DNA from: Holosporales bacterium
GTDB lineage: Bacteria > Pseudomonadota > Alphaproteobacteria > Holosporales > Holosporaceae
Length of the DNA stretch: 58,040 nt
NCBI GenBank assembly: GCA_947457385.1
Contig: CANGUX010000002.1
Coordinates: 1-58,040, forward strand
Direction of reading: 5' to 3'
Both the position numbers and the translations under genes were made by a program. Shown here in pieces: positions 1 to 58,040 of the stretch (positions are counted from its first letter, which is position 1; each line of letters starts with the position of its first letter). The notes beneath the pieces are model-generated. The model saw only the letters and a program-made list of their open reading frames with translations. It did not search any database and was not told the origin of the DNA.

Positions 1-1
1 A

Positions 2-1375
2 ACCGTTGTCACTCGATTTGCCCCCTCGCCAACCGGATTTCTTCATTTAGGGGGGGCACGTACCGCCTTATTCAATTGGCTTTATGCACGTCATTACAAG
101 GGAAAGTTTTTTCTTCGTTTGGAAGATACCGATCTTGAACGATCTAAGTCGGTGTTTCAAGAGGATATTTTAGAGTCTCTTCGTTGGTTAGATTTGATGT
201 GGGATGATGCCATCGTGATTCAATCAGCACGAAAAACGCGACATCAAGCCATCGCCAAACAGTTACTGAATGAAGGAAAAGCCTATCGTTGTCTTTGCAC
301 CTCTGAAGAACTTGCTGAAATGAAAGCCCAAGCGTTATCACAAGGGTTTCCTCCATTATACGATCGGCGTTGGCGAGAAAAGGAAGCCCCAGAAGGCATG
401 CCTTATACGCTTCGATTAAAAGTACCTCTTCATGGAAAAACCATTTTAGAAGATGGGGTTCAGGGCACCATTACGGTGGATCAAAGCACCTTGGATGATA
501 TGGTATTGTTGCGTTCTGATGGAACTCCAACCTATATGCTGGCCGTAGTGGTGGACGATCATGACATGGGAGTTACACACATTCTTCGTGGGGACGATCA
601 TTTGACCAATGCCTTTCGTCAACTCCAGATTTACAATGCATGTGGCTGGAATCCACCTCATATGGCACATATTCCTTTAATTCATGATGCATCTGGAGGA
701 AAATTATCCAAACGTCATGGGGCAGTCAGTGTTTCATCCTATCGCGATTTAGGCATTTTACCCCAAGCCTTGGAAAATGCATTGCTGCGTTTAGGGTGGG
801 CGCATGGTAATGAAGAACGCATTTCTCGAGATCAAGCCATAGAATGGTTTGATGGAAAGAACTTAAATCGGGCTCCGGCTCGCTTTGATTTAGAAAAAGT
901 ATGGTCTCTCAATGCGCATTACTTACGTCAAAAATCACCTGATGTGTTATGGGCATTGCTTGAACCTTTGTTAGATGAGGAAACAAAACGAAATCGTGAA
1001 AAGGCATTCATTTTGTTGCCTGCCTTACAGCAGCGCGCTAAAACTTTGGATGATATTGTTTCTGTTTTGCCCATTTATACACATGAACATTTCAATCCTC
1101 CTGGGCTTGATCAAAAAGACAAGGCGATTCTATCATTATTTATGGATACTTTTAAAGCAGATACGCCTTGGACACCGGAAGCATTGGAAGAAAGCATGCG
1201 CGCTTGGGCTAGCAGTCAAGCCATTTCTTTTGGGGCCCTTGCAAAGCCATTACGTCTTGCGCTTACAGGGCAACCGGTTTCGCCCAGTCTTCCTGAAGTG
1301 ATGGCAACGTTAGGGAAGCGTTGGACTTTGCAACGCATAGAACAGGCCATCTTTTTTGAATCTGATGAAGCATAA
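2..1375 (+). CDS. gltX: Glutamyl-tRNA synthetase, 5' end outside the window
   Basis: Class I aminoacyl-tRNA synthetase that charges tRNA with glutamate in the cytoplasm. The reading frame is already open at base 2, so the gene starts before the window; a TTG at 119 is only an internal codon. The first residues carry the HIGH-type signature PSPTGFLHLGGARTAL, and the KMSKS-type loop is seen as GGKLSKRHGA around 700-730. The ATP/glutamate domain, the central DDHLTNAFRQ stretch and an alpha-helical anticodon-binding C-terminus follow in the usual order to a TAA at 1373. Alphaproteobacteria often carry two GltX copies, one of which charges tRNA-Gln for later amidation; the sequence here does not say which copy this is. 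Identification is firm. Confidence 0.97.
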   Translation, partial: TVVTRFAPSPTGFLHLGGARTALFNWLYARHYKGKFFLRLEDTDLERSKSVFQEDILESLRWLDLMWDDAIVIQSARKTRHQAIAKQLLNEGKAYRCLCTSEELAEMKAQALSQGFPPLYDRRWREKEAPEGMPYTLRLKVPLHGKTILEDGVQGTITVDQSTLDDMVLLRSDGTPTYMLAVVVDDHDMGVTHILRGDDHLTNAFRQLQIYNACGWNPPHMAHIPLIHDASGGKLSKRHGAVSVSSYRDLGILPQALENALLRLGWAHGNEERISRDQAIEWFDGKNLNRAPARFDLEKVWSLNAHYLRQKSPDVLWALLEPLLDEETKRNREKAFILLPALQQRAKTLDDIVSVLPIYTHEHFNPPGLDQKDKAILSLFMDTFKADTPWTPEALEESMRAWASSQAISFGALAKPLRLALTGQPVSPSLPEVMATLGKRWTLQRIEQAIFFESDEA

Positions 1376-2852
1376 GCATGTTTTATTTCAGGTGTCATAA
1401 AAAAGGATAGAATTATCTGTTTCATTCCAGGTTTGCATTGCTGGTGCCATTTCTTTATCTTGGCAAATGATTCTATAGAACAGATGCAACCTGCTAGAAT
1501 TTAATGCACATGTTTTGGCTTTATATCAATATCCTATTAAAAAGGAATAGGTTTAAAACATTTGGTAAAAAAAGGATCAAATCAAAAAAAGCAGCACTCA
1601 ATCCATTCAATGAACCAAACACATCGTTTCATATTAGCCCCCAATTTCTCTATGAGATTGAAGTCTAGTAAATAGGGTAGTAAAAATAATATTCTACATC
1701 CTAAAGATTCTATGATGCTTAGTTTTCTTCGATTTATGCAACGCAGCAGGCTCCATCATGCCAACCTGATCTGGTTTGCTTTCCTTTATCAAAACTTATT
1801 TTACTCAGCTTTAGAGGTCGATATGATATGAAGCCTTAAAACCCATGAAAGCTACGAAATTTTATTGACATATCCAGCATGATAGCGGTTTTTTTGAGTC
1901 ATATTTACAGCTCTTCTTACCTCGGTGCCATTGATCTTTCTTGCCCCATCCTCACTCTTTGCAAAGGGTCATATCAAGCCCACTCAGTTTTTTTGGGGTC
2001 TATTTATTTCATGAATTATTGATATTTATTTTGTTTTTATTTTTCTTCATTCCAGTTAGAGTTAAAAACTTTTTTATCGCTAAAACCAACGTGTCTTAAT
2101 CCTTATTTTACACCACTAGCGCGCATGATAAATGCATGAGCCATCTTTTCTGAAACCGCGTTGGGCTTTTCTGTGATATGTTTGATAAGTCTTTCTTTTT
2201 CAATCCTAGGTGCGTCTCATAAAAGCTTTCTCGCTCATCAATGGCCTTCACTCTTGTAGCATAGGAACCATGCATTTATCCTTGTTCTGTGCAGCATCTG
2301 CTGCTCTTTGTATCAGCATGGACAAATTGTATAGCGTTTTGTCTTCAATCTAAATAATATTGGATCCTCTATGCTCAACTTTTTTATTGAAAATATAAAT
2401 CATTTTATGTCAAATACTTAATATATAATAATTTAGATAAAACCATTAAAAAACAAAAAATTGCATCTTATTATGGATTATAAAATGGTCTGTTCAAGAC
2501 AGCGTTGCATCTTGGCCCAAATTAGCTTATGGGATTTAAATTTGAAGACTATGGCATTAAAAACAAAGCCTTCTTTTTTCTCTTGTTTTTTTATTTATTG
2601 GCATATAATCGAATTTTTTAAAAAATCTGCAATATATTGAAATTCTCTGCATTTTTTTATCAATCTACCGCAATAACAGGCTGATTATCAATTTTTTCCT
2701 AAGAGGATCAATGGTCTGTTTTATGACATTCATGTGTTGCCCCATGTATAGCGAGCAAAGTATTCGCTAAAATACAAAGCTCACTATCATGAGGCTTTCT
2801 TTAAAAAGCAACGGCTTTTCTTTACACATAAAATGCCTCTAGCTCACAAAAC
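1376..2852. other. Gene-poor AT-rich gap between gltX and rpoC
   Basis: About 1.5 kb without a convincing intact gene. On the minus strand between about 2105 and 2350 there are three short protein-like runs in three different frames, for example IEDKTLYNLSMLIQRAADAA at 2290-2349 and ERLIKHITEKPNAVSEKMAH ending near 2110. This is the pattern expected of a frameshifted, decaying gene. I do not recognise the family. The rest is AT-rich and full of stops on both strands. A possible rpoC terminator lies at 2770-2800. Confidence 0.5.
2770..2800 (-). terminator. Possible rpoC terminator
   Basis: Read on the minus strand, about 50 bases after the rpoC stop, AAAG-C-CTCA and TGAG-CTTT form a short stem with one bulge around a six-base loop, followed by the T-rich stretch TTTGTATTTT. 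A second small inverted repeat (TAGCGA/TCGCTA) lies just beyond it. The stem is weak, so the call is tentative. Confidence 0.4.
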
Positions 2853-5800
2853 CTAAAGAGAACCTGTTGATGCTTGTTGTTTTTTGCGTGATGACTCCTC
2901 AATCATTTTCAAATCGCGTAACCTAGCTTCTTTTTTGAGTCTTGCAATAATGGCTCCCGTTCCTGCAGGAATAAGACGTCCAGCAATCACATTTTCTTTT
3001 AGGCCCAACAATTTATCTTCTTTGCCATAAATCGCCGCTTCAATGAGAACTCGCGTTGTTTCTTGGAATGAAGCCGCAGAAATAAAGGAATCCGTTTGAA
3101 TAGAAGCTTTTGTGATTCCCTGCAAGACTGCAACAGCACGCGCGGGAAGCCGTCCCTCTTGGATGGTTTCTTCGTTAATTCTATCGAGTTCATCTTGAGA
3201 AACTTGGTCTCCCATCAAAAAGGTCGTCTCTCCCGTTTCAATAATTTCTACTTTTCTCAGCATTTGACGTAAAATCACTTCGATATGTTTATCGTTGATG
3301 CGCACCCCTTGTAAGCGATAGACATCTTGAATTTCTTTCACCAAATAGGTTGCTAACGCTTCTACGCCTAAAATCGCCAGGATATCATGGGGAACTGGAT
3401 TCCCATCCACCAATATATCTCCTTTTTTGACCCTATCTCCTTCCTGAACCAGCACGTGACGTCCACGAGAAACTAAAATCTCCATGGGCTTTTGATGGCT
3501 TTCAAGAGGCGTAATGATGATGCGTCGACGTGTCTTATAATCTTTTCCATATTCCACAATGCCGTCACATTCACAAAGAATGGCTGGATCTTTGGGTTTG
3601 CGCGCTTCAAATAACTCTGCAATACGGGGTAACCCTCCTGTAATATCTCGCGATTTAAAGACTTCCTTGGCCAAACGAGCTAAAATTTCTCCTTTTTTGA
3701 CTAATTTTCCATCTGGAACCAATACAACTGCATCTGGAGCCAAGAAGTAGCGAGCCTCACCACCTCCTTCCAGTTTCAGCGGAACCCCATTGGCATCTCT
3801 CAAAGAAAGAACAGGCCGGAAATCTTCACTCCGTGAAGTCTGACGCCAATCCATGACAATGTTTTTAGTGATTCCTGTAAATTCATCCATGACTTCGCGC
3901 AAAGACAATCCATCTACCAAATCGACATAATGGACGATCCCATCCCCCTCTGCAATAACAGGAAGGGTATAGGGATCCCATTCAGCCAAACGCTGTCCTG
4001 CAACGACGTTTTCTCCTTCTGCAACAAATAAAACAGCACCATAGGGGGCTTTATGTACGGCACTTTCCCGCCCTTCTCGATCTTTTAGGACAATTTCCAT
4101 ATGCCGCCCCATGACCAAAAACTGTCCCGATGGATTTTTCAACAAAGCGGCCGAACGAAAAGCCACGGATCCATCTGTTACGGCTTCCAAGAAAGAAGCT
4201 TCTGTCCTTCGCTGCGAGGCTCCCCCAGAGTGGAATGTCTGAAGGGTAAGCTGTGTACCAGGTTCTCCAATGGATTGAGCCGCAATGGTTCCCACCGCTT
4301 CCCCTAGGGTTACAAGGGTTCCACGCCCTAAATCACGTCCATAACATAAGGCACAAATACCTTCTTTGGCTTCACAGGTCAAAACTGAACGCACACGCAC
4401 TTCTGAGATTTCTTTTTCTTGGAATAAATCGATTTGATCTTCTCGGATTAAGGTCCGAGCAGGCACCAAAACTTCCCCCTCATGCATAACATCTTCAGCC
4501 GTAACACGACCAAAAATGCGGTCGCTTAGGGAAGAAATGACGCCCCCTCCTTCTACGATCGCTTTCATGATGATCCCACGATCGGTTCCGCAATCTTGGG
4601 AATACACCACACAATCTTGCGCCACATCTACCAAACGTCGTGTCAAATATCCCGCATTAGCTGTTTTTAAAGCGGTATCGGAAAGCCCCTTACGTGCCCC
4701 GTGGGTAGAGTTAAAATACTCAAAGGCGCGTAACCCTTCTTTGAAGTTTGAAACAATGGGATGTTCAATAATACTGCCATCATGTCGTGCAATCAGTCCA
4801 CGCATGGCAGCAAGCTGACGCATCTGTGCGGCTGAACCTCGGGCCCCAGAGTGTGCCATCATATGCACAGCATTAAGGGGTTGTCCAGGAATATCCTTAG
4901 AAATTTCCTCCATCATGGCATCTGCAACACGCTCTGTACACTTGGTCCAAGCATCGGTTGCTTTATTATACCGTTCTCCTTGAGTAATCAATCCATCTAA
5001 ATACTGTTGATGATATTCACTTACAGCCTGAGAAGTCTCAGAAACGATGGATTCTTTAAGGTTTGGAACAATCAGATCGTCTTTTCCAAAAGAAATTCCA
5101 GAAACAGCAGCATAATGAAACCCTAACCGCAAGAGACGGTCTGCCAAGTGCGCTGTTTCCGTTGAACCACAATGGCGATAAGTCAGAGCCAGTAATCCTG
5201 CAACATCCTTAGAAACAAAGGTGCGATTAGCAAATGCAAAATTAAAGGCTGGATGCTTAGGCAATTGATCAAAAAAGATCATGCGCCCAGGGGACGTTTC
5301 TAGCGTTTTATAGGTCTCATTGCCATGCTCATCTGTCATTTTCACCCGTGCAAAAATCATGGTGTTCAAACGAATGATGCCTTGCTCAAGGGCCATTTGG
5401 ACTTCGCTTAAATCAGAATAGAGACCAGATTCCCCTATTTCTCCTTTTCGCATCAAGGTTAGGATATAGAGCCCCAACACAATATCTTTTGAAGGGACAA
5501 TGACAGGGTTTCCATTGGCAGGACTCAAAATATTGCTGGTAGACATCATCAAAACACGCGATTCAATCTGAGCTTCAAGGGACAATGGGACGTGAACGGC
5601 CATTTGGTCCCCGTCAAAGTCAGCGTTATAGGCTGAACACACCAGGGGGTGCAATTGAATGGCTTTACCTTCGATCAATACAGGCTCAAAGGCTTGAATA
5701 CTAAGGCGATGCAAGGTAGGCGCACGATTCAATAACACGGTACGCTCACGAATAACTTCTTCTAAAATATCCCAAACTTCAGGACGCTCTTGATCTACCA

Positions 5801-7061
5801 TGCGCTTAGAAGCCTTGATGGTACTAGCAAATCCATATCGCTCTAAACGCGAATACACAAAGGGCTTGAACAATTCCAGCGCCATTTTCTTAGGCAATCC
5901 GCACTGATGCAGTCTTAACTCAGGCCCTACCACGATGACGGAACGTCCTGAATAATCCACGCGTTTACCCAATAAGTTCAAACGAAATCGTCCGTGTTTC
6001 CCTTTCAACATGTCCGACAAAGATTTCAAAGGACGCTTGTTGCTTCCTGTAATGGGACGACCACGTCGACTGTTATCAAAAAAGGCATCTACAATTTCTT
6101 GCAACATACGCTTTTCGTTGCGCACGATGATTTCAGGGGCGTGTAACTCCATCAAACGACGCAATCGATTGTTTCGATTGATTAGGCGACGATATAAATC
6201 GTTTAAATCAGAGGTTGCAAAACGTCCTCCATCCAAGGCCACCAAAGGACGAAGGTCTGGGGGCATCACAGGCACAACATCCAAAATCATCCACTCAGGC
6301 CGCGTATTAGAGCCCAAAAAAGCTTCTACCAATTTTAAGCGCTTGATGATTTTTTTGCGTCGCACTTCTGAAGGATTTTGTCCTAATTCTTCACGAAGCA
6401 GCACCTTTAGTTCTGCAAGATCCAATTGTGAAAGCAATTCCTTTAAGGCTTCCGCACCAGATCCCACGCGAAAATTTTCACGTCCAAATTCTTGTTGCGC
6501 GTGGAAATATTCTTCTTCACTTAAAATTTGAGATAACGATAAAGTGGTCATGCCAGGATCCACCACCACATATCCCTCAAAATAGAGAATGCGATCTAAG
6601 GCTTTGTTGCTTAGATCTAATAACGCTCCGATACGACTGGGTAAAGAGCGTGCAAACCAAATATGTGCAACAGGAGAAGCTAGCTCAATATGTCCCATGC
6701 GTTCTCTTCGAACACGAGCAACAGTCACTTCAACGCCGCAACGCTCACACACGATGCCTCGGTATTTCATGCGTTTGTATTTTCCGCATAAACATTCATA
6801 ATCTTTAATGGGACCGAAAATCTTTGCACAAAAAAGACCATCCCGTTCCGGTTTAAAGGTTCTATAATTGATGGTCTCTGGTTTTTTTACTTCACCAAAA
6901 GACCAGGATCTAATTTGTTCTGGGCTTGCGATGGTAATACGGATGCTATCAAAGTTCTGGGATGATGAATCTGCATGGCCCAGCAGAAACCAATTTTTTG
7001 CTGGATCGTTAGGCGTATCTTTAAATGCTTCTTGGGAAAAATCTTTAACTTCATGTTGCAT
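2853..7061 (-). CDS. rpoC: RNA polymerase subunit beta'
   Basis: Catalytic beta' subunit of RNA polymerase, 1402 residues, a normal length for alphaproteobacteria. Near the N-terminus is the first zinc site ([19 protein letters not shown]). The Mg-binding active-site motif NADFDGDQM falls near residue 480, and the second zinc cluster (C...[12 protein letters not shown]) lies in the C-terminal half. The trigger-loop/bridge-helix region is intact ([16 protein letters not shown]). The ATG is preceded by GGAGAGAG about ten bases upstream, which supports this start. It is the last gene of the rpoB-unknown-rpoC transcription unit, 22 bases after the unknown gene. Confidence 0.99.
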
Positions 7062-7083
7062 GATAAGAACTCTCTCCGTTAAT

Positions 7084-7596
7084 TTATATGTATTTTACTA
7101 AATGATTTGGAATTTTATGCCATTTACTATTCTTTATCGCCCTCCGAAGATCCCTGTAAGACCCCAACGCCAAGACACAACGTTTGGAAAAAGCATCTGA
7201 TATTACTGCATAAAAAAAAGATAGAGCATGCTGCGCTATTTTCAAGACTGATCTTAGAAAATTCATGAAATTTTTTGTGTTTTTTGGATCTTTTAAAACG
7301 TCAAATCTTGTTTTTTTAGAGGACTCTAAGTTCCCAAAAAAAGAAAACAGTACAGAACGATACCCTTGTGTCACATAGGGATTCCACACAAGGGCGCAAG
7401 TATCACCTGATTTCTGCCTATCAATAATAAGATGTCTAGCGATTAAAACCGTATCTTTCAGATGCCCAGAAGAAAATTGCACATCTGCGCTAAAAAGAGC
7501 AATAGCCCCCACCTCCCTATGAAGAAACAATTCTTCCCCCATAGGTTCCACTAACACCAAGCTTTTTGCCTCAGAAAAATGTGCAGACGTTATCAT
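7084..7596 (-). CDS. Unknown 170-aa protein coupled to rpoB
   Basis: I do not recognise this protein. The chosen ATG (7596-7594) overlaps the rpoB TGA (7595-7593) in an ATGA junction, the hallmark of translational coupling. The frame stays open for 170 codons and ends 22 bases before rpoC. A longer reading from 7632 would overlap rpoB by 40 bases and is less likely. The N-terminal half is mixed and beta-like ([19 protein letters not shown], then [14 protein letters not shown]). The C-terminal half is basic, with one fairly hydrophobic helix ([16 protein letters not shown]). There is no signal peptide and no motif I can assign. rpoB and rpoC are normally adjacent, so an inserted gene here is unusual. 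Alternatives are a non-conserved read-through ORF or a decayed insertion. Confidence 0.7.
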
Positions 7597-10500
7597 GGCA
7601 GAGGAGCACGCATAGGTGTTTCTTGACGACATTCCACATTTAATCCCAATGTCTTAAGCTCTTTGACCAGCACATTAAAGGATTCTGGAATATCTGATCC
7701 AAAATTTTCTTGTCCTTTAATAATAGCCTTATAGACTTCCATACGCCCTTGAAGATCATCGGATTTAACCGTGAGCATTTCCAAAAGCGTGCGTGCAGCG
7801 CCATAAGCCTCTAGTGCCCAAACTTCCATTTCCCCAAATCGTTGACCTCCAAATTGAGATTTTCCACCCAACGGTTGCTGGGTGACCAAGCTGTAAGGAC
7901 CAATAGAGCGTGCATGAATCTTCTCATCCACAAGATGGTGCAACTTCATCATATAGATGACCCCTACCGTCACAGGACGCTGAAAGGCTTCTCCGGTTCT
8001 GCCATCATAAAGGATGACCTGACCGGAAGGATTCACGCCTGCTTCACAAAGAAGGGATTCAATTTCCTGTATTTTTGCCCCCTCAAAAACAGGAGACGCC
8101 ATAGGAACGCCTTTGAATGTATCACAAGCCAACTGAATGAGTTCATTGGAATCCATTTTATTAATGTTTTCAATAAGCTCAGGACGTTTATACAGTTCTT
8201 TCATCCCCATGCGCAAACTCTCTTCATTGCCATGAAACACAGCTTCTTTTAGGATGCGTTTTGCCTTTTTTCCCAATTGAAATGCAGCCCAACCCAAGTG
8301 CGTTTCCAAAATTTGTCCTACGTTCATACGTGCAGGAATACCAAGAGGATTCAAAATAATATCTACAGGGGTCCCATCTGCCATATAAGGCATATCTTCT
8401 TGAGGAACAATCAGAGAAACAACCCCCTTATTCCCGTGTCGACCCGCCATTTTATCGCCAGGTTGAATCTTACGCTTTACGGCTAAAAAGATTTTTACTG
8501 TTTTCAAAACCCCTGTAGGAAGATCATCGCCTCGTCTAAGTTTTTCTAACTTTTGTTCAAAACGTTTTTGCAGTTCTTCTATGGCTAAGGCGTGTTGCTG
8601 AAAGAGCAAAGCCATTTTATCCATAGATTCCTTGTCGTTTAGGGCAATGGTTCTCAGTTTTGACTTTGGAAGTTCTTCCCAAACCGCTTCATCAACCCAT
8701 ACGCCGGCTGCAAAGGAGCCTATTTTTTTAGCAAGTTCTTTGCCTAAAATAAGGCTCTTTAGAATGCGCATGAAACCTTGTTCTAAAATGCGACGTTCTA
8801 CATCACGTTCTTGAGAAAGTTGCGCCACGGCCTCTCGCCCAATGGTAAGAGCGCGCTCATCTCGCTCGACGCCACGACGGGAAAAAATACGCACATCCAC
8901 AACAGTTCCTGTAACCCCTGCAGGCACACGCAACGACGTATCCTTCATATCTGCCGCTTTATCCGCAAAAATAGCGCGTAATAATTTCTCTTCAGGCGTT
9001 AAGGGAACCTCTGCTTTTGGACTTACTTTTCCTACCAAAATATCTCCAGGTCCCACTTCAGCACCGATATAGGCAATACCCGCTTCATCTAAATGGCGTA
9101 TGGCTTCTTCGTTTGCACCCGGGACATCTCGGGTGATTTCTTCAGATCCGAGCTTGGTATCGCGCGCAGAAGTCTCCATTTCTTCGATATGAATAGACGT
9201 GTAGGCATCTTCTTCCACAAGACGTTGAGACAAGACAATGGAGTCCTCAAAGCAATATCCATACCAAGGCAAAAAGGCAACGACGGGGTTATAGCCTAAC
9301 GCTAGTTCCCCTCGATCTGTCGCGGCCCCATCTGCTATGACCTCGCCTTTTTTCACATGTTGTCCTACACGTACAAGGGGCTTTTGATGAATACAAGTAC
9401 CTGCATTAGACTTTCGGAATTTTGCCAAATGATAGATATCCACTACAGAATCCAAAGAGGAAGAAATTTCATCAGGGCGCACCACAATGCGAATGGCATC
9501 CACTTGATCTACAATGCCATCGCGTTGCGCTTGAACAATGACACCTGAATCTCGGACTACAAGACGCTCAATGCCCGTTCCCACCAAAGGCGCTTCACTT
9601 TTCATTAACGGAACGGCCTGACGTTGCATGTTTGCTCCCATCAGCGCACGTTTTGCATCATCATTTTCCATAAAAGGAATCAAAGCTGCCGCGACAGAAA
9701 CGATTTGCTTGGGTGAAACATCCGCAAAATCAATTTCACTGGGGGGAACCATGACAAAATCCCCGAACTTCCTACATCCAATTAAATCGCCTAACAAACG
9801 CCCCTGCGCGTCAACCTCTACATCGGCTTGAGCAATGGTATATTTCTCTTCTTCCATGGCTGAAACATAACGAACCTCGGGAGTCAATGCCCCCTGAACC
9901 ACACGACGATAGGGCGTTTCGAGAAAGCCATAGGTATTGACTCTGGCATAAATAGCCAAAGAGTTAATCAAGCCAATGTTAGAACCTTCAGGGGTTTCAA
10001 TAGGACAAATTCGACCATAATGCGTAGGATGCACGTCACGTACTTCAATACCGGCACGATCTCGGGTTAATCCTCCAGGCCCCAGAGCAGAAAGACGTCG
10101 CTTATGATTCACCTCAGATAATGGATTGGTTTGATCCATAAATTGAGAAAGCTGAGACGTTCCAAAAAATTCCCGAATAATAGAAGAAAGAGGGCGTGCA
10201 TTCAACAAATCGTTGGGCATAGCTTGATCTATTTCTACAGCTGCCATACGCTCACGAATGCTACGTTGCATCCGCATCAGTCCCGAACGATATTGCGATT
10301 CCAAGAGCTCACCCACCGGACGAACGCGTCGATTGGTCAAACTGTCGATATCATCGATATACCCTTTTCCTTGTTTTAAATCTAACAGATATCGAATAAT
10401 GGCAATAAAATCATCTTTCTGCAGGGTATGCACGGAAACATCCGTGTCTAGTCCCAGGCGCGCATTCATTTTAACACGCCCTACATCAGAAAGATCATAG

Positions 10501-12092
10501 CGATCTGCATTAAAGAATAGATTGTAAAAAAGGCTATAGGCTCCTTCTAAGGTTGGCGTTTCTCCTGGACGTAAGACACGATAAATATCAAAAAGAGCAT
10601 CTCTGCGTGTTAGATTTTTATCGGACATCAGGGTATTGCGCAATAATGGGCCTGTATTGATGTAATCAATGTCAAGCACCGAGAACGTTGAAATGCCTTT
10701 CATGACAAAGAGATCTAAAAGCTCTTTAGAGAGTTCTGCCCCAGCCTCGACATAGACTTCACCGGTTTCAGGGTTTAAAAGATCATGGGCGATATAACGG
10801 CCCAATGCATGCATCAAAGGAACGCGCACACGGGGTGTTCCGTCTGCAAGCATCTTGCGAATGACGCGGGTCGTAAGCTTTTCCCCCTTTTCCACCAAGA
10901 TTTGTCCCGTATCGGCCGAAATAAGATCTTCCTCAAGGCGCATATTTTTCCATAATACCTCCGAAAAGGGCATACACCATTCCCCATCAAGCAAGAGATA
11001 AGGAATGCTCTCGTAAAACGTCTTTAAAATTTCTTGACGACTCATACCCAGGCGTTTATGAGGTTCAACTTTTGAATCCTCTTGTCCCTCTCCTTCCAAA
11101 ACCATGAGGAGTGTTGTTGCAGGCAGTTTGCGCTTGCGGTCAATGCGAACACACAAAATATCTTTAATATCCAGCTCAAAATCTACCCAAGACCCTTGAG
11201 CGGGAATGACACGCGCCAAAAAAAGCAATTTTCCGGAAGCATGGACCCCTCGATCATGATCGAAAAACACACCTGGAGAACGATGCATCTGGGATACAAC
11301 GACGCGCTCTACCCCATTAATTACAAAGGTTCCTTCTTGTGTCATCAAGGGGATATCCCCAAGATACACCTCTTGTTCACGCATAAACCGAACGGTTCTT
11401 CCCCCAGATCCTCCAGATGGAGCACCGGATTCCAGCTCTTCTGAGGCGATTTCCAACTCTAAAAAGGGATGGGATTCTGCAGAAACCGGTTCCAAAATTT
11501 CCCCGGTCACCTCTGAGTACAGTTCTTCTGTTTCGGTCAAAGAAACGTCAAGACGCTCTCCATCGACAGAGATTGTCTGGCTTAATGGCTCATCCCATCC
11601 AACCAACCGCAGTTTAGCGCGTAAGGGAACAGCATAAGTTAATCCTTTTTGCCGAGCCTCTTGTAACGTATATTTGGGCTCTTCCAAGGTATAATTTACG
11701 AATTCTAAATGAATACGACCAGAAAAATCTTGCACGGGAAATAGATTTAAAAATGCAGATTGAAGCCCATGATTTTTTCTCTGCAGGGGTGGCACATTTT
11801 TCTGAAGGAACTGCTCATAGGATTTCCGCTGAAGATCAATTAAACTGGGGATCGACATGGCTTCTGCAAGGCGCGCAAAACTGACTCGCATCCGTTCTAA
11901 ATTTCGAATGGGAATATGTCCCAGCGCCACATCGTACTCAAATTCACTTGCACACTCTAAATCCGCTTCTTCTTGGAAAGTCCCAAGACCATCCAAGGCT
12001 TCTCCTCCCTTCTCTACAGAGAGCTCGTCTTTTGAATGTTGCGCAAGTTCTTTATCTTCCGCATTCTTGTCTAAAATAGTATCGTCTTTCAT
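7593..12092 (-). CDS. rpoB: RNA polymerase subunit beta, with N-terminal extension and insert
   Basis: Beta subunit of RNA polymerase, 1499 residues, compared with 1342 in E. coli and about 1380 in typical alphaproteobacteria. The rifampicin pocket is readable ([18 protein letters not shown], then [12 protein letters not shown]) with the serine equivalent to E. coli S531. The C-terminal [13 protein letters not shown] and [20 protein letters not shown] blocks are intact. Two lineage-specific additions are visible: an acidic N-terminal extension of roughly 55 residues, and about 59 extra residues (around 165-237, bases 11382-11600) between KLRLV and [14 protein letters not shown], containing a GGSGG linker. 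The start is supported by GAAGGA just upstream. The stop overlaps the next gene by ATGA. Confidence 0.99.
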   Translation of the reverse strand: [1499 protein letters not shown]

Positions 12093-12692
12093 AGTATTCC
12101 TTCAAGCAAGAGAACCGAAATTTTTCATCAAAAATCCATACTCCAACGTCTATACTTACCTCATACCATCCCAATCTCCAACGCATCCATTTTGGCAATA
12201 CATGAAATCACTTTGAAAACCACCCTTCACGCTCTGCGCTTATACACGGTTCAAAAAACTTCATGAATGACCCCCACATGGCGTACAAAGGAGCATACAA
12301 AAAAGGACCACATAGCAAAAAACAGTCCGATGAAAGTTTCTCTCTTTCCTATGCATAAGTCATTCATCCTAAGGCTTCCTCCAAAGTATATGCAACAAAA
12401 AACTGAGAAAGCATTATACCCCACCTGATATACACAAGCGCAGAAAACCCTATCAAAAATACTAGATGCTTGGTGCAAAAAAAACCGCACTTCCCTTTCA
12501 TTTCTGAAGCCGCCATGCTACAGCGATTAGTCATACCGAATCATGATAAAGAAACATCTTAATTTCTTGCCACTCCACTTCCACAAGCCCACCTCCAGAA
12601 ACCTAGAGAATTACATTTCATAGTAAGAATCATACAAAAAAAAATAACTCCATTTATTTTTTCATGGAAAAAAGCCAAACCTGCTGCAAGAA
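12093..12692. other. Spacer between rplL terminator and rpoB
   Basis: About 600 bases lie between the rplL terminator and the rpoB start. The only ORF of any size, 79 codons at 12251-12490 on the minus strand, is Cys/Phe-rich without a ribosome site and looks like chance. An rpoB promoter is expected here, but I could not pick a convincing -35/-10 pair. Confidence 0.5.
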
Positions 12693-12758
12693 AAAAGCCC
12701 CTTTTCTATTAATTAAAACACATTAAAAACGTGCTTTAATGTTTCTACTAAGGGGCTT
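12693..12758 (-). terminator. Nested hairpin terminator after rplL
   Basis: On the minus strand, starting eight bases after the rplL stop, AAGCCCCTT pairs with AAGGGGCTT (12750-12758 with 12695-12703). An inner perfect stem, ACATTAAA/TTTAATGT, lies at 12720-12742. The outer arm runs into TTTTTTC. This is a good Rho-independent terminator and would limit read-through from rplJL into rpoB, as the attenuator does in enterobacteria. Confidence 0.85.
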
Positions 12759-12766
12759 ACAGCTGA

Positions 12767-13144
12767 TTATGTAAGCTTTACCTCTGCTCCGGCACCTTCA
12801 AGCTGCTTCTTTACGGCTTCTGCATCTTTCTTGGAAAGACCTGCCTTGATCACGACATTGCTTCCTTCCGAAGCATCCTTTGCTTCTTTTAAAGGCAATC
12901 CCGTAATGGCACGAATTTCTTTGATGACGTTAATCTTATTGGCACCTGCGCTCATCAAGACCACGTTAAATTCTGTTTGTTCCTCTTCAGGCTCGGCCGC
13001 AGCTGCTGCAGGCCCTGCCATCATGACCGAAGGGGCCGCCGCAGAGACGCCCAATACCTCTTCCAAGGATTTCACTAATTCTGCAGCTTCCAACAAGGTA
13101 AGACTTGCAATTTTCGCTGAGATATCCTGTAATTTCTGCTCCAT
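12767..13144 (-). CDS. rplL: Ribosomal protein bL12 (L7/L12)
   Basis: Stalk protein of the 50S subunit, present in several copies and recruiting GTPase factors. The start [12 protein letters not shown] was chosen because GGAGGGG lies six bases upstream; a further ATG four codons earlier overlaps that Shine-Dalgarno itself. This gives 125 residues, the usual length. The N-terminal dimerisation helices, the Ala-rich hinge ([11 protein letters not shown]) and the C-terminal domain (EFNVVL...[20 protein letters not shown]) are all present. It lies 37 bases downstream of rplJ and is followed by a strong terminator. Confidence 0.98.
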
Positions 13145-13181
13145 AATCCCCTCCATTAGATTTTTTCTTATTTCCTCGTTG

Positions 13182-13709
13182 TCATGACGAGGCTTTCATC
13201 CCTTTTCCATCCCCATACGCTTTGATCACACGCACCAATTGAGAAGAGACTTCTTGAATGGTTCCAAGCACCTTAATAGCAGGCGCATTCATCACACCAA
13301 GAACCTGAGTCCTCAATTGATCTAATGAAGGAAGCGTAGAAAGAATTCGAATATCCTGATCCCTTAGAAACTTACCTTCCAATAGCCCTGCAAGTGCAAA
13401 GAATTTCTCCTCGCGCTTTTTTGAAAAATTCGCGATGAACTTTGCCAAAGAAACTGGGTCTTCCGAAAAGAAAACGCCGGTTGGCCCCTTAAATGCGTTC
13501 AAAAGATCTTCTTTGGAACCATGCAGAGCGCGCTTTGCAAGTCTGTTTTTTACAACCTGAAACGTCGCTCCGGCTTCTCTCGCTTCCTTGCGCAACTGAA
13601 CAGTTGTGGAAGCATCCAACCCAACTTGGCGGACGACAACCATGCAAGGAAAACGATCGAAGATCTCTTCAAACGTTTCTACAAATTCCTGTTTTCCTAA
13701 GCGATCCAT
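13182..13709 (-). CDS. rplJ: Ribosomal protein uL10
   Basis: Stalk base protein of the 50S subunit that anchors bL12 dimers, 175 residues. The typical pattern is clear: [19 protein letters not shown], then [11 protein letters not shown], then [12 protein letters not shown], and a C-terminal helix that binds bL12. In most bacteria rplK and rplA lie immediately upstream; here the gene directly upstream is priA, so the ribosomal cluster has been broken at this point. In other bacteria an L10 leader gives autoregulation, but the 130-base upstream region here shows no leader structure I can defend. Confidence 0.98.
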
Positions 13710-13839
13710 GCTTTGCCTTCCTAGCGCTCATCCAAAATTCCTTACTAGTGAATCATATCTTCATCTTAAACACAAGCCCATCCAAGAAAACTTTAGAAAA
13801 AAAGTCATTTTCTTTTCTTATGCTTGCCCAAAACTCTCT

Positions 13840-15813
13840 TTATAAAAAATGGATAGGATCCATATCGATGCTATATTCTAGGCTTTTGGGCAAAGGACAC
13901 GATGCCATCCAGGTGCGAATATACGGCTGGAGGGGGGTATGAAGAGGAGAGCGCAAGAGGATACGCCATCGATATCGACGACGCAGTGGGTTCAATGGAG
14001 CCGGCGCAGGTCCCAAAAGCGTAATGCCTTCTTGATGAACAGCAGCACGTTGCAATCTCAGGGCCCATTCTTTTGTTTCTAATGCTGAAAGGCTGGAAAG
14101 GGTGATGGATGCTAGGTTTGAAAAAGGAGGAAGGTTTTGTTGCTGGCGCATGGCCAATTCTTCCTGGATAAACTGATCCCATCGTTGTGTTGCAAGGGAT
14201 TGAAAAAGCTCAGGCTCTGGACGAAACGTCTGAAGATAAATATGTCCAGGCAGCGTTTCTCGTCCTGCGCGCCCAGCAACTTGAGTCAGCAACTGAAGGA
14301 TATGCTCTTTGGCACGAAAGTCAGGTTCCATCAAGGCAAAATCAGAATCCACGATTCCAATGCACGTTAACAAAGGAAAATGATGTCCTTTGGCAATCAA
14401 TTGCGTGCCGATAATCATGTCAATGTCGTGGTCTAAAATCTGGCGCAAAGCTTCTTGTGTCTTTTTGACCGAGCCTAAGGTATCGCTGCTAAACACCAAG
14501 ATGCGGGCTTCTGGTAATTTAATCCTTATTTCTTCCTCTATCTTTTCCACACCAGGCCCCCTCATGACGAGAGCATCTGGATGATTACACCCTGGGCAAA
14601 CTTGGGGAACAGGTTGTGTAAATCCACAATAGTGACAGATTAAGTCTCGTTTTCCATGGATATGCAACCACGTACTGCAATGCTTGCAAGCGGCACGATA
14701 AGAACATCGAAAACACAACAATAAAGAAGCATAGCCGCGACGGTTTAAAAACAACAAGCTTTGTTCTTGTTTTGACAGCGTTTCTTGCAACCTCTGTAAC
14801 AAAGCAGAAGAAATCCAGCCTTTGTCAATCCGAATGGCCTTGGATCGCATATCTAGCAGATGAAGCGTGGGCGATTCAGAGCGTCCATAGCGTTGAGGAA
14901 GACTCAATCGTTGGATCTTTTTAACAGAAACGCCATATCCTGTTTCAACAGAGGGGGTTGCCGATAAGAGGACAATGGGAATGTTTTCACATGTCGCACG
15001 TACCATGGCCTGATCTCGTCCATGATAGAGAACGCCATCGCCTTGCTTATAGCCTGATTCATGCTCTTCATCCACGATAATAAGCCCCAAGCGCGCATAG
15101 GGCAAACATAAGGCCGAACGTGCCCCGATAATCAGGTGGAATGCACCAGAGGCTAAGCCTGCAAACATGGCCTGACGCCGCGCTGGTGTAAGGTGCGAAT
15201 GCCAAAACCCTAGGGGGATAGAAAAATACCGTTGGACTCTTTTGGCCCATGTTTCTGCCAAGACAATTTCAGGGAGCAACACAAGAACTTGTTGCCCTTT
15301 TTCCCATATGCTCTCACATAAGGCCAACATGGTCTCTGTTTTTCCAGATCCAGGAACGCCTTCGAGAAGCACGGGGTTGGAGGATTCTGAGGATAGAAAC
15401 AAAGCCTGCATGGCATCAAGCACGGCACGTTGTGCTGACGTTAAGATCAGAGGGGCTTTTAGAACAGTTTTGGAACAGACTTGTCCTTGATCAAGACGAT
15501 CATAGGCTAAAGTGGGCAAAGCCATTTTTAAAACGCTGCCCAAGGGGGCCATGGTGTAGTCAGATAATTTTTTCAAAAAATGCAACATCCTTTTTTGAAA
15601 AAAAACCCATGGATGCACCTGCAGCACTGATTTAAGGGTGTACTTTGTTTGAAGCGCTTCCACATGGTCCCACACAACGCCCCAAAGCATACGTCGACCA
15701 AAAGGAACCTGCACCACAGCCCCTATAGCAATTTCTTTAGGGGCCCAATAGGTGAACGTTCGCGCAAGAGGAATGGGCAGAACTACACTAACAAGGCGAT
15801 ATTCTGAATTCAT
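13840..15813 (-). CDS. priA: Primosomal replication-restart helicase
   Basis: Superfamily 2 DNA helicase that reloads the replisome at stalled forks, 657 residues (E. coli 732). The N-terminal 3'-end-binding region is followed by Walker A GVPGSGKTET near residue 152 and by a DEEH box (IVDEEHESGY). The zinc-binding insert has paired cysteines (CFRCSYRAACKHC, then CHYCGF, then CPGC), and the C-terminal helicase motifs include QVAGRAGR. It lies 57 bases downstream of the AddA-like helicase on the same strand and just upstream of rplJ, so a recombination/restart pair may be co-transcribed. Confidence 0.98.
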   Translation of the reverse strand: MNSEYRLVSVVLPIPLARTFTYWAPKEIAIGAVVQVPFGRRMLWGVVWDHVEALQTKYTLKSVLQVHPWVFFQKRMLHFLKKLSDYTMAPLGSVLKMALPTLAYDRLDQGQVCSKTVLKAPLILTSAQRAVLDAMQALFLSSESSNPVLLEGVPGSGKTETMLALCESIWEKGQQVLVLLPEIVLAETWAKRVQRYFSIPLGFWHSHLTPARRQAMFAGLASGAFHLIIGARSALCLPYARLGLIIVDEEHESGYKQGDGVLYHGRDQAMVRATCENIPIVLLSATPSVETGYGVSVKKIQRLSLPQRYGRSESPTLHLLDMRSKAIRIDKGWISSALLQRLQETLSKQEQSLLFLNRRGYASLLLCFRCSYRAACKHCSTWLHIHGKRDLICHYCGFTQPVPQVCPGCNHPDALVMRGPGVEKIEEEIRIKLPEARILVFSSDTLGSVKKTQEALRQILDHDIDMIIGTQLIAKGHHFPLLTCIGIVDSDFALMEPDFRAKEHILQLLTQVAGRAGRETLPGHIYLQTFRPEPELFQSLATQRWDQFIQEELAMRQQQNLPPFSNLASITLSSLSALETKEWALRLQRAAVHQEGITLLGPAPAPLNPLRRRYRWRILLRSPLHTPLQPYIRTWMASCPLPKSLEYSIDMDPIHFL

Positions 15814-15870
15814 CCTTGTTCATGCTTATGGCGTTTGGTTTTATGCTGGCACGATAGCCCGTAAATTGCA

Positions 15871-18153
15871 CTAGGCAGGCATGAGCCCCGAAAGACGCAA
15901 AACCTGCTTTCCATCTTGCAAGCATGGGGCTCCCAGCTCTTCCATGGTCTGTCTTAGGGCTGGGAACCATGTGCCTTTGCGGGGATAACGTGTTGAAAGA
16001 TACAATCGATCTTGAGCGCGTGTCATGGCAACATATAAAAGACGCCATCCCTCTTCTTCTGACCGTTTCTCTTGAAATTGACGTGGAGAAAGCAAGGAAG
16101 GAAGATCTGGAAGAATGACCACTGGAGCTTGCGTCCCCTTTGCACCATGAATGGTCTGCAATCGCAATCCCTGCAAAGAGGGAGTCACGTCTAGAGGCAA
16201 AGAAGAAGTTTTTAATGTGGCAAAAAAAGCATTGAGATCATAGGAATTTTCAGCGTAATGCCACAGCTCCAGCATTTTTTCTATGGCCAATGCAAGAGTC
16301 ATCTGTTGCGCCCTGGGTAAATGATTTTCCATGCGTTTTAGCCCATTTTCTCCATAGAGTACATGCATAAAAAAGGAATATGGGCTCATGGTTTGAAAGC
16401 TCGTTTTCCATGTTGCAAGGCGCTCATGCATGCCTAAAGCATCTGGAAAAAGGCACAGACGCTTCCAAAGGGAAAGGCGATCTCGTTGATAGGCCCATTG
16501 AAAAATAAGCGCTTCGGGGCATCGAAATAAAGAACCCCTCAATAGGCTTAACAACGTTGCATCGTCATGAGGATTGAACAACCAAACCCCTAAGGTCATC
16601 AAATCCTGAATGGCTTCATGATCTCTTAGCATCATGGGCCTGGATGGGGCCAATAGAAATCCCTTTTCACATAATGTGCTGTGCAATAGGTTAAAAAAAG
16701 AGCTACGACGGGGTAAAATCAATAAAATATCTGATTCTTGAAGCCTTCTTCCTTGTGTTTCAAGAAAAAAGGGATGCTCTAGCCATTGTTGTATCTGATG
16801 GGCCCAATAACGGGCCAATGCTTGGGGATCTTCCCATGTATGATCCCATAATTCCACCAACCCGTGTCCTTTATGATGTGTACGATGCTTTGGAAAAGGT
16901 TCTGGCGTTAGGGAATGCTTTGCAAAAACGTGATTGACTACCGATAGAATTTCCGGAACAGAACGATATGAAACAGCAAGAGAGATTTCTTTAAAGGAAA
17001 CGCCAGCATAGTGCGCACATTGCTTTAGAAAGGTTTTGGTTTCAAAAAAAGCTTTAGGGTCGGCACCTTGAAAGCCATAAATAGATTGCTTAGGATCTCC
17101 TACGATAAAGACACTTCTTTTTATGCTATTTCCTGCAGCTGAAATCAACGCTTCAGCGATATGTTGAATGATTTCCCATTGCATTCTGTTGGTATCTTGC
17201 GCTTCATCCACCAGTATATGGTGGGTATCCATGCATATTTGATGGGTTACCCATCCCATGCTTTGTGGATTTTGCAAAAGATCTCGTGTTTTTTCAATGA
17301 GATCTGCAAAATCCAAAGCCCCATTCTTATGATGCTCATAGCTTTTTTTGATGGCATGAAAAATCAACTGCATGTCTTTTTCTTCTTGCCATGCCAATCG
17401 TTGGTGTTCTTGATCTAAAAAAACTTTTAGCTGACGTTGCATGTCAAAAAACCAAGACTGAACCTCTGGGTTTTTAAAAAAAGACTTTCTCTCTGTCCCT
17501 TGCTTGGTGAAAAAAAGCTCTAAATAAGGCATAGAAAAAGGCGATGAATGGGCATGAGACATCTGGCTATACTGTTGCAGAAATGCACGCTCTCGTTCTG
17601 TCTTAAAGAACGTTTCTTGGGGCAAGAGCAGCTTTATGGCAAATGCATCTTTCCTTTGAAAGTCATGCAACAATTTTACATCCCTGCGTTCAAATCCTAA
17701 ATCCAGCGCCTTTTTTTTTCCTTTGCGCAACAAACGCAAAACCACTTGCCCCTCAAGAGAATCAGGAGAAAGGCGAGCAAGCACGTCTTCCTTAGCTTTT
17801 TCCCACAATGCCAAGGCTTGTCCTTCCTCTAGGACTCCCTTTGTTTCTTTTAAAAAAAAGGGGTGCAAGATCCTTTGACAAAATCCATGAATGGTCTGAA
17901 TTTTTGGAGATTCATAAGAAAGGATGCCTTGCAAGGTTTGCGCGCGTTCATGGATGCCCCTTCCTGAATCTTGAGTGATCTGATTTAAGTGTTGTGGCAA
18001 ACGTTCTTGCATTTCTTTGGCAGCAGCCCGAGTGAGCGTCAAACAAAGAATGTGCCTGGGCGCACATCCCTCTAGCATCAATGCAATCATATGATTCATA
18101 AGGGATTGGGTTTTTCCTGAACCTGCAGATGCTGTAATCCAAGTCACTTGCAC
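15871..18153 (-). CDS. addA: AddA-like UvrD-family helicase lacking a nuclease domain
   Basis: Superfamily 1A helicase, 760 residues. The motifs run in order: Walker A ASAGSGKTQSL (residues 8-18), TRAAAKEM, QTIHGFCQRIL, HHILVDEAQDTNRMQWE, VGDPKQSIYGFQGAD, YRSVPEIL, LQTIHGAKGTQAPVVILPD and LLYVAMTRAQDRLYLS. The overall similarity is to AddA/RecB-type enzymes that process double-strand breaks. AddA proteins are usually well over 1000 residues and end in a RecB-type nuclease. Here the protein stops about 40 residues after the last helicase motif, so that domain is absent. No addB is present nearby. It may act as a helicase only. The symbol is tentative because UvrD-like paralogues cannot be excluded. 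Confidence 0.85.
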   Translation of the reverse strand: MQVTWITASAGSGKTQSLMNHMIALMLEGCAPRHILCLTLTRAAAKEMQERLPQHLNQITQDSGRGIHERAQTLQGILSYESPKIQTIHGFCQRILHPFFLKETKGVLEEGQALALWEKAKEDVLARLSPDSLEGQVVLRLLRKGKKKALDLGFERRDVKLLHDFQRKDAFAIKLLLPQETFFKTERERAFLQQYSQMSHAHSSPFSMPYLELFFTKQGTERKSFFKNPEVQSWFFDMQRQLKVFLDQEHQRLAWQEEKDMQLIFHAIKKSYEHHKNGALDFADLIEKTRDLLQNPQSMGWVTHQICMDTHHILVDEAQDTNRMQWEIIQHIAEALISAAGNSIKRSVFIVGDPKQSIYGFQGADPKAFFETKTFLKQCAHYAGVSFKEISLAVSYRSVPEILSVVNHVFAKHSLTPEPFPKHRTHHKGHGLVELWDHTWEDPQALARYWAHQIQQWLEHPFFLETQGRRLQESDILLILPRRSSFFNLLHSTLCEKGFLLAPSRPMMLRDHEAIQDLMTLGVWLFNPHDDATLLSLLRGSLFRCPEALIFQWAYQRDRLSLWKRLCLFPDALGMHERLATWKTSFQTMSPYSFFMHVLYGENGLKRMENHLPRAQQMTLALAIEKMLELWHYAENSYDLNAFFATLKTSSLPLDVTPSLQGLRLQTIHGAKGTQAPVVILPDLPSLLSPRQFQEKRSEEEGWRLLYVAMTRAQDRLYLSTRYPRKGTWFPALRQTMEELGAPCLQDGKQVLRLSGLMPA

Positions 18154-18280
18154 AAAACATGAAAGGTAAGATTTTTATAAAATAAGTATAGATTTAAAAT
18201 TCTCCATTGGGAAAACAAATTGTGGAGATGTTTTTTTTAGCGTATTCTGTATCTTGTTTCATCATGACAAAGTCGGGGCC

Positions 18281-18652
18281 ATGTTACCTTTTGAAGAAAA
18301 AGAGAGCATAGAGGCAGACAGCGCGCAAGAGTTCCATTTTTTATCTCTTGTTCAAAGGACGCTTCAAGCACTATCTCTTATGTTTGAGGCGTTACCCCAG
18401 GCCGATTGCGATGAACTGCCTGGTGTGTTAACCATAGAGCTGCCTGATAAGCGTATTTACCTCTTTAACAGCCATGCTTCTCAACGTCAATTATGGATGT
18501 CATCTCCGTTTTCTGGGGGTAGGCATTTTCTTTATGAAGACGATCAGTGGATAGACACGCGCAATCAAGCGTTTCTATATGAGATCCTGATTCAAGAAAT
18601 TAAAAAGGCCTATGGCGTCTTGCTTTCTCCCCCTTCTCTTTCTCTTTTATGA
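18281..18652 (+). CDS. cyaY: Frataxin-family protein CyaY
   Basis: Iron-binding frataxin homologue that modulates Fe-S cluster assembly on IscS/IscU in the cytoplasm. The family core is plain: GVLTIELPDKRIYLFN, then QLWMSSPFSGGRHF, then DDQWIDTRNQ and a final helix. An acidic N-terminal helix (EEKESIEADSAQEF) matches the iron-binding ridge. I chose ATG 18281, giving 123 residues; an earlier TTG at 18254 is possible. It opens the operon with lpxB, whose ATG overlaps its TGA. Frataxin occurs in proteobacteria and mitochondria, consistent with the alphaproteobacterial assignment. Confidence 0.93.
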   Translation: MLPFEEKESIEADSAQEFHFLSLVQRTLQALSLMFEALPQADCDELPGVLTIELPDKRIYLFNSHASQRQLWMSSPFSGGRHFLYEDDQWIDTRNQAFLYEILIQEIKKAYGVLLSPPSLSLL

Positions 18653-19806
18653 CGTCCTCTTTAGTAGCTCCCAAACCTTTGCTTTTTGTCATTGCGGGAG
18701 AACCCTCGGGAGATCTATTGGGAGAATCGATTCTTAAGGCATTACGCCAGCAATTTCCCCATTTGACCATAGCAGGCGTTGGGGGGCCCCGCATGGAACA
18801 GGCTGGCGCCTTTCAATCCCTTCTGCCTTTTTCTTCCCTTTCTTTGATGGGCCTTTCTCTGTTAAAAGCCTTGCCTTCTTTATGGCGTCAGTTGCGTTTT
18901 GTGCGAAAAAAAGTCAAAGAATTAAAACCCATTGGCCTTTTGACCATCGATTGTCCTGAATTTTCTCTACGCGTAAGCCGTCATGTTGTGGGGATTCCTC
19001 GTATCCATTGTGTCGCCCCTAGCGTATGGGCATGGCGTCCAGGACGCGCCAAACGGTTGCCACGAGACACCGATGTATTGCTATCTCTTTTTCCCTTTGA
19101 AGCTCCCTATTTTACCCATATGCCTTATGCCTTTGTGGGGCATCCTGTTTTTGAACGTCCTGCAGGATGTGCTAAGCGCTTTTGGTCTGAACAGGGCGAA
19201 AAAAGACCCCTGCTCTGCTTATTGCCAGGCAGCCGTGAGAGTGAAATACGCTCTTTTTTGCCGATTTTTTTAGATACTTTTCTGCGCCTCAAAGCAACAT
19301 TTCCTCAGCTTCATGGCGTCATAGCCTGTCCTTTGTCCCTAAAAAAACTGGCTCAAACCTTGGCGCCAGGGTTTCCTATGGTCTGGGATGAACAACAAAA
19401 AAGCGATCTTTTTGCTGCTGCAACGGTGGCCCTTGCTGCTTCAGGAACGGTTAGCTTGGAACTGGCTCATCATGGTACGCCTATGGTTATTGGATACCGT
19501 GTTTCTAAACTCACAGAATGGATTGCAAGAAGCTTATTGCGCCTATCTTGCGTGTCTCTCATTAATATTGTTGGAAAAGAAGCCATCGTTCCTGAATGTT
19601 TGCAACAGGATTTTAATAGCACTCGGCTTGCGCAAGAAATTGCTTTTCTTTTAGAGCATCCTGAACAACGTATGATACAACAAAAAAAAGCAACTCTTGC
19701 CCTCCAATCCATGGCCAGCACTCCTTCGTTTTCTAAGGGTGCAGCTTATGAAATCGCAAAAATCTTAGGTCTTGCCGCCTATGGAAAAGAAGAAAAAGTA
19801 TCATGA
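18649..19806 (+). CDS. lpxB: Lipid-A-disaccharide synthase
   Basis: Peripheral membrane glycosyltransferase (GT19) joining UDP-diacylglucosamine and lipid X to make the lipid A disaccharide; 385 residues, normal length. Diagnostic stretches are FVIAGEPSGDLLGESIL near the N-terminus, VAPSVWAWRPGRAKR and LLPGSRESEIRSFLP in the middle, and AASGTVSLELAHHGTPMVIGYR in the C-terminal half. The ATG overlaps the cyaY stop and its TGA overlaps the next ATG, so all three are translationally coupled. Presence of lpxB implies that the organism makes lipid A. The usual neighbours lpxA, fabZ and lpxD are not in the window. Confidence 0.98.
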   Translation: MTSSLVAPKPLLFVIAGEPSGDLLGESILKALRQQFPHLTIAGVGGPRMEQAGAFQSLLPFSSLSLMGLSLLKALPSLWRQLRFVRKKVKELKPIGLLTIDCPEFSLRVSRHVVGIPRIHCVAPSVWAWRPGRAKRLPRDTDVLLSLFPFEAPYFTHMPYAFVGHPVFERPAGCAKRFWSEQGEKRPLLCLLPGSRESEIRSFLPIFLDTFLRLKATFPQLHGVIACPLSLKKLAQTLAPGFPMVWDEQQKSDLFAAATVALAASGTVSLELAHHGTPMVIGYRVSKLTEWIARSLLRLSCVSLINIVGKEAIVPECLQQDFNSTRLAQEIAFLLEHPEQRMIQQKKATLALQSMASTPSFSKGAAYEIAKILGLAAYGKEEKVS

Positions 19807-20966
19807 AATGCATGTGGAAAGTAGCTGCAAATTTGGCCTATCGCCATGTGTTACACCAACGCATGAAGAGCATAACCGCCATCTTAGGCGTCGCTTTTGC
19901 CTGCATTTTGGTCTTTACTCAAATAGGATTTCGGGATTCTCTTTTTCGCACGGCCGCGTCCTTTCCACGCAATTTAAAGGGAGATCTCTTTGTTCTCCAT
20001 CCTTTGACCGAGGCCATTTGGAGAGGGGTTAGCTTTCCTAAAAGAGATGTCATGCGCCTCTATGGACACCCTGCGGTTCAACGGGTTGACCCCTTTTATA
20101 TGGGGTTTGCGTCTTGGCAAAATCCTGAAACGCGTGAAAAAAATACCATTTTAGTTTTAGGCTATGATCTCCATGTCCCGCTTCTTAAAGGACAAGATCT
20201 TAACAGGCTGGCCCCCTTGCTGAGCAGCCAAGATACCCTGGCGTTTGATCGATTATCTCGGCCTGAATTTGGTCCGGTAGAGCCTTTGCTGCATCAGGGT
20301 GAACTGACGGTAGAGCTGAACGATCGCAAAGAAAAAGTGTTGGGAACCTTTGCCATGGGTACTTCTTTTGCAGCCTCTGGCAATGTGGTCATGGATGATA
20401 ACAATTTTTTACGCCTTTTCCCCCATCGAACCCGTGAACGCATCGATATAGGAGTCATTACTTTGGTGCCGGGGGCTTCTGTAGAGGCTACAAAAACAGA
20501 ACTTTTACCCTTCTTAGAATCAAACTTGGCGCTCTTTACCTCAGAAGAATTGGCCCTAAAAGAAGAAGACTATTGGAAACAACGCACCGCCATTGGGTTT
20601 ATGTTTGGTATGGGCGTGTTGATGGGGTTGGTAGTTGGCATGGTCATCGTCTACCAAATTTTATTTACCGATGTCATGAATCATTTACATGAATATGCAA
20701 CTTTACGAACCATAGGATATTCACAACGTGCTTGCGCTACAATCGTATTGTTTCAAGCCTTATTTCTTGCCATATTGGGATTTTTCCCTGGATTGTTTCT
20801 TTCCTTTGGGATTTACAGCCTTACAGAAAAAGCAACGATGTTGCCCATGGAATTGCCCTTTAAAACCATTTGTAGTGTTTTTTGCTTAATCATTGGCATG
20901 TGTACCTCATCGGGGCTTTTGGCCATCCAAAAGTTAAAACTGGCCAACCCTGCTGATTTGTTTTAG
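19803..20966 (+). CDS. DevC-like ABC transporter permease, orphan
   Basis: Integral-membrane ABC permease of the FtsX/MacB/DevC type, 387 residues. One N-terminal membrane segment (ITAILGVAFACILVFTQIGF) precedes a periplasmic domain of about 200 residues. Three membrane segments follow (around 263-285, 310-340 and 350-372), the standard layout of this family. DevC partners are an ATPase (DevA) and a periplasmic adaptor (DevB), often working with TolC; neither partner lies next to it, though a tolC is 3 kb away. Its ATG overlaps the lpxB stop. A role in exporting an envelope lipid or glycolipid is a guess from that coupling only. Confidence 0.82.
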   Translation: MKCMWKVAANLAYRHVLHQRMKSITAILGVAFACILVFTQIGFRDSLFRTAASFPRNLKGDLFVLHPLTEAIWRGVSFPKRDVMRLYGHPAVQRVDPFYMGFASWQNPETREKNTILVLGYDLHVPLLKGQDLNRLAPLLSSQDTLAFDRLSRPEFGPVEPLLHQGELTVELNDRKEKVLGTFAMGTSFAASGNVVMDDNNFLRLFPHRTRERIDIGVITLVPGASVEATKTELLPFLESNLALFTSEELALKEEDYWKQRTAIGFMFGMGVLMGLVVGMVIVYQILFTDVMNHLHEYATLRTIGYSQRACATIVLFQALFLAILGFFPGLFLSFGIYSLTEKATMLPMELPFKTICSVFCLIIGMCTSSGLLAIQKLKLANPADLF

Positions 20967-20984
20967 CTCTCTCTAAGGTGTTTT

Positions 20985-22457
20985 ATGACTTCTCCCATTT
21001 CCATTTTTTGGTTTAGACAAGATTTACGTCTTTCAGACAATCCTGGACTGACAGCAGCCTCCCAATTAGGCGCAATCCTTCCTATTTATATCTTGGATTC
21101 CTTAAGCGCTGCCCCCATTGCCCCCGCTGCTAGTAACCTCTATCTCCATCACAGCTTAGAAAAACTCCATCAGTCCCTCGATAATCATTTGAATATTTAT
21201 AAGGGAGATCCCAAAGAAATCCTTTTTCACCTAATAAAAACGTATCCCATTGAAAAAATACTTTGGAATCGTTGTTACGAACCTTGGCATCTATCCAAGG
21301 ATGCGCTGCTTGAAAAAAACCTCCGTGATTGGAACGTACCCTATGAGATTTTTAATGGGTCCTATTTATGGACACCAGAGGAAGTCAAAAAAGAAGACGG
21401 TACCTATTACAAAGTGTTTGGTGCTTATAAAAAAAAGGCACGCCTCATCTGCCCTAAAGCCCCTTTGCCATGTCCCAAAAACCTCGTGTTCATAAAAGAT
21501 TATAGCAACAAAACGACCCTTCATGATCTACGGTGTTTTCCAGGACATGCATGGCAACACCCTTTAAAAAAACACTGGGATTTTGGAGAAGAGGCAGCCC
21601 ATAAAAAGCTAGAAACTTTTTTGCATCACAGCCTATCAGGCTATAAAAAAGGTCGCAATTATCCAGCAGAAAAGCACACTTCTAATCTGTCTGTCCATCT
21701 CCACTTCGGAGAACTATCCCCCCATCAAGTCTGGAAAGCTGTTCATGACATAGGGCCATTGCATGCCGCTGAAGAAGATATCGACTGTTTTTTAAGTGAA
21801 ATGATTTGGAGAGAATTTTCCTGTTATCTCATGGTGCATTGCAAGAAAATGGCTTCAGATCCTTTCCAAGCCAAATTTAATGCCTTTCCTTGGGCGTACA
21901 ATCATACTTTTTTTAAGGCCTGGAAAACGGGAAGGACGGGGTATCCTTTTATTGATGCAGGGATGCGTGAACTTTGGCAAACAGGCTATATGCATAACCG
22001 CCTTCGCATGATTGTCGCTTCGTTCTTGGTAAAAAATTTAATGGTGCATTGGCATGATGGACGAGATTGGTTTTGGGATTGTCTTATGGATGCAGACTTT
22101 GCAAATAACACTGTAAGCTGGCAATGGGTCGCTGGGTGTGGCACAGATGCAGCACCTTTTTTTAGACTGTTCAATCCCATTACACAAGGGGAAACCTATG
22201 ATCCTTATGGACAATACACTAAAAAGTTTATACCTGAACTGGAGAAATTGCCCATCAAATATCTCTTTAAACCATGGGAAGCCCCAGAAAAAGTCTTACA
22301 AGATGCTGGTATTATCCTGGGCGTAACATACCCAAATCCCATTGTAGATTTTAAAACATCCAGGATCAAAGCGTTATCTGCCTACAAAGCCCTAGAACTT
22401 CCTTCTCATGATCCTCAATTTCATGCACAGCAATCTATTTTTTCGGATAAAGAATAA
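20985..22457 (+). CDS. phrB: Deoxyribodipyrimidine photolyase (cryptochrome/photolyase family)
   Basis: Light-dependent repair enzyme for pyrimidine dimers, 490 residues. The N-terminal antenna-binding alpha/beta domain begins FWFRQDLRLSDNPGL. The C-terminal FAD domain is well preserved (EMIWREFSCYLM, then GRTGYPFIDAGMRELWQTGYMHNR, then DADFANNTVSWQWVAGCGTDA, then FNPITQGETYDP), typical of class I CPD photolyases. It starts 18 bases after devC and ends the operon. Retention of a photolyase implies that the organism or its host is exposed to light at some stage. Confidence 0.95.
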   Translation: MTSPISIFWFRQDLRLSDNPGLTAASQLGAILPIYILDSLSAAPIAPAASNLYLHHSLEKLHQSLDNHLNIYKGDPKEILFHLIKTYPIEKILWNRCYEPWHLSKDALLEKNLRDWNVPYEIFNGSYLWTPEEVKKEDGTYYKVFGAYKKKARLICPKAPLPCPKNLVFIKDYSNKTTLHDLRCFPGHAWQHPLKKHWDFGEEAAHKKLETFLHHSLSGYKKGRNYPAEKHTSNLSVHLHFGELSPHQVWKAVHDIGPLHAAEEDIDCFLSEMIWREFSCYLMVHCKKMASDPFQAKFNAFPWAYNHTFFKAWKTGRTGYPFIDAGMRELWQTGYMHNRLRMIVASFLVKNLMVHWHDGRDWFWDCLMDADFANNTVSWQWVAGCGTDAAPFFRLFNPITQGETYDPYGQYTKKFIPELEKLPIKYLFKPWEAPEKVLQDAGIILGVTYPNPIVDFKTSRIKALSAYKALELPSHDPQFHAQQSIFSDKE

Positions 22458-22744
22458 ACACGCGATGGATGCTTTCGATGGCCTGGGAGACGTTTAAGAA
22501 AAGGTGCGTAATGACCGAGCTCTATGATGGAGAGCCGTAAAATTTTAGATAAGCATTGCTGATAAGATGTACATAGAAGGTGAAACGAATATTTTGAAAA
22601 ACAAGCTACATGACTGAGTTGCGCTAAGGTAAGCGTATGGTTTAGATGTTAAACAATAAAGGATAATAAAATCCAAAATTTATTTATGTTTTATCGGCCA
22701 AAGGTTTTTTTGGGGGGTAGTGACGGATATATTCATCGGTTTCT
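22458..22744. other. Intergenic stretch upstream of the IS1 remnant
   Basis: Nearly 290 bases with no ORF I can support. A GTGCG near 22504 and a GAGCCGT near 22532 superficially recall a group II intron boundary, but no domain V is present. The stretch may belong to the decayed mobile element next to it. Confidence 0.35.
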
Positions 22745-23400
22745 TACGTTAAGTGCGGCCATATTCGGGCGGATTACAGAGGTATAAATGCCGAGAGTGT
22801 AGGTTTTACACCCACAAAGCTCCTGCTGGGGTTTCACCGCGGGTTTGAAGCATTTAGCAATGATGCTGCATGCCCACTTCGGCCATGGTTGGTATTGCCA
22901 AGATTTTTAAGGTAAGCGACGTTGCTGTTCTTAAACGGATCAGGGCTTTTTCGGATGCAATTTCTATGCCAGCAGAGCCTGCTGAGATCATTCAGATTGA
23001 TAAAATGTGGCATGTTGTGAATGGGAAAAAAATCCTTTATGGATCTGGAGAGGTATCCATGGGGTATCCCGTCGCGCTCTCGGATGGCAATTAGGTGGCC
23101 CTGATGATGCCAGCTTCAAAGAGCGTATTGAGAAAATCGATGATGGAAAATCACCCTTGTAACCGATGAATGAGTCGCTTTCTTTAGACTGTTACCGGAA
23201 AATAGACACTTTTTTGCTAAAGATTTAACCTTCCCCATTGAGTCCACCAACAGCGCCATTCGTCATCGCCTCGCCCGTTTTAAGCAAAAATCAAAATTCA
23301 CTTCCAAAAGCCTTGACAGGGTCAAAAGGTCTTTGTTGCTTTTTCATTGTTTTCAAGACTACCCACACAATCTCGAGCCTCTCATTGTATCTTTTTTATC
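22745..23400 (+). pseudogene. IS1-family transposase, multiply frameshifted
   Basis: Pieces of one transposase can be followed through several frames. First comes a zinc ribbon, KCGHIR then a frameshift to GLQRYKCRECRFYT (about 22750-22820). Next is a helix-turn-helix segment, IAKIFKVSDVAVLKRIRAF (about 22897-22953), then IIQIDKMWHVVNGKK (22987-23030), which resembles the first DDE acidic motif region of IS1-type enzymes. Further pieces are WQLGGPDDASFKERIEKI (23087-23142), FFRLLPENRHFFAKDLTFPI, and STNSAIRHRLARFKQKSKF (23240-23300). The C-terminal tail runs on to about 23400. At least three frameshifts or stops make it inactive. The order matches IS1-group proteins with an InsA-like zinc finger fused to InsB. 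Confidence 0.85.
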
Positions 23401-23731
23401 ATTTAAATATATCAAAATTTCTTTTTTATAAAAAAATATCGCTAAAATCTGTATTTTCTGTATGTTTTATAGGGGCATGTGTTTTTGCAATAAGCTTACA
23501 ATCAACATGCTTTCCGTGGCTGATCCCCCATGTTGACGTCGGTGCAAAATAAGTTTTGCTTAAAAATCAGCAAATTTGGATGTATTCAGGTTAAGTTCTT
23601 TTTATTTGTTTTAATTCTAGCTTTTTAAAGAGTTTGTCTTTATGTGCCTCATGTTTTTTTCTTTTAGTCTTTTTTCTTTTATTCTTCCCAAAACTTAGGC
23701 TCTTCTTTTCACAAAATCAAAAACCACTTCC
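23401..23731. other. AT-rich spacer downstream of popZ
   Basis: About 330 bases between the transposase remnant and popZ. The sequence is T-rich on the plus strand, with several runs of five to seven T and no supported ORF. A popZ terminator may be here but no clean hairpin was found. Confidence 0.4.
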
Positions 23732-24226
23732 TCATCCTCTATAAGAAGCGTTCAATGCTTTCAGATAGATCCTCACTTCTTTGGCCACCAGCTCTGCGGC
23801 ATGCTCACGTAACCACTGACGCAAAAGCTCCTCTAAGTGTTGTTCTATGGTTTCTTGTTGTGAAACGAGAAAGGTTTTTAGGGCTGGATCTAGACGCTCT
23901 TTTAAAAAATCATACAGGGTCATGCTCCCTATGCTAGTACCAAAATCGCTGCCAGGTTTGGGCTGAGCAGAAGCACTTGTCTCTATAATTTTTTTAAAAG
24001 AAGCTAGCGCTTCTACCGCCTCAGAAACGCCCTTTCCTAAAGGGATATGTTCATTCGTCTGTTCTGGAAAAGCCTCTGATTCTGGAACACGCCGATTCAA
24101 TTCTACGATGTCTTCTGAAAGGGAATCCACCCGTTTCTCTGAGGGATAGGCCAAACGACGAATGGAATCTAACAGTGTATCTAAAGATTCCTCTTCAACA
24201 TGGTCTTGCTTTATAGCAACCTTCAC
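23732..24226 (-). CDS. popZ: PopZ-like protein (DUF2497)
   Basis: Likely polar organising protein, 164 residues. The layout fits DUF2497/PopZ: a short N-terminal helix (SLDTLLDSIRRLAY), a long acidic, Pro/Ser-containing disordered middle, and a conserved C-terminal helical block (MTLYDFLKERLDPALKTF, then LLRQWLREHAAELVAKEVR) used for oligomerisation. In Caulobacter PopZ forms a polar matrix that anchors the chromosome origin through ParB. It sits 18 bases downstream of tolC; tolC-DUF2497-valS is a familiar alphaproteobacterial arrangement, but valS is missing here and an IS1 remnant follows. Assignment rests on the terminal motifs and synteny. Confidence 0.82.
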   Translation of the reverse strand: MKVAIKQDHVEEESLDTLLDSIRRLAYPSEKRVDSLSEDIVELNRRVPESEAFPEQTNEHIPLGKGVSEAVEALASFKKIIETSASAQPKPGSDFGTSIGSMTLYDFLKERLDPALKTFLVSQQETIEQHLEELLRQWLREHAAELVAKEVRIYLKALNASYRG

Positions 24227-24244
24227 AAAACGATCTCCCTTGCT

Positions 24245-26038
24245 TTATGGTTTCTTCTCAGAGGCATCGTCAGGATTCTGAGAAGAAAATAAAGGCGTGC
24301 AATTGCCATCTTCACCTACAGAAAACCAAGCTTGATGATAGTCATCATAATAACGACAAGGATCATGCAAATCCACATCGAGTTTTAGCTCTGAAGCGGT
24401 CAATTTTCCCATCATTTGTGCCAATTGATAAGAACTTTTCACCAATTCGGCCGTATTTCTGATATATTGACGTTCGCCTTCCAGCCAATATTCATAAAAA
24501 CGAAGCACTTCTACCAAGGAAATAGAACCCAATGTATATTCTGTGCGTCCCGATTCCAAAGCATCTTTGTTGGCATCGAGAGAAACCTTTGCAGAAGCCA
24601 CATTTTGCTTTGATGCTTCATAGGCCGCAAAACGTGACATGCAGAGCTCTATCAAAGTACGGCGCCTTCCTTCTATATCCAACCTAGATTCTTTAATCTT
24701 ATTTTCTGCTTCTCGATAATAAGACTGCTGCAGCCCTCGATTGTAAAGGGGCACAGTAAGGGTTAGATCTATCGATACATTTTGGCTTCGTGTACGTTTT
24801 CGGTTAGATAAGTAATTGGGACTTTCCTTGTTTTTTTCCCAAAATAACGCAGGACCTGCACTGGCAGAAAGATCTAAATTAGGAAGAAAATTAGAAACGG
24901 CTTTAGACGCGCCATACCGAGAAGCACGCTGTATATAACACCCTGCTTTTAAATTGGGATTATATTTCAAAGCCAAATGGGTCAGCGTTTCCAGTTTAGA
25001 TGGCATGTTTTGATAATATTCTGGCATGGTTAAGGTGGGACAAAGAGGCGTTCCAACCATGGCCTGAAGAGATGCCCGAGAGGCCTGGAGTTGCATCATC
25101 ATGGTTTTGACTTGAATAGAAGCACTGGAAAGACGTGCTTTGGCCATATCTACGTCGGCTTTTCGTTGATCTCCAATTTCATAATGCGCTTGGGTTTCTT
25201 TTAACACCCTCAACAAATAGCCCTCATAGGTTCTATCCGCTTTTAACAGTGCCTCATGCATCACCACCGAAATAAAGGCAGAAACCACATTCATCAAAAC
25301 ATCTTGTTCTAGCACAGCAAGATCGTAAATCTGAGCCCTAAACTTTTCCAACGCTTCGCCTTGGCTTGCTATGGTGCCTCCTCCGGCATAAATATTTTGA
25401 GAAGCCATCAAATTAAAATTAGCTTGATTGCTGCGTGTCGTCCCTTTAGAGGTATACCCTGCCAAAGGCTTCGTCGTTAATCCAGGATATTGTTCTCTAT
25501 TTTGCATAAAAGAGGATCGTGTCTTGCCGGCCTGCTGCGTCCCTCTAAGCTTGATATCAGGTCTCCATTGTGCATTGGCCTGAAAGACTTTTTCTACGTG
25601 CTCTCGCAATGCAATACGTTTTTGCTCTAACGCTACGTTATATTGATAGGCGGCAACCAACGCATCATCCAAAGATTGAACGACTTTTACAGCTGTCTTC
25701 CCTTCTTTGATGCGCTTGGTCACAGCGCGAATGACTTTTGCAGGGATGCCTGCATAGTGGAGCGGCGCGCGCTCACGAAGCATTTTGCGCTCTGTAAGGG
25801 TTGTGCCAGACATAGGAGCATCAGACTCCTTTTTTTTGATCTCTTTTTTTAATATAGATTCCTTGCTAGGATCCAAAAAGCTAGGCAAATCTTTGACCGT
25901 ATCCAAGGTTTCATTAGATGGAATACCTGGAATATCTTCCTCTTTTTCTAAATTTTTTTCCGTGAGAAGTCCCGATTGAGCCTCTAAACCCAACAAATGA
26001 ACCATCATGAACGTTAGAACTATACGCGTTCTTCTCAT
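24245..26038 (-). CDS. tolC: TolC-family outer-membrane efflux/secretion channel
   Basis: Outer-membrane trimeric channel for type I secretion or multidrug efflux, 597 residues, longer than E. coli TolC (493). After a signal peptide (VLTFMMVHLLGLEAQS) comes an extra region of roughly 110 residues, Lys/Glu/Pro-rich. The TolC repeat then follows: SLDDALVAAYQYNVALEQKR, QNIYAGGGT, EQDVLMNVVSAFI, ETQAHYEIGDQRKADVDMAKARL, LTVPLYNRGL and YTLGSISLVEVLRF. The C-terminal tail is acidic and Ser-rich. Presumed partners (ABC or RND pumps with adaptors) are not adjacent. Confidence 0.93.
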   Translation of the reverse strand: MRRTRIVLTFMMVHLLGLEAQSGLLTEKNLEKEEDIPGIPSNETLDTVKDLPSFLDPSKESILKKEIKKKESDAPMSGTTLTERKMLRERAPLHYAGIPAKVIRAVTKRIKEGKTAVKVVQSLDDALVAAYQYNVALEQKRIALREHVEKVFQANAQWRPDIKLRGTQQAGKTRSSFMQNREQYPGLTTKPLAGYTSKGTTRSNQANFNLMASQNIYAGGGTIASQGEALEKFRAQIYDLAVLEQDVLMNVVSAFISVVMHEALLKADRTYEGYLLRVLKETQAHYEIGDQRKADVDMAKARLSSASIQVKTMMMQLQASRASLQAMVGTPLCPTLTMPEYYQNMPSKLETLTHLALKYNPNLKAGCYIQRASRYGASKAVSNFLPNLDLSASAGPALFWEKNKESPNYLSNRKRTRSQNVSIDLTLTVPLYNRGLQQSYYREAENKIKESRLDIEGRRRTLIELCMSRFAAYEASKQNVASAKVSLDANKDALESGRTEYTLGSISLVEVLRFYEYWLEGERQYIRNTAELVKSSYQLAQMMGKLTASELKLDVDLHDPCRYYDDYHQAWFSVGEDGNCTPLFSSQNPDDASEKKP

Positions 26039-26214
26039 TGCGCTCCATACAACGAAGACTCTCTCCTCAACTTTAATCCAAAATTAAAGCCATAGCCAAT
26101 CCCCTTTGGCTTTTCTTCTATAAAAATAAGGCTTTTTTATTTTTTTGTTTTTCTTGCTCCGTATCCATAAAAAATCATAATAGAATCACTGCATTCTTAC
26201 TTCTTTTTTCCATC

Positions 26215-27153
26215 ATGGTTATTTCTCCTAGGCTTGCTTTAGAACAGTTTTTAGAAATGATGTCCAGCGAACGAGGAGCCTCTTCTCAAACCCTTTCCGC
26301 CTATAAAGGGGATCTTTTAACTTGGTTTGCTTTTTTAGGGGATACCCCTTTGGAACAAGTGACTCTAGAGCATCGCACCGCCTATTTAAAGACGCTCCAG
26401 CATCTTAATGCACGCACCCTCAATCGACGTCTTTCTGCTTTACGTCAATTTCATTGTTTTTTGTTGCAGGAAGGGATCCTGCAGGTGGATCCTTGGGAAG
26501 GAACACGCTCGGTGCGCATGCTTACAAAACTTCCTAGAAGCCCAAGCATTGAAGAAGTGACCCATTTGTTACGCTCTGCTTCAGAAGATGATTCCCCCAC
26601 AGGGCGACGATTATGGGCCTTGTTAGAGCTGCTTTATGCTACCGGCATGCGCATTTCAGAAGCCATCACCCTTCCCCTCCTTAGCCTGCCACAAGGGGAT
26701 GCCTTTTCCTTTCTGATTTTTGGGAAAGGAGGCCATGAACGCTTTGTTTTTTTAACGCCTCAGGCCATCGAAGCCCTCATCGCCTACCTGAAAATACGTT
26801 CTCATTTTTGTCAGCCATCTGCCCCTCCTTCTGCACGAGAGAACCCCTATCTTTTTCCTTCACGCGGTAAACACCTTACGCGACAAGGGGTGGGACAAGC
26901 TCTTAAAAACCTGGCTTTAACCAGTGGATTGAACCCTGAATTCTTTTCTCCTCACGGACTGCGTCATGCTTTTGCTACCCATTTGATGTCTCGTGGCGTA
27001 GATCTGATAACCCTAAAGCAACTTTTGGGACACCGGGACATTTCTACCACACAAATTTACACGCACGTAGAAACGCAACGATGGTCAGAACTGCTTGCAA
27101 CCCACCATCCATTGGGAGAAAAAGAACTGCCTTTATTGAAAAATAACGATTAA
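26215..27153 (+). CDS. xerD: Tyrosine site-specific recombinase XerD/XerC
   Basis: Chromosome-dimer resolving recombinase, 312 residues. The N-terminal SAM-like domain (LEQFLEMMSSERGASSQTLSAY) is followed by the catalytic domain with all active residues visible: Arg in TGMRISEA, Lys in FGKGGHERF, His/Arg in HGLRHAFATHL, His in LLGHRDISTTQ, and the Tyr nucleophile in IYTHV. XerD is favoured over XerC by overall resemblance, but the two are hard to separate without alignment. It is divergent from tolC. No dif-like site was found nearby. Confidence 0.93.
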   Translation: MVISPRLALEQFLEMMSSERGASSQTLSAYKGDLLTWFAFLGDTPLEQVTLEHRTAYLKTLQHLNARTLNRRLSALRQFHCFLLQEGILQVDPWEGTRSVRMLTKLPRSPSIEEVTHLLRSASEDDSPTGRRLWALLELLYATGMRISEAITLPLLSLPQGDAFSFLIFGKGGHERFVFLTPQAIEALIAYLKIRSHFCQPSAPPSARENPYLFPSRGKHLTRQGVGQALKNLALTSGLNPEFFSPHGLRHAFATHLMSRGVDLITLKQLLGHRDISTTQIYTHVETQRWSELLATHHPLGEKELPLLKNND

Positions 27154-27232
27154 AAAAAATTATTTGCTTTATAAAAATCAAATAGTAAAATAATGATAGT
27201 TAAAAAAAGTCACAAAGACTGTGAAAGAAAAG

Positions 27233-27780
27233 ATGAAAATCCTTCAAAAAACAATGCGGTTTATGGGCATGCTCTATGTGTGCTTTTTGATTTCCTTTGG
27301 CCATGCCTGGGGCAATAGAGAAGAGGTGCTCAAAGAATTCAATGAAATAAGCAATGAATACTGCGATAAAGCAGATTTTTTAGAGGAATTAAAATTTAAA
27401 TTTAATAATTTAAATGAATCAATAGGAAATGATTTTTTTGCAATAAAAAAAGATCTGAGGGAATTCTATTTAGACTTAGCTGATAGGATTCTTTTTTTCG
27501 CGGAAGAAAAGAAAGAACTATACGGAAAGATGAGGTGTCTAGAAGAAAAACTGTATCATCCTGAAAGTTAATGGCATGAGATCGGATTGGACTATTTAAA
27601 AAAGCCATTTGTTTATAGCTTTCTAGGGATAATTCCCACGGGTGTTGCGTTGGAAAAATCGTATAACAAGATGAAAAACCAGCGCATCCCCTTGAAAGAT
27701 CTAGAGTTAGACATCAAAAAAATACATGGAGCGCAGGGATGCTTACCCTTTCTCCCAGAAGAGGCTAAAGTTTCCTTTAG
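27233..27780 (+). pseudogene. Secreted protein gene interrupted by an in-frame TAA
   Basis: The first part encodes a signal peptide (MKILQKTMRFMGMLYVCFLI, cleavage near HAWG) followed by a charged, probably coiled-coil segment (EEVLKEFNEISNEY, then ELKFKFNNLNESIG), up to TAA at 27569-27571. The same frame resumes at once as WHEIGLDYLKKPFVYSFLGI and runs about 65 more sensible codons (KNQRIPLKDLELDIKKIH) before entering the 3' end of the opposite gene. Either the protein ends at the TAA (113 residues) or the gene was once about 180 or more residues and was broken by one nonsense change. ATG 27233 is preferred; GTG 27221 is also possible. I do not recognise the family. Confidence 0.55.
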
Positions 27781-28562
27781 GGCAACATGCCCATTTGGCG
27801 CAAGAGAAAAGCATGAATGCGTTCATTCCCTGCAAGGATATCGCCACGTTCTAAAGCCATGGTGCCTCCGTGGTGATCGGTGACAAAACCGCCTGCTTCT
27901 TTGATGAGCAGCATGCCTGCAGCAATTTCCCAAGGCTGTGCCTTATAGAGCCAAATCCCATCACAGCGCCCTGATGCAACATAGGCACAATCCAAAGAGG
28001 TTGCCCCCCAAGATCGGACCCCTGCAACATGACCGGCAATGGATTGCAACGCACGATAGGCCTCTGGCACGGACTGATGCCCAAAAGATTGAGCCGCCAG
28101 GATGCATTTCAGGCTTTGCGTTTGTCCTGAAACGCGAATGCGTTGCTGGTTTAAAAACGTCCCAATGCCTTTTTGTGCCCAAAATAATTCATCACGAAGG
28201 GGATTGTATACGATGCCTGCTGTGATGGAGGATCCTTCACGCAACGCTATGTTGATAGAAAAATGACCCAATCCGTGAAGAAAATTTTGCGTCCCATCAA
28301 GAGGGTCGATGATCCAACACGGGGCATCTGCTTCTCCGTGTTGCATCATGCCGGAACTGCCTACCAAAAAATTGTAGGTCGGATACAGCTCGTGCAAGGT
28401 CTCACAGAGAATTTTTTCTGTACGCCGTGCTGCAACCGCTGCAAATTCTTCGGGTTGCTTAGGAGAAGCCAAGAGATTTTCAATCTCTCCAAAATCACGC
28501 ACCAAAAGCCTAGAGGCCTTTAAGGCGGACCTTGCCATCATCGTAACTAAAGGAGTACGCAA
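27777..28562 (-). CDS. suhB: Inositol-monophosphatase-family protein with altered metal ligands
   Basis: Member of the IMPase/SuhB fold, 261 residues. The motif WIIDPLDGTQNFLHG is intact, and GATSLDCAYVASGRCDG and PWEIAAG follow in order. However, the usual GEESG metal motif reads VGSSG (S69-S70). The Asp of the usual DFVTxAD motif is Ala (EFAAVAAR, residue 45), and the Asp of PWDxAAG is Glu (residue 212). These positions bind catalytic Mg in characterised enzymes, so phosphatase activity is doubtful. E. coli SuhB has a second, activity-independent role in rRNA antitermination, which could explain retention. It is transcribed away from bamA. Confidence 0.9.
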   Translation of the reverse strand: MRTPLVTMMARSALKASRLLVRDFGEIENLLASPKQPEEFAAVAARRTEKILCETLHELYPTYNFLVGSSGMMQHGEADAPCWIIDPLDGTQNFLHGLGHFSINIALREGSSITAGIVYNPLRDELFWAQKGIGTFLNQQRIRVSGQTQSLKCILAAQSFGHQSVPEAYRALQSIAGHVAGVRSWGATSLDCAYVASGRCDGIWLYKAQPWEIAAGMLLIKEAGGFVTDHHGGTMALERGDILAGNERIHAFLLRQMGMLP

Positions 28563-28719
28563 AAGAAGAACAATCTAGTGAACTCATTCAGCATAAGCGC
28601 ATCCCCCAGGACTTACAACACGGGGATGAGCCCTATGACCCACACAAGTCTTTTTGAACCCTTGCTTTATTTTTTATGACAAGAGATCCTATAGAAAAAT
28701 TTAACGGATGGATCTACAC

Positions 28720-31173
28720 ATGAAAAAGCTCTCTGGAGCTTTAGTGATCCTGTTCATTTTAGGACAAAGGGGTCTAGCTGAGGAACCATCTCGAGAAGAG
28801 CTAGAAGCATTAAGCCCTCAGGTGCAGTCTGCAGAGCTGTTGGAAGAACCCGCTGTACAAGAGCGCATCCTTTCTGCACCCAGTGAATTTTCAAAAAAAT
28901 CTACCATTAAAACCGTAGAGGTCAAGGGAAATCAACGGGTTGATCAGCAAGGTATTCTCGATTATTTCCAGCGCAATCCAAACCATCTTTATAGCTCGGA
29001 AGATCTCAATGCCTATCTTAAAACGTTATTTCATACAGGCCTTTTTGCAGACGTTAGGTTAGATGTTATGGGGGAAACATTACGCGTTACGGTGAAAGAA
29101 AATCGCGTTCTCAATCAAATCGTATTTGAAGGCAACAAAGAAATTCCCTATGATGACCTCAAAACGGTAGTATCACTGAAACCCCGTCAAATTTTCACCT
29201 TGGCCAGAGTACGTGAAAACGAGCAAAACATTCTCAACCTTTATCGCACCCGAGGGCTTTACGCCACATGCGTATCTCCTGAAATCATTCAACGAGACTT
29301 TAATCGGGTAGATCTTATTTTTAAGATCAAGGAAGGTCCAAAAGCAAAAATTGGAGTGATTAATTTTGTTGGAAATGAGAAATTTTCAGATGAGCTTTTG
29401 TCTGGTGTGATCTCTAGTTTAGAAGCACGTTGGTATCGTTTGTTCAGTCCACCAGAAGAAACCTACAATGCCGAGCGTGTTAAATACGATGGTGAACTGC
29501 TTAAACAATTTTATTTAAAAAATGGATATCTTGATTTTGCGCTCACGTCTTCTTCTTCTGAATTAACAGAAGATCACAAACATTTCGTTTTGACGTTTAC
29601 GCTTTCAGAAGGTAAAAGGTACCGCGTAGGAGATATAAAAATCCGATCCGATGTCCCTAACGTAACCTGTGAAAAACTGCGTGCCCTCATGGATTGGGGC
29701 ACAGGGAGTTGGTTTAATGGCAAAGCGCTGCAGGCAACCTGTGACAGCATGGGCATTGCCTTGGGGGAAGAAGGGGTTCCCTTTGTAGAAGTCGTTCCTG
29801 TGACGATAAAAAAGGGCAATTGCATCGATATCGAGTTTGTGGTGCAACGAATTCCACCTCAATATGTGGGCAAGTTATCTATCGAAGGGCATTTTTCCAC
29901 CGATGATGCAGTTATTCGTCGTGAATTGACATTTGCCGAAGGGGATCCTGTCAATCCTGCCAAGCTTTCCGAATCAGAAGAGCGATTGAGGGATCTGGAT
30001 TTCTTTGAGCAGGTTGAAATCATAGATCGTCCTGGAAAACAAGGCGATCAACGTGATTTTACCGTCAAGGTCAAAGAAAAAGGAACAGGGGATATTCAAT
30101 TTTCCGGAGGCTATACCTCCACGCTGGGAGCCACAGCCAAAATAGGATTAAGTGAACGCAATTGGTTGGGGCAAGGCAATGATGTTCATCTTGATGCTTA
30201 TTTGGCATCACAAGGGCTGGACATCAATACAGGAGTCCAAAAACCTTATTTTATGGGAAGAGATATCACGGTAGGGTGTGATCTCTCTTTTATGCGATTT
30301 AGAGGAAGAACCCATGAAGGAAAGCGCAGTAAAGACAATTCTTATTTGCAACAGGTGGGTGGGGCAACCTTTAATGCAAGCTATAAATTAAGCAAGAACC
30401 TCTATCAGTCTTGGAATTATCGCGTTCGGAGAGATTTTCTCTCATTAACCCGGGTATTATCCCCTTATATTTTAGAAAACATGCGAGGCCATCGTCTTGA
30501 ATGGGTTTCAGCGTTGGGACATAATTTGGTTTATGACCGCACAGAACGCACAGGGGGAGAAGTAACAGGAGGTTGGTTTGCTAAGCTTAGTACCGATTTT
30601 TCAGGCATGGGAGGGGGTATCAAATATATCGCCAATGCGCTTGCCACAAGCCAATATATCTCTTTTGATGATGAAGGAAGGTTCCTTTTGCGCTTAGACA
30701 CGCGGGCTGGAATCATTAGCAAGTGTGGATATATGCGTTTTATGGATCAGTATGCATTAGGTGGATTCAGCTTTCCTGGATTCGCTGAAAATGGAATAGG
30801 ACCCAGAGACCAGTTAACAGAAGATGCCTTACAGGGACGTCGTTATTACTCTACTTCTGGAAAATTCTTTTTTCCTCTAGGATTCCCCAAAGAGCTTCCC
30901 ATCAAAGGCGTTGTATTTGCACAGATGGGATCATTGTGGGATTCTATTTTCAGGGGGAAAAAAGCGATTGTTATAAAGGAAAATGGTAAGGACAAACAAT
31001 TCAGCACTTCTGTTTTAGGCAATACTTTTTCAAATCGAGTGGCCATAGGAGCAGGTATCTTGTGTACGCTTCCACTGGTAGGTAGACTGGGCGTTGTTTT
31101 TTCAAAGGCTTTAAAAAAGCAAAACTATGATTATCTGCAAAGTGTTATGTTTATTTGGGGACAAGAATTCTAA
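28720..31173 (+). CDS. bamA: Outer-membrane protein assembly factor BamA
   Basis: Core of the Bam complex that folds and inserts outer-membrane barrels. ATG 28720 gives a clean signal peptide (MKKLSGALVILFILGQRGLA) with GGATGGA about seven bases upstream; ATG 28708 is four codons longer. Five POTRA repeats span roughly residues 45-420 (IKTVEVKGNQRVDQQGIL, LNQIVFEGNKEIPYDDL, IGVINFVGNEKFSDELL, YRVGDIKIRS, YVGKLSIEGHFSTDD). A 16-stranded barrel follows, with the loop motif YALGGFSFPGFAENGIGPRD related to the VRGF signature region. The chain ends in Phe, as a Bam client should. skp follows 13 bases later. Confidence 0.98.
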   Translation: MKKLSGALVILFILGQRGLAEEPSREELEALSPQVQSAELLEEPAVQERILSAPSEFSKKSTIKTVEVKGNQRVDQQGILDYFQRNPNHLYSSEDLNAYLKTLFHTGLFADVRLDVMGETLRVTVKENRVLNQIVFEGNKEIPYDDLKTVVSLKPRQIFTLARVRENEQNILNLYRTRGLYATCVSPEIIQRDFNRVDLIFKIKEGPKAKIGVINFVGNEKFSDELLSGVISSLEARWYRLFSPPEETYNAERVKYDGELLKQFYLKNGYLDFALTSSSSELTEDHKHFVLTFTLSEGKRYRVGDIKIRSDVPNVTCEKLRALMDWGTGSWFNGKALQATCDSMGIALGEEGVPFVEVVPVTIKKGNCIDIEFVVQRIPPQYVGKLSIEGHFSTDDAVIRRELTFAEGDPVNPAKLSESEERLRDLDFFEQVEIIDRPGKQGDQRDFTVKVKEKGTGDIQFSGGYTSTLGATAKIGLSERNWLGQGNDVHLDAYLASQGLDINTGVQKPYFMGRDITVGCDLSFMRFRGRTHEGKRSKDNSYLQQVGGATFNASYKLSKNLYQSWNYRVRRDFLSLTRVLSPYILENMRGHRLEWVSALGHNLVYDRTERTGGEVTGGWFAKLSTDFSGMGGGIKYIANALATSQYISFDDEGRFLLRLDTRAGIISKCGYMRFMDQYALGGFSFPGFAENGIGPRDQLTEDALQGRRYYSTSGKFFFPLGFPKELPIKGVVFAQMGSLWDSIFRGKKAIVIKENGKDKQFSTSVLGNTFSNRVAIGAGILCTLPLVGRLGVVFSKALKKQNYDYLQSVMFIWGQEF

Positions 31174-31186
31174 CCAAGGAGAAATA

Positions 31187-31822
31187 ATGAAAAAAATCTA
31201 TCGGCATCTTTTATGTGGGATGCTCTTTTCTACGTTTGCTCATGAAGGGGTGCAGGCTTCAAAAGAGATGAACGCAACAAAATCTTCTACCACCACAGCT
31301 TCTTCTGAAGCCGCAAAACAAGAGGGAACCCCCCTCCTCATTGCGGTGATCAATTCACAAGATGTGATGACCGGAGCTAAACTTTTTGGACAAATTGCTA
31401 CGGCGGTAAAGAAAAAAGAAGCAAGTTGGCGTAGCGAGATTGAAAGAAAGGAAAAAAAACTAATCGAAGAAAGAAATAAAATTACAGCCCTCCAAGGCAC
31501 ACTTTCTGAAAAAGCGTATAAGGAAAAAGCAGAAGCCTTTACAGCAAAAGGCAAAGCGCATGACCTAAGTGTTTCAGAGAGCCGGAAAAAATTTGAGGAG
31601 TCTTCCCAAAAAATTATTGCAAAATTCCAAACCTTATTTCAAAAAGCCATCACACAAGCGCAAGCTGGAAAAAAAATTGACATGATTTTAGATCAATCCA
31701 ATGTTTTGTATTTTTCAGATAACGTGACCAACTTAACGCAAGCTGTCATCGATATTCTGAACAAAGAATATCCATCCCTGCCCGCAGATTTTTTACCCCC
31801 TGAATTTTCCTCAGGCCAATAA
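31187..31822 (+). CDS. skp: Periplasmic chaperone Skp/OmpH
   Basis: Periplasmic holdase for unfolded outer-membrane proteins, 211 residues. The start was taken at ATG 31187 because AAGGAG lies five bases upstream and a signal peptide (MKKIYRHLLCGMLFSTFAHEG) follows. A Ser/Thr-rich linker leads to the family core: LIAVINSQDVMTGAKLF, a long Lys/Glu-rich coiled-coil arm (KKKEASWRSEIERKEKKLIE), and the closing IDMILDQSNVLYFSDNVTNL with a final helix. It sits directly behind bamA, the classic order, but lpxD, fabZ and lpxA, which usually follow, are absent here. Confidence 0.95.
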   Translation: MKKIYRHLLCGMLFSTFAHEGVQASKEMNATKSSTTTASSEAAKQEGTPLLIAVINSQDVMTGAKLFGQIATAVKKKEASWRSEIERKEKKLIEERNKITALQGTLSEKAYKEKAEAFTAKGKAHDLSVSESRKKFEESSQKIIAKFQTLFQKAITQAQAGKKIDMILDQSNVLYFSDNVTNLTQAVIDILNKEYPSLPADFLPPEFSSGQ

Positions 31823-31830
31823 AAAGAGAC

Positions 31831-31867
31831 GACACATCACAAGAGCCTTTGGTTTTTGTGATGTGTC
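31831..31867. terminator. 12-bp perfect hairpin after skp
   Basis: GACACATCACAA (31831-31842) and TTGTGATGTGTC (31856-31867) form a perfect 12-bp stem with a 13-base loop, starting nine bases after the skp stop. No U-run follows, so it could be a terminator of non-standard type or an mRNA 3'-end stabiliser for bamA-skp. Confidence 0.6.
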
Positions 31868-32089
31868 TAGGATGCCTAATGCATTGTTTCAATCTCTAAT
31901 TTGTAACATAATGATGAAATTTAAAGTAATGGGCATCTTTTTCTATTAGCATTCATTTAGGAAGAAATCATCTGGAAAGAGGAAAATCAAGACTTGTTTA
32001 GCGTTGCACCGATGGGTTCATCTCATGCAAAAGGTTTTAAAGCATTGGCTAGAGGGAAGTTTGATGCAAGATTTCTTCCGAAACGATGA

Positions 32090-32245
32090 TAAAATTCGCT
32101 CCATGTATACATGGTTGCAATGAAGTGACATCTTAGTCCAAAGAGGTTTCGTCTATTTTTATAGGTGTCACATATACGCTTGAATCGTTTTAACCTGTCT
32201 ATAGGATTTTCATTGAAGACACGATGAGTGAAACCTTACGATTTT
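32090..32245 (-). pseudogene. IS5-type (IS1031/ISL2-like) transposase C-terminal remnant
   Basis: The minus strand reads, in one frame, HRVFNENPIDRLKRFKRIC followed by DTYKNRRNLFGLRCHFIATM. This matches the C-terminal block of IS5-superfamily DDE transposases (NENVI..LKRFKI..DRYRNRRKRFGLR..LIAGIYN). Upstream parts are shredded. The same signature occurs near 57.3 kb, so this is a second remnant of a related element. Confidence 0.75.
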
Positions 32246-33203
32246 TACCTTAATCCTCGTTGGTTCATGGATTTTTCTTTGTTGTATCAGTAAGGATTAA
32301 CCATGCTCTATTTTACGTTCAGGTCATGCTAAATATAGGTGTAGAAATTGTATTGAATAAATGATTTTCAAAATATTGAATTTTAAGCAGTAGATTTTTT
32401 GCAAATCATCTGGTTTTAGGAAAAAATGCCGTTATGTTTGGTATTGTTCATGGGTTTGCTGGTCCGGGGGCATGTTCAGGTGGGGCAAAGCGCCAGCAAA
32501 ATTGCCACTAAAATTGCTTAAGGCAGTGGATAAACATGCCAAGCATGTGTTTGGAAACAGTTAAAGAAAAAACGCCTGAAAACCAAAAGACTGGCGTTTC
32601 AGATTTCCAAGAAAAGCCTATTTTATAAGGGGGTCCACATGGAGTACCAGACCTGGAAAAAGTGGTCAATGGGGTGAATTCTAAGTTTATTGCTGAAAAT
32701 ACATGGCTCTATCACATAAAAGGATTGCTAACGTTATGATATTCCTTCCTTTTCCACCTGCCCTCCCATTGTTTGCCATTTTTTCTATTTTCCGTTCCTC
32801 TCCCTCTTCCAGGAGCAGGATAACCATTGAATTCTAGGTTTTCACTTAAAGCATTGCCTCTATTTTTCCCTGCTCCTCCTCCCCACCCATTCTTCCTAAT
32901 CCTTCCACAGAAAAGCCCCCTGTGGCATTTCCTTCCTTTTCTACCATCAAGGCTATGCCACCGCCTTCATCAGATCTAGTATAAGCTGATCCAAATCCAG
33001 CCACAGACTTGCACTGTACCCCCCTGCTCCTCTACCTCCCAACGCCATCTATTCCCATGATTTTGCCGACTTTCATACCTGCTCCACCGCCGCCTTCTAC
33101 CCTTAGACCAGGAGCTTCTCCATGATCCCCCCTTTGAACGCTCTAGCGCCTAATGGGTTCGTGCAAAATACTCAGAAAATTCTATGGCAATCATAGGCCA
33201 TAA

Positions 33204-33345
33204 AAGAAGTTGAACGCAGAAAAGGCCCAAGAAGCAATCGCTCTGATTTGCCATGCAATCTTCCTGATAGAGCCTGAATTTTTGCCATGGTTTCCAGTTA
33301 AAAAATGGTACAAGGATTGGCCAAAACGGGAAACGGTGCTATGAG
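33204..33345 (+). other. Open 46-codon fragment, unidentified
   Basis: An open stretch between two stops with coding-like composition: KKLNAEKAQEAIALICHAIF, then LIEPEFLPWFPVKKWYKDWP. There is no start codon or ribosome site. It is probably the 3' end of a dead gene in the surrounding graveyard; I do not recognise it. Confidence 0.35.
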
Positions 33346-33434
33346 GGCTACAACACGTAGAATCTTTCTATATTTCAAGATTTTTTATAACCAAGATTTT
33401 TCCTTAGGTCACCATTGCTCTGGTAAAAAACTCT

Positions 33435-33830
33435 CTATCCCAAGGGTAAAATGTGCTCTAGTATGACAAAAGCATGGGCATAAGGGGGCTCATCAGACAG
33501 ACTCAGGAAGGATTTAAAGGCCCCGAGTTGTGCAAAAAAAAAGTGTTCTTTTGCTGCTGCAAGGATGATAGAAGGTTTTCCCAAGGGATCTTTTATAACG
33601 TCCATATCGGTCCAAAAAAGGGGTGAACGTATCCCATGGCCCAAGGCTTTGGCAAAGGCTTCTTTTGCCGCAAAGCGCTTGGCATAAGCGTATGCTGGAA
33701 ACGGTTGGGCCTTGGCATAGGCTTGTTCTTGCAATGTGAACACACGCTTTACAAAGCCTGCATCATTTTTCTGCAACAACGCCTCAATGCGGCGAATATC
33801 CACAACATCATGCCCAATGCCAAGGATCAC
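33435..33830 (-). CDS. acpS: Holo-[acyl-carrier-protein] synthase
   Basis: Transfers 4'-phosphopantetheine from CoA to apo-ACP in fatty-acid synthesis; 131 residues. The start is GTG 33830, giving MILGIGHDVVDIRRIEALL with the Mg-binding Asp. The second signature, KRFAAKEAFAKALGHGI, with the metal-binding Glu is intact, and the ending SLSDEPPYAHAFVILE is typical. The GTG begins three bases after the pheT stop, so expression is probably coupled to pheT. In many alphaproteobacteria acpS sits with lepB and rnc instead; those are found 10 kb away here. Confidence 0.96.
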   Translation of the reverse strand: MILGIGHDVVDIRRIEALLQKNDAGFVKRVFTLQEQAYAKAQPFPAYAYAKRFAAKEAFAKALGHGIRSPLFWTDMDVIKDPLGKPSIILAAAKEHFFFAQLGAFKSFLSLSDEPPYAHAFVILEHILPLG

Positions 33831-33833
33831 GAC

Positions 33834-36212
33834 CTATTCCCAAAGACCCCGCAATACTGCCCCATATGCACGGGCTGCACAAATCAGACGATCCATCATG
33901 TGATGGAGTTGTTCATCCGTAAAGCTTTTTTCTTTGGGCTGAAAGCGCACTCGAAACGTCATGGAACGTTCATGGGTTTTAGGATCATGAAAGACTTCTA
34001 ATACATGCAAGTCCATCAACTCTGGAGCCCCACATTTCACAAGTTCCTGTATAAGTGGCCCCACTTTTTTCTCTGAAGGAAGGAAAAAAGAAAGATCCTT
34101 AGTGGCTGCTTGAAGGGCAGGAACAACATAATTTCGGCAAACGTCCTGATAAGCAAGACGTGACATATGCAATTCAAAGGCAAAGGCTTCACACTGCAGT
34201 CGGGGATGCAAACGTCCCAACGTCGCAATTTCACAATTCCCCTGCATCAAACGCATGCTTTGATGGGGATGAAACCAAGAAGGTCCCCCTGAAATACAGT
34301 CCCAATGAGATACCTCAAGGACCTCCAACAGCGTCATTAATAGGCCTTTTACATCATAAAAGGTCACATTATGCATTCCTTTTTGCCAATCTCTTCCCCA
34401 TTGCAATGGAAACAAAGCTGACACGTTGATTTCTTGTTTTGACTCTTCTAGTCCCTGAAAACACCCTCCTTCTTCGAAAACAGGCATAAATTCCACCTGT
34501 TTGTGCTGATGTTCTTTAAGAAGCTGCATCAAATTTGGAAGCGCTGAGGGACGCATCACTGCCATGTCTTGAGAAATAGGATTTTGTAGGGTCATGCGAT
34601 CTAAGACCTCACTTTCTCCATCCCAAACCAACTCTGCTTGATCTCTAGATAGAAAAGACCAGGTGACAACTTCGAAAAGGCCTTTGCTGACCAACCATCG
34701 CCGTGCGCGTTCTCTTGCAGAAGTCAATCTAGAAACACCAGGGCGCGCCACAAAAGGCAAAGGATTGCTTGGTACATCAGTATATCCATTTAATCTTAGG
34801 CATTCTTCCGCGCACTGTTCAGGTAAGTTCCAATCCTGGCGCCAAGAAGGAGGCGTTATCCTTAGAACTCCCTCCGATGCTTCTGAAACCTGCGCTCCTA
34901 ATGGGGTTAGTTTTTCTGTAACCTCCTCAGGGGTCAGCTTTACTCCCATTAAACGCTGTGCTTTTGCCAAATTAAAGACAATGGGCTTAGATGCCGCACT
35001 TTTTCCATGATACGTCATGCCAGTGATCTCACCACCACAGACTTTTTGTATTTGCCTTAAAAGATGCAATCCCCCTGACTGAACCAAGGCGGAATCTATG
35101 CCACGCTCAAAACAATAGCGTGATTGGCTCATCAAACGTGTTTCTCGGCCTGCACGGGTTACAAAAGCAGCATCAAATTCAGCGCTTTCTATGAGAATAT
35201 TTTTTGTCGTAGAGGTACATCTTCCACGCATCCCCCCCATAACCCCAGCAAGGGAAAGGACTCCAAGACGATCTTTCACCACCAAAAGCCCCGATGGCAA
35301 AATCACTTCTTCATCGTTAAGCGCTAAGAAACGCTCTCCACCTGAAGAGAGATCCACGCTAATGGGCCCTTCTATGGCATCTGCATCAAAGACATGACTG
35401 GGACGACCCAAGTCGTAACACACATAATTGGTCATATCAATGGGAAAAGAATGGGTTTGAACCCCTAATGCTGCAAGACGTCGACGCATCCAAGCTGGAG
35501 AAGAGGTGTTTAGAATGCCCGTCATAGACGCCAACATAAACTGAGGACACGCGGCATGCATGACTGAAAAAGATGTGGTGCAGGGCGTAAGAGGACCTTG
35601 ATCAGAAAAAACAGGCGGGACAAACAGCCCTGTCTTCAAAGCTGCAAGCTCTCGTGCAACGCCTAAATGGCTTAATAAATCTCCTCGATTGGGCGTCACT
35701 TCCAGATCCAGCAAGGCTTCCCATGGTAGGAGATCTGCCAAAGACGTTCCCAGCTCAGCATGCACCTCTAAAATGCCATCTTCGCGATTAAACACCCCTT
35801 TCACCTGTAAGTCTTCAATCCATAATTCTTCTGCAGAGCACAGCATCCCTTCACTGACAACGCCCCTTAAAACCGCTTGTCCCAAAGGAACTTTTGAACC
35901 AGGCATGCAATCCATAGGCTGGGCCAAAAAGCTCTTTAACCCAGGTCGCACATTGCTTGCACCACACACGACGGTGATAGTGTTTCCTTTACCTGTTTTA
36001 ACTCGGCATATGGAAAGGGCTTCAGCGTGAGGATGAGGTTCTACGGATTCAATGAGCGCTACGCAAAAAGGACGCGCCCACGCCTTTGCATCTTGCAGGC
36101 TTCCCTCGGTCCCTGCAAGCGTCAAAAGATCTAAAGCCTCTTGAGGTGAAACCGAGATATCTTTCAAATATTCAGTTAACCAGCTCCATAAAATTTTCAT
36201 AGGAAATTTCAC
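33834..36212 (-). CDS. pheT: Phenylalanyl-tRNA synthetase beta subunit
   Basis: Beta chain of the alpha2beta2 phenylalanyl-tRNA synthetase, 792 residues, normal length. The order is an N-terminal tRNA-binding OB fold (ALIESVEPHPHAEALSICRV, then VVCGASNVRPG), B3/B4 editing domain (CRNYV is later), B5 domain (GGEITGMTYHG region), the synthetase-like core (DWNLPEQCAEECLRLNGYTDVP), and a C-terminal anticodon-binding domain ending near LRGLWE. GTG 36212 with GGAAGG upstream is used; ATG 36200 is the alternative. pheS, normally just upstream, is absent, and trkA diverges from that position instead. Confidence 0.97.
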   Translation of the reverse strand: MKFPMKILWSWLTEYLKDISVSPQEALDLLTLAGTEGSLQDAKAWARPFCVALIESVEPHPHAEALSICRVKTGKGNTITVVCGASNVRPGLKSFLAQPMDCMPGSKVPLGQAVLRGVVSEGMLCSAEELWIEDLQVKGVFNREDGILEVHAELGTSLADLLPWEALLDLEVTPNRGDLLSHLGVARELAALKTGLFVPPVFSDQGPLTPCTTSFSVMHAACPQFMLASMTGILNTSSPAWMRRRLAALGVQTHSFPIDMTNYVCYDLGRPSHVFDADAIEGPISVDLSSGGERFLALNDEEVILPSGLLVVKDRLGVLSLAGVMGGMRGRCTSTTKNILIESAEFDAAFVTRAGRETRLMSQSRYCFERGIDSALVQSGGLHLLRQIQKVCGGEITGMTYHGKSAASKPIVFNLAKAQRLMGVKLTPEEVTEKLTPLGAQVSEASEGVLRITPPSWRQDWNLPEQCAEECLRLNGYTDVPSNPLPFVARPGVSRLTSARERARRWLVSKGLFEVVTWSFLSRDQAELVWDGESEVLDRMTLQNPISQDMAVMRPSALPNLMQLLKEHQHKQVEFMPVFEEGGCFQGLEESKQEINVSALFPLQWGRDWQKGMHNVTFYDVKGLLMTLLEVLEVSHWDCISGGPSWFHPHQSMRLMQGNCEIATLGRLHPRLQCEAFAFELHMSRLAYQDVCRNYVVPALQAATKDLSFFLPSEKKVGPLIQELVKCGAPELMDLHVLEVFHDPKTHERSMTFRVRFQPKEKSFTDEQLHHMMDRLICAARAYGAVLRGLWE

Positions 36213-36221
36213 TATACCTTC

Positions 36222-36253
36222 CTTATTATGCAGTATATTCCATGCATAATAAG
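36222..36253. promoter_or_regulatory. 11-bp perfect palindrome between pheT and trkA
   Basis: CTTATTATGCA and TGCATAATAAG flank a 10-base spacer in the divergent pheT/trkA promoter region, starting ten bases upstream of the pheT start. The arms are perfectly complementary. This fits a dimeric regulator operator or, if transcribed, a hairpin in the pheT leader. It does not match the dif consensus orientation. Confidence 0.55.
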
Positions 36254-36318
36254 ATGGCTAGAGAAAAGGATTATACCTCTTTAAACTAAAAAAGTTAATG
36301 CCATGGGTTCATAAAATA

Positions 36319-36348
36319 TAGACAAAATATGAACATCCTCATTATACT
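36319..36348 (+). promoter_or_regulatory. Candidate sigma-70 promoter of trkA
   Basis: TAGACA (36319-36324) and TATACT (36343-36348) are separated by 18 bases, 30 bases before the trkA ATG. This is a reasonable match to a housekeeping promoter found by eye only. Confidence 0.4.
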
Positions 36349-36377
36349 CTGTATGATTGAACAAAAAAATTAATCTT

Positions 36378-37724
36378 ATGCAAATTATAATTTGTGGGGC
36401 GGGCCAAGTAGGGACGGCTTTGCTCCAACATTTATCCATAGATTACGATATTGTGCTGATCGATACGCAAGCAGATTTATTGGAAAAAATTCAAAATGAG
36501 TATGATGTGCAAGTCATTGCAGGCAATGCTACAGATCCTAATATTTTGAAAAAAGCAGGCATTCAAGAGCAAAGTGTGCTTGTGGCCGTGACGGGATCGG
36601 ATGAAGTGAATTTAACCGTATGTCAACTGGCTGCTTCTCTTTTTAATGTACACTTCAAAGCGGCACGGTTGCGCAGGGAAAGCTATTTTCAAGAGGAATG
36701 GCATGAGCGGATCAAAGAAGAATTGAAGATCGATCTGATTCTCTCACCTGAACGTGATGCAGCCCAATCCATCTTGCAAAGCTTTAAGATCCCCTATGCC
36801 TTTGATGCCTTTTCCTTTGGGGGAAACAAACTTAAACTTATCGGCATCCAAGTGGATGGAACAGGGGGTTTGGTCAAAAAACGTATCCACGAAATTTATG
36901 AAATTTTTGCCTTGTTTGATTTTAAAATTATTAGAATTGTTCGAAATTATCAAGCATTTATACCAGAAAATCAGGATGAAATACTGCAAAATGATGCATT
37001 GTACTTTCTTGTGGCTTCCTCTCAAAGTTCTGAACTGATGAAAGCATTGGGATATCGCAATGAAGTGGCTAAGCCCATTATTATTTTTGGCGCTTCTTTG
37101 GTTACTTCCTATATCCTATCTTCGTTGAACCAAAACAAACACATTACCATTGTCGAAGAAGATCAAGAAAAAATCAAAGACTTCATTCCTCATCATCAAG
37201 ACATCACCTTCTTGCATGGGAGCCCCTTGCATCCAGAAGTGTTGATTGAAGCAGGCATTGAAAAGGCATCTCACACCATTGCGGTTACAGCCGATGATAC
37301 CGTCAATATTCTTGCATCCTTGATGGCGCACAGTTATGGCGTCACCCATCCCTTGGCCTTGGTGCAGCGCATTGGATATTTGTCCCCCCTGTTTGCTTTG
37401 GGGATTGAAAAACTCATTCATCCCTCACAACTTATCGTGGCTTCTTTGTTGCAAAAACTAACCAAGGATTATTTTTTATCCTTTTATCCTCTGGAAGGCA
37501 CATCTTCTGGCACGGTGATTGAAGCCCTGGTACAAGAAAAAGCAAGGAGTTTAGGCATGTCCTCTAACAGCCTTAATGATGTGTCCATTCAGGTTCTTGC
37601 TGTAGTTCGTCAACATAAAATTGTATGGGAACCTACCACCCTTATCCTTGACGATCGTGTGATTTTAACCACATTGCCAGAAGGCAATCAACGTGTTCAA
37701 CGTTTGTTTGCGCCTGGCGCTTAA
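36378..37724 (+). CDS. trkA: Trk potassium uptake protein TrkA
   Basis: Cytoplasmic NAD-binding regulator of the Trk K+ channel. The start was set at ATG 36378 because MQIIICGAGQVGTALLQHL is the canonical beginning; a TTG at 36357 is an upstream alternative, and no clear Shine-Dalgarno is visible. Two RCK units are present: the first Rossmann fold (GAGQVG, VIAGNATDPNILKKAGI), then its RCK-C part, then a second fold (IIIFGASLVTSYILSSL, FLHGSPLHPEVLIEAGI) and a final RCK-C domain. The membrane subunit TrkH/TrkG is not encoded nearby. Confidence 0.96.
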   Translation: MQIIICGAGQVGTALLQHLSIDYDIVLIDTQADLLEKIQNEYDVQVIAGNATDPNILKKAGIQEQSVLVAVTGSDEVNLTVCQLAASLFNVHFKAARLRRESYFQEEWHERIKEELKIDLILSPERDAAQSILQSFKIPYAFDAFSFGGNKLKLIGIQVDGTGGLVKKRIHEIYEIFALFDFKIIRIVRNYQAFIPENQDEILQNDALYFLVASSQSSELMKALGYRNEVAKPIIIFGASLVTSYILSSLNQNKHITIVEEDQEKIKDFIPHHQDITFLHGSPLHPEVLIEAGIEKASHTIAVTADDTVNILASLMAHSYGVTHPLALVQRIGYLSPLFALGIEKLIHPSQLIVASLLQKLTKDYFLSFYPLEGTSSGTVIEALVQEKARSLGMSSNSLNDVSIQVLAVVRQHKIVWEPTTLILDDRVILTTLPEGNQRVQRLFAPGA

Positions 37725-37741
37725 ACGCAATCCTTTTTCAT

Positions 37742-39682
37742 TCAAGCCGGCATTGTGGCACGTTGGGCTTGTAGTTTTGTTTTTAAGCGTGCTGCTTTTT
37801 CAAAGTCAAGGGCTTCTGCAGCCAACAGCATGTCACGCTCTAATTCAGCCAGAGAAAGGGTTGCTTCTTCCCCATGCGCAGCTGGAACGCGTTCTACATC
37901 TTCCATCAACGCTCTTTTAACCGCCGCTGGCACAATCCCATGGAATAGGTTATGTGCATGCTGCAGCGTCCGTCTTCGATCCGTTTCTTCTAACGCAGCT
38001 TGGATGGATTTAGTGTATCGATCGCCATATAAAATCACACGTCCTTTAGGATGACGAGACGCACGTCCCATGGTTTGAATCAAGGAAGTTTGAGAGCGCA
38101 AATAGCCCTCTTTATCGGCATCGAGAATCGCGACCAATTGGCATTCTGGAATATCTAACCCCTCACGCAACAAGTTAATGCCAATAAGGATATCAAAGAG
38201 GCCTTTTCTTAGATCAGCGATCAGCTGAATGCGTTCGAGTGTATCTACATCTGAATGCATATAGCGTGCCTTAAAGCCGGCTTCGATCAGGTAATCTGAT
38301 AAATGTTCTGCCATTTTCTTGGTCAAGGTGGTAATGAGAATCCGTCCGCCTTCTGCAATGACCGTGGTCAGTTCTCCCATCAAATGATCGATTTGACCTT
38401 CGCTGGGATGCATGGTGCACTGGGGATCTAGCAAGCCTGTAGGACGAATCAACTGTTCCACCACTTCCCCCTTTACTTGGTCAAGTTCCCACGATCCTGG
38501 TGTGGCCGAAACAAACACGGTCATGGGGCGCATGGCATCCCACTCCTCAAAAGTAAGGGGGCGATTATCGCGACAAGAGGGCAACCTAAAGCCATAGTCA
38601 TACAACGTCTTTTTTCGTGAAGCATCGCCAATAGACATCCCTTTCACCTGAGGCACAGAAACATGGCTTTCATCCACCATTAAAAGGGTCTCTGGCGGAA
38701 GATAACTGAACAAGGTGGGAGGAGGCTCTCCTTCTGCGCGTCCCGTGAGGTGCCGAGAATAATTTTCGATACCCGAACAGATTCCAGTGGCCGCTAACTG
38801 TTCCAAATCAAAGGTGACACGTTCCTCCAAGCGTTGCGCTTCTAATAACCGCTGTTCAGTCCTCAGTTCTATAAGCCGATGGGCCAGTTCTTTTCGTATC
38901 TTAAGCAGGGCTTGTTGCAGCGTAGGCCCGGGGGTCACATAATGACTGTTGGGATAAATTCTTACGCTGGCAAGTGTGGTGATGCGTTTTCCCGTAAGCG
39001 CCTCGATCTCATAGAGTTCATCAAGCTCTGAACCAAAAAAAGAAAAACGCCAAGCACGATCTTCATAATGCGCAGGAAAAAGATCAATGCGATCGCCTCG
39101 AACACGAAAGGTGCCACGTTTGAATTCTATATCGTTGCGCTTATACTGCAGGCCAGAAAGAGCCCGCAAAAATTCAGACCAAACCATCTTTTGGCCTACT
39201 TTGGCGGTGATAGAAAGCTCTTGATAGGTATCAATGTCACCTAATCCATAAATACAGGAAACACTGGCCACCACAATAACATCCTTGCGTTCTAACAAGG
39301 ATCGCGTAGCACTGTGTCGCATGCGTTCGATTTGCTCGTTAATGGTAGCTTCTTTTTCGATATGGGTATTGCTGGCAGGCATGTAAGCTTCGGGCCTGTA
39401 GTAATCATAATAAGAAACAAAATATTCCACAGCATTATGCGGGAAAAATCCTTTCATTTCTCCATAAATTTGAGCTGCAAGCGTTTTGTTAGGTGCCAAA
39501 ATAAGCGCAGGACGTTGCATTTGTGCAATAACATTGGCCATGGTAAATGTCTTTCCTGAGCCTGTTACCCCCAGCAAGACTTGATCTCGTTTGCCGCAAT
39601 GAATGCCCTGGACCAACGCATCTATGGCATGAGGTTGCGCCCCTGCAGGCGCAAAAGGAGAGACCAAATGAAAAGGACCCAC
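37742..39682 (-). CDS. uvrB: Excinuclease ABC subunit B
   Basis: Damage-verifying helicase of nucleotide excision repair, 646 residues. Walker A (LLGVTGSGKTFTMANV), the beta-hairpin region (YYDYYRPEAYMPASNTHIEK), DESHVSVPQ, helicase motifs V and VI (NLLREGLDIPECQLVAILDADK, QTMGRASRHPKGRVILYGD) and a C-terminal UVR domain (LAELERDMLLAAEALDFEKA) are all visible. The start is GTG. The N-terminus is slightly shorter than usual. It ends 17 bases from the convergent trkA. uvrC is also in this window, at 45.7 kb, but is not co-transcribed. Confidence 0.98.
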   Translation of the reverse strand: MGPFHLVSPFAPAGAQPHAIDALVQGIHCGKRDQVLLGVTGSGKTFTMANVIAQMQRPALILAPNKTLAAQIYGEMKGFFPHNAVEYFVSYYDYYRPEAYMPASNTHIEKEATINEQIERMRHSATRSLLERKDVIVVASVSCIYGLGDIDTYQELSITAKVGQKMVWSEFLRALSGLQYKRNDIEFKRGTFRVRGDRIDLFPAHYEDRAWRFSFFGSELDELYEIEALTGKRITTLASVRIYPNSHYVTPGPTLQQALLKIRKELAHRLIELRTEQRLLEAQRLEERVTFDLEQLAATGICSGIENYSRHLTGRAEGEPPPTLFSYLPPETLLMVDESHVSVPQVKGMSIGDASRKKTLYDYGFRLPSCRDNRPLTFEEWDAMRPMTVFVSATPGSWELDQVKGEVVEQLIRPTGLLDPQCTMHPSEGQIDHLMGELTTVIAEGGRILITTLTKKMAEHLSDYLIEAGFKARYMHSDVDTLERIQLIADLRKGLFDILIGINLLREGLDIPECQLVAILDADKEGYLRSQTSLIQTMGRASRHPKGRVILYGDRYTKSIQAALEETDRRRTLQHAHNLFHGIVPAAVKRALMEDVERVPAAHGEEATLSLAELERDMLLAAEALDFEKAARLKTKLQAQRATMPA

Positions 39683-39810
39683 TGTTTCTCTAGCACGCTG
39701 CTTTACCAGGAAAGCATACCCATGTCCCTTCTTTTTGTCTATGAACGTGCTTAAGGTATTTTTTAAGAAAAACAGGAGTATTTTTTAGACCTAAGCCATC
39801 AAGTCCAGTT

Positions 39811-41865
39811 ATGTGTAACAGATTGTTTTGGAAAGAATTGTTAGGGGGAATAGGGGTCCTTGGCGTGCTTTGGGCATTTCCTCTTTATGCCAGCTGGACG
39901 CCTTACATAGAGGGGCTCGTGGGCTTTGAAGGGGTAGCAGAAACAGTCAAAGGGAAATCTGTCACATCTTCTTTGTCTTTTTTTGTGCCAACGTCATCTT
40001 TTACATTTTTCAATTTAAATACGTTGCGTAATAAAGGGCAAAAAGGGCAAAAAATAGGATCCTTTTTAGGGGTAAATGTTGGCATAGATTATGAGACCGC
40101 AAAAGGATGGATTTGGGGAATCTATGGTGGTGGAGGCTATTCAGGGGCGCAAAGATGCGCTTCCTATGACAGCTTTATTTTTACAAAAGGCAATGAAAAG
40201 GGCAAGCCCAATGCCGCGCCTGTTCCTTTAAAAGATTATGCCTATATCATATTAGGAGGCCGTTTTGGAAAAAGATTAGGAAAATGGACGCCCTACATTG
40301 CATTGGGCCTTACAGGACACTATACCCAAAGAAGCATTTGCCACACCACAAAAGGGGGCCCCATCATGGGGGCGGATGCAGAGTCAGAGGCCAGAAGAAA
40401 TGCAGGAGCTGGTCCCATAGAAGCCTACGCTGATGGAGAAGAAGTTGAAGACCAAACCAGGCATTCTAGCTCTCAATCTTTGCTTTCCGACTCTTTTTTG
40501 CCTTTCAGTTCCGATGGATCGCGTTGTCCTCGGGGCTCTACGTCCAAGCATCCTTCTTCTAGCTCTCAACCTTTGCTTTCCGACTCTTTTTTGCCCTTCA
40601 GTTCCGATGGTTCTGAGAATGCAATCATAGCGATATCGCATCCTTCTGATTCTTTTGGATCTTCTGGCCTATCTTGTTTGTTGGATGTCTCTCATTCAAA
40701 CCTAAATTCAAGCAATACATCTATCCAATCCATTAGTGAGATGCAAAATATTTTGCATGTGCTGAATCCTTCCTGGCCCATGCAGGCAGATCTTCCAGAA
40801 AATGAAAATGCTATTCATGCTCTTCGTCCAGAACCCCTTAATCTCAAGCGCCCTTTGCAACAAGATTTCCAGGCATCGGCTCCATGTTCCCCAATGCTCC
40901 AAGAGGCTCGTACGCCTTCCTGGCCCATGCAGGCAGATCTTCCAGAAAATGAAAATGTTATTCATGCTCTTCGTCCAGAACCCCTCAATATCAAGCCCCC
41001 TTTGCAACAAGGTTTCCAGGCATCGGCTCCATGTCCCCCAATGCTCCAAGAGGCTCGTACGCCTTCCTGGCCCATGCAGACAGATCTGTTAGAGGATGGA
41101 CATGTTGCTGATGCTCTTCGTCCAGAACCCCTCAATCCCCCGCTACAAAACTCTTCTCACCCTACATCTATTTCTCAACAAAGATTCAGCGCTTCTTCTG
41201 ATGCACGCTCTGTTCATGCAGCACAACGTCTACCCCAATCTCCTCGTCAATCCACGTCTCAGATATTGTCGATAGTTTCTGCCCCTTCTATGCTTCATTT
41301 TGAGGCTATCTCTCCCATTCATTCATCCGATTCTTCTTCAGCATTCAAGATGGACTCTGTGGATCTTGAATGGGATAAAGAAAGCATGCATGATAACGAC
41401 TATGAAACAGCCAACGGATTGAAGTCGCTTTCTGAAGACGCCATTTCTTTACAGAAAAAAGACGTTCAAAGGGTGCAAAAAAACACAAAAGGAGGAAAAA
41501 AAGGAGGGGATGCAAGCACTGATTTCGTCGCAGCGGACGAAGGAACGCGTACTAAATCAAGCTTCATCCCCTGTATTTTAAGCAAAATAGGATTAGACTA
41601 TCGTTTGTCTACGCGGGTTACACTTGGGTTTGCAGTCGCTCTGGAAATTGGGAAAAAGACAACAACCCCTTTTCGTAAACTTAAAACCGTTTCCATGGCG
41701 ACCGCTTTGGGGGGGGCAGGTTACCAAGGGGGTGCCCCAGGCGCATCCTTTACAGGACCTACAACCACACCTGATCCTCATGCACACGTCAAATGGAGAG
41801 CTTTGTTTTCCAGTTTGATGTTTTCTGTCAAGTATACTTTCCCTCCCTTTCGACAAGGTCTTTGA
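39811..41865 (+). CDS. Predicted outer-membrane barrel with long repeat-bearing insert
   Basis: Unrecognised 684-residue protein. A signal peptide (LLGGIGVLGVLWAFPLYA) precedes residues 28-190, which look like small outer-membrane barrel strands (WTPYIEGLVGFEGV, FLGVNVGIDYETAKGWIWGI, YIILGGRFGKRLGKWTPYIAL). Residues about 190-590 form a low-complexity Ser/Pro/Gln-rich insert with two tandem repeat families, and 590-684 again look like strands (KIGLDYRLSTRVTLGFAVAL, ending SSLMFSVKYTF). I infer one barrel with a giant loop, probably surface-exposed. The canonical terminal Phe is followed by PPFRQGL, and the gene overlaps convergent serC by 38 bases. Function is unknown; adhesion or host interaction is a guess. 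Confidence 0.75.
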   Translation: MCNRLFWKELLGGIGVLGVLWAFPLYASWTPYIEGLVGFEGVAETVKGKSVTSSLSFFVPTSSFTFFNLNTLRNKGQKGQKIGSFLGVNVGIDYETAKGWIWGIYGGGGYSGAQRCASYDSFIFTKGNEKGKPNAAPVPLKDYAYIILGGRFGKRLGKWTPYIALGLTGHYTQRSICHTTKGGPIMGADAESEARRNAGAGPIEAYADGEEVEDQTRHSSSQSLLSDSFLPFSSDGSRCPRGSTSKHPSSSSQPLLSDSFLPFSSDGSENAIIAISHPSDSFGSSGLSCLLDVSHSNLNSSNTSIQSISEMQNILHVLNPSWPMQADLPENENAIHALRPEPLNLKRPLQQDFQASAPCSPMLQEARTPSWPMQADLPENENVIHALRPEPLNIKPPLQQGFQASAPCPPMLQEARTPSWPMQTDLLEDGHVADALRPEPLNPPLQNSSHPTSISQQRFSASSDARSVHAAQRLPQSPRQSTSQILSIVSAPSMLHFEAISPIHSSDSSSAFKMDSVDLEWDKESMHDNDYETANGLKSLSEDAISLQKKDVQRVQKNTKGGKKGGDASTDFVAADEGTRTKSSFIPCILSKIGLDYRLSTRVTLGFAVALEIGKKTTTPFRKLKTVSMATALGGAGYQGGAPGASFTGPTTTPDPHAHVKWRALFSSLMFSVKYTFPPFRQGL
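40465..40617 (+). repeat. Two copies of a 93-bp repeat inside the barrel gene
   Basis: The segment encoding SSSQSLLSDSFLPFSSDGS begins at about 40465 and again at 40558, 93 bases (31 codons) apart. The second copy differs by only a few bases (Q-S to Q-P). Only about 57 bases of each unit are closely conserved. Confidence 0.85.
40768..41140 (+). repeat. Two and a half copies of a 147-bp repeat inside the barrel gene
   Basis: Units start at 40768, 40915 and 41062, an exact 147-base (49-codon) period. Each begins with codons for PSWPMQADLPENENAIHALR and continues RPEPLN. The first two units are nearly identical; the third diverges after about 20 codons and stops half-way. The codon-exact period keeps the frame. 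Confidence 0.92.
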
Positions 41866-42988
41866 TCCTTTTTAATAAACTCAGAAGGTCGTCTTCTTCC
41901 ATCGATGGACCGCACCAAATCCGAAAAGAGGGAACAGAACAGCGGGCATGATTGACTAGATCAAATCCATCGTTCCCAAAACATGCTTGCATGTGATAGA
42001 ACCAATCCCATTGCTGAGCACGAGAAAGAGCAGAAAATTTAGAAGAAGTAAGGCTTAAACAAACAGGACCATAAGCTCGATAGGCGGGCCAAGGCACCAG
42101 AAAATCAATCCATGGGTGCTCATGACACCAAGCTTCTACGACAGAAAAATTTCTTTTGGTGCGATGCAAAGCTGCTTTTAACCCACCACGCTGTCTATAA
42201 ATATCAAGGAGATGGAGTCCTTCTTCAATGCAGAGCATGGAAGGGGTGTTGATTAATTTCCCATCTTCTAGATCTTTTACATGATCTTTGATGCGAAAAA
42301 TACGTGGCATGGGCCAACGAGGCCGTTGAACGGCAAGACGTTCTTGTGCACGAGGACCAAGCACCAAAATGCCTGTAGAAGCTTCTCCTGCCAAACCCTT
42401 TTGCCAAGAAAAGGCGGTAACGTCTAAATAATCCCATGGCAAGGCGGTGGTAAAGACGGCAGAAGTGGCATCACAGAGGACAAGGCTTCCTGTGTTTGCC
42501 CTATGACGCGCCATTAACCAACCGTGATCTTCCCCAACCCAAATGCCATGGGTTGTGCCACACCAGGTCAAAACCAGGTCATGTTCAGGGCAATGCGCCT
42601 GAAATCCATGAGGAGGGGGCGATGTTAAGCTGCGATAGGAGAGCTGCAATTCTTGGCGAATTTCAGAAGCCCACAGTTCACTAAAAACATCCCACTCTAG
42701 CACATCGATTCCACGATGCGGGTCTAAAAAATTCCATAAGGCCATGCCCATGGCACCACTGGCAGAAGCTGGGGTAAAAAAAAGCACATGAGAATCCGGA
42801 ATCTCTAACAGAGCCTTTAACTGGGAAGAAAGGGATTGAATTTTTGCCAACCCCTCAGCAGAGCGATGGGAACGCCCCATTAAAAAGGATCCCAAAGCCT
42901 GAAGTGACCACTCTTTTGGTTTGACACACGGGCCCGAAGAAAAAAAAGGGCGCGTGTTTTTAGGATGCAGCACGATACGAAGATACAA
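41828..42988 (-). CDS. serC: Phosphoserine aminotransferase
   Basis: PLP enzyme converting phosphohydroxypyruvate and glutamate to phosphoserine (serine, and in some species vitamin B6, biosynthesis); 386 residues. It resembles the alphaproteobacterial SerC subfamily: FSSGPCVKPKEWSLQALGS, GRSHRSAEGLAKI, then CDATSAVFTTALPWDYLDV with the PLP Lys in FSWQKGLAGEA, and NTPSMLCIEEGLHLL. serA, its usual partner in alphaproteobacteria, is not adjacent. The 3' end overlaps the barrel gene by 38 bases in convergent orientation. Confidence 0.96.
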   Translation of the reverse strand: MYLRIVLHPKNTRPFFSSGPCVKPKEWSLQALGSFLMGRSHRSAEGLAKIQSLSSQLKALLEIPDSHVLFFTPASASGAMGMALWNFLDPHRGIDVLEWDVFSELWASEIRQELQLSYRSLTSPPPHGFQAHCPEHDLVLTWCGTTHGIWVGEDHGWLMARHRANTGSLVLCDATSAVFTTALPWDYLDVTAFSWQKGLAGEASTGILVLGPRAQERLAVQRPRWPMPRIFRIKDHVKDLEDGKLINTPSMLCIEEGLHLLDIYRQRGGLKAALHRTKRNFSVVEAWCHEHPWIDFLVPWPAYRAYGPVCLSLTSSKFSALSRAQQWDWFYHMQACFGNDGFDLVNHARCSVPSFRIWCGPSMEEDDLLSLLKRIKDLVEREGKYT

Positions 42989-43085
42989 AAAGCTTTTAAT
43001 ACTCTATCGTGGTTCTATAAAACAGCGCTAGACGTACTAGGAAACTCTATGAAATAATGAGAGATGTAATAGAGATACACAGATT

Positions 43086-43397
43086 ATGGACGCAATTCGC
43101 AAAGAGATTGAGACACATGCCGTTGTCTTGTTTATGAAGGGATCTCCAGCATATCCCATGTGTGGATTTTCCCGTACCGTCGTTAAACTATTAGAAGATC
43201 TTAATGTGCCTTTTAAAGGAATCGATATTTTACAAGATCCTGAATTGCGTGCCAATCTAAAGATTTTTTCAGATTGGCCAACCTTTCCTCAACTGTATAT
43301 CCAGGGGCAATTTATAGGAGGATGCGATATCGTTCGAGATATGGTGCAAGCTGGAGAACTCCAAGCTCTCGTTTCACCTCTGCTTGCTTCTCTATAA
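43086..43397 (+). CDS. grxD: Monothiol glutaredoxin (Grx4 type)
   Basis: Cytoplasmic CGFS glutaredoxin that binds and transfers [2Fe-2S] clusters with glutathione; 103 residues. The sequence is canonical: VVLFMKGSPAYPMCGFSR with the single active Cys at residue 26, then the cis-Pro region WPTFPQLYIQGQFIGGCDIV. The usual gene next to it, a BolA homologue, is not seen. Together with cyaY at 18 kb it points to an Isc-type iron-sulfur system. Confidence 0.98.
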   Translation: MDAIRKEIETHAVVLFMKGSPAYPMCGFSRTVVKLLEDLNVPFKGIDILQDPELRANLKIFSDWPTFPQLYIQGQFIGGCDIVRDMVQAGELQALVSPLLASL

Positions 43398-43443
43398 ATA
43401 CATAAAATAAGTGCGTATTTTCTGTATAGAGATTTGATATGGA

Positions 43444-44097
43444 TTAGGAAGTGTAATAAGTCAGCGCTTTTTCCGCTGCGCGTTGCTCTGCTTCTCTTTT
43501 GGAATGTCCTTGACCTAAGAATGAACGTTCTTCAGGAAGAATATGAATATAAACAGAAAAAACAGGGGCATGAGGCGGCCCTTCTTGATGCATCAGCTCA
43601 TAAACAGGCAATCCATATCCTATGGCCTGAAGTTTCTCTTGTAGCAGGGTCTTTGCATCTCTTGAAATGACAAAATCCCAAAACAAAGGGGCCCAAAGAA
43701 CGCGAATGACGCCTTTAGCCTGTTCTAATCCCCCATCTAAATACAATGCCCCAATAAGGGCTTCACAGGTATCAGCAAGCACACGGTGGCTAAAAGGAGC
43801 TCTGGATTCTCGAATGACAAAAGCGTCTAACTCTAGATACCCCGCCACGTCACATAGGGCTTGACGCCTCACCAAGGTGGAGAATCTCTTGGCTAAATCC
43901 CCTTCATGCTCATGGGGATAGGCTTCATAAAGCCAATGAGATATCACAAGACCAAGAACGCGATCGCCTAAAAATTCCAATCGCTGAAACGCTGTGCCCC
44001 CCGCACCTGGATGGGTCAAGGCTTCCTTTAACAAAAGAGGATTCTGGAATACGTATCCTAGCCTTTTTTCTAATGTTTCTTTTTCCAACCATGCCAC
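43444..44097 (-). CDS. rnc: Ribonuclease III
   Basis: Double-strand-specific endoribonuclease that processes rRNA and structured mRNAs; 217 residues. The catalytic signature FQRLEFLGDRVLGLVIS carries the acidic residues E41 and D45, and the second acidic site is in ADTCEALIGALYLDGG. A C-terminal dsRNA-binding domain follows (KTLLQEKLQAIGYGLPVYEL, ending HSKREAEQRAAEKALTYY). It starts two bases after lepB, the classic lepB-rnc pair, but era, normally third, is absent. Confidence 0.98.
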   Translation of the reverse strand: MAWLEKETLEKRLGYVFQNPLLLKEALTHPGAGGTAFQRLEFLGDRVLGLVISHWLYEAYPHEHEGDLAKRFSTLVRRQALCDVAGYLELDAFVIRESRAPFSHRVLADTCEALIGALYLDGGLEQAKGVIRVLWAPLFWDFVISRDAKTLLQEKLQAIGYGLPVYELMHQEGPPHAPVFSVYIHILPEERSFLGQGHSKREAEQRAAEKALTYYTS

Positions 44098-44099
44098 CT

Positions 44100-44891
44100 T
44101 TAAATGGCTTTATTCAAAGTGCGCCCAAATCGAATTCTAAAAGGGACCTTAAACCAAGTCCAAGGCTGCTTTAAATAGATATCATGGGTATCCAGCGAAA
44201 AAAAGATGAACAAGGCGCGTCCCAACAAAAATTTTTGGGGCACAAATCCTAAACGATCTGTAAACCGACTGTCTCCAGATCCATCCCAATTATCCCCCAT
44301 AAAAAAATAATGCCCTTCCGGAACCTTTAAAAGAGGCGTATTGTCCCCTGCTTTGCTGCCAAATGGAGCTTGTTTAAGAACGCTATAGGGATGCATCTTT
44401 CCCGTGCCCGTTGGAATCTGGGTTTTATATACAGTGCCCTCTATAGATTCTTCCCCATCATGATCTTTGTATCCTTCTTTTTGTTTTTCAAGGAGCAGTT
44501 CAACACCGTTTAAATAGAGCTTTCCTTGATTCATTTGAACGGTGTCTCCTGGCAATCCCACAAGACGTTTAATCCAGTCTTCTCGTGTATCGTTGGGATT
44601 GGTAAAGACTACAATATCCCCTCGTTTAGGCGGAAATAAAATGGGAGAATGGCCTTTAAAATAATTCAAATATCCCCCAAACAACAAACTATATCGAGAC
44701 CAGCCATAGGGGAATTTAGTCACCACAATGGTATCCCCCACCAAGAGCGATGGGATCATCGATCCTGAAGGGATACGAAAGGGCGATACGAGAAAAGAAC
44801 GCACCAAAAGCACACACAATAAAAAAAACCAAAACCCTCCTAACCCATGCTTAGACGTTTTTGGTGCATCTGAAGGAACAATCGTTTGCAT
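44100..44891 (-). CDS. lepB: Signal peptidase I
   Basis: Inner-membrane protease that removes Sec and Tat signal peptides; 263 residues. One membrane segment (FWFFLLCVLLVRSFLVSPF) anchors the periplasmic catalytic domain. The Ser nucleophile is in RIPSGSMIPSLLVGD (S44) and the general-base Lys in DWIKRLVGLPGD (K108); box E, GDNWDGSGDSRF, is intact. It is upstream of and nearly abutting rnc. Confidence 0.98.
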   Translation of the reverse strand: MQTIVPSDAPKTSKHGLGGFWFFLLCVLLVRSFLVSPFRIPSGSMIPSLLVGDTIVVTKFPYGWSRYSLLFGGYLNYFKGHSPILFPPKRGDIVVFTNPNDTREDWIKRLVGLPGDTVQMNQGKLYLNGVELLLEKQKEGYKDHDGEESIEGTVYKTQIPTGTGKMHPYSVLKQAPFGSKAGDNTPLLKVPEGHYFFMGDNWDGSGDSRFTDRLGFVPQKFLLGRALFIFFSLDTHDIYLKQPWTWFKVPFRIRFGRTLNKAI

Positions 44892-44974
44892 GAAAGGGAC
44901 CTAAAGGCTTTAAATAAGATCCTTTATTATAATAAGATACGTCAAAACACGCTAGGGATATTTATCCCATCGCC

Positions 44975-45634
44975 TTATCGGGCTGCTTCTTCCACAGAAA
45001 CCGTTTGCAGAATGGTGTGCAGTTCTTGCTGATTCAAAGGAGGCTCTTTTTTTTGATTTTGCACAGGATAAAGGGTTCTTAATCTCCCTTTTCCCAAGAC
45101 CAGGACCATATGGGAAGCCTTCCAGATTTTTCCATCGTGGGTTAAAGAAATCCCCAAAGGTAACGGCGTTTTCACCAAAGGAACCTGCACAGCGATTTGA
45201 AACACATGGACGCCATGGTCATTGTGATAGCGATGAATTTTGACCGATTTTGAGGTAATGGCTGCATCTAATTTTTTCGAAAAAATCTTGATTTTTGAAG
45301 GAGGAATACAAAAATAACCCAAAATCGCAGAAGATCCTTTCAGTTTTTTTTCTTGTGCAAGTTGTAAAGAGAGCCATGTTTGCGTATCTTGAACAGGAGC
45401 TTTGCCCTTTAAAGTTTCAGCAGGAAAATAATGGGTGTGGTGAGTCGGGGTAGCAATGGATCGAGACTGTATCATGGCACAAACGTTTGAAAGTTTTTTC
45501 CATTCTTGTTTCAGAAGCGTTGCAGTATGATCAGAAATCTGGAGATAACCCCCTGATTTTGCTTTAGCAAAACAAGAAGAATGTTCTAGTGTAAAAAAAA
45601 CCAATGAAAGCATAAATGTTATAAAAATAGGCAT
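44975..45634 (-). CDS. Secreted protein of unknown function
   Basis: I do not recognise this 219-residue protein. The N-terminus is a signal peptide (MPIFITFMLSLVFFTLEHSS, cleavage near SCFAKA), so it is probably periplasmic. The remainder is basic, with a mixed alpha/beta look: YLQISDHTATLLKQEWKKL, then AILGYFCIPPSKIKIF, VFQIAVQVPLVKTPLPLGIS and HMVLVLGKGRLRTLYPVQ. No lipobox or known motif is seen. It lies alone, upstream of lepB on the same strand with an 83-base gap, and divergent from uvrC. Confidence 0.75.
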   Translation of the reverse strand: MPIFITFMLSLVFFTLEHSSCFAKAKSGGYLQISDHTATLLKQEWKKLSNVCAMIQSRSIATPTHHTHYFPAETLKGKAPVQDTQTWLSLQLAQEKKLKGSSAILGYFCIPPSKIKIFSKKLDAAITSKSVKIHRYHNDHGVHVFQIAVQVPLVKTPLPLGISLTHDGKIWKASHMVLVLGKGRLRTLYPVQNQKKEPPLNQQELHTILQTVSVEEAAR

Positions 45635-45727
45635 AACACATCCAATGAGTTAGTATTCTTATCTTTATTGTTTCACAAACCAAGCGTAAATTGCCATGTA
45701 TTGCTCAAAATTCACTTCTTCCATGCC

Positions 45728-47392
45728 ATGACACAAGAAACGCTCATTCAAGCCCTTAAGACCATGCCTCATGCCCCTGGGGTTTACCGCATGGTAGATG
45801 CAAGTGGCCAAGATTTGTATATTGGGAAAGCTAAAAATCTGGCAAAAAGAATCAGCCACTATACCCAAGTTGCACGTCTTCCACAACGCCTTCAGCGCAT
45901 GGTGAAAAAGGTTTCTGAGGTGAAAATTGTCGTGACTGAAACCGAGTTAGAGGCCCTTCTTCTGGAAGCCAGTCTCATTCAACAGGCTCAACCTCCTTAT
46001 AATATTTTATTAAAGGGACAACCGTTTTCTTATCTTATTCTAACCGATCATGCTTTTCCTCGCTTAATGCAACATCGCTTCCCTCCCAGCAATGCACATC
46101 GTTTGGGGATTTTTTTATCTCAAGCGCCGCTTCGTGCCCTTATGGAATGTCTCCAGCGGGCTTTTCTGTTACGAACGTGCTCTGATTTTGTGTTTTCTCA
46201 TCGTTCACGTCCGTGTTTGCAATTTCATTTGGGACGTTGCAGCGCCCCCTGTGTCAAGCAAGAAGCCAGAGAATCTTATCCAGAAGTGGTGGAGCAAGCA
46301 TTGCGATTTGCCCATGGAAGCACCACAAAACTGCATCAAGAACTGACACAACAGATGAAAAAACTCAGTCAAGATCAATTGTATCTTCAAGCCCGTGTCA
46401 TTCGAGATCGCTTGCTGGCTTTGCCTCATCACACCATGCGTGTTTTTCATGGAGACGCCATTGCATGGGTATACCAAAACGGAACCCATTGCATTCAATG
46501 GATGGGGTTTCGTCAAGGCCACACCATTGGGGCTGAAGTCTTTTTTTTCCCTAATACTTCTCCCAAAGAAATTACGGAACTTTTATATGGGTTTTTTTGT
46601 CATTTTTATGAAAAAATCCAACCCCCTTCAATTCTTTTGCTCAATCATCCTTTCCAAGATGAAGAGGATATAAAAACCTTATTGCGCCATCGATTTGCAA
46701 GCAAGACCCATCCTTTTTCGCTCCATTTTATTGTGCCAAAACGAGGGGAAAAAGCAAAAAAAATCCGTTTGGCCGAAGATAATGCAAAAGAGGCCCTCAA
46801 GCGTCATTTTGCTTCCAGTCATGAGCACATAGCCTCGTGGCAAGCCGCTTGTACCTATCTTGGATTCTCTCCAATGCCTCAGCGCATAGAGATCATCGAC
46901 AACAGCCATCATCAAGGGGATTCTGCCGTTTCAGTCATCGTGGTTGTGAGCCAAGAAGGATTTTTAAAACAGGCCTATCGCACCTTTTCCATGTCACCCC
47001 AAGAGCTGGATTCCCATGATTCACGCGACGATTATGCCATGATGCGCCGTGTCATCCAACGTCGTTTTGGCAAAAAAAAATCAGATCTTTATCCAGATGT
47101 GTTGGTCATTGATGGGGGAAAGGGACAATTTTCCAGCGTGCAGTCTGCGCTAAAAGAAAGGGGAATTTCCCTTGATGTTGTGGCCATTGCCAAAGGGGAA
47201 AGGGGCGCAGATCATCTTTATCATCTCGATGCATCTCACACCCTTAAAGCATTAGAGCTACCTCACCATCACCCCGTGCTCCATTTCTTTCAACGCCTAA
47301 GAGATGAAGCTCATCGCTTTGCCATTCACACCCATCGTCAAAAAAAACGGCGCCGTATGGTGGCCTCCAAGCCTAAAAAACAACCCACCTAG
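45728..47392 (+). CDS. uvrC: Excinuclease ABC subunit C lacking the HhH domain
   Basis: Dual-incision nuclease of excision repair, 554 residues from ATG 45728 (a longer frame from 45668 adds 20 unlikely residues). The GIY-YIG domain (APGVYRMVDASGQDLYIGKA), a small Cys-rich patch (RPCLQFHLGRCSAPC), the UVR domain (KLSQDQLYLQARVIRDRLLAL) and the RNase H-like nuclease (IEIIDNSHHQGDSAVSV, DDYAMMRRVIQRRF, VLVIDGGKGQF) are all present. The chain ends HRQKKRRRMVASKPKK right after the nuclease, so the usual C-terminal (HhH)2 DNA-binding domain of about 60 residues is missing. It overlaps the convergent next gene by four bases. Confidence 0.96.
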   Translation: MTQETLIQALKTMPHAPGVYRMVDASGQDLYIGKAKNLAKRISHYTQVARLPQRLQRMVKKVSEVKIVVTETELEALLLEASLIQQAQPPYNILLKGQPFSYLILTDHAFPRLMQHRFPPSNAHRLGIFLSQAPLRALMECLQRAFLLRTCSDFVFSHRSRPCLQFHLGRCSAPCVKQEARESYPEVVEQALRFAHGSTTKLHQELTQQMKKLSQDQLYLQARVIRDRLLALPHHTMRVFHGDAIAWVYQNGTHCIQWMGFRQGHTIGAEVFFFPNTSPKEITELLYGFFCHFYEKIQPPSILLLNHPFQDEEDIKTLLRHRFASKTHPFSLHFIVPKRGEKAKKIRLAEDNAKEALKRHFASSHEHIASWQAACTYLGFSPMPQRIEIIDNSHHQGDSAVSVIVVVSQEGFLKQAYRTFSMSPQELDSHDSRDDYAMMRRVIQRRFGKKKSDLYPDVLVIDGGKGQFSSVQSALKERGISLDVVAIAKGERGADHLYHLDASHTLKALELPHHHPVLHFFQRLRDEAHRFAIHTHRQKKRRRMVASKPKKQPT

Positions 47393-48432
47393 CGTTTAGG
47401 GCCCATCTGCGATTGGGCTTCCAATCCTTGCAACATTTCTTCAATCATTCCATGGATAATGACCTCGCAAGGTTCTATGGATTTGACCATGCCTACACTT
47501 TGTCCTGCCATCAAAGACCCCTCTTCGATATCTCCCTCTAATACAGCGCGACGTAAAGCGCCTGCCCAAAACAACTCCAGTTTCATTTGTGCTTCTTTTT
47601 GAGATAGCATGCCTTGATTATAGGCATCTAGCACTTCTCTTTGCATGTTTAAAAAATTTTGTTTCCCACGGTTTTCCAAGGCACGCACGGGAATCACTGG
47701 GAAACGTGGATCCAACTGCACAGAAAGCGTGGCGTCCCGGGCGTTTGCTTTTATAAATGCTTCTTTGAACTTAGGATGCGCTCTGGATTCTGTGGCACAA
47801 ACAAATCGTGTTCCCAATTGACATCCAGATGCCCCCATCCATAAATAAGACAACATCCCTCGCCCACTTCCTATGCCCCCCGCTACAAACAAGGGCACTT
47901 CCAATGCAGGTAAAATTTCTTGCGCCAGCACATAAGTCGAAACAGGCCCAACATGCCCTCCAGCTTCCGATCCCTCAAGCACAAGGGCATCGATCCCTGC
48001 TTTAATGAGGCGTTTTCCCACCGCAACAGAAGGGGCAAACCCGATCATCCGTATGTTCTTTGCTTTAAGGGCTTCAATGACGTTGGGGGAAGGAAAGCCC
48101 CCCCCTAAAAAAACATGACCTACTTTCCTCTCGATACACACGTTCACCAAGTCTTGAATTTGGTGATGGAACACAATGAGATTGACCCCAAAGGGCATGA
48201 GGGTCAGCTCTTGGGTTTTACGAATCTCTTCATCCAAAGCTTCTGGGAAAAGCGCTCCGCCTGCCAAGACTCCGAACCCACCTGACGATGAAATAGAGGC
48301 CACGAGTCGGTGATCCGATACCCACGTCATGGCCCCACCCAAGATAGCATAGCGACATCCCAAAAAGGAAGTCCCCTTAGACCAAAGAGCAGATAAAGTT
48401 TCCCAAAAGGGGTGTTGTTCAAGGGATATCAT
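47389..48432 (-). CDS. Nitronate monooxygenase / FabK-like FMN enzyme
   Basis: FMN-dependent TIM-barrel of the 2-nitropropane-dioxygenase family, 347 residues. Features are RYAILGGAMTWVSDHRLVAS and SSGGFGVLAGGALF near the N-terminus, LVLEGSEAGGHVG with the catalytic-type His, VPLFVAGGIGSGRGM (phosphate binding) and GASGCQLGTRFVCATES. Family members are either nitronate monooxygenases or enoyl-ACP reductases II (FabK); motifs alone do not separate them. The start overlaps the lysC end by 14 bases, so the two are probably co-translated. Confidence 0.9.
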   Translation of the reverse strand: MISLEQHPFWETLSALWSKGTSFLGCRYAILGGAMTWVSDHRLVASISSSGGFGVLAGGALFPEALDEEIRKTQELTLMPFGVNLIVFHHQIQDLVNVCIERKVGHVFLGGGFPSPNVIEALKAKNIRMIGFAPSVAVGKRLIKAGIDALVLEGSEAGGHVGPVSTYVLAQEILPALEVPLFVAGGIGSGRGMLSYLWMGASGCQLGTRFVCATESRAHPKFKEAFIKANARDATLSVQLDPRFPVIPVRALENRGKQNFLNMQREVLDAYNQGMLSQKEAQMKLELFWAGALRRAVLEGDIEEGSLMAGQSVGMVKSIEPCEVIIHGMIEEMLQGLEAQSQMGPKR

Positions 48433-49561
48433 GAAACCCTAACTCTCTGTGAAGCGTTAAAATAGCTTGATGAGCATGCTTTAAGTCAAAAACTAAACCG
48501 ATGGCATTGGAAAACCGTATGGTATGCACAATGGGAAGATTACACGCCATAGTCGGAGAAAAAAGACATTTTCCCACCAAGGTAATCAAACTCATTTCCT
48601 GAATCTGAATAATCTGGAGAAGGCTCTGGGGTAAAACGGATTTGACCCATGTTTTCCAAGGTAATCCTGTAAAAAAAGTAAGGCCATAACGAGAACTTTG
48701 CCATTCCAGAAAGGGAATGAATTGGGCCTGAAGGGCCTCATAAAGATCTTGTGCTTCCTGAGGCATCATATCAGGAATATGCCAACGAAGAATGGTTTTT
48801 TGAGCAAGGCCAGCAATAGAAGGAGCTTCTTGTTGCACGCGCGTTCCAGCTTCTTGATCTGAAAACGTAGAATAAATTTGGATCAAAACATTATGCTTTT
48901 GTGCCCACCGGATGGCTTTTGCATCTAAAACTTTTGTGCCGTGCTCTGCCAGCACCAGCATGTCCTCGTAGGAAAGCACATCATAGCGCCGTGCATCTTT
49001 GACATAGGCAGGATCTGTGGTGTAAACGCCATCCACATCGGTAAAAATCTGACAGACCGAGGCCTTAAGGGCAGCGGCCAAGACAACAGCAGTAGTATCA
49101 GAACCTCCACGCCCAAGAGTTGTCACTCTGCCACATGCAGTGACGCCTTGAAACCCTGCAACAACAGGAATAATCCCTGCTTCTAAATCTTGCAACAAAG
49201 CTTCTGTTTGCACTGAAAGGATCTCAGCATTGCCAGGGTGCATGGTGGTGAGAAGAGGCAGTTGCCATCCCATCCAAGAACGTGCTGGTTGCCCCAAATT
49301 TTGCAATGCCATGGCCAACAGTCCTGCCGCAATGGGCTCTCCTGAAGCTAGGACCACATCTCCTTCGGCACAGGGCTTTTGACTAAGTGAACTTTCTTCA
49401 ATCCAACGGGCCAGTTGATTGGTCATGCCATCCATGGCAGAAACCACGACGACGACACGTTCTCCTTTTCCTTGGGCACAAACAATTTTTTCAGCCACAT
49501 AGCGAATGCACCCTAAGGTTGCAACGGACGTTCCCCCAAATTTTTTTACAACTGGCTTCAT
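48419..49561 (-). CDS. lysC: Aspartate kinase
   Basis: Phosphorylates aspartate at the start of the lysine/diaminopimelate, threonine and methionine pathway; 380 residues, a little short. The kinase domain is clear: VVKKFGGTSVATLGCIRYVA, VVVVSAMDGMTNQL, TTLGRGGSDTTAVVLAAAL and QIFTDVDGVYTTDPAYVKDA. The C-terminal part, where two ACT regulatory domains normally sit, is hard to recognise (PFLEWQSSRYGLTFF, LLQIIQIQEMSLITLVGKCL), so feedback control may be changed. In a reduced genome the likely need is diaminopimelate for peptidoglycan. It overlaps the downstream FMN enzyme gene. Confidence 0.95.
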   Translation of the reverse strand: MKPVVKKFGGTSVATLGCIRYVAEKIVCAQGKGERVVVVVSAMDGMTNQLARWIEESSLSQKPCAEGDVVLASGEPIAAGLLAMALQNLGQPARSWMGWQLPLLTTMHPGNAEILSVQTEALLQDLEAGIIPVVAGFQGVTACGRVTTLGRGGSDTTAVVLAAALKASVCQIFTDVDGVYTTDPAYVKDARRYDVLSYEDMLVLAEHGTKVLDAKAIRWAQKHNVLIQIYSTFSDQEAGTRVQQEAPSIAGLAQKTILRWHIPDMMPQEAQDLYEALQAQFIPFLEWQSSRYGLTFFTGLPWKTWVKSVLPQSLLQIIQIQEMSLITLVGKCLFSPTMACNLPIVHTIRFSNAIGLVFDLKHAHQAILTLHRELGFHDIP

Positions 49562-49601
49562 AGTACCTCTAACGTATGATTTATTATGCTTCTTTCTGCT
49601 C

Positions 49602-50897
49602 TCAGTCCTGATGGTTAGGAATTTTAAGTCCTCTCAAGCCTATCAAAGATCCCAAAGCAGCAAGACATAAAATGATTCCTGGCATCAAGGAAATCCCTGT
49701 TTGATGCATGCAAAAGGTCACTAACCATGGCGTACTTCCTCCGAAAAAGGCCATAGATACATTATGTGCCAAGGATACTCCAGAACACCGAATAGTTATA
49801 GGGAAAAGAGAGACAAGCAATGCAGGAATTGGGGCAAAACAGATGCCCATCAGTACAGCCAAGCTTAATTGACACAAAAGTGCCAAGGGCCAGCTCCCCA
49901 AAGAAAGCCCATAAAAAAGAGGAATTGCTCCCACAAAGATACCCCAAACCCCAATGGACATCACAGCTTTAGGGCTCCAACGATCTGACCACGCCCCTGC
50001 AATAGGAATCACACCAGCAAATCCCAACATACTTAATGTATTGATCCAAGCCGCACTTTGATAGCTAAATCCCATAAAATTTTGCAAATAGGTCATAATA
50101 AAAATGCACACCAAAAAAAATCCAACGGCAATGGTCAGGTCAATCAAGACAATACGCCCCATCATAGACAAATGATCCCGAAAAAGAATCCGCAAAGGCG
50201 ATTCTGCCAAAGGCTCTTTTTGATGGGTTGAAAAATCAGAAGGATCCTTTAAAACGCGACGCATATAAATCCCAACGCCACTGCCAACAGAACTCAACAC
50301 AAAAGGAATACGCCATCCCCACACCTCTAGCGCTTCATGAGACATGGATAAACTCACCAAAAGAGACACGCCTGTTCCTACAATGAGTCCTACCAGAACA
50401 CTAAAAGAAATCCAACTCCCCCAAAATCCTCTGTGTTTTGGTTCGGCATGCTCTACCACAAACACCATAGAACTGGTAAATTCTCCACCCATGGATAATC
50501 CCTGAAAAAGACGCAATACCGCCAGAGATAATGGCGCTGCAATCCCCACCATGGCGTAAGGAGGCAAAAGCCCAATCAAAGTCGTGGGGATGGCCATACA
50601 ATAAATAGACAACATAAGGGCTTTCTTGCGACCGTGGCGATCTCCCAACGTTCCAAACAACCACGCGCCTAAGGGACGCATGACAAAGCCTGAAAAGAAA
50701 ATGCCATAGCTTCCTAATAAAACAGTGATGGAACTTTGATGCGGAGGGAACATCGCTTTGCCAATGATGGCCGCAAAATACCCATAGAGGGCAAAATCGT
50801 ACCATTCTAATGCATTTCCAAAAATGCAAGATAAGACCATGCACCACAATCCTGAAGATGATTTGGGCTCTATTGGGCGTTGGGTATGGATAGGCAC
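49602..50897 (-). CDS. MHS-family (ProP-like) MFS transporter
   Basis: Twelve-segment major-facilitator permease of the metabolite:H+ symporter family, 431 residues. Telling stretches are FGNALEWYDFALYGYFAAII in segment 1, the loop 2-3 signature GTLGDRHGRKKAL, RLFQGLSMGGEFTSSMVFVVEH in segments 4-5, and AWSDRWSPKAV in the second half. Relatives carry proline/betaine, citrate, alpha-ketoglutarate or shikimate; the substrate here cannot be read from sequence. It lies 40 bases upstream of lysC on the same strand, so co-transcription is possible. In an intracellular bacterium such carriers usually import host metabolites. Confidence 0.93.
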   Translation of the reverse strand: MPIHTQRPIEPKSSSGLWCMVLSCIFGNALEWYDFALYGYFAAIIGKAMFPPHQSSITVLLGSYGIFFSGFVMRPLGAWLFGTLGDRHGRKKALMLSIYCMAIPTTLIGLLPPYAMVGIAAPLSLAVLRLFQGLSMGGEFTSSMVFVVEHAEPKHRGFWGSWISFSVLVGLIVGTGVSLLVSLSMSHEALEVWGWRIPFVLSSVGSGVGIYMRRVLKDPSDFSTHQKEPLAESPLRILFRDHLSMMGRIVLIDLTIAVGFFLVCIFIMTYLQNFMGFSYQSAAWINTLSMLGFAGVIPIAGAWSDRWSPKAVMSIGVWGIFVGAIPLFYGLSLGSWPLALLCQLSLAVLMGICFAPIPALLVSLFPITIRCSGVSLAHNVSMAFFGGSTPWLVTFCMHQTGISLMPGIILCLAALGSLIGLRGLKIPNHQD

Positions 50898-51200
50898 ACA
50901 TGCTCCCCGTTGTATTTTTAATCATTTTTCATGAAAGATAAGCATAGAACAAGATTTTTTCTAAAGGCAATCCTGTGTTCTTCACGCAATCCCTTGATAA
51001 GTTAAAAATTTTAGAAAAATATCTTTATAATCCCAGAAGTTAATGCCAAAAAAAATCTCAAATAGGTCAAAATAAAAAAGATAAAAAAAAATTTTTTTAA
51101 TCCAAAGGAAAACTCTTGCTTCCCCCCTATTTATTTTTGCTGTTTTTTAGGAGACACTGGGATAAGGTTTAGAAAAACAAATAAAACAAAAAGGTCCATC
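50898..51200. other. AT-rich intergenic region upstream of pal
   Basis: Roughly 300 bases between divergent genes. No ORF is supported. A TATAAT at 51026-51031 is the best -10-like site for pal, but its -35 partner is poor. Long A and T runs dominate. Confidence 0.4.
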
Positions 51201-51749
51201 ATGAAATTCCATCTTATCGGCATGTTAGCACTTGGCGTACTTTTGACAGCCTGTGGCGATACCCCACCAGAACCCGTTGCTGTATGCACAAGCACTGAAC
51301 CTACAGATTGCATTGTAAAAGGCAGCATCAGGGATCTAGTGGTCAATGTAGGAGATCGCGTTTTCTTCGAGTTTGACAGCTCAAAACTCAGCGATGCTGG
51401 AAAGAAAAAACTTGAAGAACAAGTCGCTTGGTTAAACCAATATCCTGCCATTAACATTCAAGTTGGAGGCTTTTGTGACGAACGAGGTAGCTCTGAGTAT
51501 AACTTGGCATTGGGAGAACGGAGAGCGAATGAAGTTGCTAGCTATTTAAAACAATGTGGCTTAAACGCATGCCGCATTCTATCCGTGTGTTCTGCAGGAA
51601 AGGAAAGACCCTTTGACACAGGCCACAACGAAGAAGCTTGGGCTAAGAATCGTACAGCTGTGACTTTGATCCAAAATGGATCCAATGAAGCTCAAGCTTG
51701 TCCTATTATGCCAGGGGCTCCTGCCGTAGCCGTTCCTGTTGCTGAATAA
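51201..51749 (+). CDS. pal: Peptidoglycan-associated lipoprotein
   Basis: Outer-membrane lipoprotein of the Tol-Pal system that binds diaminopimelate in peptidoglycan; 182 residues. The signal peptide ends in the lipobox LLTAC (lipidated Cys18). The OmpA-like domain is clear: VFFEFDSSKLSDAGKKKLEE, then DERGSSEYNLALGERRANEV and the closing KNRTAVTLI. The common GHADERG motif reads GFCDERG, and the domain has several extra cysteines, which is unusual for the family. tolB, normally just upstream, is absent. A perfect 18-bp hairpin follows the stop. Confidence 0.96.
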   Translation: MKFHLIGMLALGVLLTACGDTPPEPVAVCTSTEPTDCIVKGSIRDLVVNVGDRVFFEFDSSKLSDAGKKKLEEQVAWLNQYPAINIQVGGFCDERGSSEYNLALGERRANEVASYLKQCGLNACRILSVCSAGKERPFDTGHNEEAWAKNRTAVTLIQNGSNEAQACPIMPGAPAVAVPVAE

Positions 51750-51761
51750 GGTTTAACCTTC

Positions 51762-51810
51762 TTCAAGGCTTCTCTCCAAATCATTGTTGGAGAGAAGCCT
51801 TGAATTTCTG
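51762..51810 (+). terminator. 18-bp perfect hairpin after pal
   Basis: TTCAAGGCTTCTCTCCAA (51762-51779) pairs perfectly with TTGGAGAGAAGCCTTGAA (51787-51804) around a 7-base loop, 13 bases after the pal stop. Only a short U-rich tail (TTTCTGATTT) follows. It is very probably the pal terminator or 3'-end protector. Confidence 0.8.
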
Positions 51811-53169
51811 ATTTAGGGTTGCTCTCCTGCCTTGAGGCCCAAACCCAAGCACCATAAAAAATAGATGTTTCGGGCGTTATCCAAAAAAAATATTACATGT
51901 CACGCAGGTTGCATTCCCTAAGTTGATTGGTTTAGTGCAGCAATACAGATGGCGACCGTAGGATTGTTAAGTTTTTTAGAGAAAGAACGCATTTTCTCAA
52001 CAAGCTTTCTAAGGATTCTCATGCTGGTGTTGAACCGCTATATCTCTATATAGGAATTTTGGCTCCCTTCTTTTTAAGCATTGCTTTCATTTGATGAGGC
52101 GAAAACACGGCTGAATACCCACCAATCTCCTTAAGCAAGGCAAAACAGTAAGAATATCGAACCTTTGCGCTCTACTATAGCTTCTTCCCCTAACGTAAAA
52201 CCCAAAACTTTTTTGCCTAACAACGGTACGAAATTTGGCATGCAGAATCTGCTGTAGCCACCAATAACTTACTTTTACTATGCGATACACCCTTGCTAAC
52301 GTCATCATTTCTTTTGTTTCATGCAGCATTAGACAGATTTTAGGAGGATTTCACTACATCCTTTATTGCGGGTGTCACATGGGATTTCTTGAAGACGTTT
52401 ACCGTTATACAACGAGAACATGCTATAGACAACCATCCATTTTATATACCTCGCAATCCCTTCCTAATACATTTGTACAATCAGAGAAAACGTCAGATTT
52501 TGCCTCCAGAAAAAAACATTGCTTCTTTTGTATCTCTAAGGCCCTACTAAAAGAACCCCCTCCCCCAACTCTAAAAAATGTTATACTCCCCTTCATCCTG
52601 CTACAGCTTCCAACTCTAACCCTTATAACCCCTCCTTTCTTAGATGAACACAGAAAGTCCTAGCCCCCTTCCAATCTCTTTTATGCTCAACGAAAGAGTC
52701 GCCTAACATGCACCTTTAGCCTTTTTTTTTCGCCTTCTCCGAAGAGAAAAAACTGTTTCTGAAAATCAATGAAACGTAAAATATCGTCCCTTAAAAAAAT
52801 AATCAAAAGGGTCACAATTATTTTTATTATCTCTAAATCATCCATTCCAAATTTCCTGAAATTCATGCCGAAACTCACTAAATAAAATATTTATTCCACT
52901 TTGCTGTATTGTTTTTTAAAAAACTTATTTCTTTATAAGCACAAAGTTTATAGTAATATTTATTTTAAATTCATTAAGCGCAAGCACAAAAAGCATTTCA
53001 ATTAAAAAAGACTACAATTTATTGTATTTTTGCAAACATTTTCTTTAAAATTTTATTTTTTTCAACAAAAAGAGGGTTCATCAACTCTCTATAATTTATG
53101 GTTTTTGAAAAAAACATTGACATCCTTTTGTTCTTCATGGTATCCCAGAAAAAACCAACGAGAAGATGA
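51811..53169. other. Gene-poor region between pal and the MarR gene
   Basis: About 1.36 kb with no intact gene. Minus-strand fragments look once coding: SMRILRKLVEKMRSFSKKLN followed by PTVAICIAALNQST and a stop at about 51915-52035, and YSYCFALLKEIGGYSAVFSP with HQMKAMLKKKGAK at about 52073-52172. They are in different frames, and I do not recognise them. A 127-codon plus-strand ORF (52280-52663) is rich in Cys, Pro and His and looks fortuitous. The last 300 bases are extremely AT-rich, probably carrying the marR promoter. Confidence 0.5.
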
Positions 53170-53625
53170 ATGAAATCTATGATATGCCTTGAAAGTATTT
53201 TGCTTTTTAATAAAATTCATCGTAATTTTCTTAATGCTGTAAAACATTTCCTTCAAAAAATTGGCCAAACAGATCTTAATCCCACTCAAGCCATTATTTT
53301 ATATTCTATGGGATCGAATACATTACGCGCGAGCGAAGTATTGACGCACTATCAGGGATCCAATCCATCCTATAATATAAAAAAAATGGTCAATGGTGCC
53401 TATATTGTTACGCAAGAAAACCCTTTAGATCGTCGACTTCTTTTGGTTTCTCTTTCTAAAAAAGGCAAACAATTCCATGAGCAAATGAATCAATTTTTAA
53501 TGGATCAAGAAAAAAGATTAAGCAAAGAGGGATTTGAGGCGTTTTCATGGAACCAATTAATGGAGCATGGGGAAAAATTAGAAAAATTTTGGCGTTACAG
53601 TCGTTATGATCAAACTTACCTTTAA
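53170..53625 (+). CDS. MarR-family regulator (COG5631/LdtR-like)
   Basis: Winged-helix transcription factor, 151 residues. The central segment DLNPTQAIILYSMGSNTLRA, the recognition part THYQGSNPSYNIKKMVNGAY and the wing ENPLDRRLLLVSLSKKGKQF match the alphaproteobacterial subfamily of MarR proteins that includes Liberibacter LdtR, which controls an L,D-transpeptidase. N- and C-terminal helices would form the dimer. It stands alone upstream of thrS, about 120 bases away, in a very AT-rich context. The target genes are unknown; a cell-wall or stress role is inferred from relatives only. Confidence 0.85.
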   Translation: MKSMICLESILLFNKIHRNFLNAVKHFLQKIGQTDLNPTQAIILYSMGSNTLRASEVLTHYQGSNPSYNIKKMVNGAYIVTQENPLDRRLLLVSLSKKGKQFHEQMNQFLMDQEKRLSKEGFEAFSWNQLMEHGEKLEKFWRYSRYDQTYL

Positions 53626-53744
53626 GGAGTCGCCTGCATTCTATGGGTTACATTCTATAGTCTCTTGTGATGGATAGGGCTCCCCTCTCGCAAGATCAAA
53701 CGACATATGCTAGCATTAGAAGAGATTGAAGGTTTTTTTCTGCG

Positions 53745-55694
53745 ATGTTTTTTCTTCCTCAATTTCAGCGTGAGCTGCTCTTGCCTCATTCTTCGCTTCC
53801 TGCAACGGGGAAAGAAATCTTGCAGGCCTTGGATTTAGAGCAAGGTTCTTTTGTCGCCATTCAAGTGGATGGAATACTTCAAGATCTTAGCGCCTTTCTT
53901 CCTGAAACGGCAGAGCTTTACCTCATTGCATGCAACAGTCCAGAGGGGTTAACTGTTTTGCGCCATAGCGCTGCCCATGTGTTAGCCCAGGCTGTGAAAG
54001 AGCTTTATCCTGAAACGCAGGTGACCATTGGGCCTGTGATTGAGGATGGCTTTTATTATGATTTTTCCCCAGTTTCTCCGTTTCAAGAAAAAGATCTGCC
54101 CCTGATTGAAGCACGCATGCGGGATATTGTAAAACGCAATGATCCCTTGATGCGCGAGGTTTGGTCAAGGGAAAAAGTGGTGGCTTATTTTGAAGCACAG
54201 AAAGAGCATTTTAAAGTTGAGGTGATTGGCGCTATTCCCCCTGAAGAAAGCATTTCCATCTATCGTCAAGGGGCGTTTTTGGATGTGTGCCGTGGTCCCC
54301 ATTTGCCTTCTACTGGCCTTTTGGGCAAGGGGTTTGCTCTCACAAAATTGTCTGGAGCTTACTGGCGTGGGGATGCCAATGGCCCACAATTACAGCGTAT
54401 TTATGGGACGGCATGGGCCAATGAAGACGATTTAAAAGCCTATCTTTTTCGCATGCAAGAATTAGAAAAGCGGGATCATCGACGTTTGGGAAAAGAAATG
54501 GATCTTTTTCATAGCCAAGAAGAAGCACCAGGAGCTATCTTTTGGCATCCATCGGGATGGATTGTCTATCAAATTTTGCAGGATTTTATCCGAGAAGAGC
54601 TAAAAGATCAAGCGTATCAAGAGGTCAATACCCCTCAATTGATTTCTAAAACATTATGGGAAGCATCGGGACACTGGGAAAAATTTCGAGATCATATTTT
54701 TTGCGTCTCTGTAGAAGACGAAACGATGGATGAAGAAAACGCCTTGGATCACGCAAAAATTTATGGGATGAAACCCATGAGTTGCCCCTGTCATATTCAA
54801 ATTTTTAAGCAAAAGCTCCACAGTTACAGAGACCTTCCTTTGCGCATGTCAGAGTTTGGGCGTGTGATGCGTCATGAATCATCAGGATCGCGTTTAGGGT
54901 TAATGCGTTTGTTCAGCTTTGTGCAAGATGACGGGCATATTTTTTGTACGCCAGATCAAACCTTAGAAGAAACAGCACGGTTTTGTCGTCATCTTATGTC
55001 GATATATCGCACTCTAGGGTTTAATGAAGTAATCGTTCGTTTTTCTACACGACCCACTATGCGATTAGGCTCTGATGAAGTCTGGGATCAGGCAGAAGCT
55101 GCCCTGGAAAAAGGGGCCAAAGCCGCTGGGTTAACTTTAGAACTTTTTCCTGGGGAAGGTGCTTTTTATGGTCCAAAGTTAGAATTTGTGCTAAAGGATA
55201 GCTTAGGTCGACTTTGGCAATGTGGAACCTTACAGATGGATTTTGTTATGCCTAAGCGACTGGGCGCAGTGTATATTGATGCAGCGGGCGAGAAACAGTC
55301 CCCTATTCTCTTGCATCGTGCGCTTTTGGGCTCTATGGAGCGATTTATGGGCGTGTTGTTGGAACATACCGGAGGTCATTTACCTTTTTGGCTAGCCCCT
55401 GTTCAGGGTGTCATCCTAACGGTGAGTGAAAAAGCGTTAGAGTACGGTAAAGAAGTATTAGAATGCATGAAAGGGTTTCGGATTCATTTGGATGATCGCA
55501 ATGAAAAGCTGGGCTATAAAATTCGCGAACACACCTTGAAAAAAGTACCCTGTTTGTTGATTGTCGGAACAGAAGAAGCACAGAATCGTACTGTCATGTT
55601 GCGCTCTTATGCGCCAGGAGAAAGTCTGCAAGAAAGATTTTCTTTAGAAGAACTACGGCAAGCTTTAGAAAAAAATACAACACCCTTTAAGTAA
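53745..55694 (+). CDS. thrS: Threonyl-tRNA synthetase
   Basis: Class II synthetase, 649 residues, full length. The N-terminal TGS domain is followed by the editing domain (TVLRHSAAHVLAQAVKELYP, IGPVIEDGFYYDF, DVCRGPHLPSTG). In the catalytic core, zinc ligands can be placed in MKPMSCPCHIQIFK (Cys), DDGHIFC (His) and HRALLGSMERFMGVLLEH (His). The C-terminal anticodon-binding domain ends with the VGTEEAQNRTVMLR strand. Motif 2 reads SGSRLGLMRLFSFVQDDGHI, slightly different from the common GLTRVRGFTQDD. It is followed by infC 11 bases later, the familiar thrS-infC order. Confidence 0.98.
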   Translation: MFFLPQFQRELLLPHSSLPATGKEILQALDLEQGSFVAIQVDGILQDLSAFLPETAELYLIACNSPEGLTVLRHSAAHVLAQAVKELYPETQVTIGPVIEDGFYYDFSPVSPFQEKDLPLIEARMRDIVKRNDPLMREVWSREKVVAYFEAQKEHFKVEVIGAIPPEESISIYRQGAFLDVCRGPHLPSTGLLGKGFALTKLSGAYWRGDANGPQLQRIYGTAWANEDDLKAYLFRMQELEKRDHRRLGKEMDLFHSQEEAPGAIFWHPSGWIVYQILQDFIREELKDQAYQEVNTPQLISKTLWEASGHWEKFRDHIFCVSVEDETMDEENALDHAKIYGMKPMSCPCHIQIFKQKLHSYRDLPLRMSEFGRVMRHESSGSRLGLMRLFSFVQDDGHIFCTPDQTLEETARFCRHLMSIYRTLGFNEVIVRFSTRPTMRLGSDEVWDQAEAALEKGAKAAGLTLELFPGEGAFYGPKLEFVLKDSLGRLWQCGTLQMDFVMPKRLGAVYIDAAGEKQSPILLHRALLGSMERFMGVLLEHTGGHLPFWLAPVQGVILTVSEKALEYGKEVLECMKGFRIHLDDRNEKLGYKIREHTLKKVPCLLIVGTEEAQNRTVMLRSYAPGESLQERFSLEELRQALEKNTTPFK

Positions 55695-55705
55695 GGAGAT
55701 TTCTA

Positions 55706-56272
55706 TTGGAAAAAAAAACATTGCGAAGCAATCAAGGCATTAGAGCTCAAGAAGTTCGATTGATCGATGAACATGGGGTCATGTTGGGTATTGTTTCCCT
55801 AAGAGAAGCTCAGGAAATGGCGCATATGAAAGAGTTAGATCTCATCGAAATTTCCCCAGAGACGCATCCTCCCGTATGCAAAATTATGGACTATGGTCGC
55901 ATGCGTTATCATGAACAAAAGAAAAAAATGGAGATGAAGAAAAAACAAAAAACCTCTGTTTTGAAAGAAATTCAACTACGTCCCCACATTCAAGAACATG
56001 ATTATCAAGTTAAGCTCAATAATGCAAAAGGCTTTCTCGAAGATGGAGATAAAGTAAAAATTACCCTTCAATTTCGTGGCAGAGAGATTTCTTTTGCGGA
56101 AACTGGAAAAAGCATTGTAGAGCGCATGATTGTAGATTTAGCTGAAGTTGGGAAAGTGGAAAGCAATCCTAAATTAGAAGGACGGCGTATGATTTGCGTA
56201 ATTATTCCTGTTAAGTCTGGTCAGGCTTCTGCTGTGAAATCGGCCGCACCCGTGAATCAGAACCCTACATGA
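55706..56272 (+). CDS. infC: Translation initiation factor IF-3, TTG start
   Basis: Binds the 30S subunit and checks start codon-initiator tRNA pairing; 188 residues. The start is TTG 55706, seven bases after AAGGAG, giving LEKKTLRSNQGIRAQEVRLI. No ATG lies at a useful place. A rare start is a known feature of infC (AUU in E. coli), where IF-3 represses its own poor start, so autoregulation is likely here. The N-domain, the Lys-rich linker (KKKMEMKKKQKTSVLKEI) and the C-domain (QLRPHIQEHDYQVKLNNAKG, RGREISFAETG) are standard. lolA overlaps its stop by ATGA. Confidence 0.97.
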   Translation: MEKKTLRSNQGIRAQEVRLIDEHGVMLGIVSLREAQEMAHMKELDLIEISPETHPPVCKIMDYGRMRYHEQKKKMEMKKKQKTSVLKEIQLRPHIQEHDYQVKLNNAKGFLEDGDKVKITLQFRGREISFAETGKSIVERMIVDLAEVGKVESNPKLEGRRMICVIIPVKSGQASAVKSAAPVNQNPT

Positions 56273-56910
56273 GGACAATCTTGTTTCAAATTTGGCAGAA
56301 CAAGATCATGATTTGGAAGAGAGTATGCAAAGTGTTAGGGCTGGTATGCCTAGTCTGTGCAGCCAAAGGGCAAGCTTCTTTAAGCCATCCTAGCGCTGAG
56401 CGTGTTAAAAAAATCCTTGAAAAATACAATGTCTATTTGAAAAATTTAAAAAATTTAAAAACTTCCTTTATTCAAATTTCTCCTAATGGCACAAAAAGCA
56501 CCGGAATGCTTTACCTGAAAAAACCCGGAAAATTGCGTTTAATCTATGATCCGCATGGATCCATTGAACTGATTTCTAATGGGAAAAACCTTATTCATTA
56601 TGATGGCAGAACCAAAGAAAATAGCTCTGTGGCCTTACGAGATACGCCTTTATACTTTCTCTTAGAAAAGGGGAATCTTGAAGAGCTAGCCCAGGTTCAA
56701 AAAATCATTTTAGACAAAAAATGGTCTCAAATTATCGTGACGAACAAAAGAGATCCTGAATCTGGTTCGGTAACGCTTGTTTTTCAAGAAAATCCTATAG
56801 CACTGGTGCGATGGATTTTGGTGGAAGCAGACGGTCGAAGGACCATTGTGACACTGTCAAATTGGAAAACCAATTTGACCATTCATCCAAAAACATTTGA
56901 AATGCAATAA
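56269..56910 (+). CDS. lolA: LolA-like outer-membrane lipoprotein carrier
   Basis: Periplasmic shuttle that takes lipoproteins from LolCDE to the outer membrane, 213 residues. The ATG overlaps the infC stop; a second ATG at 56308 (MIWKRVCKVLGLVCLVCAAKG) would give a tidier signal peptide and may be the true start. The family pattern is present: KTSFIQISPNGTKSTGMLYL, KPGKLRLIYDP, ISNGKNLIHYDGR, TPLYFLLEKGN and IVTLSNWKTN. LolA sequences vary widely, so assignment rests on this ordered set. A downstream LolB is not visible. Confidence 0.88.
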   Translation: MRTILFQIWQNKIMIWKRVCKVLGLVCLVCAAKGQASLSHPSAERVKKILEKYNVYLKNLKNLKTSFIQISPNGTKSTGMLYLKKPGKLRLIYDPHGSIELISNGKNLIHYDGRTKENSSVALRDTPLYFLLEKGNLEELAQVQKIILDKKWSQIIVTNKRDPESGSVTLVFQENPIALVRWILVEADGRRTIVTLSNWKTNLTIHPKTFEMQ

Positions 56911-57269
56911 TCAATACCATTTCATGTATTTTTATGGGCATGAAAACGCGTTGGATTAAAAAAAGGCCCATGAATGCTAACAAGTTGGATTTTCTCTAGC
57001 GATTAAAGCCTAAAGAACTTCCTAAGTAAAAAAATCTTGCGTTATAGTACAATAGGCCCATGAAAAAAATAAGAAATTTCATCCTATCCTGGATTAAAGG
57101 GCTCCATGAAAACAAAAAAATTAAGCCTTTGTTGAGAAAAAAAGAACAAGTATATTAAAATAATTTAAAAAATAGATGATATATTTCAACAGATCAAGAT
57201 CATTTACAGTTTCAGCGGTGTCATCATCTGTGAAAGTTATAGTGTGCGTAAAGCAAAAAAATCGCTTTC
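56911..57269. other. AT-rich spacer after lolA
   Basis: About 360 bases with no firm gene. GGCCCATGAA occurs twice about 90 bases apart (near 56965 and 57055). A 32-codon ORF at 57060-57158 (MKKIRNFILSWIKGLHENKK...) lacks a ribosome site and is not called. Confidence 0.4.
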
Positions 57270-57790
57270 TATTGTGTTCAATAAACTTTTTTGCAAATGC
57301 TTCAAAACCCTATCTCTATGTTATATATGGCTGCAATGAAGTTAATTATTCGCCCGAATGCTTTTCGTCTATGGCTATATCGATCTGCAACGATTTTAAA
57401 TTTTTTAATCATGTCACTTTCACTTCCATTTTCATTTAAGGCACGATGGCTAAACCACTTACGCTTTTTACGCTCATCCTCTTTAGTGAATGCATTTGTC
57501 TTTTTCTTAGGTCATTCAGAATGAGAGTGATTTTTTCCTATACTTTGATACCCCGTATCCGTAAGAATTTTTATTGTATTGAGAGTATGGAAACTATATT
57601 TTTTAAAGTGTCCGATATTATGGTGCTTTCCATGCGCGCAATGTGTAGCATTATTTCCTTGTTTCTCTTATCACCTATGAGTTTGGTTTTTAAGGTATGT
57701 TGGCTTTTCTTCCTGAATAGAAGTGCTTTTGTTTTTTTGGCGACATCCAATGGGTTTGACATTGAAGAAATGGAAAATCTTAGTGTTTTA
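57270..57790 (-). pseudogene. IS5-type (IS1031/ISL2-like) transposase, frameshifted
   Basis: Reading the minus strand from about 57760 downward, matches to one DDE transposase appear in two or three frames: KNKSTSIQEEKPTYLKNQTH or, in the next frame, KSQHTLKTKLIGDKRNKEIM. Then come TIKILTDTGYQSIG (the second acidic DTGYQ motif), PKKKTNAFTKEDERKKRKWF, HRALNEN, and IKKFKIVADRYSHRRKAFG followed by INFIAAIYNIEIGF. The order is that of IS5-superfamily enzymes of the ISL2/IS1031 groups. Stops and frameshifts show that it is dead. It shares its C-terminal block with the remnant at 32.1 kb. Confidence 0.82.
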
Positions 57791-58040
57791 TGAAAGTCTT
57801 TCGATCCATCTCATGGTTTCATAAAGCAACCTTGCACTAATATTATGCTTTTGGCATCCATGAAAATCAGTGCAGATTTCACGCAACGATTCAAGCACCA
57901 TAAGGTTTTAATGTTTCATCGTTAACTTATTTTTACAATCTACTTTTTTGCGATATGACTTATTGAAGATAAAGTCCATTTTTTCAAAAATAGGAAATGC
58001 AATCCCCCGTTAAATCATAAATTTTTTCTTCATTAAGTCC
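57791..58040. other. Window-end sequence, nothing supported
   Basis: The last 250 bases hold no ORF I can support. They may include the 5' part of the adjacent IS5-type remnant, but no terminal inverted repeat could be identified. Confidence 0.35.

Follow-up and report, generated by a model that had tools for sequence, protein, structure and literature searches.

The protein encoded by a 684-codon open reading frame (39811-41865, plus strand, ATG start, in frame throughout) is probably an eight-stranded OmpA/WSP-like barrel whose loop 3 (L3) is giant and largely unstructured, serving surface display or host contact or shielding. Positions are those of the window, i.e. the whole stretch of 58 040 nucleotides that was analysed. 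The anatomy, a split barrel with an insert in L3, is well supported at the level of sequence comparison (table 1), and eight is the number of strands that we infer for the fold. On one side, the frame is flanked by a divergent uvrB gene (37742-39682, minus strand); on the other, by a convergent aminotransferase-like gene (41828-42988, minus strand; no Pfam match at E 1e-4), the 3' end of which overlaps that of our frame by 38 bp (41828-41865). Elsewhere in the window, a complete DNA photolyase gene was found (20985-22457, plus strand; Pfam DNA_photolyase and FAD_binding_7), which was unexpected in a genome of 778 kb belonging to an apparently intracellular cell that lives away from light.

Table 1. 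Features of the 684-codon reading frame and their positions in the window (all on the forward strand).
Feature	Coordinates	Strand	Basis
Sec-type signal peptide, residues 1-27 (MCNRLFWKELLGGIGVLGVLWAFPLYA)	39811..39891	+	read from sequence, no dedicated predictor score
N-terminal barrel half, residues 28-176 (strands 1-5, loops L1 and L2)	39892..40338	+	paralogue and family profile matches
Insert in loop L3 (strands 5-6), residues ~177-581, ~405 aa	40339..41553	+	short L3 in relatives; frame and codon usage
Repeat family 1: 57-nt core, two copies, spacing 93 nt (31 codons)	40464..40613	+	
Repeat family 2: 147-nt (49-codon) unit, 2.5 copies	40768..41137	+	
C-terminal barrel half, residues 582-680 (strands 6 and 7, enlarged L4, strand 8, SLMFSVKYTF)	41554..41850	+	family-model and paralogue matches
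Enlarged loop L4, about residues 617-661, Gly-rich start TALGGAGYQGG	41660..41793	+	read from alignment

The first-pass annotation had proposed that the two ends of this protein are parts of a single barrel, and both do appear to belong to one small barrel, as each matches its own half of one contiguous family. Indeed, the N-terminal halves of the protein and of a paralogue (described below), taken as a pair, matched the N-terminal half of this family with an hhalign probability of 97% (E 1e-10), and the C-terminal half (residues 582-679) scored 27.5 bits against the C-terminal half of the insert-less family model, where 500 shuffles gave a maximum of 10.0. The C-terminal match of the paralogue to the same model was weak (15.5 bits). 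When the full protein was given to AlphaFold as a single sequence, the model was uninformative and contained no barrel (pLDDT 34; it was excluded from every fold search), a result in line with the absence of any barrel, or with a fused or chimeric frame whose ends derive from unrelated proteins or whose insert is an assembly artefact. We disfavour this explanation and hold it for very improbable: the two halves match the family in the same order, the paralogue repeats the architecture on another contig, and the frame is open over all junctions with native codon usage.

With the full protein, neither Pfam nor NCBIfam gave a match above cut-off, and no family member exceeds the Pfam cut-off, the insert-less ones displaying weak, sub-threshold similarity to OMP_b-brl_2, OmpA_membrane and OMP_b-brl. 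No match to Surface_Ag_2 (Msp4-type, WSP) was obtained for the protein or for the relatives scanned, and no PDB relative was found, matches to an insecticidal protein at E 0.03 being judged due to chance. Searches of Pfam, NCBIfam and PDB likewise revealed no known enzyme domain in the middle of the protein. The two outcomes that the earlier annotation had set against its own proposal, namely ends that do not form one barrel and a middle recognizable as a known enzyme domain, were thus not what we observed.

The family itself was recovered with a profile of the N-terminal halves, which retrieved insert-less barrels 341 and 317 aa in length (L092/P0001 and L093/P0002, related to each other at E 2e-19) in two members of the bacterial family. 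With a profile built from these two proteins and a 327-aa protein of the genome under study, insert-less relatives were detected in nine of the ten genomes of the order, and a later profile gave a weak match in the tenth. Among the candidates rejected along the way, a match to GlmM in one genome (G001) was spurious, and a 1923-aa frame surrounding a family match in another (G022) proved to be a masked run of N and not a relative with a giant insert. Three insert-less members are present in the genome under study, including the 327-aa protein (L094; L005:3433-4413, minus strand), which lies about 750 bp from the paralogue, in divergent orientation, with a dihydrofolate-reductase-like gene in between.

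Fifteen insert-less members were aligned and read as eight-stranded barrels. They share with the 684-codon protein the order of the N- and C-terminal halves, the strand pattern and the C-terminal KYxF strand, but contain no repeats and have an L3 (between strands 5 and 6) of 10-29 residues, versus about 405 here; the 684-codon protein is therefore best regarded as a variant within this insert-less family. In a further member (L106:1228-2358, at C3:15512-16591 of the genome under study), L4 reaches about 56 residues, compared with 15-35 in the others, and hence loop 4 also varies.

Short turns join strands 2-3, 4-5 and 6-7, and long connections join strands 1-2, 3-4, 5-6 and 7-8. In barrels of this type, both termini reside in the periplasm. 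With such a topology, the long connection between strands 5 and 6, and with it the insert, would be extracellular, so that the exposed loop anticipated by the first-pass annotation would correspond to L3.

The insert is a coding sequence. Of the six frames, only its own is free of stops (7-21 in each of the others), and this frame also has the best codon score; synonymous codon preference is 0.10 in the insert versus 0.11 and 0.09 in the barrel parts, and GC3 is 0.36 versus 0.40 and 0.39. It is rich in Ser (17%), Pro (9%) and Gln (7%), net acidic, and lies at the disorder boundary by its charge-hydropathy value; alternating strand-like segments cover 1.9% of it versus 21% of the barrel parts (about 11 times rarer). 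Over positions 40200-41700, GC skew passes from positive in the N-terminal half to strongly negative (-0.22 to -0.29) inside the insert. No match to the insert was found in 289 genomes of the class, nor in plasmids, phages, viral contigs or PDB. A foreign origin was rejected, given the native codon preference and GC3 and the lack of any match in plasmids, phages or viral contigs.

Two tandem repeat families had been reported in this region, and both are present in frame, all spacings being multiples of three. The 49-codon family was recovered as described, in 2.5 copies (unit PSWPMQADLPENENxIHALRPEPLNxK...), the first two being 96% identical (blastn self-match E 2e-90). For the 31-codon family, the spacing holds, but the repeat does not extend over the full 31 codons: what recurs is a core of 19 codons (SSSQxLLSDSFLPFSSDGS), present twice (40464-40520 and 40557-40613) at 95% identity (self-match E 7e-20). 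With self-matches at these E values, the repeats are not due to chance. Variation of loop length through recombination, as was also put forward, is only suggested by the recent repeat copies.

Neutral expansion offers an alternative explanation, which we regard as unlikely: in a small genome, slippage and unequal exchange could have lengthened a low-complexity sequence within a loop that tolerates it, the barrel being redundant and the insert having no specific function. Copies 1 and 2 of the 49-codon repeat differ by six codons, five of which change the amino acid, and thus give no sign of constraint; the absence of homologues of the insert (class genomes, plasmids, phages and PDB) and the presence of insert-less members in the same genome point the same way. 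Against neutral growth, about 405 codons remain open in a 778-kb genome, codon preference is equal in insert and barrel, and two independent paralogues have inserts of approximately 330-400 aa at the same loop, whereas none of the relatives has one.

The second of these paralogues emerged from a search of the genome itself (37 contigs totalling 778 kb, completeness 98%), which located one paralogue at a terminus of contig C11 (L005:5163-7035) and a fragment at a terminus of contig C36 (L006:4462-4819). As about 150 identical bases are common to the two termini, these pieces form one gene of 693 aa, the assembly break falling inside its Gly-rich L4. Its N-terminal half is 36% identical to that of the 684-codon protein over 160 aa, and its C-terminal half 32-39%. 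At the same loop L3, the paralogue contains an insert of a quite different type, composed of 47% glycine with diverged GGx repeats (GGxGG). The two inserts are unrelated, with no DNA similarity beyond 14-16 bp and none at the protein level, and neither occurs a second time in the genome. An inverted origin, in which the Gly-rich insert read backwards would yield a Pro-rich sequence, was rejected, DNA similarity on either strand not exceeding 14-16 bp. The sense strand of the paralogue insert is G-rich, unlike the Ser/Pro/Gln insert with its negative GC skew.

Both proteins have a Gly-rich GGPxxG before the insert and GG..DAST after it, and in both the start of L4 is Gly-rich (TALGGAGYQGG in the 684-codon protein, TALGGAGGPGG in the paralogue). 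Their common ancestor may thus already have possessed a Gly-rich extension, which the 684-codon copy would have replaced, or overgrown, with repeat-bearing sequence. The unrelated insert of the sister gene, in the position of the first, is suggestive of a platform at the cell surface on which displays can be exchanged.

Under the favoured reading, a barrel with a giant displayed loop, the protein would use the Sec pathway for export and the Bam complex for folding, its two halves closing into one barrel with L3 displayed outside the cell. The loop, presumably disordered, would most likely contact host material or shield the cell, as its putative function, and the 147-bp repeats would let it grow or shrink in frame. 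The barrel would then provide the anchorage, and rapid evolution would be concentrated in the loop, since the sister gene, with the same barrel, shows a quite different glycine-rich loop at this position. A more ambitious and rather doubtful proposal, entertained tentatively, is that of a lineage-specific surface-display system in which one small barrel chassis receives interchangeable giant loops (a repeat-bearing Ser/Pro/Gln one whose length changes by recombination and a glycine-rich one) with which an intracellular bacterium binds or evades its host.

An intracellular lifestyle is suggested by the detection of a TLC-family ADP/ATP translocase in all ten genomes of the order (0.8-1.7 Mb) and in none of 14 controls. 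Translocases of this type are typical of intracellular energy parasites. The bacterium thus seems to be host-dependent. No 16S gene was found in its assembly, and a scan with UvrB matched only generic alphaproteobacteria, at about 60% identity. The genome sizes and the TLC translocase of the order resemble those of Holosporales (PMC9992710).

Several known systems may be compared with this architecture. In the Wolbachia WSP, an eight-stranded barrel, the four extracellular loops carry regions that are hypervariable and recombine (PMC2843615). Together with the P28/Msp2/Opa barrels, WSP would resemble the 684-codon protein in its eight strands, in its occurrence in an intracellular alphaproteobacterium and in its variable extracellular loops. 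However, variation in WSP consists of the shuffling of loop sequences, whereas the protein described here carries a 400-residue insert in a single loop and has no Pfam match to the WSP family. For the paralogue insert only, the glycine-rich domains of the PE_PGRS33 type (PMC7830552) provide a likeness by description, with no homology claimed: they also expose long GGx repeats at the cell surface, but are mycobacterial and anchored by a PE domain.

The eight-stranded barrel of the Helicobacter Hop/Hom proteins (BabA, HomA, HomB) is interrupted by a large exposed domain, an arrangement for which the name type Vf has been proposed (PMC8714817, PMC4643811). The small barrel divided by a large surface-exposed domain would be common to both systems. 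This likeness (PMC8714817) would favour a processed passenger, with the barrel delivering an extracellular domain that folds or is cleaved, along the lines suggested for type Vf autotransporters, over a flexible display loop; we consider such a passenger improbable, as the insert is of low complexity, bears repeats and has no known domain. The Hop/Hom domain, moreover, is folded and follows strand 1, whereas the alignment positions the insert after strand 5 and before strand 6, not between strands 1 and 2, where the type Vf definition places the exposed domain. No Pfam or NCBIfam match indicated homology to Helicobacter outer-membrane proteins. Classical autotransporters (type Va, with a C-terminal 12-strand Autotransporter domain and an N-terminal passenger) differ by the internal position of our insert, and the best Autotransporter Pfam match (E 0.91) was far below cut-off. 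By analogy, the 684-codon protein may work like WSP and Hop/Hom while being a member of neither.

The first-pass annotation considered such a device 'not obviously described', which requires qualification: eight-stranded barrels with variable exposed loops (WSP, Opa, Msp2) or split by a large exposed domain (BabA, HomA/B) have been described, but they belong to other families, and the large domain, where present, separates strands 1 and 2. The sister protein with a different insert is new here and unreported. The small barrels of intracellular alphaproteobacteria are known to vary in their loops, but the changes occur inside short ones; here, one loop has undergone two expansions on the same anchor, each with its own unrelated sequence and each reaching some 14- to 40-fold the length seen in relatives. 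If these loops are exposed and polymorphic, they would be direct candidates for host-specificity factors in an intracellular group with few known surface proteins, as well as a natural example of loop insertion tolerated by a barrel.
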